From Erysipelothrix sp. (GTDB lineage: Bacteria > Bacillota_I > Bacilli_A > Erysipelotrichales > Erysipelotrichaceae), in contig JAAYHR010000015.1 of assembly GCA_012735275.1 (NCBI GenBank), positions 1 to 35,521 of the forward strand: a DNA stretch of 35,521 bases. The letters are read 5' to 3'. Of the stretch, positions 1-35,521 are shown one piece after another; the first letter of the stretch is position 1; every line of letters begins with the position of its first letter. Made by a program: the position numbers and the translations under genes. The notes beneath the pieces are model-generated. The model was not told the origin of the DNA and ran no database searches. It saw nothing but the letters and a program-made list of their open reading frames with translations.

Positions 1-2
1 AC

Positions 3-246
3 TTACAAGTGGTTAATGCCGTTTTAAATGGCTTAAGACCAACAGTAGTTGGTTTAGTAGGTTTTGCGACTTTTGGAATTACGCTAACAGCCATTCCATA
101 CTGATCTCTTAAATCTTCAAAACTTAGACTTTAATCTAATTCGACTTGGCTTACTTGGCTTTTATTTATATCTACTTAGAAAATTCAAGCCTAATCCAAT
201 TTTAATAATAATTCTTTCAGGTTTTTTAGGTTATATTTTATTGTAA
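3..246 (+). pseudogene. chromate transporter (ChrA family) C-terminus, frameshifted
   Basis: Translation from position 3 gives LQVVNAVLNGLRPTVVGLVG, typical of the last CHR-domain helices of chromate transporters (inner-membrane anion transport), and stops at TGA 102-104. The next frame, open from about 100, continues the family sequence: LLRKFKPNPILIIILSGFLG, then TAA at 244-246. A one-base indel near 90-105 therefore separates two halves of one protein. The 5' part lies outside the window. It may be a real pseudogene, but because the other end of the window is also frameshifted a contig-end sequencing error is at least as likely. Family assignment rests on the hydrophobic pattern and the NGLRP motif. 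Confidence 0.6.
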
Positions 247-254
247 TAAATCAA

Positions 255-283
255 TTGACTATTAGGATAATTAATGATAAAAT
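255..283 (+). promoter_or_regulatory. promoter of the rplU operon
   Basis: A -35 box TTGACT (255-260), a 17-nt spacer and a -10 box TAAAAT (278-283) preceded by TGA, which gives an extended -10 (TGnTAnAAT). The predicted start near 290 lies just upstream of the structured L21 leader. It is one of the best sigma-A-type promoters in the window. Confidence 0.75.
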
Positions 284-289
284 TGTAAT

Positions 290-373
290 GTTGTATCCCT
301 ATGGTACAACCGCTCATCGTAAGGTTCAAGCGCAATGGCCACCTTACTTGGCGAGTCTTAATCAAAGGAGGTG
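290..373 (+). promoter_or_regulatory. structured 5' leader of rplU (L21-leader type)
   Basis: The untranslated stretch between the promoter and rplU is unusually GC-rich for this genome and can fold: GTAAGGT (319-325) pairs perfectly with ACCTTAC (341-347) around a loop containing AATGGCC, and GGTACAACCGCT lies just before it. It ends in a strong Shine-Dalgarno AAAGGAGGTG (364-373). Firmicutes carry a conserved L21 leader at this position, thought to be bound by ribosomal protein for autoregulation. Assignment to that family is by position and recalled motifs; a covariance-model search was not possible. Confidence 0.6.
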
Positions 374-379
374 TAGTAA

Positions 380-694
380 ATGTACGCAATTATCGAAACA
401 GGTGGAAAACAAATTAAAGTTGCTGAAGGCGATTCAATCTTCGTGGAACTATTAAATGACGCTGAAGAAGGTCAGGAATATGTTTTCGACAAAGTAGTAT
501 TAACATCAGGAGATAAAACTAAAGTTGGAACTCCATATGTAACTGGTGCTAAAGTTGTTGCTGAAGTTGAAAAACACGGAAAAGGGAAGAAAATTGTTAT
601 CTTCAAATACCGTGCTAAAGATCCATCATCACAAAGAAAGCAAGGACACAGACAACCATATACGAAATTAGTAATCAAATCAATTGAGGCATAA
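380..694 (+). CDS. rplU: 50S ribosomal protein L21
   Basis: A 104-residue protein opening [18 protein letters not shown], the L21 signature start, with the basic C-terminal block [20 protein letters not shown] that contacts 23S rRNA near L20. Length equals the family norm. The ATG lies 6 nt after AAAGGAGGTG. It is first in the rplU-prp-rpmA operon, 2 nt before prp, and is probably feedback-controlled through the structured leader upstream. Nothing is missing or unusual. Confidence 0.97.
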
Positions 695-696
695 TA

Positions 697-1011
697 ATGG
701 TCTTAATTACGTTTTTAAAAGAAAATGACAAATTTAAGTCATTATCAATTACTGGACATTCACAATTTGACGATATAGGTAGTGATATTGTGTGTGCTGG
801 TATTTCAGCAATTGCCTTTGGAGCCTTAAATGGTTTCAATGAGTTAGCTGAAGAAAACTTTGATATAAAAGTATCTGATAATTTGATTGAAGTAGAAGCC
901 TTAAATGATGCTTGTATTAATGATAAATTATTTAGTTTCACTTATTATCAATTCAATACTGTCTTTGTACAGTATCCAAACTATATAAATATAAAAGTAA
1001 GAGAGGTGTAA
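697..1011 (+). CDS. prp: ribosomal-processing cysteine protease Prp
   Basis: A 104-residue homologue of YsxB/Prp, the cysteine protease that removes the N-terminal extension of L27 in Firmicutes. The active-site block is intact: GHSQFDDIGSDIVCAGISA, with catalytic His21 and Cys33 spaced as in the family (His22/Cys34 in Staphylococcus aureus). The gene lies between its ribosomal neighbours rplU and its substrate gene rpmA, which here encodes the matching cleavage site. The C-terminal half (about 60-104) is variable, as usual. ATG follows the rplU stop by 2 nt, so translational coupling is likely. Confidence 0.93.
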   Translation: MVLITFLKENDKFKSLSITGHSQFDDIGSDIVCAGISAIAFGALNGFNELAEENFDIKVSDNLIEVEALNDACINDKLFSFTYYQFNTVFVQYPNYINIKVREV

Positions 1012-1014
1012 CAA

Positions 1015-1299
1015 ATGAAGTTTATTTTAGATATTCAGTTCTTTGCTTCTAAAAAAGGAGTAGGGTCTTCGCGAAATGGTCGTGACTCACATTCTAAAAG
1101 ATTAGGAGCTAAAATGGGAGATGGACAATTTGCTAGCGCCGGTAGTATAATTTATCGTCAACGCGGAACTAAAGTTCACCCAGGTGAAAACGTAGGACGC
1201 GGTAATGATGATACATTATTTGCTAAAGCTAACGGAATTGTTAAATTTGAAAGAATGGGAAGAAACAACAAGAAAGTTTCTGTATACCCAGCAGCATAA
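1015..1299 (+). CDS. rpmA: 50S ribosomal protein L27 with Prp-cleavable leader
   Basis: A 94-residue L27. Residues 1-11 ([11 protein letters not shown]) form the extension typical of Firmicutes, Fusobacteria and Mollicutes; Prp cuts after FFA, leaving [20 protein letters not shown], the flexible N-terminus that reaches the peptidyl-transferase centre. Uncleaved L27 would block that site, so processing is expected to be essential. It is followed immediately by an intrinsic terminator (1298-1326), which would limit transcription into obg. RBS GAGAGGTG precedes the ATG. Confidence 0.96.
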
Positions 1300-1326
1300 A
1301 AAAGATCCCAATTTGGGATTTTTTTT
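1298..1326 (+). terminator. intrinsic terminator between rpmA and obg
   Basis: AAAAAAGATCCC pairs with GGGATTTTTTTT (one G-U) around loop AATTT and ends in a T run. It lies only 3 nt before the obg RBS AGGAGG (1330-1335), and no separate obg promoter is visible, so obg and the genes after it are probably expressed by partial readthrough. Confidence 0.85.
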
Positions 1327-1341
1327 GTCAGGAGGATAAGT

Positions 1342-2616
1342 ATGTTTGTAGATAGAGTTAAAATAAAAGTAAAAGGCGGTAATGGTGGAAACGGAATCGT
1401 TTCGATGCGCCGTGAAAAATTTGTACCTTTAGGGGGACCAGATGGCGGAAATGGTGGAAAAGGTGGAGATGTTATTTTTAGAGCGGACTCTAATCGCTCA
1501 ACCTTACTCGACCTTCGTTATAATAAACAAATAATGGCCAAAAACGGTAATATTGGTAAGCCAAAGAAAATGGCAGGCCGCTCAGGTGAAGATATCGTTG
1601 TTAATGTTCCAGTTGGAATTATTATTAAAGATGTTGAAACTGATGTTATTATTGCCGATTTAGTTGAACATGGACAAGAAGTAATTGTCTCACATGGTGG
1701 TAATGGTGGTAAAGGAAACTTTGCTTATATGTCAAACCGATACCCAGCACCAGACTTTGCCCAAAATGGGGAAACAGTTGAGGCACGTGAACTATTAATT
1801 GAATTAAAATTATTAGCAGACGTTGGACTTGTTGGTTTTCCATCAGTTGGAAAATCAACATTATTATCAGTTGTAACTAAGGCTAAGCCTGAGATTGCTG
1901 ATTATCACTTCACTACCATCACACCAAACTTAGGTGTGGCGGCAACTAAAGATCATCGATCATTTACGATTGCTGACTTACCTGGTTTAATTGAAGGAGC
2001 TAGTCAAGGAAAAGGGTTAGGTCACCAATTCTTACGCCATATTGAAAGATGTCGAGTTATTATTCATGTCGTTGATATGGGCGCTGAAGATGGGCGTGAT
2101 CCAGTTGAAGACTATAAGATTATTAATGATGAATTAGATCAGTACAACTACAATCTTTTAGCAAGACCACAAGTTGTCGTTGCTAATAAGATGGATTTAG
2201 ATCCAGCTGAAGAAAATCTTGCACGCTTTAAAGAAGTTTATCCAGATGTTGAAGTTTTTGAAACAACAACCTTAATAAATGAAGGTTTGGATAATGTCCT
2301 TTACCGTGTTGCTGATTTACTTGAAACAACTGATTACTTCCCATTATTAGACAAGGAAGATTTAGGTGTTGTTTATAAATACAATGCTGAAAAAGAAGAC
2401 TTTGTTGTTACAAAAGTTGCTGAGCACCGCTTTGAACTTACAGGTGACAAACTGCTTAAAGACTTTAGAATGCTTAACTTTGATAATGAAGGAGCAGCCT
2501 ATCATTTTGCGCGAAATTTACGTATAATGGGTGTAGATGCTAAGCTAAGAGCAATGGGTGCTAAAGATAAAGATGCAATTGTAATAGATGGATATGAGTT
2601 CGAGTTTGTAGAGTAG
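1342..2616 (+). CDS. obg: GTPase Obg (CgtA)
   Basis: A 424-residue Obg-family GTPase involved in late 50S assembly and stress control. Residues 1-160 form the Gly-rich Obg fold (MFVDRVKIKVKGGNGGNGIV). The G domain starts near 160: G1 GFPSVGKST at about 164-172, G3 DLPGLIEGA, G4 NKMD. Residues about 345-424 are the C-terminal OCT domain found in Firmicute Obg. Length matches B. subtilis Obg (428). It sits directly after rpmA as in most Firmicutes, but the sporulation gene spo0B that lies between them in Bacillus is absent. Confidence 0.97.
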   Translation: MFVDRVKIKVKGGNGGNGIVSMRREKFVPLGGPDGGNGGKGGDVIFRADSNRSTLLDLRYNKQIMAKNGNIGKPKKMAGRSGEDIVVNVPVGIIIKDVETDVIIADLVEHGQEVIVSHGGNGGKGNFAYMSNRYPAPDFAQNGETVEARELLIELKLLADVGLVGFPSVGKSTLLSVVTKAKPEIADYHFTTITPNLGVAATKDHRSFTIADLPGLIEGASQGKGLGHQFLRHIERCRVIIHVVDMGAEDGRDPVEDYKIINDELDQYNYNLLARPQVVVANKMDLDPAEENLARFKEVYPDVEVFETTTLINEGLDNVLYRVADLLETTDYFPLLDKEDLGVVYKYNAEKEDFVVTKVAEHRFELTGDKLLKDFRMLNFDNEGAAYHFARNLRIMGVDAKLRAMGAKDKDAIVIDGYEFEFVE

Positions 2617-2627
2617 GAGTCGATTAG

Positions 2628-3197
2628 ATGATTTCATTCGTAAAAGGATTAATATATTCAAAAGATGAAGAAAAGGTAATTATTGAAAATAACGGGATTG
2701 GCTATAATATTTATGTCAGTCCCAATAATTTAAATGTGGGAGACAATGTATTACTTCACACTTATCAACATGTACGCGAGGATGAGATATCCTTGTTTGG
2801 TTTTCTTGATACATTTGATCGTGAAGTCTTTTTGCATTTAATCACAGTAAAAGGAATTGGACCTAAAACCGCTAATAATATATTAGCGAAATCCAATGCT
2901 AAAGATATAGCTACTGCTGTTGCGAACTCAGATGTAAACTATTTAAAAGCACTACCTGGGATTGGACCAAAATCAGCACAACAAATTATTCTTGATTTAC
3001 AGAAGAAACTTGTTGCAAGTGATGAGCCAATCGCAAGTAATAATGATTTAGAAGATGCACTATCAGGACTTGCATCACTTGGATTATCAACTAATGATAT
3101 CAAGTATGTTAAAGAGCAATTAAGATTAAAAGTAATGAGTACTGATGAGTACTTAAAAGCTGGTCTACAGTTAATTAATAAGCGTAAGGGAGGCTAA
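2628..3197 (+). CDS. ruvA: Holliday junction branch-migration protein RuvA
   Basis: A 189-residue RuvA, the tetramer that binds four-way junctions and loads RuvB. An N-terminal OB fold (1-62) is followed by paired helix-hairpin-helix motifs ([14 protein letters not shown] at about 73-86 and [16 protein letters not shown] at about 108-123) and a C-terminal RuvB-contact domain (145-189). It is 1 nt from ruvB, so the two are co-translated. No ruvC is present, as expected: Firmicutes use RecU, which is not in this window. Confidence 0.96.
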
Positions 3198-3198
3198 T

Positions 3199-4182
3199 AT
3201 GAATGAATTATTAGATGCAAGTAATCGTGATGATGATAATTATATTCGTCCCCAAAGACTAAGTGATTATGTTGGCCAAAGTTCAATTAAAGATAACTTA
3301 AGTATTTTTATTGAAGCGGCGAAAGTCAGACAAGAACCATTAGACCACTTACTCTTATACGGCCCACCAGGGCTTGGTAAGACGACTTTAGCTTATATCG
3401 TGGCAAATGAGATGGGTGGAAACTTAAAGGCGGTCTCAGGGCCGGCAATTGAGAAGCAGGGCGATCTTGCCGCAATTCTCTCATCACTTGAAGCTGGTGA
3501 TGTTCTCTTTATTGATGAGATTCACCGCTTACCAAAAATCATTGAAGAAATACTTTATCCAGCAATGGAGGACTTCTTTATTGATGTTGTGGTTGGGGCA
3601 GATATTTCAGTTCGGAGTGTTCGCTTAGATCTACCACCATTTACACTGGTAGGGGCAACAACGCGCGTTGGTGATCTATCGGCACCACTAAGAGATCGTT
3701 TTGGAATTGTTTCAAAACTTGAATACTATAGTGAATCAGAACTAAATGCGATTGTCGCAAGAACTTCAAATATTCTCGCATGTGAGATTGATGAGTCAGC
3801 GGTAATTGAAATTGCAAGACGCTCACGCGGAACGCCAAGAATTGCCAATCGCTTACTCAGAAGAGTGCGTGACTTTGCCCAAGTATTAAATGATTCAATT
3901 ATTGATCATCCATTAGCCGAGTCTTCTTTAAGTAAATTAAAGGTTGATGAACTTGGACTTGATGATGTGGATTTGAATTATCTAATTGGAATTATTGAAC
4001 GCTTTGATGGCGGACCAGTTGGTATTGATGCGATTGCCTCTTCGATATCAGAGGAAGCATTAACACTAGAGGACGTCTATGAGCCATATTTATTACAAAT
4101 CGGCTTTATTAATCGAACGTCACGTGGTCGTGTCGTAACTAAAAAAGCTTACGACCATTTAAATAAACAAGGAAAGATATAA
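3199..4182 (+). CDS. ruvB: Holliday junction helicase motor RuvB
   Basis: A 327-residue AAA+ ATPase that drives branch migration with RuvA. Visible motifs: Walker [10 protein letters not shown] (about 55-63), Walker B FIDEIHRL (about 105), sensor 1 GATTR, arginine-finger region [10 protein letters not shown], and a C-terminal winged helix with [15 protein letters not shown] and the family ending [13 protein letters not shown]. It is slightly shorter than average at the N-terminus but complete. The start overlaps the ruvA RBS region (GGGAGG). Confidence 0.97.
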
Positions 4183-4191
4183 GGTGTATTT

Positions 4192-5274
4192 ATGAAAATA
4201 GTTATTTCAACTGGGGGAACCGGTGGACATATATATCCAGCAATTGCATTAGCTGATTATATGCAAGATAATCTTAATGATATTGAGATTACATTTACAG
4301 GCTCTAGTAGTCATATGGAAAAAGATATAGTTACTAAAGCAGGCTATGAGTTTACAGGCTATGCTTTAAAGAGTGGCTCAAGATCAATCTTTCATAAACT
4401 ACTCCAATATATGCAACTTACAGTCGCACTAGTAAAAATGTACTTTAAGTTTTTATTTAATCGTCCTGACTTAGTTATGGGCTTTGGAGCTTATATTACC
4501 GCACCAACATTAATGGCTGCGAAATTCTTAAATATTCCAATTGTTTTACATGAGCAAAACTCATCAATCGGTAAAACTAATGAAATGTTCTTTAATACTG
4601 CAGCATTAGTTATTGTTTGCTATCCTGATTTAAAGACGCAATTAGATAGTGATAAAGTTTTATTACTAGGTAATCCGCGTGCCAGCCAAGTGGCTAATAT
4701 TAAGAAGGATGCTAGTTTAATTAGTGAATTAGAACTTGATGTCAATAAAAAGACCTTACTAGTGGTAATGGGCTCATTAGGATCTGAAACTGTTAATGAA
4801 GCAATGTCAAACTTAATTCCAAGTCTTGAATATAAGGATTATCAAATGATTTTAGTTACTGGTAAGAAACACTATGATTCATTCTGTTTAATGGATCCGG
4901 TTGCTAATGTTAAAATCTTACCCTATGTTGATCAAGCAGCGATGTTAGCTTCAGTTGATTTAGTTATTGCCCGTGGTGGTGCAACTACAGCGGCTGAAAT
5001 TTGTGCCTTAGGTATTCCAAGTATTATTATTCCATCACCATATGTATCAAATGATCATCAGTATATTAATGCGCTAGAACTTGAAAAGGTTGGAGCTGCA
5101 AAAATTATTAAAGAAGATGAGCTAACGCTTGAAGCTTTAATTGAAACTATTGATGCAATTATTAATTCTGATGAAAAACTGACAGCTATGCATGAGGCGG
5201 CTTTAACACTTGCCATGCCAAATGCATCAGAAACAATTACAAATGCAATTGTTGAAAGTTTAAAAGATGCTTAA
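4192..5274 (+). CDS. murG: MurG, lipid II-forming GlcNAc transferase
   Basis: A 360-residue GT28 glycosyltransferase that adds GlcNAc from UDP-GlcNAc to lipid I on the inner face of the membrane. It shows the N-terminal Gly-rich loop STGGTGGHIYPA (6-17), the second-domain motif GFGAYITAP, HEQN, and the donor-binding ARGGATTAAEI near 260-270. It proves that the cell makes peptidoglycan and is not a wall-less Mollicute. It overlaps murB by 8 nt. The RBS AAGGTG is 6 nt before the ATG. Confidence 0.96.
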   Translation: MKIVISTGGTGGHIYPAIALADYMQDNLNDIEITFTGSSSHMEKDIVTKAGYEFTGYALKSGSRSIFHKLLQYMQLTVALVKMYFKFLFNRPDLVMGFGAYITAPTLMAAKFLNIPIVLHEQNSSIGKTNEMFFNTAALVIVCYPDLKTQLDSDKVLLLGNPRASQVANIKKDASLISELELDVNKKTLLVVMGSLGSETVNEAMSNLIPSLEYKDYQMILVTGKKHYDSFCLMDPVANVKILPYVDQAAMLASVDLVIARGGATTAAEICALGIPSIIIPSPYVSNDHQYINALELEKVGAAKIIKEDELTLEALIETIDAIINSDEKLTAMHEAALTLAMPNASETITNAIVESLKDA

Positions 5275-6151
5275 AGAATTAGAGGCTTATGGTCTTTTAG
5301 CTTATAATCGAAGCTTTAAAGAAATGACAACGATTAAAGTCGGGGGAGCAATCAAGTATTATTTTGAACCAAATAATATGTATGGTCTCACGAAAGCCAT
5401 TGAAATTATTGAGTCTAAGCAGTTAGCTTATAAAATTATTGGAAATGGCTCAAACTTACTATGTTCTAATAAAGACTTTGATGGTGTGGTAATTAAATTA
5501 AATAATTTAAACCACTTTGAAGTTAATGATAATATTATGTATGTCGAAGCTGGTGTGCCAATTATTGTGGCTGCTAACTACGCAATTAACAATGGATTGT
5601 CGGGTTTAGAGTTTGCAACCGGCATTCCAGCCCTGATGGGTGGTATAATCTATATGAATGCTAGTGCTTATAATGAAGCAATATCGGATGTAATTGAATC
5701 AGTCTTAGTTTATCAAGCTGGATCATTAAAATGGATTGATAAAGCTGACTTATATTTTGGCTATCGTGAGTCTAGTTTTCAAACTAATAAGGATTGGTTG
5801 ATTATGGCTGTAAACCTTAAGTTGGAGCATGCTGATAGTGAAACGCTTAAGGCTTTAGCGATTGATCGTAATCAAAGACGCTTTAGAACCCAACCATTTG
5901 AATATCCAAATTGTGGCTCAGTCTTTAGAAATTTAAGTGATAAGCCAGTTTGGAAAATTATTGATGAAGCTAATTTACGCGGACTACAAATTGGTCAAGC
6001 GCAAATTAGTGAGAAACATTCTAATTTCATTTGTAATCTTGGTCAAGCTTCAGCTGATGATGTTAATGCTTTAATTGAAAAGACGATCAGCTTAGCTAAA
6101 GAAAATGATAATATAGATTTATTTTTAGAAGTGGAGCGATTTAATTGGTAG
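5267..6151 (+). CDS. murB: UDP-N-acetylenolpyruvoylglucosamine reductase MurB
   Basis: A 294-residue FAD enzyme that reduces UDP-GlcNAc-enolpyruvate to UDP-MurNAc. FAD-binding motif IIGNGSNLL (about 58-66), GLEFATGIPALMGG (about 108-121), the NCGSVFRN segment (about 215-222) carrying the proton-donor Ser, and the C-terminal LEVERF Glu. Size and the VERF ending fit type II MurB. The start lies inside the last codons of murG. The murG-murB-ftsQ order is that of the B. subtilis division and cell-wall region. Confidence 0.96.
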   Translation: MLKELEAYGLLAYNRSFKEMTTIKVGGAIKYYFEPNNMYGLTKAIEIIESKQLAYKIIGNGSNLLCSNKDFDGVVIKLNNLNHFEVNDNIMYVEAGVPIIVAANYAINNGLSGLEFATGIPALMGGIIYMNASAYNEAISDVIESVLVYQAGSLKWIDKADLYFGYRESSFQTNKDWLIMAVNLKLEHADSETLKALAIDRNQRRFRTQPFEYPNCGSVFRNLSDKPVWKIIDEANLRGLQIGQAQISEKHSNFICNLGQASADDVNALIEKTISLAKENDNIDLFLEVERFNW

Positions 6152-6918
6152 AAAATCAAGAAAAAGTTGTTGATATGGTTTTTAAACAAAAACTTGAACA
6201 ACAAGCAATTATTAAACGTAATTGCCGGCGCCGTCGTCGTCGTAATTTCTTTCGAATCTCACTAATAATCACGCTTGTCTGCTTTTACTTCTTTACAGAA
6301 TTATCTAAGCCAAAATCAATTCAAATTACCGGTAATGTGATCTTAACTAAGGATGAAATCTTAAAGCAAGCTAATATAGATTTAAACTCAAACTTACTTT
6401 ATGCTAATCCCTTATTAATTACTTACCGTTTAAAAAAACATCCATTTATTACAAATGCTTCAACATCATCTTCACTCTTTTCAAGAGTAATTGAAATTAA
6501 TTTAGATGAATTATCTTTATTTGGTTATCGCCAGGAGGATGATAAGACCTTAATGATCTTAGAAGATGGCTCATCGGATGAGTTATCAAGTGATTTATAT
6601 CAATTTCTACCATCACTAATTTATGTTAATGGTTTTATTGAAGTTGAAGATCAAACGCGTTTAGTTGAATCATTTAAAGATCTTGATAAATCAGTAGTTA
6701 GTCAAATTTCGGAGATTCATCAAACAAGTGTTTCCTTCGATGATAAGTTAATTGAGTTAATGATGAATGATGGTAATAAGGTTTATACAAGTTTTCAAAG
6801 TGTTGAGCGTTTAAATTATTATTTTGATATTATTGATAAATTAGCTAAAAATAATAATTGTATTTATATTGATGAGTTAAGTGGTGAAGCTTACAGTCAA
6901 GCATGTGCTGAACAATAA
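6145..6918 (+). CDS. ftsQ: cell-division protein FtsQ/DivIB
   Basis: A 257-residue bitopic membrane protein of the FtsQ-FtsB-FtsL divisome complex. It has a cytoplasmic tail with a strong basic cluster (CRRRRRRNFFR), one transmembrane helix at about 38-52 (ISLIITLVCFYFF), a POTRA domain from about 57 (SIQITGNVILTKDEILKQAN), then a beta domain. The start is taken as TTG 6145, overlapping the murB stop by 7 nt, because GGAG (6133-6136) lies 8 nt upstream; the alternative ATG at 6175 has no RBS. No terminator is obvious after it. Confidence 0.85.
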   Translation: MVENQEKVVDMVFKQKLEQQAIIKRNCRRRRRRNFFRISLIITLVCFYFFTELSKPKSIQITGNVILTKDEILKQANIDLNSNLLYANPLLITYRLKKHPFITNASTSSSLFSRVIEINLDELSLFGYRQEDDKTLMILEDGSSDELSSDLYQFLPSLIYVNGFIEVEDQTRLVESFKDLDKSVVSQISEIHQTSVSFDDKLIELMMNDGNKVYTSFQSVERLNYYFDIIDKLAKNNNCIYIDELSGEAYSQACAEQ

Positions 6919-6960
6919 GCGTGTTTGAATGTGAATTCTTAGTGAAATAGTCTAACAAGT

Positions 6961-6988
6961 TTGAAAAAGACTGTTATTTTGTTATAAT
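6961..6988 (+). promoter_or_regulatory. promoter of yloU-fakA
   Basis: TTGAAA (6961-6966), a 16-nt spacer and TATAAT (6983-6988) with an extended -10 (TGTTATAAT). The transcript would start near 6995, and the RBS AGGAGGG (7001-7007) follows closely. Confidence 0.8.
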
Positions 6989-7013
6989 AATTCAAGGTAT
7001 AGGAGGGAAATTT

Positions 7014-7376
7014 ATGCCAGTATACAAGAAAACTAATTATGGAGAAATAAATATTTCCATTGAAGCAATTGCTAATCTAACAGGTGGAATTGTTTCGGAA
7101 GCATATGGTGTTGTCGGTATGGCTTCACAAAATATGTTAAAAGATGGATTTGCTGAGTTACTAGGAAGAGATAACTATAGCAAGGGTGTTGTAGTTAGAT
7201 CAAATGAAGGACTTTTTGAAATTGACTTATTCGTTATAATTTCAAGTGGAGTGAGAATTTCAGAGGTAGTAACAGAAGTACAAAAAAGAGTTAAATATGA
7301 ATTAAGTAAAAACTTGGAAATAGATTTTGATGCGGTTAATGTATTTGTCCAAGGGATTAAAGTGACTGATAAATAA
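7014..7376 (+). CDS. yloU: Asp23/Gls24-family protein (YloU-like)
   Basis: A 120-residue Asp23-family protein. The conserved core is GEINISIEAIANLTGGIVSEAYGVVGM, followed by a long helix (ISEVVTEVQKRVKYELSK) and the closing VNVFVQGI. Family members form membrane-associated filaments or scaffolds in Firmicutes and have no enzymatic motif; their exact role is not settled. Adjacency to fakA is a widespread pairing (yloU-yloV). Its stop TAA overlaps the fakA ATG by 1 nt, so the two are translationally coupled. A second paralogue (yqhY) lies at 26492. Confidence 0.9.
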   Translation: MPVYKKTNYGEINISIEAIANLTGGIVSEAYGVVGMASQNMLKDGFAELLGRDNYSKGVVVRSNEGLFEIDLFVIISSGVRISEVVTEVQKRVKYELSKNLEIDFDAVNVFVQGIKVTDK

Positions 7377-8980
7377 TGTTAAATTTAAATGTCGATATTT
7401 TCAAATTAATGATTCAAAATGGTGCTAACAACTTATCAAACAGCAAGGAACACATTAACGCATTAAATGTTTTCCCTGTCCCAGACGGTGATACAGGTAC
7501 CAATATGTCTTTGACTTTTACAAATGGTAATAAGTCAGCGCAAATGGATCCAAGTGATTCATTAGCAAATGTTTCAAAAGCTCTATCAAAAGGTTTACTA
7601 ATGGGAGCACGTGGTAACTCAGGCGTTATTCTTTCACAAATCTTTAGAGGTGTTTCGCAAGGTTTAGAAGACATTGAAGTTGCGACTGTTCAAAACTTAG
7701 CAGATGCTTTCTTAAGAGGATCAGAAGTTGCTTATAAAGCAGTTATGAAACCAGTTGAAGGTACTATTTTAACAGTTATTCGTGAGTCAGCTAATAAGAC
7801 ACATGAGTATGTAGCAAATAATCAAGATATTACAGTTGAAGAATTCTTTGAAGTCTTAGTTAAAGAAGCTAATATTTCACTAGAAAATACACCAGAATTA
7901 CTACCAGTACTAAAAGAAGTAGGGGTAGTTGACTCAGGTGGAGCTGGATTAACATTAATCCTTGAAGGTTTCTTAGAAGCAATCAAAGGTAATGTTATTG
8001 AAGCAAGCGAACTTGAAAACGAAGCAATTAAAGCTAATGTTGAAGGTTCAGAAGAAGAATTTGGTTACTGTACTGAATTTATTCTAAGACTTGATGAAGA
8101 TGGACAAATGCTATTTAATGAAGGCAAAGTTAAGCAATCATTAGCTAAACTTGGTGATTCAATTGTGCTTGTTCAAGATGAAGACTTAGTAAAAGTTCAT
8201 GTTCATACAATTACACCAGGTCAAGTATTAAACATGGCGCAACAATATGGTGAATTTGTCACATTAAAAATTGAAAACATGCAAGAACAACACGATGAAA
8301 TTTATGTTAAAGATACCGTTGAAAAAGACTATGCAATTGTCGCAGTTGCGGCAGGTGATGGCTTAAGAGACTACTTTAAAGAATTACGTGTTGACAAAGT
8401 GATTTCAGGTGGACAAACAATGAACCCTTCAACAGAAGATTTCATTGATGCAATTAAGAACATTAATGCTAAACACATTATCATTCTGCCAAATAACTCA
8501 AACATTATTCTAGCAGCTGAACAAGTTAAGTCAGTCTTAGAAGATAAGAACATTCATATTGTTCCAACTAAAACAGTAGTTCAAGGAATTTCAGCATGCA
8601 TTAACTTCAATGTTGATGATTCAATTGAAAACAACTTAACTAATATGAACGCAGTCCTTGACTATGTTAAGACTGGAGAAGTTACATACGCAATTAAAGA
8701 TACACAATTTGAAGGCCTACAAATTAAACAAGGGGACTTCATGGGAATTGCGAACGGTAAGATTGTTTCAAGCGAAACTGATCTACTACAAGTAACGAAA
8801 GATTTAATTAAATCACTAGTAAGTGAAGATGATGAATTAATCACGTTAATCGTTGGTGCTGACACTAGCGCAGCTGATAAAGATGAAATCATCGAATTTG
8901 CTGAATCTGAATTTGACTGTGAAGTTGAAATCATTGATTCAAAACAACCAATTTACTACTTCGTTGTCGGAGTCGAATAA
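7376..8980 (+). CDS. fakA: fatty acid kinase ATP-binding subunit FakA (DhaL domain, YloV)
   Basis: A 534-residue YloV/FakA protein. Residues 1-200 are the DhaL nucleotide-binding domain, with the Mg-ATP motif NVFPVPDGDTGTNM (about 29-42), GARGNSGVILSQIFRG and VVDSGGAGL. A middle domain and a C-terminal DegV-like part (about 315-534) follow. FakA, with a FakB fatty-acid carrier, phosphorylates exogenous fatty acids to acyl-phosphate for phospholipid synthesis. The carrier is not in the window. In B. subtilis this locus continues toward fapR-plsX-fab genes; here recG and rnc follow directly. A terminator lies 5 nt after the stop. Confidence 0.93.
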   Translation: MLNLNVDIFKLMIQNGANNLSNSKEHINALNVFPVPDGDTGTNMSLTFTNGNKSAQMDPSDSLANVSKALSKGLLMGARGNSGVILSQIFRGVSQGLEDIEVATVQNLADAFLRGSEVAYKAVMKPVEGTILTVIRESANKTHEYVANNQDITVEEFFEVLVKEANISLENTPELLPVLKEVGVVDSGGAGLTLILEGFLEAIKGNVIEASELENEAIKANVEGSEEEFGYCTEFILRLDEDGQMLFNEGKVKQSLAKLGDSIVLVQDEDLVKVHVHTITPGQVLNMAQQYGEFVTLKIENMQEQHDEIYVKDTVEKDYAIVAVAAGDGLRDYFKELRVDKVISGGQTMNPSTEDFIDAIKNINAKHIIILPNNSNIILAAEQVKSVLEDKNIHIVPTKTVVQGISACINFNVDDSIENNLTNMNAVLDYVKTGEVTYAIKDTQFEGLQIKQGDFMGIANGKIVSSETDLLQVTKDLIKSLVSEDDELITLIVGADTSAADKDEIIEFAESEFDCEVEIIDSKQPIYYFVVGVE

Positions 8981-8984
8981 GCTT

Positions 8985-9016
8985 AGTTGGGATACATTTG
9001 TATTCCAACTTTTTTT
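8985..9016 (+). terminator. terminator after fakA
   Basis: AGTTGGGATAC pairs with GTATTCCAACT (one G-U, 11 bp) around loop ATTT, followed by six T. A clean intrinsic terminator that closes the yloU-fakA unit. Confidence 0.9.
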
Positions 9017-9055
9017 ATATCTTACAGTCCAAAGCAAAATCAAGGGTGAAAATAT

Positions 9056-9063
9056 GTTATAAT
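9056..9063 (+). promoter_or_regulatory. extended -10 promoter of recG
   Basis: TGTTATAAT (TG at 9055-9056, TATAAT 9058-9063) with no recognisable -35. The predicted transcription start (about 9070) is only some 11 nt before the preferred recG start, so the leader is very short and barely contains the Shine-Dalgarno. Confidence 0.6.
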
Positions 9064-9080
9064 TTACTTAGGTGATGGGC

Positions 9081-11078
9081 TTGAAATTATTAAAAACTGA
9101 AGAAAAAATAGTTGCCATGCTAGCGCTCGATAAACTCGAAGATTTATTAAAAGTTTATCCATATCGCTATGATCATAATGAAGTCATTGCTTTTGAAGAT
9201 TGGAAACTATCCGATAAAGTTTTTTTTAATGGCGTCCTCTTAAATAAACCACGGGTTGCCTATTTTAATCGTCGCTCATCCGCCAACTTTGATATTGAAT
9301 ATGAAGGTAATATTATTCATTGTCGTATTTATAATCGTCCTTGGGTCAATAAACTCGAAGTTGGAGCAAATATTAATATTCAAGGCAAATACAATGGCCA
9401 AAATAATGTTGCCGTCTCAAACTATTCACTAACTAGTCTTGAAGATAATCTCGGACTCTTTCCAGTTTACTCACTAAGTGCTGGTATCTCCATTCAAGCT
9501 TATCGTAAGTTTGTAAAAAAGGTCTATGATCAGTATCATCATGAGATAATTGATGATTTACCAAATAACTTAAAAGCAAAATATAAACTATTAGATTTAA
9601 AGACAGCCTTAAAATATATTCATTTTCCTAACAGTTTGGAAGAGATAACTTTAGGCCGTAGAACTTTAAAGTATCGTGAATTCTTACGCTTTAATCTTGA
9701 AGCGCAACTGCGCATTCAAGACTTTAAGTCACATAATAAAGTTCCAAAGGAATTTGATCAAGCTAAACTTGAAGCATTAATTAATAACTTAGACTTTGCT
9801 TTAACTACTGATCAAAGATCAGCCCTTGATCAGTTACTTGGTGATTTAAACTCCACTAAGATTATGAATCGGCTTCTTCAAGGTGACGTTGGCTCGGGTA
9901 AGACCATAGTTGCGGCATTATTAATCTATGCGAATTATTTATCGGGCTCGCAATCAGCTTTTATGGCACCCACAGAACTCTTAGCTATTCAGCAAGAAGA
10001 ATACCTTAAGGGTGTCTTTAAGGGCTTAGATGTTAATGTAGCCTCATTATATTCAGCCAAAGATCAAAAAGCTAAGCAAGCTATCCTAAATGCTTTAGCT
10101 AGTGGTGAGATTGATGTGATTGTTGGAACGCATTCCTTATTTCAAGATGATACTGTTTTCTTAGATTTAGGGTTAGTTGTTATTGATGAGCAGCAACGCT
10201 TTGGTGTTAACCAACGCTCACAACTCTTTGCCAAAGGGATTAAGGTTGATCGCTTACTGATGTCGGCAACACCCATACCAAGAACGATGGCTTCCGTTTT
10301 ATTTGCTGATATGGATATTTCGACAATTCGTGAGAAGCCAGCTTATCGAAAAGAGATTAAGACAAAACTAATTAAAGAGAATTCCATGAAGCCAATCTTA
10401 AATGAGATTATCAATCACTTAAAAAATGGTGAGCAGATTTATGTGGTTACGCCAGCCATTGAAGATGATGAAGAAGTTAATGTGGCCAGTGTTGAGCAAA
10501 TCTATAAGTCACTTAATATTGTCTTTAATCAAATTGAAAAGTTAGATGTTAAAGTTGCATCATTACACGGTAAGCAAGATTCTGATTTAAAGAATCAAAT
10601 TATGCAAGACTTTGCTAGTGGTCACTATGATGTTTTAGTTGCGACAACCGTAATTGAAGTTGGTATTGATAATCCCAATGCCAATATTATAGTTATCTAT
10701 GATGCTAATTACTTTGGACTATCACAATTACACCAGTTAAGAGGGCGGGTCGGTCGCTCCAATAAGCAAGCTTATGCTTATCTTTTAAGTAAGACTAAGG
10801 ATCCTGATGCATTAGCTAAGTTAGAATTTATTGAAAGTCATACTGATGGCTTTGAAATCTCAGAATATGATCTGCAGGTCCGTGGACCAGGTGATGTTAT
10901 TGGTATTCGTCAATCAGGAATTCCAAACTTTATCCTTGGTGATTTAGAGAAGGATAAGGCCATGATGGAAATAGCCAAGACTGATGCAATTGAAATAATA
11001 AGAGTCTTAGATAATCCAGACTATCATGATATAATGGAGTCTGTTAGAATAAAAAACAATATAGAAGGAGTAGAATAA
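9081..11078 (+). CDS. recG: ATP-dependent DNA helicase RecG
   Basis: About 665 residues. RecG remodels stalled forks and Holliday junctions. The N-terminal wedge/OB domain (to about 210) precedes superfamily-2 helicase motifs: I LLQGDVGSGKT, Ia MAPTELLAIQQ, II DEQQRFGVNQR (DEQH in most homologues, a conservative change), III MSATPIPRT, V TTVIEVGIDNPNA, VI QLRGRVGRS, and the TRG-like end EYDLQVRGPGDVIG. I chose TTG 9081 because AGGTGAT (9070-9076) lies 4 nt upstream, the same arrangement as in dinB and yqhY; GTG 9072 and ATG 9075 lack an RBS and sit almost at the predicted mRNA 5' end. The stop overlaps the rnc start. Confidence 0.94.
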   Translation: MKLLKTEEKIVAMLALDKLEDLLKVYPYRYDHNEVIAFEDWKLSDKVFFNGVLLNKPRVAYFNRRSSANFDIEYEGNIIHCRIYNRPWVNKLEVGANINIQGKYNGQNNVAVSNYSLTSLEDNLGLFPVYSLSAGISIQAYRKFVKKVYDQYHHEIIDDLPNNLKAKYKLLDLKTALKYIHFPNSLEEITLGRRTLKYREFLRFNLEAQLRIQDFKSHNKVPKEFDQAKLEALINNLDFALTTDQRSALDQLLGDLNSTKIMNRLLQGDVGSGKTIVAALLIYANYLSGSQSAFMAPTELLAIQQEEYLKGVFKGLDVNVASLYSAKDQKAKQAILNALASGEIDVIVGTHSLFQDDTVFLDLGLVVIDEQQRFGVNQRSQLFAKGIKVDRLLMSATPIPRTMASVLFADMDISTIREKPAYRKEIKTKLIKENSMKPILNEIINHLKNGEQIYVVTPAIEDDEEVNVASVEQIYKSLNIVFNQIEKLDVKVASLHGKQDSDLKNQIMQDFASGHYDVLVATTVIEVGIDNPNANIIVIYDANYFGLSQLHQLRGRVGRSNKQAYAYLLSKTKDPDALAKLEFIESHTDGFEISEYDLQVRGPGDVIGIRQSGIPNFILGDLEKDKAMMEIAKTDAIEIIRVLDNPDYHDIMESVRIKNNIEGVE

Positions 11079-11758
11079 TGACAATATATAATTGGTTAGA
11101 TAAAAATGATATTCCTTATCAAGATAAGGATTTAATTATTGATGGATTTACACATACTTCTTACATTAATGAAAATCCCCATATTGAGTCACAATATGAA
11201 AGATTAGAATTTATCGGAGACTCGGTTTTACAGCTGTGGGTCTCAAATCGTTTATTTATGTTAGAACCAAAATTAAATGAAGGGGAAATGACAACTTATC
11301 GTGCTTCGATTGTCTGTGAAGAAGCCTTAGTTTCATATGCTAAAAAACTGAAGTTAAATCAGTTTTTAAGACTTGGTACAGGTGAAGAGCGTACGGGCGG
11401 AAGATCCCGTGATTCAATCTTAGCTGATATGATGGAAGCCTTCTTAGGGGCACTCTATGTCGATACTGGCTATGCTTCAGTTGATAAGGTCTTAAACATG
11501 GTTATCGAATTTAATAGTGAAGCTGAGATTCGTCCAGCTATTATTGATTATAAAACGAAACTACAAGAATATATTCAATCAGATGTTAGAGGCTCACTTG
11601 TTTATGAAGTTGTATCAATGAGTGGACCATCAAATAATCCCGAGTTTACAATCCAAGTTGTTAATGAAGGAATTAATTTGGGGCGTGGGGTTGGTTCAAG
11701 TAAGAAAAGAGCCGAACAAAATGCTGCCAAAGATGCATTTTTAAAATTAGTGAAGTAG
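11078..11758 (+). CDS. rnc: ribonuclease III
   Basis: A 226-residue RNase III that cuts double-stranded RNA, including rRNA precursors. The catalytic signature YERLEFIGDSVLQLWVS (40-56, Glu44 and Asp48) and the second acidic pair in DSILADMMEAFLGALYVDTG are intact. A C-terminal dsRNA-binding domain (about 156-226) includes GSSKKRAEQNAAKDAFLKL. It begins in TAATG overlap with recG and is 7 nt before polC. In most Firmicutes rnc follows acpP and precedes smc-ftsY; here none of these are present. Confidence 0.97.
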   Translation: MTIYNWLDKNDIPYQDKDLIIDGFTHTSYINENPHIESQYERLEFIGDSVLQLWVSNRLFMLEPKLNEGEMTTYRASIVCEEALVSYAKKLKLNQFLRLGTGEERTGGRSRDSILADMMEAFLGALYVDTGYASVDKVLNMVIEFNSEAEIRPAIIDYKTKLQEYIQSDVRGSLVYEVVSMSGPSNNPEFTIQVVNEGINLGRGVGSSKKRAEQNAAKDAFLKLVK

Positions 11759-11765
11759 GTATATA

Positions 11766-14700
11766 ATGAATTTAGAAGAATTAGGTAATAAACTCCAAAT
11801 TGATAGTAAATATATCCACCATTTATTTGGTGGAACTTTAAGTAAACCCAATTTTAATAAAAGTGAAAAAAAACTATCTTTAGAGATCAATGTTAAAAGT
11901 GTTTTACCATATACACTCTACAGTGAACTTATCGATAAGTTAGAAAATACGTTCGACTACAAGGTCGATCTTTTAGTCATTAGTGAAGATAATAATGTCT
12001 CTGTTAAAGATGTCCAATCATACTTTGATCACTTTATTTACTCAAACAAATTACTATCATCTAATGATTTTTTAATTAATCTTGAAAATAATGAGATTGG
12101 TGTACTCATCAATAATGAAAAAGCTAAAGCAGAATTTAAACGTGTTTATACTAATCTGCAACTATTTTTAATTAAAGTTGGTATTTCAAATAAGATTAAA
12201 ACAATTGAAACTCAAGTAATTCAAAAAGTAAAAACAGTTGCCGGCTCAAGTAATACCCAAAGCCGCCCAGCCGAAAATAAAGTCTTTGATTATGGATTAA
12301 GAAATGACTATGAGAAAGTTAATATAAGTGAGTTGAAAGATGGTTTAGATAAGGTAGATATTTCTGGCCAAGTCTTTAAACTTGATAACCGTAAATTAAA
12401 ATCAGGTAAGTATCTGCAAATCTTAACGATTAAAGATGATACGGGCGCCTTTGTCGTTAAACGTTTTGAAGGTCGTCGTCACTCAGAAGAAGATATTCTT
12501 TCAATTAAAGCGGGTAACTATATTAATGTTAAAGGTAATCTTCAATATGATTCCTTCTCTAAATCAAATAACGTTATGGCTGATGCTATTGGTAAGATTG
12601 GCAAGATCAATGAAATCTTTGATAATGAAGTTGAGAAAAGAATTGAACTCCATGCCCATACTAACCGCTCAGAAATGGATGGAATCGCAACCGTTGAATC
12701 ACTCTTAGATCAAGCTTATAAGTTTAAGCATGAAGCAATTGCGATTACTGACCATATGGTTATCCAAGCATATCCTGCGGCTTACAATCACTTAAAACGC
12801 TTAAGAGCCCAAGATCCAGAACGTGAGTTTAAAGTTTTATATGGAGCTGAGTTTAATATTGTTGAAGATGAATCGCATATTATTCGAAACTATTCAAAAG
12901 AGCAAGAAATTGATGATACTTTTATTGTCTTTGATATTGAGACAACTGGTTTATCAAATCGTTATAATGAAATTATTGAATTTGGGGCCGTTAAGGTTTC
13001 AAACAGTCAAATTGTCGATCGTCTCCAGTTCTTTATTAAGCCAGATGGTGAAATCTCGGCAGCAATTACTGAGTTAACTTCAATTGATAACTCACATGTT
13101 GCCAATGCTTATCCAATTGAGAATGAAATTAATCGAATTAAAGATTTCTTTGCTGATCATGCGATTGTCGCTCATAATGCAACTTTCGACTATGACTTTA
13201 TTAATGCTAAACTCGAAGACTTAAAAATGGATAAGCTAACGAATACAGTTATCGATACCATGTTATTATCAAGATTATTAAATCCGCAAAGAAGATATCA
13301 TAACTTAGGATCAGTCGCGCGTTTCTACTCAATTCCTTATGATGGCGATGTTGCTCACCGTGCTGACTATGACGCTGAGATTACAGCTAATGTACTAATT
13401 TCTATGTTAGCGCAGTTACGTGAGAATAAAGTTACTAAGTATGCTGATATTATGGATTCAATTACTAAGGAATTCTTAGTTAATGCCTTTGATAATCAAA
13501 TGACGGTCTTAGTTAAAAATCAAGATGGATTAAAAGATATGTATGAATTAGTTACGAAATCGCATACGGAAGAGATTGCGATTACGTCAAATGGAGCTGG
13601 TGAATCGGGTGAAGTTGTCGCTAAACCGCGCTTACTTAGATCATCGATCAGCGCAAAACGTGAGAACTTATTAATTGGCTCATCGAGTCAGAATGGTCTA
13701 CTCTTTGAAATGGCCCTTAATAAATCACAGTCAGCTTTAGAAGCAGAGATGCAATATTATGACTATGTTGAAGTTATGCCACCGGAAAACTATCGTAACC
13801 TTGTAACTCGTTTTCAATTTGATGAGAAACTAATTATTGAAACTTTAGAAAATATTGTTTATACAGCCAAAAGATTAAATAAAATAGTTGTTGCAACAGG
13901 TGATGTCCATTATCTTGAACCTTCAGATAAGATTATTCGCGATATTTATATTAACGCTAATGGTATTGGTGGGGTGAGACATCCACTCTATATTCGAAAT
14001 CGTAATCTAAGAGTAAATTCGAGTGCACCTGATCAACACTTTAGAACAACAAAAGAAATGTTAGATGCCTTTAAGTTTTTACCTTATGACATTATTGATG
14101 AAATTGTTATTACTAATCCTAAGAAAATATCTGATTCAATTGAGGATGTTAAACCACTTAAGGATAAGTTATTTACGCCATCAATTGATAATGCTGCAGA
14201 AATGCTCCGTGAGTTATGTTATAACACTGCCAAATCAATCTATGGTGATGAGCTTCCAACTATTGTCTCTGAACGTTTAGAGAAGGAACTTGAGAAAATA
14301 ATTTATCACGGTTTCGCCGTTATCTATTATATTTCACATCTATTAGTTAAAAAATCAAATGATGATGGTTATATTGTTGGATCACGTGGTTCGGTTGGAT
14401 CTTCATTCGCCGCTACGATGTCAGGAATTACGGAAGTAAACCCACTTCCACCACATTATGTTTGTAAAGCTTGTCATCACAATGAGTTCTTCTTAGATGG
14501 ATCAGTATCATCAGGTTATGATTTACCAGATAAAAACTGTCCAAAATGTGATCACTTAATGAGTGTTGATGGTCAAGATATTCCATTTGAAACTTTCTTA
14601 GGTTTTGAAGGGGATAAGGTTCCTGATATTGACTTGAACTTCTCGTCTGTTTATCAAGAACATGCCCATAACTTTACTAAAGAAATCTTTGGTGATCAGT

Positions 14701-16070
14701 ATGTCTTTAAGGCCGGTACTATTGGTACGGTTGCTGAGCGTACCGCCTTTGGATATGTTTTAGGTTATGAGGAAGAAATGAATAATGAAGGTTTCTCAAA
14801 ACCAATGCAAGATGTTCTTGCTGCAGGGGCGGAAGGGGTTAAGCGAACAACGGGTCAGCATCCAGGAGGAATTATTGTTATTCCTAATGAAATGGATGTT
14901 CATGACTTTACACCTGTTCAGTATCCTGCCAATAATATTTATTCAGAGTGGAAGACAACGCACTTTCAGTATGGAGATATTGAAGATAACGTCCTTAAAT
15001 TAGATATCTTAGGTCACGTTGATCCAACAGCTATGCGTTTACTCCAGGATATTTCAGGAATCGATGTTACAACAATTCCGATGAATGATCCAAAAGTAAT
15101 GTCAATCTTTAACTCAACTAATAATTTAAATATTGATGATCGCTTTTATTCAGAAGGAACGGGAGCGGCCGGTTTACCTGAGTTTGGTACACCATTTGTT
15201 CGTAAGATGTTAGAAGCAACTAAACCTAACTCATTCTCTGATCTCTTAATTATTTCTGGATTATCACACGGTACTGACGTTTGGGCTAATAATGCTGAAA
15301 ACTTAATTGCTGATGGAATCCTCTTAAATGAAGTTATTGGATGTCGTGATGATATTATGACTTTCTTAATTCAAAAAGGTGTTAAGGATAAAGATGCTTT
15401 TGATATAATGGAATCAGTTCGACGTGGTCGTGGTCTAAATCCACGCTGGTTGAATATCATGCGTGATAATGATGTACCAGAGTGGTATATTGAATCGTGT
15501 GAAAAGATTAAGTACATGTTCCCGAAAGCCCATGCGGTTGCCTATGTTATTATGGCCGTGAGAATTGCTTGGTTTAAGGTTTACCATCCACATTACTACT
15601 ATATTTCTTACTTCTCACTAAGAGCAAGTGCTTATGAAATAGCGACCATGGTTGGTGGTAAGGATGTGGTTGAGAATCGATTAGCTGAGATTAAAAACTC
15701 AATCTATGATTATTCACTGCCAGCAACTGAGCGAAATCGCTTGATGCGAATTCTAGGTCCACTTGAAGTTACCTTAGAAATGTACTTACGTGGTTATAAG
15801 TTTGGTAATATTGATATTTATAAATCACTTGCAACTGAGTTTATTTGTGATCCTGATGATGAGAAAACTATCATCCCACCATTTACAACTATTGATGGTT
15901 TAGGGGCAGCAGTTGGACAATCAATTGTTGATGCTCGTGCTAATGGCGAGTTTATGTCGAAACAAGACTTAATGATGCGCTCACAAGTAAGTAAAAATAT
16001 TAAAGAAAAATTAGATGAATTAAATGTATTAGATGGTATCCAAGAAGAGAACCAGTTATCATTTTTTTAG
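11766..16070 (+). CDS. polC: DNA polymerase III alpha subunit, PolC type
   Basis: The 1434-residue replicase typical of low-GC Gram-positives. Order: N-terminal domains (1-180), OB domain (about 185-285), PHP domain opening with ELHAHTNRSEMDG (about 293), an inserted 3'-5' proofreading exonuclease (FIVFDIETTGLS at about 385 to 555), the rest of PHP, a polymerase core with a Cys4 zinc module (CKACHH...CPKC, about 899-927), the catalytic VPDIDLNF (about 952) and TGQHPGGIIVIP, then a C-terminal tRNA-synthetase-like and helix-hairpin region. Length matches B. subtilis PolC (1437). No frameshift; other open frames inside it are shadows. It closes the recG-rnc-polC unit before a small membrane gene. 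Confidence 0.98.
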   Translation: MNLEELGNKLQIDSKYIHHLFGGTLSKPNFNKSEKKLSLEINVKSVLPYTLYSELIDKLENTFDYKVDLLVISEDNNVSVKDVQSYFDHFIYSNKLLSSNDFLINLENNEIGVLINNEKAKAEFKRVYTNLQLFLIKVGISNKIKTIETQVIQKVKTVAGSSNTQSRPAENKVFDYGLRNDYEKVNISELKDGLDKVDISGQVFKLDNRKLKSGKYLQILTIKDDTGAFVVKRFEGRRHSEEDILSIKAGNYINVKGNLQYDSFSKSNNVMADAIGKIGKINEIFDNEVEKRIELHAHTNRSEMDGIATVESLLDQAYKFKHEAIAITDHMVIQAYPAAYNHLKRLRAQDPEREFKVLYGAEFNIVEDESHIIRNYSKEQEIDDTFIVFDIETTGLSNRYNEIIEFGAVKVSNSQIVDRLQFFIKPDGEISAAITELTSIDNSHVANAYPIENEINRIKDFFADHAIVAHNATFDYDFINAKLEDLKMDKLTNTVIDTMLLSRLLNPQRRYHNLGSVARFYSIPYDGDVAHRADYDAEITANVLISMLAQLRENKVTKYADIMDSITKEFLVNAFDNQMTVLVKNQDGLKDMYELVTKSHTEEIAITSNGAGESGEVVAKPRLLRSSISAKRENLLIGSSSQNGLLFEMALNKSQSALEAEMQYYDYVEVMPPENYRNLVTRFQFDEKLIIETLENIVYTAKRLNKIVVATGDVHYLEPSDKIIRDIYINANGIGGVRHPLYIRNRNLRVNSSAPDQHFRTTKEMLDAFKFLPYDIIDEIVITNPKKISDSIEDVKPLKDKLFTPSIDNAAEMLRELCYNTAKSIYGDELPTIVSERLEKELEKIIYHGFAVIYYISHLLVKKSNDDGYIVGSRGSVGSSFAATMSGITEVNPLPPHYVCKACHHNEFFLDGSVSSGYDLPDKNCPKCDHLMSVDGQDIPFETFLGFEGDKVPDIDLNFSSVYQEHAHNFTKEIFGDQYVFKAGTIGTVAERTAFGYVLGYEEEMNNEGFSKPMQDVLAAGAEGVKRTTGQHPGGIIVIPNEMDVHDFTPVQYPANNIYSEWKTTHFQYGDIEDNVLKLDILGHVDPTAMRLLQDISGIDVTTIPMNDPKVMSIFNSTNNLNIDDRFYSEGTGAAGLPEFGTPFVRKMLEATKPNSFSDLLIISGLSHGTDVWANNAENLIADGILLNEVIGCRDDIMTFLIQKGVKDKDAFDIMESVRRGRGLNPRWLNIMRDNDVPEWYIESCEKIKYMFPKAHAVAYVIMAVRIAWFKVYHPHYYYISYFSLRASAYEIATMVGGKDVVENRLAEIKNSIYDYSLPATERNRLMRILGPLEVTLEMYLRGYKFGNIDIYKSLATEFICDPDDEKTIIPPFTTIDGLGAAVGQSIVDARANGEFMSKQDLMMRSQVSKNIKEKLDELNVLDGIQEENQLSFF

Positions 16071-16082
16071 AAGGAGAAATAT

Positions 16083-16397
16083 ATGAAAGTTGGAAATTGT
16101 AGCCGTTGTGGTAAAGAATTAAGTGTTAGTAAGATGAAACAATTAGAAGCGATTAAGTGTAATCACTGTAATCAAATCTTTGTTGTTCACAAGAAATCAA
16201 AAACGATTGCCTTATTTGTTGTCGCATTATTTGTCTTTGTGGCATCAATGATTATTGCGATTATTTCTGAGTACTTTAAACTACCATTCTTTGTCTTATT
16301 AGTGCCAGCACTAATCTTTGGTTTCTTTGCTTATCGCTTAAGCTTATGGACCTTAGCTAAGTTTAATAAATTACACTATACAGAAAAAGATATCTAA
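16083..16397 (+). CDS. small zinc-ribbon membrane protein
   Basis: A 104-residue protein I do not recognise as a named gene. It has an N-terminal CxxC...CxxC ribbon (Cys6, Cys9, Cys26, Cys29; CSRCGKEL and CNHC) on the cytoplasmic side, then two hydrophobic helices at about 42-62 (TIALFVVALFVFVASMIIAI) and 68-88, then a short polar tail. A good RBS (AAGGAG, 16071-16076) lies 6 nt upstream and 12 nt separates it from polC, so it is the last gene of that operon; a terminator follows. Such small ribbon-TM proteins are common in Firmicutes and are not functionally defined. Confidence 0.8.
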   Translation: MKVGNCSRCGKELSVSKMKQLEAIKCNHCNQIFVVHKKSKTIALFVVALFVFVASMIIAIISEYFKLPFFVLLVPALIFGFFAYRLSLWTLAKFNKLHYTEKDI

Positions 16398-16403
16398 AGA
16401 GTA

Positions 16404-16427
16404 AACAGACTAATGTCTGTTTTTTCT
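16404..16427 (+). terminator. terminator of the recG-polC operon
   Basis: AACAGAC (16404-16410), loop TAAT, GTCTGTT (16415-16421), then TTTTC. It lies just after the stop of the zinc-ribbon gene. Confidence 0.85.
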
Positions 16428-16526
16428 TTGCAATCAGCCATAGCCTAATCACGGGGGTGCGGACAATAACCTGGACTATTTTTATATCCTAAATGTATGA
16501 AATAATATATTTGGGAGGATGAGAGG
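16428..16526. other. intergenic stretch with a GC-rich patch, no gene
   Basis: About 100 nt between the polC-operon terminator and the RBS of the small ORF. The first half has a GC-rich run unlike the surroundings (ACGGGGGTGCGGAC, about 16452-16465), followed by AATAACCTGGAC; the second half is AT-rich and could hold a weak promoter, but no convincing -35/-10 pair is visible. Confidence 0.3.
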
Positions 16527-16793
16527 ATGATTAACAAAATGGATAAGTATTCAATTAAATGAAAAGAACTTGTTCTAAATGCCATGCACATCTTAAATGC
16601 AGTAGACATTCCTAAAGGAAGTATCGTTACTCAAAGACATACAATTGACTATACGCAATACACATCATACATGGTAAACAATGATCAATCATATTTGTAT
16701 CGTATGCATGATTCATTAAACGTTGTTGGATTAAAATTATCAGACTTCGATTTAGATTCAGATACAATTAAGATTGTTGACTTCCCTGAATAG
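16527..16793 (+). pseudogene. small ORF of unknown function, interrupted by in-frame TGA
   Basis: The RBS GGGAGG (16513-16518) and ATG 16527 open a frame MINKMDKYSIK that meets TGA at 16560-16562, then continues open for 77 codons to TAG: KELVLNAMHILNAVDIPKGS and onward to LSDFDLDSDTIKIVDFPE. If TGA were Trp the product would be 88 residues. The next in-frame ATG (16584) has no RBS. Other genes here use TGA as stop, so recoding is unlikely and the ORF is probably damaged, or expressed as a 69-residue protein from 16584. No family recognised; no transmembrane segment or signal peptide. It has its own terminator (16824-16859). Confidence 0.5.
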
Positions 16794-16823
16794 TTTGGGG
16801 GAGTTAGGGAATCTATTAAAGAT

Positions 16824-16859
16824 AAAGTGGGGTGAATTTAACTCTACTTTTCTTTATTT
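16824..16859 (+). terminator. terminator after the small ORF
   Basis: AAAGTGGGGT (16824-16833) pairs with ACTCTACTTT (16841-16850) over 10 bp with two G-U pairs, loop GAATTTA, followed by TCTTTATTT. It supports the view that the small ORF is, or recently was, a transcribed gene. Confidence 0.75.
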
Positions 16860-16998
16860 ATAGAGTATAAGCTTATTATTTTTGTTAACAAAATCACTTC
16901 GCATAATGTATCTTATGTAATATTTGGATCGATGTTTAAGGATATATAAGGCTTCTGTAAGCCATATTAGCTGGACAATGGTCCATAAAGCAATATAA
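16860..16998. other. convergent intergenic region with a palindrome and small hairpins
   Basis: No gene is visible. The stretch holds a perfect 14-bp palindrome TTTTGTTAACAAAA (16880-16893), CATAA/TTATG arms (about 16902-16917), a hairpin GGCTT-CTGT-AAGCC (16950-16963) and a hairpin TGGAC-AATG-GTCCA (16972-16985). It runs straight into the deoB terminator. It could be an unrecognised small RNA or simply a stack of transcription-blocking structures between converging operons. Confidence 0.4.
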
Positions 16999-17040
16999 AA
17001 AGCATCTGTGGGCCTTATGCTATAAGACTTTAGATGCTTT
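16999..17040 (-). terminator. terminator of deoB, possibly bidirectional
   Basis: Arms AAAGCATCT (16999-17007) and AGATGCTTT (17032-17040) enclose a second small stem CTTAT/ATAAG. Read on the minus strand it ends AGATGCTTTTTATAT just after the deoB stop. On the plus strand the T run is shorter. Confidence 0.75.
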
Positions 17041-17049
17041 ATTGTTAGA

Positions 17050-18231
17050 TTATTTTAATTTACTTAAATATGAGAATCCGTATGCTGGTGCTTCAACTTC
17101 AAAGTTGTCTGCAATGGTTGCTCCAATATTAGCGAATGTTTCGCCAACTTCTAGAATACCTGCTCCAGTCATTGATGGACTGTATGCAAAGAATGGAATC
17201 ATTTCTCTTGTATGATCAGTTCCGTGGTGTGTTGGATCATTACCATGATCTGCTGTTACGATTAATAAATCATCGTCTTTAAATTTCTTTAGCATTTCTC
17301 CAAGGTTCTTATCAAAGATTTGTAATTCTTCAGCATAGCCAACTGGATTACGTCTGTGGCCCCATAATGCATCAAAGTCAACTAGATTCGCAAATACAAG
17401 ACCTTTAAAGTCACGATCCATAATTTCCATTACTTGTTGCATTGTGTGATCTGAAGTTTTTGATGGATTAGATTCAGTTAAACCACGTGTATTAAAGATA
17501 TCATAGATTTTACCAACTGAGATTACATCGTAGTTAGCGTCTTTTAATGAATCTAGGACTGTCTTACCAAATGGATCTAATGCATAGTCATGACGATTTG
17601 AAGTACGTTTGAAATTATCTTTATTATCGCCAACAAATGGTCGAGCAATAACACGGCCTAATTTCCATTCATCCTTCATGACAATTTCACGTGCAATTTC
17701 ACAAACACGATATAACTCTTCAAGACCGAAATGTTCTTCATGTGCCGCGATTTGTAATACTGAGTCAGCTGAAGTATAAACGATCATAGCCCCAGTTTCG
17801 ATATGTTCTTCCCCTAGCTCAACTAGTATTTCAGTACCACTTGATGCTTTATTTCCGATGATTTTATGGCCAGTTTTAGCTTCTAATTCATCAAGTAATT
17901 CTTGTGGAAACCCAGTTTCTGTAAAGGTAATAAATGGTTTATCGATATATAATCCCATCATTTCCCAGTGTCCTGTCATTGTATCTTTTCCAACGCTCAT
18001 TTCATTAATTTTCGTGTAATATGCAGTTGGAGCAGGACTTGGTGCTACACCCATAACTTCATGAAGATTACCTAAACCAAATTGCTCTAAATTAGGTAAT
18101 TTAAGTCCACCAACGGCTTTTGCTGTATGACCAAGTGTATCAGCACCTAAATCATTATATTTATCAGCATCGTGCATTGCACCAGCGCCGACTGAATCTA
18201 GTACTACGGTAAAAATACGATTATATTTCAT
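17050..18231 (-). CDS. deoB: phosphopentomutase
   Basis: A 393-residue alkaline-phosphatase-superfamily enzyme that interconverts (deoxy)ribose 1- and 5-phosphates in nucleoside salvage. The N-terminal metal motif [20 protein letters not shown], the phosphorylated-Thr loop [13 protein letters not shown] (about 76-88) and the C-terminal metal cluster [20 protein letters not shown] are complete. Length is normal. It has its own promoter between xerD and its ATG and a strong terminator. The pairing with xerD matches ripX-drm of B. subtilis; the nucleoside phosphorylase gene usually next to it is missing. Confidence 0.97.
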
Positions 18232-18261
18232 GTGTCTTCCTCAATCTTTCTTTATATGTAT

Positions 18262-18270
18262 ATTATAACA
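18262..18270 (-). promoter_or_regulatory. extended -10 promoter of deoB
   Basis: Read on the minus strand: TGTTATAAT, a perfect extended -10, about 31 nt before the deoB ATG; no good -35 is present. GAGGAAG serves as RBS. It allows deoB to be expressed apart from the recN-dinB-xerD unit. Confidence 0.65.
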
Positions 18271-18285
18271 AAATTTAATTCAATA

Positions 18286-19167
18286 TTACTTTTTTCCCCT
18301 TAAAAAGAATTGATCATAAGCAGATTTAAGATGTTTAGTTTGCAAGTGAACATATATTTGCGTGGTCGCAATATCACTATGGCCAAGTAGTTCTTGAACA
18401 TGCCTTAAATCAGCACCCCCTTCTAATAAGTGGGTGGCATAAGTATGCCTAAAGGAGTGTGGTGAATACTTACTTCTAATATTATTCTCATTAATAATAG
18501 TTTGTAAGCTTTGATAAACATACTGTCTTGATACTTGCTTAAGTGATGGCATAATAAATATATGTTTATCTTTAGTCTCAGGTCGAACTTGCTCATATCT
18601 GTGTAATTTCTTAATGGCTAAGTTAGATAAAGGGACATAACGTACCTTAGACCCCTTCCCTTTTATTCGAATAATTTTATTTTCAAGGTTTAAATCATTA
18701 TAAGTTAAGTTAGTTAACTCAGAAACCCTTAAACCACAGGAGTAGAGAAACTCATAGAGACAATCATGAAAGATATCTTCAAAAGATTCATCATTAAATG
18801 ATGCAAAAATCTTATCTAAGTCGCTTTTAGCAATTAACTTAGGTAAATGTTGCTCACTCTTACCAATCTTAATTCTTAAGGTTGGATTAATAATTGACTC
18901 ATCAATGGAGCTAATAAAGCTATGAAATGATCTAATAGTTGATAGTGCATGACTAATTGAAGAACTTGCTAATACCTCTGAGATACTGTCTATGTAATCA
19001 ATAATGTCATCCTTATCAATCTTTTCCATTTTATTGATATTAGCATCATTAAGATAGTTAAAATACCGCGTCAATTGATGCTGATATGACTCAATTGTTG
19101 CGGCTGCTAATTGTTGATTGATTGATATATCGAAGATATACATTTCTAGTGCATCCAAGATTAACAT
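18286..19167 (-). CDS. xerD: tyrosine recombinase XerD
   Basis: A 293-residue site-specific recombinase that resolves chromosome dimers at dif with a partner XerC/CodV. An N-terminal SAM-like core-binding domain (about 1-95) is followed by the catalytic domain with Arg147 (CGLRVSEL), Lys171 (RIKGKGSKVRYVPL), His237 and Arg240 (HSFRHTYATHLLEGG), His263 (LLGHSDIATTQIY) and nucleophile Tyr272. XerD rather than XerC is preferred because deoB follows, as ripX-drm in B. subtilis. The AGGTGA RBS overlaps the dinB stop. No phage or integron features surround it, so it is the housekeeping copy. Confidence 0.92.
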   Translation of the reverse strand: MLILDALEMYIFDISINQQLAAATIESYQHQLTRYFNYLNDANINKMEKIDKDDIIDYIDSISEVLASSSISHALSTIRSFHSFISSIDESIINPTLRIKIGKSEQHLPKLIAKSDLDKIFASFNDESFEDIFHDCLYEFLYSCGLRVSELTNLTYNDLNLENKIIRIKGKGSKVRYVPLSNLAIKKLHRYEQVRPETKDKHIFIMPSLKQVSRQYVYQSLQTIINENNIRSKYSPHSFRHTYATHLLEGGADLRHVQELLGHSDIATTQIYVHLQTKHLKSAYDQFFLRGKK

Positions 19168-19174
19168 ACTTCAC

Positions 19175-20239
19175 CTATATTTCTAGTCTATATTGATAGA
19201 TTGATTCCGAATAATCCTTAAGTTTTGAAAATGAAATACCTAATAAACGAATTGGGTCTTCAACATTTTCGCGATCAAAGATTAAGAGGACTTCTTCATA
19301 AATTTCATCAGTATCCTGTAGGTCATAATCAAAGGTTACTGATCTAGTTACGGTTGTAAAGTCACCAGTTCTAATTGTAACGGTTAAGGTTGAAGATACG
19401 ACCTTATGCGCCTTTAAGCGATTAGAAACCATCTGGGCTAGCGAGTAAAACTTTTGGGTTATAATTGAATAATCGGTAACATCTTCTAAAAAAGTTGAAG
19501 AGTGGCCAATTGACTTTAAACTCTCATCTAAGGAAATCTCGTAGTTACCAATCCCTTGAATCTTCTCAAGCGTCTTATCCGTATTCTTACCGAGAATCTG
19601 TTTAATTAATAAGTACTTATCTTTATTGAGTAAGTCGCCAATAACTTTGATATTATGTTCCATTAAGATTGGCGCAGTAATCTTTCCAATACCATGCATT
19701 TCATTGATTGGGATTGGATAAATTTTATTAATTACTTCTTCTTTTCTAATTAAGGTAATTCCCATCGGCTTTTGCATATCCGATGCCATCTTAGCAAGAA
19801 ACTTATTAACTGAGATTCCAATAGAGCAGGATAACTCTAAGGTCTCATATAACTTTGTTTGAATTTCATAAGCTAAATCTAAGGGACGCTGGTAATTCTT
19901 GACAACGTCAGTCAAATCTAAATAGCACTCATCAATTGATACTTGTTCAACTTGATCAGTATAAGTCTTAAGAAAGTTTACAAACTTCTTCGATAGTTTT
20001 GAATAGTATGGATGATCAACTTCAACAAAAGTTAGGTTTGGACATAAGCGCAGTGCTTCAGTCGTCGACATGGCACTTTTAACGCCATATGCCCGCGCTT
20101 CATAAGTTGCGGTCGTAATAATACCCTTCCCTCTTCTTCCGGCTATCGCAACCGGTAAATCCTTAAGTTCTGGATTTCTAATTTGCTCTGCTACAGCATA
20201 AAAAGCATTTAAATCAATATGAAAAATAAATCTATCCAA
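19175..20239 (-). CDS. dinB: DNA polymerase IV (Y family)
   Basis: A Y-family translesion polymerase of about 354 residues. Catalytic acids are present: Asp in FHIDLNAFYA (about residue 9) and Asp-Glu in VSIDECYLDLT (about 103-104). Fingers motif TATYEARAYGVKSAM, the thumb helix-hairpin-helix MHGIGKITAPI and the little-finger domain (about 235-354) follow. I chose TTG 20239 because GGTGAT lies 4 nt upstream and the distance to the first Asp then matches other DinB proteins; GTG at 20251 is the longer alternative. It overlaps the recN stop, so the two are coupled. Confidence 0.93.
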   Translation of the reverse strand: MDRFIFHIDLNAFYAVAEQIRNPELKDLPVAIAGRRGKGIITTATYEARAYGVKSAMSTTEALRLCPNLTFVEVDHPYYSKLSKKFVNFLKTYTDQVEQVSIDECYLDLTDVVKNYQRPLDLAYEIQTKLYETLELSCSIGISVNKFLAKMASDMQKPMGITLIRKEEVINKIYPIPINEMHGIGKITAPILMEHNIKVIGDLLNKDKYLLIKQILGKNTDKTLEKIQGIGNYEISLDESLKSIGHSSTFLEDVTDYSIITQKFYSLAQMVSNRLKAHKVVSSTLTVTIRTGDFTTVTRSVTFDYDLQDTDEIYEEVLLIFDRENVEDPIRLLGISFSKLKDYSESIYQYRLEI

Positions 20240-21899
20240 GCCTATCACCACGATTAACCTTAGCTAAATTATAAAGTTCTTCTGCTGTTTTTAATGAATT
20301 ATCAGAAACAATACCCGTAGCCATTAAAGCTAACTTTTCAATAATTTCATTTTGTTCTAACTTAATAATATTTGTATGGCCAATACTTGTTGAATTATCT
20401 TTTTCAACATAATAGTGCTGATCAGCATATGCGGCAACTTGGGCTAAGTGGGTAATCGTAAATACTTGGGAGAAGTTTGCTAACTCATGCATTTTCAGTC
20501 CAATCGATGATGCAACCGATCCTGAAACTCCAGTATCAATTTCATCAAAGACAACTGTTGAAATACCAAATAATTTAGAGAAGACAACTTTTAAACCGAG
20601 CATTAAGCGTGATAACTCTCCACCTGATGCAACTTTAATTAATGATTCTAAATCAAACCCCTTGTTCATAGCAACCATAAACTCAATATCATCGATTCCA
20701 TCAGCACTTGGATCTTTAGGATTAACTTCAACCTTAAAGCGCGCTTTTTCAAGTTCTAGATCAGCTAAGTGCGCTAAGATTTCATTTTCTAAATGACTAG
20801 TTTTAGCTTTTCTTAAGCTTGATAGTTTATTTGCTGAACTTAGATACTTACTTAATGCTTCAGCTATTTGCTTATCTAACTTAGCTAAGATATATTCCTT
20901 ATTATCTGCGGCATCGATTTTAGCCAGAATATCATTATGACGTTCATTAAATGATTCAAATGATCCGCCAAAGCGTTTAATTAAGTGATTCATCTCATAT
21001 AGACGACTTTCAATTCGATTAACTTCATATTCATCATATTCTAAGCCTGAGAGTGCATCAGTAATTTCACTATCAATATCCTTTAATTCAATATATAAAC
21101 TTTCCATTCTTTCTGATAATTTATCAAATGGTTCAATATCAGAGATTCTTTTAATATAATCTTTAACTTCATATAACTTTTCAAAGACACCGGCATTAGC
21201 GTTTAAGATTTGTGTTGGTGCAGATAAGTTATTAAAGAGTGTTTCATAGTTATTTAACTCTTTTATCGCTGCCTGAAGTTTATTATATTCATCTTCATTT
21301 GGATTAACTTTTTCAATATCACTTAGTTGAAATTTAAGAAAGTCAATTTCTTCTTCATTAAAAGTTGTTGCTTCAAGTTTAGTCTTTTCATTAACTAAGC
21401 TTCGATATGCTTGATATAAGTCTTTTACGATAGCTTTTTCCTCTTCTAAGCCAACAAAAGCATCAAGTAGTTCTAAATGTGTCTGCTTATTTAAAAGATA
21501 TTGATTATCTCTTTGCGTATGGATATCTAACTCTTTCGCAAATAACTCTTTTAAAAATCCTAGAGTAACTGAGCGACCATTAACCCGTGATATTGATTTA
21601 CCATTTGTATCAATCGTTCTTGAGACAATATAAAAATCATCAGCTTCGATATCATTATCAGCTAATAGTTTTAATGAGATTGGATTTTTAAAATCAAAGT
21701 GTGCTTCAATAAAAGTCGACTTAGTCTTGTCCTTATTAACATTTGCAAATAGACGATTACCACATAAATAACCTAAAGCATCAATAATTAGTGACTTACC
21801 AGCTCCCGTATCACCGGTAACGGCAATTAAACCATCATTAAAAGAAAGATTTTGCTTATCAAAGAGTACATAATTTTCTAAATATAAATTGACTAACAT
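20232..21899 (-). CDS. recN: DNA repair protein RecN
   Basis: A 555-residue SMC-like ATPase acting early in double-strand-break repair. Walker A is GDTGAGKSL (29-37; usually GETGAGKS), the ABC signature ASGGELSRLMLGLK and Walker B VVFDEIDTGVSG are near the C-terminus, and a coiled-coil arm pair occupies about 155-365. It is nearly full length (576 in B. subtilis). Starting 2 nt after the dxs stop, it keeps the dxs-recN order of Bacillus, but yqxC and ahrC, which usually separate them, are absent. Confidence 0.96.
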   Translation of the reverse strand: MLVNLYLENYVLFDKQNLSFNDGLIAVTGDTGAGKSLIIDALGYLCGNRLFANVNKDKTKSTFIEAHFDFKNPISLKLLADNDIEADDFYIVSRTIDTNGKSISRVNGRSVTLGFLKELFAKELDIHTQRDNQYLLNKQTHLELLDAFVGLEEEKAIVKDLYQAYRSLVNEKTKLEATTFNEEEIDFLKFQLSDIEKVNPNEDEYNKLQAAIKELNNYETLFNNLSAPTQILNANAGVFEKLYEVKDYIKRISDIEPFDKLSERMESLYIELKDIDSEITDALSGLEYDEYEVNRIESRLYEMNHLIKRFGGSFESFNERHNDILAKIDAADNKEYILAKLDKQIAEALSKYLSSANKLSSLRKAKTSHLENEILAHLADLELEKARFKVEVNPKDPSADGIDDIEFMVAMNKGFDLESLIKVASGGELSRLMLGLKVVFSKLFGISTVVFDEIDTGVSGSVASSIGLKMHELANFSQVFTITHLAQVAAYADQHYYVEKDNSTSIGHTNIIKLEQNEIIEKLALMATGIVSDNSLKTAEELYNLAKVNRGDRLG

Positions 21900-21901
21900 A
21901 C

Positions 21902-23698
21902 TTACATCCTTTCAATTTTCTCACTAATTGCACTCAGTAGTGAATTAGAATCTAGTTTAAGTTTTTTACGAATAGCAATTATTGAATCAGGTTGCACATT
22001 AATATCGGCAATCCCATATCTAATAACTTCAAGCTTAATATTATTATCAGTATAGTAATTATTAATCATGGAAGATAAGCCAGAGTTTAAGAGATCATTT
22101 TCATAAATATAAATTGGTATATTTAAAAGACTAATTTCTTTTAAAAGATCTGTATCTAATGGCTTAATAAAACGGGCATTAATTAGACCAATATTTAAAT
22201 TGTTTATTTGAATACGGCGCATTAGTTTTTCAACGTCATTACCATAAGTAATAATTAGGGCCTGCATATTTACATTATAGATTTCCTTTGTCCAAGAACC
22301 TATATTTATTAGACGATAGTGCTCATTTTTAACATATTGATGAATTGCGCCAGAATATCTCAGTGCCACAGGCGAATTGTATTTAAATGCTGAGTAAACA
22401 AGATCTTGTAGTTCAACTTGATCCTTAGCTTGAGCAATAACTAGATTAGCCATAGAACTTAAAAGTGTAATATCATAAATACCCTGGCTATCAATATCAT
22501 AGTCTGAGTTTAAACCTGCATCATTAATACCAATAACGACCGGTAGTTTATTTTTAGCAATATCATTATTTACTTGTTTATAGATTGATTGAATCTGTTT
22601 TGATCTAAGTGATAAGAAAGTTTTCTTTCCGCTTAAGGCTAAACCAGCTGCGAAAGCCGATGCATGCAGTTCTGAGTTAGCAATATTATAAGTCCGCTTC
22701 GGATAGTGCTCATTAAAATCACCTAAGTTACTAAAGACTAAGTTATCAGTCGAAACAGCAACAATATCAGCTTCATCTTTAGCTAAGTCAATTAATGTTT
22801 TGGTGACGATATTAGCATTAGTTAAATGATTACTTGGAAAATTAGATAATGTTTGGCCAGTCTTTGGATCAAATGGGGTAATGGCATTGTAGTGATAATT
22901 AGCATTATTCTCAACAAAGCTCACGCCCTTGCCCATCTTTGTAATCACGTGGACAATAACTGAGTTATCAATTTGCTTAGCATAATTAAAAGCGGTAATT
23001 AATTGCTTTAAATCATGGCCATCTACTGGTCCTAAGTACTCAATACCAAATTCACGAAAGATTGTTGTTTCTAAGACATTCTTCTTAATAACATTCTTAA
23101 CGCCATGTAATGAACCCAAGACTTTCTTACCAACAATATTTTTAGAGAGAATTTTATTCATATCCCCTTTAATTACATTATAAGATTTACTTGTTCGAAT
23201 ACGGTTAATGGAACGATCAATATTACCGACACTTACTTGATCACTATCAGCATCATTATAAACAATAATAACTTTCTCAACGGACTTTGAAATATGGCGT
23301 AAAGCCTCAAAGTTAATTCCATCATTAATTGAGTTATCGCCTAATATGGCAACAATTGACTTTTTCTCATGCTCAAAAGCTTGGGCTTCTGCAAGTCCAA
23401 GTGCAATTGAGATTGATGATGCATAGAGTAAATTTTTTTCTATACCATAAGCCTGATTTAATATTGTATTAACCATGGCATGTTTCTTACCATCAAAAAT
23501 TAGTTGATCAACTTCCACATCAAAAACATAATGAAGGGCTAAGGTTAATTCTACGACGCTTAAATTTGAAGCTAAATAGCCTCCCGTTTTCGCCATACTT
23601 TCGAATAGATTTTCCCGTAACTTAGCAGCAATTGTCACTAAGCCTTCATGATTAAATTTTCTAATATCTGAATTTTTACTAATTTTATTAAGGTCCAT
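21902..23698 (-). CDS. dxs: 1-deoxy-D-xylulose-5-phosphate synthase-like protein, divergent
   Basis: A 598-residue thiamine-diphosphate enzyme of the DXS type. Overall layout and position after ispA identify it: ASNLSVVELTLALHYVFD (43-60), GPVDGHDLKQLI (223-234), HVITKMGKGVSFVE, TPFDPKTG, SELHASAFAAGLALSG, LPVVIGINDAG. However, key positions of Escherichia coli DXS are changed by my alignment: His49 to Tyr41, GDG to GDN (120-122), Arg420 to Asp393, Asp427 to Tyr400, His431 to Ser404; the WDVGHQAYPHK region is replaced and about 30 residues are missing after it. The catalytic Glu (Glu343) and one phosphate Arg (Arg447) remain. Whether it still makes DXP is doubtful. The frame is intact, with RBS AGGAGG. 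Confidence 0.8.
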   Translation of the reverse strand: MDLNKISKNSDIRKFNHEGLVTIAAKLRENLFESMAKTGGYLASNLSVVELTLALHYVFDVEVDQLIFDGKKHAMVNTILNQAYGIEKNLLYASSISIALGLAEAQAFEHEKKSIVAILGDNSINDGINFEALRHISKSVEKVIIVYNDADSDQVSVGNIDRSINRIRTSKSYNVIKGDMNKILSKNIVGKKVLGSLHGVKNVIKKNVLETTIFREFGIEYLGPVDGHDLKQLITAFNYAKQIDNSVIVHVITKMGKGVSFVENNANYHYNAITPFDPKTGQTLSNFPSNHLTNANIVTKTLIDLAKDEADIVAVSTDNLVFSNLGDFNEHYPKRTYNIANSELHASAFAAGLALSGKKTFLSLRSKQIQSIYKQVNNDIAKNKLPVVIGINDAGLNSDYDIDSQGIYDITLLSSMANLVIAQAKDQVELQDLVYSAFKYNSPVALRYSGAIHQYVKNEHYRLINIGSWTKEIYNVNMQALIITYGNDVEKLMRRIQINNLNIGLINARFIKPLDTDLLKEISLLNIPIYIYENDLLNSGLSSMINNYYTDNNIKLEVIRYGIADINVQPDSIIAIRKKLKLDSNSLLSAISEKIERM

Positions 23699-23722
23699 AG
23701 TTCCTCCTAGAATTTGATAGTA

Positions 23723-24562
23723 TTATTTTTGACGGTTTTCAATATTAACAATAAGTTCTTTTAAGTTATTAGATTTTAAATCTAAAGTATTTAATACGTT
23801 ATAGATATTTTCAAATAATTCAGCAACACTTGCTTTTGATGCTTCTAAGCCAATTAGTTTAACATAAGTTGACTTATCATTATCTTCATCACTAGCGTAT
23901 TTACCAATTTCTTCAAATGTTTTAGTTACATCAAGAATATCATCTTGGATTTGAAATGCTAGACCTAAGTCTTTAGCAATTACTAATAGTTTTTCAATAT
24001 CTTGATCAGCATTAGCGATAATCGCTGCCGCACTAAGGGCGAACATAATTAGATTAGATGTTTTATAAACATTAATCTCTTTTACATCATCAAGTAATAA
24101 TGCTTTTGATTCACCGGCTAAATCTAATTGTTGACCATAAATCATACCGCCGATTCCTGAGTATTTAGCTAAGGCTTGAACTAACTTTATTTTCTCTTCT
24201 GGATAGTTTGCAATGTCACTTGCGATAATTGCGAAGGCTTCAGTTAAAAGCGCATCTCCCGCTAATATGGCAATATCTTCACCAAACTGTTTATGCGTTG
24301 ATAATTTACCACGACGATAATCATCATTATCCATTGCTGGCAAATCATCATGGACAAGTGAATATGAGTGAATTAATTCAATTGCTAAAGCGGCACTAAG
24401 CCCCTTTTCAATATTAATTCCATAATCACTAAGTAGTGCTAAAAGCAACATGGGACGAACGCGTTTACCGCCATCTGCTGTCGCATAAATTACGGCATCA
24501 TTGACTGATCCTTGGCTATTGTAATTGTAATCTTGTAAAAACTTCTCAAAAGTATTTAACAT
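23723..24562 (-). CDS. ispA: polyprenyl (farnesyl/geranylgeranyl) diphosphate synthase
   Basis: A 279-residue trans-prenyltransferase making short-chain prenyl diphosphates, needed for undecaprenyl phosphate. Conserved regions: GGKRVRPMLLLALL (about 32-45), first Asp-rich motif LVHDDLPAMDNDDYRRGKLS (about 74-93), GDALLTEAF, and second Asp-rich motif QIQDDILDVT. All metal-binding Asp are present, in contrast to the altered dxs next to it. The bacterial six-residue first motif and small size favour FPP synthase. The start is 1 nt after the xseB stop, so translation is coupled. Confidence 0.93.
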   Translation of the reverse strand: MLNTFEKFLQDYNYNSQGSVNDAVIYATADGGKRVRPMLLLALLSDYGINIEKGLSAALAIELIHSYSLVHDDLPAMDNDDYRRGKLSTHKQFGEDIAILAGDALLTEAFAIIASDIANYPEEKIKLVQALAKYSGIGGMIYGQQLDLAGESKALLLDDVKEINVYKTSNLIMFALSAAAIIANADQDIEKLLVIAKDLGLAFQIQDDILDVTKTFEEIGKYASDEDNDKSTYVKLIGLEASKASVAELFENIYNVLNTLDLKSNNLKELIVNIENRQK

Positions 24563-24563
24563 A

Positions 24564-24761
24564 TTATCCCTGATATTTATCGACTAATTCATTAATTGAA
24601 CTTTCGAACCCTTCTAATTTTGTATTACACATTTGGATTAATTTTAATCCCTCTTCAAATAGTGTCATTGAGTTGTCTAAGCTTTCTTCACCACTCGCAA
24701 GTTTTTGATTAATTACTTCTAAGCGTTTAATCGCTTCTTCAAAATTAAAGTTTTCCATCAT
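24564..24761 (-). CDS. xseB: exodeoxyribonuclease VII small subunit
   Basis: A helical protein of about 65 residues with the XseB pattern NFEEAIKRLEVINQKLASGEESLDNSMTLFEEG spread over two helices. It binds the large subunit XseA to form a single-strand exonuclease. A longer frame exists from TTG 24776, but the RBS AGGAAG (24765-24770) places the start at one of the ATG pair at 24761 and 24758. It overlaps the end of xseA. Confidence 0.92.
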   Translation of the reverse strand: MMENFNFEEAIKRLEVINQKLASGEESLDNSMTLFEEGLKLIQMCNTKLEGFESSINELVDKYQG

Positions 24762-26082
24762 TTTCTTCCTTTCCAATTACACTAGCAATGATATGACCAT
24801 CACCAAGTGCGACTTTTATTTCATCGTTAATATTTATATCCTTAACACTCTTAATTATTTGATCATTATGCTCAACAATTGAATAACCACGCTTAAGCGT
24901 ATTAATTGGTGAATAAGAATCAAGTAATTGTAGTTGATTGCTGAAGTTAGCTTTTAACTTATTTTCAAATAAGTTAATGTTATTGTATAATTCCTGCTTT
25001 AATAAGGCCGTCTTATTTACTTCTATATTTATTATATCATTAGCACTTGCGATTATAGACTTTTCTAAAAGTTTGTACTTATTAATATTTTCAATAAATC
25101 TTGATTGATAAGCCTGGAGTTTATCTGCATTTAAGCGTAACGCTTTTTGATAAGTCGCAGTCAATAGTTCAGGATGTTTAAAGCTTGCCATATTACTATA
25201 GGTATAGACTAACTGTGAGGCATTATTTAACTGATAATTCATTCGCTCTTTTAAGCTATTCTCATATTGTTTAAAACTAGCTTTGACATCAGTAATATTT
25301 GGTGTAATTAACTCGGCTGCTGCGGTTGGGGTTGGTGCTCTTAAGTCGGCAACAAAATCCGATATCGTAAAGTCAATTTCATGACCAACACCTGATATAA
25401 TTGGCGTCTTTAAATTATAAATTACCCGCGCTAGGGATTCTTCATTAAATGCCCAAAGATCTTCTATCGATCCACCACCACGGGCTAAGATAATCGCATC
25501 ATAGTCTTGATTATCAATCTTTATTAAGTTTGAGATTAAGTCTAAATGCGCTTCTGGTCCTTGAACTAAAGATGGATAGACATTTACAGTGGCAATTGGC
25601 CAACGGCGCTCTAGAGTCGTTAAAATATCATTTAGGGCTGCGGAATCCTTGCCTGAGACAACCGCAATTCGACTTGGAAACTTTTTAAAGCCTTGTTTAT
25701 GTTGCTCAGCAAATAAACCTTCAGCATTTAACTGCTTTTTAAGTAACTCAAAACGAGCAGATAAATCGCCTGCTCCTTCTTCATTCATTTCTGTGACATA
25801 CAATTGTAGTGATCCTGATGACTCAAAGATCGACACATTAGCTTTTAATGAAACTAACATACCATCTTTTGGATTAAAATTAACTTGGCGGGCATTGGTT
25901 GCAAACATAACACAAGAAACGCGACTAACTTCATCTTTAAGCGTGAAGTACATATGGCGATTGTTGTGATACTTAAAGTTTGATAACTCCCCTACAACAT
26001 TAATATTCTGAATTAAAAAGTCATTATCTAGTTTTAACTTTAAGTAAGCTACTAAAGATTTAACTGACCACTTTTGACTCAT
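24745..26082 (-). CDS. xseA: exodeoxyribonuclease VII large subunit
   Basis: 445 residues. An N-terminal OB fold (WSVKSLVAYLKLKLDNDFL...VVGELSNFKYH...HMYFTLKD), a catalytic core with VVSGKDSAALNDILTTLERRWP, ARGGGSIEDLWAFNEE and VGHEIDFTISDFVADLRAPTPTAAAEL, then a long coiled-coil (about 270-385) that holds XseB. All family motifs are present. ATG overlaps the nusB stop in ATGA, so it is co-translated. folD, found between nusB and xseA in Bacillus, is missing. Confidence 0.97.
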   Translation of the reverse strand: MSQKWSVKSLVAYLKLKLDNDFLIQNINVVGELSNFKYHNNRHMYFTLKDEVSRVSCVMFATNARQVNFNPKDGMLVSLKANVSIFESSGSLQLYVTEMNEEGAGDLSARFELLKKQLNAEGLFAEQHKQGFKKFPSRIAVVSGKDSAALNDILTTLERRWPIATVNVYPSLVQGPEAHLDLISNLIKIDNQDYDAIILARGGGSIEDLWAFNEESLARVIYNLKTPIISGVGHEIDFTISDFVADLRAPTPTAAAELITPNITDVKASFKQYENSLKERMNYQLNNASQLVYTYSNMASFKHPELLTATYQKALRLNADKLQAYQSRFIENINKYKLLEKSIIASANDIINIEVNKTALLKQELYNNINLFENKLKANFSNQLQLLDSYSPINTLKRGYSIVEHNDQIIKSVKDININDEIKVALGDGHIIASVIGKEENDGKL

Positions 26083-26456
26083 ATTTGATCAAGTAGTCCA
26101 TTAATTAATTTAAAAGAATCAGCCGCAGCATATTTCTTTGTAAACTCAATTGCCTCATTAATAATAACTGCCTTATCAGCATCTTCACTTAATAACTCAG
26201 CGACACCAACTAGTAAAATTGCTTGTTCTAAAAAACCTAAGCGATCAAAAGCCCAATTATTTAATTTGCTTTCAATCATTTCCTGTAAGTAAGTTTTATG
26301 TTCAATTACGTTTGCCGTAATATTTAAGAAAAAGATATCTCTCTTAACTTTTTTGTCATCAACTTGATTATTAATTACTTCATATATATCTGTATTCAAA
26401 AGTAAACTCTGGTAAACACAAATTATTGCTTGTTCTCTTATTTCTGTTCTATTCAT
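26079..26456 (-). CDS. nusB: transcription antitermination factor NusB
   Basis: A 125-residue all-helical NusB which, with NusE/S10, supports antitermination of rRNA operons. It opens MNRTEIREQAIICVYQSLL; the C-terminal conserved part is LGFLEQAILLVGVAELL, DKAVIINEAIEFTKKYAAADSFKLINGLL. The reading frame is open upstream, but the RBS GGAGG 7 nt before ATG 26456 and the terminator just before it fix this start. It ends in TGA, one of three TGA stops in the window, overlapping the xseA ATG. Confidence 0.95.
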   Translation of the reverse strand: MNRTEIREQAIICVYQSLLLNTDIYEVINNQVDDKKVKRDIFFLNITANVIEHKTYLQEMIESKLNNWAFDRLGFLEQAILLVGVAELLSEDADKAVIINEAIEFTKKYAAADSFKLINGLLDQI

Positions 26457-26469
26457 ATTATTCCTCCGT

Positions 26470-26493
26470 AAAAAAACACCGACAAGGTGTTTT
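26470..26493 (-). terminator. terminator between yqhY and nusB
   Basis: Minus strand AAAACACC, loop TTGTC, GGTGTTTT and further T. The stem overlaps the yqhY stop codon and ends about 8 nt before the nusB RBS. As no new promoter fits in the gap, nusB and all genes to xerD would depend on readthrough, a layout like rpmA-obg. Confidence 0.8.
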
Positions 26494-26824
26494 AAAAAGT
26501 AAAGCCAATAACCCAGACGTTTACGCAAACATCTTCAATGCCTGTACTTGTTGTAATTGCTTGATAAATCTTTTGTTGAAGATTCTCAATAACACCAACT
26601 ACATGATTACCAAACTTAACTTCAACTTCAAGATTAATCGTTAAGACTTCATCCTCATAAGTAACGCTAATCCCCTTATTTTGTTGAATAAGTTTATGTG
26701 AAAAACTAACGTACTTACTTTCCTCAACTGAGTATTTGGCAATATCGCCAATAACACTTTTCTCAATTGAAACTTTTCCATTAATTTCACTGTTATTTAA
26801 AATCTCAATATAATTTGAACTCAT
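26492..26824 (-). CDS. yqhY: Asp23/Gls24-family protein (YqhY-like)
   Basis: A 110-residue second Asp23-family protein. It has the EINGKVSIEKSVIGDIAKYSVEES core, a central strand region (TYEDEVLTINLEVEVKFGNHV), a helix (IENLQQKIYQAITTSTG) and the end VCVNVWVIGF. In B. subtilis yqhY lies between accBC and nusB and is linked to control of acetyl-CoA carboxylase; acc genes are not adjacent here. Start ATG 26824 is preferred over GTG 26833: AGGTGAT lies 4 nt upstream, and the predicted transcription start falls at about 26835. Confidence 0.88.
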   Translation of the reverse strand: MSSNYIEILNNSEINGKVSIEKSVIGDIAKYSVEESKYVSFSHKLIQQNKGISVTYEDEVLTINLEVEVKFGNHVVGVIENLQQKIYQAITTSTGIEDVCVNVWVIGFTF

Positions 26825-26841
26825 ATTTATCACCTACTACT

Positions 26842-26850
26842 ATTATAGCA
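26842..26850 (-). promoter_or_regulatory. extended -10 promoter of the yqhY-nusB-xseAB-ispA-dxs-recN-dinB-xerD unit
   Basis: Minus strand TGCTATAAT (26850 to 26842) with no clear -35. The leader would be about 11 nt. The region upstream carries an 11-bp inverted repeat (26855-26865 and 26883-26893). Confidence 0.65.
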
Positions 26851-26854
26851 AATA

Positions 26855-26893
26855 ATCAATCACAATTGTAGAGTTAATACATTTGTAATTGAT
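26855..26893. repeat. inverted repeat upstream of the yqhY promoter
   Basis: ATCAATCACAA (26855-26865) and TTGTAATTGAT (26883-26893) are inverted copies with one mismatch (a G-U pair in RNA on the minus strand), 17 nt apart. It lies between the CAP-gene stop and the yqhY -10 box, covering the -35 position. It may be an operator or the hairpin of a T-poor terminator. Confidence 0.5.
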
Positions 26894-26907
26894 ATAAGCC
26901 CAATTAA

Positions 26908-28314
26908 TCAATAACCAAAGAGAACAACCCAGTAAGTAGTACCATTTGGTCCATTAACTGCGGATGTTCCAACCGTCTTAAAGCCCGCTATAACAATATT
27001 AGCCCTATGCCCTGCTGAATTCATAAAAGCAGTATGCGCAGCGATTGCCGAAGTGTGACCATAAGAAATATTTTCCGCATAAACAAGCGGACTAACTGTA
27101 TCCCAAGAAGAACCATCTGGACGCGTATGCGAGAATGATTTTATAATTTCATTAGCGCGAATATTCGCAGCTTTAGCTAAGCCATCAGAATAAGCTAAAT
27201 TAGCCAATCCGTTAAAACAACGTGACTTATTAATCTCATTAATCATTTGCTGATTACGATTACTCGATTCAGCTGCACTACACTTAGCTGCTTCCGCCAC
27301 TTTAGAGCCACGAGCGACAACCTGATTCACTGCCTTAACAATTTCCTTACTAACTAGATTACGATACTCCTGCGTTCGCTTACCATTAACGTACTTATAC
27401 TCAGCAGAAACTTCAAGTTTCCCATTAACGCCATTACTAATTACTTTTGTTTGACCCTTTTCAAGTTTTGGATCATCTTGATAAACTGTCTCAAAGCCAA
27501 CAATCGAGTTACGAATTAACTCACGCTTCCAAGCAACCTTATCAGTTTCCTTAATCGGCACCTCAATACTCTTAGGTGGAATATAAACCTTATCCTTACT
27601 TGGAGTTACTTCTTGCTCAAGAGTATCTTCAACAACCTCTTTCATCTGACTAACTTTAATTTCATAAAGCAGATCTTGATCAATCTCCAAGAAGCCAGCA
27701 TATAAAGAATAACTATCTTCACTTAAGTTAGCAATAAACTCATCTTTAATTTCTTTATAGTCTTGATCAAATAAAACTAAATCATACTCACGCTCATGAT
27801 TATCAAGTAATCGCGCATCAGCACTTAAAGCAAAACTTTCATTATATTCAAACTCAATCTCAGCTGGAATATTTTCAAAGTTATAAGTAAGCCCGAAATC
27901 TTGACCATCAATTAAAAGACTAGTCGCTACAACCTCACTAAAACGCTCATAAGTATAAGTTACAAATAGAACAATAGTAACTTGCTCATCATAAGCCAGT
28001 CCTTTAACAAATCTAATTAAAGAAAATTCATCATGCTCTTCATTATTACTAATTGAAAGTTCATAATCAGCATAAGTGATTAGATCATCCGTTTCCTCAT
28101 CTTTACCTTCTTCAAGTAAAGTTACATCCTTAAACAATTCATTCAATAAAGTTTCTTCATCCAAATTATTAGATATAACATTATATTGATTTACTTCTAA
28201 ACTAGTGGGATGATTTAAAACTTCGTAATTAACTTTTGATACTATATTTAAACAGCTAACTAATATAAAGCTGGAAATTATAAAAATAAAAAAGACCTTG
28301 ATGGTCTTTCTTAT
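26908..28314 (-). CDS. G5- and CAP-domain lipoprotein with no standard start codon
   Basis: A secreted protein. The usual start rules give TTG 28164 (418 residues), which has no RBS and no signal peptide. The frame is open 50 codons further, to ATA 28314, and encodes an excellent lipoprotein signal: RKTIK, a hydrophobic stretch, then the lipobox LVSC with Cys21. No ATG, GTG or TTG exists in that extension. Numbered from the ATA: a divergent N-terminal region (40-240, two beta-rich parts), a G5 domain (about 265-340) and a C-terminal CAP/SCP domain (354-468) with FSHTRPDG, YAENISYGH and NSAGHRANI, as in secreted YkwD-like proteins. It ends in TGA. It begins 3 nt after rbfA, and the rbfA terminator overlaps its first codons. 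Function unknown; likely envelope-associated. Confidence 0.75.
   Translation of the reverse strand: MRKTIKVFFIFIISSFILVSCLNIVSKVNYEVLNHPTSLEVNQYNVISNNLDEETLLNELFKDVTLLEEGKDEETDDLITYADYELSISNNEEHDEFSLIRFVKGLAYDEQVTIVLFVTYTYERFSEVVATSLLIDGQDFGLTYNFENIPAEIEFEYNESFALSADARLLDNHEREYDLVLFDQDYKEIKDEFIANLSEDSYSLYAGFLEIDQDLLYEIKVSQMKEVVEDTLEQEVTPSKDKVYIPPKSIEVPIKETDKVAWKRELIRNSIVGFETVYQDDPKLEKGQTKVISNGVNGKLEVSAEYKYVNGKRTQEYRNLVSKEIVKAVNQVVARGSKVAEAAKCSAAESSNRNQQMINEINKSRCFNGLANLAYSDGLAKAANIRANEIIKSFSHTRPDGSSWDTVSPLVYAENISYGHTSAIAAHTAFMNSAGHRANIVIAGFKTVGTSAVNGPNGTTYWVVLFGY
28280..28309 (-). terminator. terminator after rbfA, inside the CAP-gene signal sequence
   Basis: Minus strand AAAGACC (28309-28303), loop ATCAA, GGTCTTT (28297-28291), then TTTATTTTTA. 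A textbook intrinsic terminator closing the rimP-rbfA operon, yet it also encodes the first residues of the CAP-protein signal peptide in frame. Confidence 0.8.
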
Positions 28315-28317
28315 TGA

Positions 28318-28650
28318 TTATATTTTCTTAAGTAATTCGTCGATTCTTGCCCCTGCATTTAGTGAGTTATCATAAACAAATCTAATTTCAGGAGTCTTAT
28401 AAGTAGTTAATCGTTTGCTTAATTGTGTTCTAATAAATCCTTTAGCTTTATTTAGTTCTTCAACTCTTTCAGTTGGAACACCACGATCATCAAAAAATGT
28501 AACGTAAACAGTTGCATAAGAAAGATCTTTTGAAACTACAACATCAGTAACTGTAACGTGTCCCATATTCTTATCTTTTAAATCATGTAAGATAATTGCT
28601 GAAATATGACGATTAATATTACTTTCTAATCTATCTTTTGTAACACTCAT
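28318..28650 (-). CDS. rbfA: 30S ribosome-binding factor RbfA
   Basis: A 110-residue single KH-type domain that aids 16S rRNA 5'-end maturation. Features: RLESNINRHISAIILHDLKD, VTVTDVVVSKDLSYATVYVTF, LNKAKGFIRTQLSKRLTTYKTPEIRFVYD, and NAGARIDELL at the end. Normal length. It follows infB by 17 nt; ylxP, between them in Bacillus, is missing. Confidence 0.96.
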   Translation of the reverse strand: MSVTKDRLESNINRHISAIILHDLKDKNMGHVTVTDVVVSKDLSYATVYVTFFDDRGVPTERVEELNKAKGFIRTQLSKRLTTYKTPEIRFVYDNSLNAGARIDELLKKI

Positions 28651-28667
28651 TTTTAACTCTCCTATCT

Positions 28668-30503
28668 TTATATTGCTGGAACTTCTTCTTCACCATGTGA
28701 CTCAATTATATCACCATTTTTAAGATCGTTGAAGTTCTTAATTGTAATACCACATTCAAATCCACGAGCGACTTCTTTAGCATCATCGTTAAAGCGTTTT
28801 AATGATCCCATTTCACCCTCATAGATAACAATGTCATCTCTAATTAATCTAATTTGTGATCCACGAACCATTTTACCTTCTGTAACCATACATCCAGCAA
28901 TTGTACCAACTTTAGATACTTTATATGTTTCACGAACTTCTGCTTGTCCAAAGACAACTTCTTCAAAGATTGGGTCTAGCATACCTTTCATGACAGATTC
29001 CATTTCTTCAACTAACTTGTAAATTACGTTATGTAATCTTATTGTTACTTTATCTTCAGCAGCTTTTGCTCGCACGTTTGCATTTGGACGAACGTTAAAT
29101 CCGTAGATAACTGCTTTGGAAGCATGTGCTAACATTACGTCAGATTCAGTAATTCCACCTGCTTGCGCACGTAGAACATTAACTCTAACACCTGCAACAT
29201 CAATTTTTTCAAGTGATGATTTAACTGCTTCAGCCGTACCTTGTACGTCTGATTTAACGATAACTGGGATTTCTTTCATATCACCTTCAAGAATTTGCTT
29301 AGCAAGATCTTCTAGTGACATAGCGCTTGAAATACCACGTTCAGCTGCATCAAGTAATTGTTTCTTACGTGAAGCAACTTCTTTAGCTGTTTTCTCATCT
29401 TCAAATACTCTAAATGAATCTCCAGCAATTGGAACTTCGTTTAATCCTAAAATTTCAACTGGTGTTGATGGTAGAGCAAATTCAATGTCTTTACCATGGT
29501 GGTCAGTCATTTTTCTAATTCTACCTGAAGTTGTTCCAACTACAATGTAGTCACCATGACGTAATGTACCATTTTGTACTAGTAATGATGCAACAACTCC
29601 ACGTCCTTTATCAAGTTCTGCTTCAATTGCAGTACCTAATGCAGCACGGTTTGGGTTAGCTTTTAGTTCTGAAACTTCTGCTAATAATTGGATAGATTCT
29701 AATAATTCATCGACACCTTGTCCAGTTTTTGCTGAAACTTCAACGAACATAGTTTCTCCACCCCAAGCTTCAGTTACTAGTCCTAATTCTGACATTTCAC
29801 TTAAAATACGATCAGTATTTACACCTGGTTTATCAATTTTGTTAATTGCGACAATAATTGGCGACTTAGCTACTAGCGCATGGTCAATTGCTTCTTTAGT
29901 TTGCGGCATAACACCATCGTCAGCTGCGACAACGATAATAACAATATCGGTTACTTTCGTTCCACGAGCACGCATTGCAGTGAAAGCCTCATGGCCTGGA
30001 GTATCTAAGAATGTAATTGGTTTGCCATCAACATTAACTTGGTAAGCACCAATATGTTGCGTAATCCCACCAAATTCACCATCAGTTACGTCGGTTTTTC
30101 TAATTGTATCTAACAATGAAGTTTTACCATGGTCAACGTGTCCCATGATTGTAACAACTGGCGCACGTTCAACTAAATCTTCTTCTTTATCTTCTACATC
30201 TTGTTCAAAGTCCATTTCATTTTCGATGAAATCAACTTCTAATGTAGCTTCTACACCTAATTCAAGTGTAATTAATTCTACTAAATCAGCGCTTAATGGG
30301 TCATTAATAGTTGCCATTGAACCTAACTTAAATAAAATCTTAATAATTTCTCCTGACTTACGCTCTAAACGCTTCGCAAGTGCTCCGACTGTAATACCTT
30401 CATAATAAGATACAGTTGTTGGATAATTAATTTTTATTGGGGCAGATTTTCTTCTGTTACGATTATTACGCCCACGATTTTTTCTACTAAAATTTTTCGC
30501 CAT
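28668..30503 (-). CDS. infB: translation initiation factor IF-2 (short form)
   Basis: A 611-residue GTPase that delivers initiator tRNA. The N-terminus is brief: a basic stretch (1-25, [18 protein letters not shown]), one IF2N domain (about 30-90), then the G domain with GHVDHGKTS (about 119-127), [20 protein letters not shown] and NKIDKP, followed by domains II, III and the C-terminal fMet-tRNA-binding C2 (about 515-611). It lacks the long charged N-terminal region of E. coli or B. subtilis IF-2 and resembles the compact forms of reduced genomes. RBS AGGTGA overlaps the ylxQ TGA stop. Confidence 0.97.
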
Positions 30504-30507
30504 ATCT

Positions 30508-30810
30508 TCACCTCTTTCTACATATGTCTAAAATTCCTTTTGAGAATCCTCTATCAATAATCAAGCAATACTTTGCGGTAGTTTTACCAGTAGCTTGATT
30601 AAGGAGTAAATCTTCAACTACTACAAATTCAACATTGTAGTAATTAGCTCTATTTTCTAATTGCTTTAAAGTTCGATCTGATGCATCATCACTAATAATT
30701 AGTAAGGAAGCTTCCTTTGATGATAGCTTTTCATAAGCTGAATCTCCAAACAATACTTTTCGAGCTCTAACAGCAATACCTAATAATCCAGATAATTTAT
30801 TTTCCATCAT
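30508..30810 (-). CDS. ylxQ: L7Ae-family RNA-binding protein YlxQ
   Basis: A 100-residue L7Ae/L30e/S12e/Gadd45-family protein: [18 protein letters not shown] near the N-terminus, [20 protein letters not shown] in the middle. Members bind kink-turn RNA; YlxQ is found in nusA-infB operons of Firmicutes and its target is unsettled. It overlaps ylxR by 14 nt. It ends in TGA lying within the infB Shine-Dalgarno (AGGTGA), one of three TGA stops here. Confidence 0.9.
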
Positions 30811-31060
30811 TTAATAATGATTCTAGCTGATCATAAATATCATCCGGAATTTCCGTTTGTAATGATCTTGCGAATACGCCACGCTTTTTAGCTGCGGCAA
30901 TATTTTCTAAGCTTAATTTCAAATAAGCGCCACGACCATTAGCCTTACCACTAGTATCAACTACGATACTTTTATCTGGTGTTCTAACTACTCTAACTAG
31001 CTCATTCTTATCATACATTTTGTTTGATACTAAGCATTTACGTTGTGGTGTTTTACGCAT
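30797..31060 (-). CDS. ylxR: YlxR-family RNA-binding protein
   Basis: An 87-residue protein with PQRKCLVSNKMYDKNELVRVV, the GRGAYLK loop (about 42-48) and a basic helix (AAAKKRGVFARSL). These are the family hallmarks, including the Cys of RKC(x)3K. YlxR is an RNA-binding protein reported to associate with RNase P RNA in Firmicutes. It sits in the conserved order nusA-ylxR-ylxQ-infB, 11 nt after nusA. Confidence 0.93.
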   Translation of the reverse strand: MRKTPQRKCLVSNKMYDKNELVRVVRTPDKSIVVDTSGKANGRGAYLKLSLENIAAAKKRGVFARSLQTEIPDDIYDQLESLLNDGK

Positions 31061-31071
31061 ATTATCTCCTT

Positions 31072-32691
31072 TTATTCGTAGTAATCTTCGAAATCTTCAA
31101 ATTCGATTTCATCTTCATACCATGAATTTTCTAATTTTTCTTGTTCAGCTGCGATTGCCGCTAATTCTTCTTCAGTATACTCTGGAGCAATTTCATATTC
31201 TAATTCTGAATAGTCAATTTCTTTCTCTTCATTTCTACGTTTGGCATCAAAGCGAGCTTTACGTCGAGCTGCAGCTGCTTCACGCTCTGCAATTTTTTGT
31301 AATGCGATTGTTGGATCAGCCAGTTTTTCAAATTTAGATACGTAATCGTCTTTAACTTCACGTTCTACTTTAACTTCAAGCTTAGGTTCAACTTTAACTT
31401 CAGTTTCAACTACAGGTGTACTTACTTCTTCAACTTCACTATCTTCAAGAACTGCTTCTTCAGTAGTAATGTCCGCTTCAACTGCTTCAACTTCCGCAGC
31501 TTCTAATTCAGCACCAGAAATAATTTCTCCGTATTCATTGATATCATTAATGATTGGATCAACAACGATGTCTTCTGTTTCAACAAATTCAGGTTCAACT
31601 AAAATAGTTGGTTGATTTGCTAATGCGATATTTTCATAATCAATTCCTGAAGCTTTAATATCAGTTAATGATTTAATATCAATTTTCTTGTTAATTAACT
31701 TAACAGCTAACTTAGCGTTTTTACCACCACGGCCGATAGCTAATGATAATTGATCATCTGCTACAACGACAACGACAGATCTTTCATCTTCAGTTGGTAA
31801 AACATATAAAACTTCAGCTGGTGCTAAAGCACTCTTAATTAATTGGTCAACGTTATTAGTCCATTCAAAGATGTCAATTTTCTCACCTTGAAGTTCTTCA
31901 ATAACTTCTTGAACACGTGATCCACGTGGCCCAATACATGCTCCAATTGGATCAACATTAGGATCTTTAGAGAATACTGCAACCTTTGTACGATCACCCG
32001 CTTCACGAGCGATTGCTTTAATTTCAACAATACCTTGATAAATCTCAGGCACTTCCATTTCAAATAAACGTCTTACAAAGTGATCATCAGCACGTGAGAC
32101 AATAATTTGTGCTCCCTTAGAGTCCTTATTAACTTCTGTAATAACAACTTTAATCTTTTGACCTTCATAGTAGTGTTCATTTGGAATTTGTGCCGATAAT
32201 GGCATAATTCCGTGAGCTTTACCTAAATCAACAAATAAGAAACGATCTTCAACTGTATCAACTTGAACAGTAATCATTTCATATAATTGATGGATATACT
32301 CATCATAAATACCTTGTTTTTCTGCTTCACGAATCTTTTGTTTCAAGACGTTTTTCGCAAGTAATGCAGCTGGTCTTCCAAGTTCACCAATTTCATGCTC
32401 TAATAGAATTTCATCACCAATTTTTGCATCAGGCTTATCATCAATAGCTTCTTCTAAAGATAGTTCACTATCAAAATTTTCAACTTCTTCAACTACATCA
32501 AATACTTGGTAAATACGCATTTCATCAAGTTCTTCATCAAGAACAACTCTAACGTTTGCATCATTTGCATTAATATGTTTCTTTAATGCTTTTCCAATTG
32601 CCTCAATTAAAGCTTCTTCAATTATGTCTTGGCTAATATTACGATCTTCTTCAATCGATCTAATTGCCGCTATAAAATCACTGGTTTTCAT
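31072..32691 (-). CDS. nusA: transcription termination/antitermination factor NusA with acidic C-terminal extension
   Basis: 539 residues. The standard core is an N-terminal RNA-polymerase-binding domain (1-125), S1 (about 130-195: YDEYIHQLYEMITVQVDTVE), KH1 (about 225-275, GACIGPRGSRVQEVIEELQG) and KH2 (about 300-335, LSLAIGRGGKNAKLAVKLI). B. subtilis NusA ends soon after this (371). Here about 190 more residues follow: an acidic, Val/Glu-rich stretch (about 355-440), a basic helix (EREAAAARRKARFDAKRRNE) and a very acidic tail ending EFEDFEDYYE. The extension looks disordered. It follows rimP by 9 nt in the ribosome-transcription operon. Confidence 0.96.
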   Translation of the reverse strand: MKTSDFIAAIRSIEEDRNISQDIIEEALIEAIGKALKKHINANDANVRVVLDEELDEMRIYQVFDVVEEVENFDSELSLEEAIDDKPDAKIGDEILLEHEIGELGRPAALLAKNVLKQKIREAEKQGIYDEYIHQLYEMITVQVDTVEDRFLFVDLGKAHGIMPLSAQIPNEHYYEGQKIKVVITEVNKDSKGAQIIVSRADDHFVRRLFEMEVPEIYQGIVEIKAIAREAGDRTKVAVFSKDPNVDPIGACIGPRGSRVQEVIEELQGEKIDIFEWTNNVDQLIKSALAPAEVLYVLPTEDERSVVVVVADDQLSLAIGRGGKNAKLAVKLINKKIDIKSLTDIKASGIDYENIALANQPTILVEPEFVETEDIVVDPIINDINEYGEIISGAELEAAEVEAVEADITTEEAVLEDSEVEEVSTPVVETEVKVEPKLEVKVEREVKDDYVSKFEKLADPTIALQKIAEREAAAARRKARFDAKRRNEEKEIDYSELEYEIAPEYTEEELAAIAAEQEKLENSWYEDEIEFEDFEDYYE

Positions 32692-32700
32692 ACTCTCTCC

Positions 32701-33168
32701 TTAAAATTTAATCGCTAATCTAATTAATCCGATATTGTCAGTAGCAAGCTCGAACAATTTCTTGCGCGTTTTTTCTAAATACTCAATTGAAATTCCTTCA
32801 TCTGTAACACTTTTTAATTCTCCATATATTTCGTGGCTACCCGCTGTCGGGTTTTTAAACTTCACATAAACATATGAACCAATCTCATCTTCCATATCTG
32901 CTTTACTGTTTAATAGGCGCTCAGCACCTGGTGAACAAACATCAATCGAATAGTCAAAATTCATCGAATCAACGTCTTCAAGAGCATCGATAAATAGACT
33001 ACTTAACTTGCCACAAGTCTCTAAATCCATTGTTTTATCTTCAAACATAATTGGGATTTCTAAGACCTTTTCGGAACCATCATTTCGCCATATTAAATCA
33101 TTAATAAGGACCTGATTTTCACTTGCTATCGGTTCAAGAACCGCTCTAATTTTATCTAAATTACTCAT
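32701..33168 (-). CDS. rimP: ribosome maturation factor RimP
   Basis: A 155-residue RimP for 30S assembly: N-terminal alpha/beta domain with WRNDGSEKVLEIPI and the conserved FDYSIDVCSPGAERLL (about 73-88), then an SH3-like C-terminal domain (90-155). First gene of rimP-nusA-ylxR-ylxQ-infB-rbfA. RBS GAGGTGA lies close to the ATG. A leader of about 60 nt containing a GGAA-tetraloop hairpin precedes it. Confidence 0.95.
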   Translation of the reverse strand: MSNLDKIRAVLEPIASENQVLINDLIWRNDGSEKVLEIPIMFEDKTMDLETCGKLSSLFIDALEDVDSMNFDYSIDVCSPGAERLLNSKADMEDEIGSYVYVKFKNPTAGSHEIYGELKSVTDEGISIEYLEKTRKKLFELATDNIGLIRLAIKF

Positions 33169-33195
33169 ACTTCACCTCATTTTTCCATAAATAAC

Positions 33196-33215
33196 GGAGT
33201 GGTTTCCACCACTCC
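33196..33215 (-). promoter_or_regulatory. stem-loop in the rimP operon leader
   Basis: Minus strand GGAGTGGT (33215-33208), loop GGAA, ACCACTCC (33203-33196): a perfect 8-bp stem capped by a GNRA tetraloop, about 13 nt after the predicted transcription start. It is not followed by a T run, so it is no terminator. It could stabilise the mRNA or be a regulatory site; GAGTGGTG within it is complementary to a candidate small RNA encoded just upstream. Confidence 0.65.
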
Positions 33216-33232
33216 TCTTTCAGTATATATCT

Positions 33233-33261
33233 ATTATACTACATTTAGCCCTACTATACAA
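33233..33261 (-). promoter_or_regulatory. promoter of the rimP-nusA-infB operon
   Basis: Minus strand -35 TTGTAT (33261-33256), 17-nt spacer, -10 TATAAT (33238-33233). Position and spacing are ideal. Confidence 0.8.
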
Positions 33262-33281
33262 ATATCTTAAAAGTAGCAAAA

Positions 33282-33309
33282 TTAAAAAACCAGACGACAT
33301 GGTCTGGTT
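33282..33309 (-). terminator. terminator upstream of the rimP promoter
   Basis: Minus strand AACCAGAC (33309-33302), loop CATGTC, GTCTGGTT (33295-33288), then TTTTAATTTT. It ends transcripts from the C39-like gene and from the possible short RNA that starts near 33364. Confidence 0.85.
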
Positions 33310-33376
33310 CTAAAACTAAAATAGTTTTAATTCTAACATAACCATTTAAAGAGTGGTGTTCTATAAGTATATTATA
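33286..33376 (-). ncRNA. candidate small RNA between the C39-like gene and rimP
   Basis: A TATAAT (33376-33371, minus strand) lies about 7 nt before a stretch of about 80 nt that ends in a strong terminator. The -35 is poor. The stretch contains CACCACTC (33358-33351), an AAAACT/AGTTTT hairpin and the terminator. A nine-codon frame MVMLELKLF exists but has no RBS. The RNA call rests only on promoter-like and terminator sequences. Confidence 0.3.
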
Positions 33377-33408
33377 CATTAATTTGCATCAAAGTATAGA
33401 GTAATTAT

Positions 33409-34866
33409 CTAAGGTTCTTCCGGACTATCTTCTGATAATTCAGATCCTTCGTCATTTTCATTGACTGGATTTTCAATATCCTCTTCATCTTGCTCAGATC
33501 CTTCTCCACCAGTATTTGGATCTTCTGTATCTTCTGGTTCTTGTGGCTCTACAGGTTTCTCTGGTTCGACAGGTTTTTCAGGATCGACCGGTATCTCAGG
33601 TACTAATGGTTTTTCTGGTTTCTCAGTTTCTATCGGTTTTTCATCCTCATCACTTGGATTAAGTCCTGGTGCAATTAGCTCATAGAAGACATAACCAAGT
33701 TCACGGTCAATCGCATCATAACTTTGCGCTGCCCAAATTGAAGCAATCGAAGCATTGGATGATTTATTAGAGTAAGTTGGGTCCATAACATAGGTTGTAC
33801 CACTATCATTACCGTTTAATACGATCATATGTGTACCACTTCGAATTCCAAATTTACCTGATTGGACAGCTGCAACTACAACATTACCACGAGCTAGAGC
33901 CGATGATACTGCCCCTTGTGATGATAGACCATTGACTGAAAAGCCATTATCTCTTAGTCCATATTCGACAGCCTTACCGCCAGCTCCAACATAGTTTCCA
34001 CTATTGAAGAGACCTTGACTGTGTAACTGATCTGCAATTTGATCTGGGAGTCTGTGAACATTATAGCCTGACATAGCGATTGCTAATGAGGTTGGAACAC
34101 AGCCAGATTCTGGAAATGAGTAGCGACCATAACGTTTATTAGCCCATGGTGCTAGTGATCCATTTCGATTATATTTAACATTTAACCAAGTTAATTTCCG
34201 CTTACTTTTAACAGCTGTTTTTGGTTTATTTACAGTTGCTGGTTTTGGTGGCGGTGGTGGTGGCGGCGCCACATAAGTTCCAATTAATGTAACTTGACTA
34301 ACGGCTTCTTTAGTAACTTTCTCACTTACTTCAGTATCGACTAACTCACCATCAACAAAGGTATTCTTAGAAATAATATCTTTACTTCCAAATTCACCTT
34401 TACTTAGGACTGCGGTTTCACCTTTTAAAACTCTAATCGAGTTTTGTTCAACTTTCTCAAAAGGTATTTCTTCTGATACTTTTTCTTCGTTAAAAGTTTT
34501 AACATTATGATTAAATTTACTGGCAATCGACTTATCTAAGTCTTCACCATGTAAAAGTTGCCCGTCTTTAATTTCATAAACTAAGACATTATTATGTAAT
34601 ATCCAAGAATGATCTGTAGCATATACATCTTCAACTGGCTCACTACTATAAGAAATTAAGTATAAGTCATCAGCAATTGCTTGAATATCCCAAGCATTAA
34701 ACTCCTCAGACATACCCTCCTTACTAAGTTTACTGATAATCTCAGTAGCTTGTTCGTAGCTTACATCAGCTGAGTAAGCCTGGTACTTAATTTTACTATA
34801 TCCAAAAAAGGCGGTTGTTGCGAAAATTAATACTGCAAGAATCCCAATAATTAGTCGTTTCATCAT
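33409..34866 (-). CDS. secreted G5-domain protein with C39-like peptidase domain
   Basis: About 485 residues. N-terminal signal peptide or anchor (MMKRLIIGILAVLIFATTAFF), a mixed region (30-135), a G5 domain (about 137-198), a Pro spacer (seven Pro near 201-207), a basic linker, then a papain-like C39-type domain (about 225-400) with Cys256 in SGCVPTSLAIAMSGY, His346 in GTHMIVLNG and Asp362 in VMDPTYS. The C-terminus is an acidic Pro/Glu tail with PEKPVEP repeats and no sortase motif. It resembles extracellular C39_2 proteases or amidases of gut Firmicutes; substrate unknown. The start is one of ATG 34866 or 34863, placed by RBS GGGAGG; a longer TTG frame is unlikely. Confidence 0.82.
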   Translation of the reverse strand: MMKRLIIGILAVLIFATTAFFGYSKIKYQAYSADVSYEQATEIISKLSKEGMSEEFNAWDIQAIADDLYLISYSSEPVEDVYATDHSWILHNNVLVYEIKDGQLLHGEDLDKSIASKFNHNVKTFNEEKVSEEIPFEKVEQNSIRVLKGETAVLSKGEFGSKDIISKNTFVDGELVDTEVSEKVTKEAVSQVTLIGTYVAPPPPPPPKPATVNKPKTAVKSKRKLTWLNVKYNRNGSLAPWANKRYGRYSFPESGCVPTSLAIAMSGYNVHRLPDQIADQLHSQGLFNSGNYVGAGGKAVEYGLRDNGFSVNGLSSQGAVSSALARGNVVVAAVQSGKFGIRSGTHMIVLNGNDSGTTYVMDPTYSNKSSNASIASIWAAQSYDAIDRELGYVFYELIAPGLNPSDEDEKPIETEKPEKPLVPEIPVDPEKPVEPEKPVEPQEPEDTEDPNTGGEGSEQDEEDIENPVNENDEGSELSEDSPEEP

Positions 34867-34900
34867 AATCCCTCCCAAATTACAGTACTAACTAAAACTT

Positions 34901-34940
34901 ATTATAGATATAATTTACCACTATTTTCTTTAAATGTCTA
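34901..34940 (-). promoter_or_regulatory. probable promoter of the G5/C39-like gene
   Basis: Minus strand TAGACA (34940-34935), 17 nt, TAAATT (34917-34912). A second possible -10, TATAAT, is at 34906-34901 but lacks a -35. Both fit a start 25-50 nt before the RBS. Confidence 0.4.
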
Positions 34941-34943
34941 AAT

Positions 34944-34977
34944 AGAAAATAAAAAGCAGTCCATATTTAGACTGCTT
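34944..34977 (-). terminator. terminator of the IclR-type gene
   Basis: Minus strand AAGCAGTC (34977-34970), loop of about 8 nt, GACTGCTT (34961-34954), then TTTATTTTC. It lies 9 nt after the regulator stop. Confidence 0.85.
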
Positions 34978-34986
34978 AATAAATAT

Positions 34987-35351
34987 TTAGTCAATAACTA
35001 AACCACCAATGCTGCCGGTAATTTCTTCTGCGCATGATTTTAAACGATTAATATTGTGTTCACTTAACTTATTTGATGATTTTAAGGCTGTAATTGATAG
35101 TGATCCAATCACCTTATGATTGTAGTCAAATATCGGTGCGGCAACTCCTTGAACGGATAGTTGTAACTCTTCATCAGAAATAGCATAACCTTGCTCACTT
35201 ACCTTAGTAACTCACCGACAAAGTCCTCGTAGTTATCTAAAGTATTGGAAGTAACTTTTTCTTGTTCATTTAAATCATAGATTGATCTAATTTCATCGAT
35301 TGGTCGATAAGCAAGAATTATTTTACCACCAAATATTTCACGGCTTATGGT
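34987..35351 (-). pseudogene. IclR-family regulator, C-terminal ligand-binding part, frameshifted
   Basis: The last 70 codons read SEQGYAISDEELQLSVQGVA, then APIFDYNHKVIGSLSITALK and an ending SCAEEITGSIGG, the C-terminal effector-binding domain of IclR regulators. About position 35200 the frame shifts: upstream, the other frame gives KIILAYRPIDEIRSIYDLNE and then DNYEDFVGEL before a stop at 35199. Together they form a normal IclR segment broken by a one-base indel. The N-terminal helix-turn-helix is absent; the frame meets TAA at 35352 and unrelated sequence follows. Confidence 0.65.
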
Positions 35352-35519
35352 TTATCCTGGCGTGGCTATACCAGCCCATGCAACATCTGGTGGTAAAACA
35401 ACCTGTGCAATATCACCTGGAGCTAACAATAAATGTGGATCTTTTCCATTACCACCAACTGCAAAGATTACGTCAACACCTTGTTGGTATTGAGCAAGTC
35501 CCATTTCTTTAGCTAAAGC
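35352..35519 (-). pseudogene. fragment resembling a BMP-family substrate-binding protein, partial
   Basis: In the same frame as the IclR piece but ended by TAA at 35354-35352. Its first 23 residues (ALAKEMGLAQYQQGV, DVIFAVGG) resemble the segment of BMP/Med-type nucleoside-binding lipoproteins where a repeated AlaxxYxxGxDVIF motif occurs. The following 30 residues (NGKDPHLLLAPGDIAQVVLP and on) fit neither BMP nor IclR proteins as I know them. Possibly a chimeric contig end. Low confidence. Confidence 0.25.
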
Positions 35520-35521
35520 TG

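Follow-up and report, generated by a model that had tools for sequence, protein, structure and literature searches.

The window analysed here is the whole stretch of 35,521 nucleotides, and the gene of interest occupies positions 21902-23698 on its reverse strand. The open reading frame has 598 codons, begins with ATG and runs without an internal stop, so that the coordinates, strand and length given in the preliminary description were correct. The local gene order is xseA-xseB-ispA-[pseudo-DXS]-recN-dinB-xer-deoB, where pseudo-DXS denotes the gene under study, and the earlier placement of this gene in an ispA-dxs-recN slot is borne out by the order of genes here and in relatives. The features of the locus, all on the reverse strand, are:

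20232-21899, reverse strand: recN, with its start 2 bases past the pseudo-DXS stop codon
21902-23698, reverse strand: putative DXS-derived pseudoenzyme of 598 aa, with the active-site network lost and the fold kept
22670-22672, reverse strand: codon for Glu343 (equivalent to E. coli Glu370), kept here and lost in most other pseudo-DXS lineages
23063-23218, reverse strand: flexible-loop codons, residues ~161-212 (Ec 193-241 in E. coli numbering), dispensable for canonical DXS catalysis and unusually conserved between pseudoenzymes
23703-23708, reverse strand: AGGAGG ribosome-binding site, 4 bases before the pseudo-DXS start codon, read directly
23723-24562, reverse strand: intact ispA (farnesyl diphosphate synthase), directly upstream of the pseudo-DXS gene
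24564-24776, reverse strand: probable xseB, small subunit of exonuclease VII, named from its context (an ORF positioned between ispA and xseA)

The ribosome-binding region of recN falls within the 3′ end of the pseudo-DXS frame. Rfam and tRNA scans gave no match near the gene, and promoter and terminator scans at the gene did not yield more than expected by chance. Elsewhere in the window, a ribosomal protein L21 leader (Rfam RF00559, 53.7 bits) lies at 298-368 on the forward strand, upstream of rplU. The genome to which the window belongs (G000; 1.07 Mb, 85% complete) had two congeners in the search set: the sister species G002 (94% complete; contig JAAZDN010000017.1) and G001 (66% complete).

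Family membership and active-site residues

The window protein resembles DXS (TIGR00204, PF13292; EC 2.2.1.7) in its full-length homology, its three-domain fold, its ispA-dxs-recN locus and its equivalent of Glu370. It differs in falling below the curated cut-off, in the loss of the catalytic network, the GAP site and one Mg ligand, in a deletion of ~30 residues, and in its genome, which, IspE apart, is without the downstream MEP enzymes. Its score against the NCBIfam dxs equivalog (TIGR00204, cut-off 466 bits) was 390 bits; the homologue in G002 scored 356 bits and that in the congener G001 733 bits. An AlphaFold2 model of the window protein (mean pLDDT 82) keeps the DXS fold and its best PDB matches are all DXS (TM 0.82), in support of the earlier statement that the fold is retained; the model of the pseudo-DXS of genome G192 is weaker (mean pLDDT 76.5). 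Identity as a transketolase was rejected (77 bits against a cut-off of 488), and a separate, two-piece transketolase is encoded in G000. The PRK12315/NF008968 DXS-like subfamily of Firmicutes also consists of DXS homologues outside the main equivalog. Membership of this subfamily was rejected (240 bits against a cut-off of 510), and since the TIGR00204 score is higher, the window protein derives from the main DXS rather than from this subfamily.

Residues were compared in an alignment to E. coli DXS and 28 family or order relatives. The replacements of H49 by Y41, R420 by D393, D427 by Y400 and H431 by S404 that the preliminary description had listed were all found, as were the change of GDG to GDN (D121-N122) and the retention of the catalytic Glu (E370, here E343). 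It had also taken the WDVGHQAYPHK region plus about 30 residues to be gone. The loss of ~30 residues (about Ec 90-121, including R99 and H122) held, but the WDVGHQ segment is still there, rewritten as FDGKKHAMVNTIL, and the missing residues come after it. Further losses, beyond those reported earlier, are H80 to K, the deletion of R99, N181 to A (a Mg ligand), M183, H299 to N, Y392 to R, F395 to Q, R398 to S and R478 to G. The published active-site network of DXS, H431-D427-R99-H49-H299 (PMC12633525), thus reads Ser, Tyr, deleted, Tyr and Asn in the window protein and is fully lost, and the GAP (phosphate) ligands R420 and R478 (PMC11908136) are replaced by D393 and G450. Network and GAP ligands are likewise all replaced in the sister species. 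The equivalents of E370, H372 and D152 are kept in both proteins; of the Mg ligands, therefore, D152 is present in both, and N181 is Ala in the window protein and Asn in G002. Over 95 columns that are invariant in the 28 relatives and E. coli, G000 keeps 46, G002 47 and G001 all 95. Judged from the alignment, the loss of catalytic residues from the window protein is far beyond chance.

An error of sequencing or assembly was ruled out, because the independent MAG of the sister species carries the same changes. Its homologue is also of 598 residues and 51% identical to the window protein, with the same losses; that of G001 is a canonical DXS of 622 residues. There are 42 invariant columns lost in both G000 and G002, and the same new residue appears in 13 of them; catalysis was therefore very probably lost before the two species split. 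The window protein is an intact homologue that has lost conserved catalytic residues, as expected of a pseudoenzyme, and it resembles pseudoenzymes in general (reviewed in PMC10211241) in that conserved catalytic motifs are lost whilst the protein is retained under selection. Our literature search found no pseudoenzyme of the DXS family. Lactococcus lactis DxsA is also a dxs homologue, and its deletion barely altered antimicrobial sensitivity, but its active-site residues are described as conserved (PMC7864038).

Isoprenoid supply and selection in the sister species

When the E. coli MEP enzymes were joined into one concatenated query, only UppS, MraY and IspE were matched in G000 and G002, and E. 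coli queries for Dxr, IspD, IspF, IspG, IspH, ThiG and PdxJ found none of them in either genome. IspD, IspF, IspG and IspH are kept in G001. In the order uppS-cdsA-[dxr]-rseP, only 22 bp (G000) and 17 bp (G002) are left at the site of dxr; in G016, dxr is present between cdsA and rseP. No second, canonical dxs was detected in G000, where the other matches were the two halves of the split transketolase. Both species instead carry an operon of a TctA-family transporter, mevalonate kinase (MVK), diphosphomevalonate decarboxylase (MVD), phosphomevalonate kinase (PMK) and type 2 IPP isomerase (IDI-2), the roles of MVK, MVD and PMK being assigned from family membership and gene order. Our suggestion that DXS activity became dispensable rests on this operon and on the absence of the MEP steps, and the same two observations uphold the option, raised earlier, that the cell uses another isoprenoid route. 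The literature search found nothing direct on isoprenoid routes in Erysipelotrichia.

HMG-CoA reductase (HMGR) was not found in G000 (85% complete), G001 (66%) or G002 (94%), using a query that also matched in the control genome of L. lactis, an organism that uses mevalonate. The lower mevalonate set MVK, MVD, PMK and IDI-2 is thus present without HMGR in G000 and G002, and we therefore propose that mevalonate is imported. Three genomes that lack HMGR (G000, G002 and G009) have the TctA gene at the head of the mevalonate operon, and the operon of the HMGR-bearing G192 has no TctA gene; the simplest reading of this pattern is that G000 and G002 probably import mevalonate. The TctA-family permeases, candidate mevalonate importers, are encoded at L065:7852-9207(+) (contig C53 of G000), L067:3045-4403 and L085:10225-11595. 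In G009, mevalonate kinase and diphosphomevalonate decarboxylase are seemingly fused in one ORF of 621 residues (L085:8350-10215(-)). Genome G018 of the family (98% complete) gave no match to DXS, the MEP enzymes, UppS, MraY or HMGR, perhaps an effect of indexing or masking.

Purifying selection acts on the window ORF. The difference between G000 and G002 is 0.425, 0.244 and 0.552 at codon positions 1, 2 and 3, and a codon model rejects ω = 1 for this pair (2ΔlnL = 345). The preliminary description had called for dN/dS among close relatives and had allowed for a non-catalytic relic. Neutrality is rejected, and the strength of the selection seen in the codon positions and ω tests contradicts a relic, although a value of ω could not be estimated for this pair because synonymous sites are saturated. 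Saturation affects most pairs and makes absolute ω imprecise; in the two best-resolved pairs of genus g3, ω is 0.040 and 0.071 for pseudo-DXS and 0.026 and 0.052 for IspA. In the closest g62 pair, pseudo-DXS is 79% identical, IspA 81% and RecN 69%. The pseudo-DXS stem branch (0.80, against 0.07 for IspA) shows faster evolution than in canonical DXS, and the pseudo-DXS tip branches are 1.6 to 2.1 times those of IspA, as expected once the catalytic constraint is gone. At the canonical-invariant columns, G000 and G002 are only 61% identical (53/87), little more than the 50% at other columns (251/502), against 100% for pairs of canonical DXS at the invariant columns.

Distribution across the family and location of constraint

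When 273 genomes of the family were scanned and the weaker matches inspected, 22 intact pseudo-DXS ORFs of 557-614 residues emerged. They fall in eight genera (g3, 9; g62, 4; g66, 3; g1, 2; g24, g10, g50 and g75, 1 each), a recurrence that does not fit the single lineage in which the gene had earlier been framed; g1, g3 and g10 each hold canonical as well as pseudo members. All 22 are flanked by ispA, with recN adjoining or ~700 bp further, and the scores of those tested run from 170 to 390 bits, all short of the dxs cut-off. Every one except G230b (g66) is without four or more of the five network residues; G230b, the mildest case, keeps H431, R99, H49 and E370, has Glu for D427 and has lost H299, R478 and R420. 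Glu370 is also lost in g3 and g62 and in G011, G060, G290, G225b, G227b and G259b.

The isoprenoid genes that accompany pseudo-DXS vary. In g62 there is a mevalonate pathway with HMGR and, as in g1, IspE is the only later MEP step. A second, canonical DXS is encoded at another place in the genome in g66 and g24; in g66 it stands next to dxr, at L133:3128-4999(+) in G227 and on contig C2 of G225. G011 has HMGR, no Dxr and two adjacent IspD-like genes, and G060, likewise without Dxr, has additional DXS-like genes. The g3 genomes (loci L109-L113, L115 and L117-L119) keep Dxr, IspE, IspF, IspG and IspH, one or two of which were not found in some drafts, and those searched (G163, G164, G166, G168 and G172) yielded no DXS besides the pseudo-DXS without Glu370. 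MEP genes without Dxs have been recorded in 181 of 4,400 bacterial species (PMC10663253); the present case differs in that a full-length pseudo-DXS exists, which a score threshold may report as absent. The g3 genomes sharpen the question of where DXP originates in bacteria that have other MEP genes but no DXS.

The constraint on each segment of the protein was compared with that in canonical pairs matched on IspA divergence. The pairs are non-independent and the fit is linear, and the z values are to be taken as indications rather than probabilities; read in this way, constraint is lost from the active-site segment Ec388-436 in all four groups tested (z -4.4 to -7.3). The same holds for Ec69-131 in g1, g62 and g66 and, to a lesser degree, in g3. 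In the two g1 species, the segments around E370, H372 and D152 keep normal constraint. The loop Ec193-241 is conserved above expectation in g1 (0.63 vs 0.50), g3 (0.76 vs 0.57) and g62 (0.82 vs 0.50), with indicative z values of +1.7, +2.4 and +4.1, but its constraint is not raised in g66 (indicative z -0.6). In DXS this loop is poorly conserved and lies outside the active site (PMC10504544, PMC9068908), and activity is comparable when glycines are put in its place (PMC10504544).

Explanations for the retention of pseudo-DXS

The window protein is almost certainly not a DXP synthase. The explanation that we favour, and judge moderately probable, is that it is a DXS-derived pseudoenzyme, recurrent in the family, that has been kept by selection for a non-catalytic function. 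That some function other than DXP synthesis exists is well supported by the selection, the recurrence and the shift of constraint. The lower mevalonate pathway, probably supplied with imported mevalonate, would have been gained by an ancestor and would have made DXS catalysis dispensable. The genes dxr, ispD, ispF, ispG and ispH would then have been deleted, and the DXS protein kept for a second, catalysis-independent function, probably one in which domain I and the flexible loop (Ec 193-241) make contact with another protein. We hypothesize this contact surface, and also a link to the co-encoded IspA, which at a guess may be the partner, as may another isoprenoid or envelope protein.

Several rival explanations of the window gene were weighed. 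It is unlikely that catalysis was repurposed, with Glu343, Asp121 and the GD motif still binding ThDP for a different carboligation or decarboxylation. The equivalents of E370, H372 and D152 are conserved in both g1 species, the constraint around them is normal and the fold is retained; however, N181 is Ala in G000, and H49, H80 and H299 are lost. The pockets of the sisters also differ (D427 is Y/V, H431 S/Y, R478 G/N, R420 D/N and Y392 R/S), so that no new pocket is conserved, and E370, D152 or both are lost in related pseudo-DXS lineages. For the earlier suggestion of a DXS with another activity, the persistence of these three residues stands in favour, but new ThDP chemistry is unlikely because the pocket differs between sisters and other lineages have lost Glu370. 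Decidedly unlikely, in our view, is a relic whose frame is kept only by translational coupling to recN, a stop or frameshift being polar on recN and the genes downstream. The close spacing of the two genes, similar overlaps in g3, g10 and g66, and the faster evolution along the stem branch would agree with this; but coupling protects a frame and not the amino acids, and since constraint at the protein level is strong, coupling alone is insufficient to explain retention. Moreover, pseudo-DXS is kept in G060, G259 and G290 although recN starts ~700 bp further on. Least credible is a protein that still makes DXP with shifted residues, for which the fold and Glu370 speak: Dxr, IspD, IspF, IspG, IspH, ThiG and PdxJ, which would use the DXP, were not found, ~30 residues, R99 and H122 among them, are deleted from the ThDP-side loop, and the two sisters share no alternative His, Arg or Asp at the site.

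For the family as a whole, we tentatively suggest, at somewhat less than even chances, that DXS has a conserved second, non-catalytic function in the flexible loop and that catalysis was discarded several times independently once it became redundant, by acquisition of a mevalonate pathway, by acquisition of a second DXS or through another source of DXP. Several independent losses of catalysis are favoured, though not proven. A more doubtful account of the family-wide pattern, compatible with the favoured explanation of the window gene, is that the true enzyme gave way a single time to one ancient pseudo-DXS, which the canonical genera subsequently lost or replaced. The unconstrained gene tree puts most pseudo-DXS together near the base, and a single clade of all of them is only borderline rejected (p-AU 0.05). 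However, long branches attract, and placing pseudo-DXS with their genus mates is not rejected (p-AU 0.25). In the unconstrained tree, G011 falls with its canonical congener G188 and G060 lies among canonical g2 relatives, and in g1, g3 and g10 the gene occupies the same slot whether it is canonical or pseudo, all of which argue against a single origin.

As an antibacterial target DXS is widely pursued, and it is the flux-controlling step of the MEP pathway. If the favoured explanation is true, a pseudo-DXS that recurs and is selected would imply that the DXS protein does more than catalysis, and pseudo-DXS proteins would be natural separation-of-function variants. In this family, homology-based annotation would wrongly assign both DXP synthesis and the MEP pathway.

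The remaining MEP enzyme of the sister species, an orphan IspE-like kinase, is encoded at L050:9348-10286(-) in G000 (contig C4) and at L053:9664-10542(+) in G002. Its Lys10, Asp141 and glycine-rich loop are intact (26 of 28 invariant columns kept), and the GAD motif beside the catalytic Asp has become ETD in both species. In the g62 kinase, DED stands in place of GAD and Tyr25-His26 are lost. These changes suggest that the substrate of the kinase is likely altered. Genera g1 and g62 keep the same two MEP proteins, pseudo-DXS and the altered IspE.
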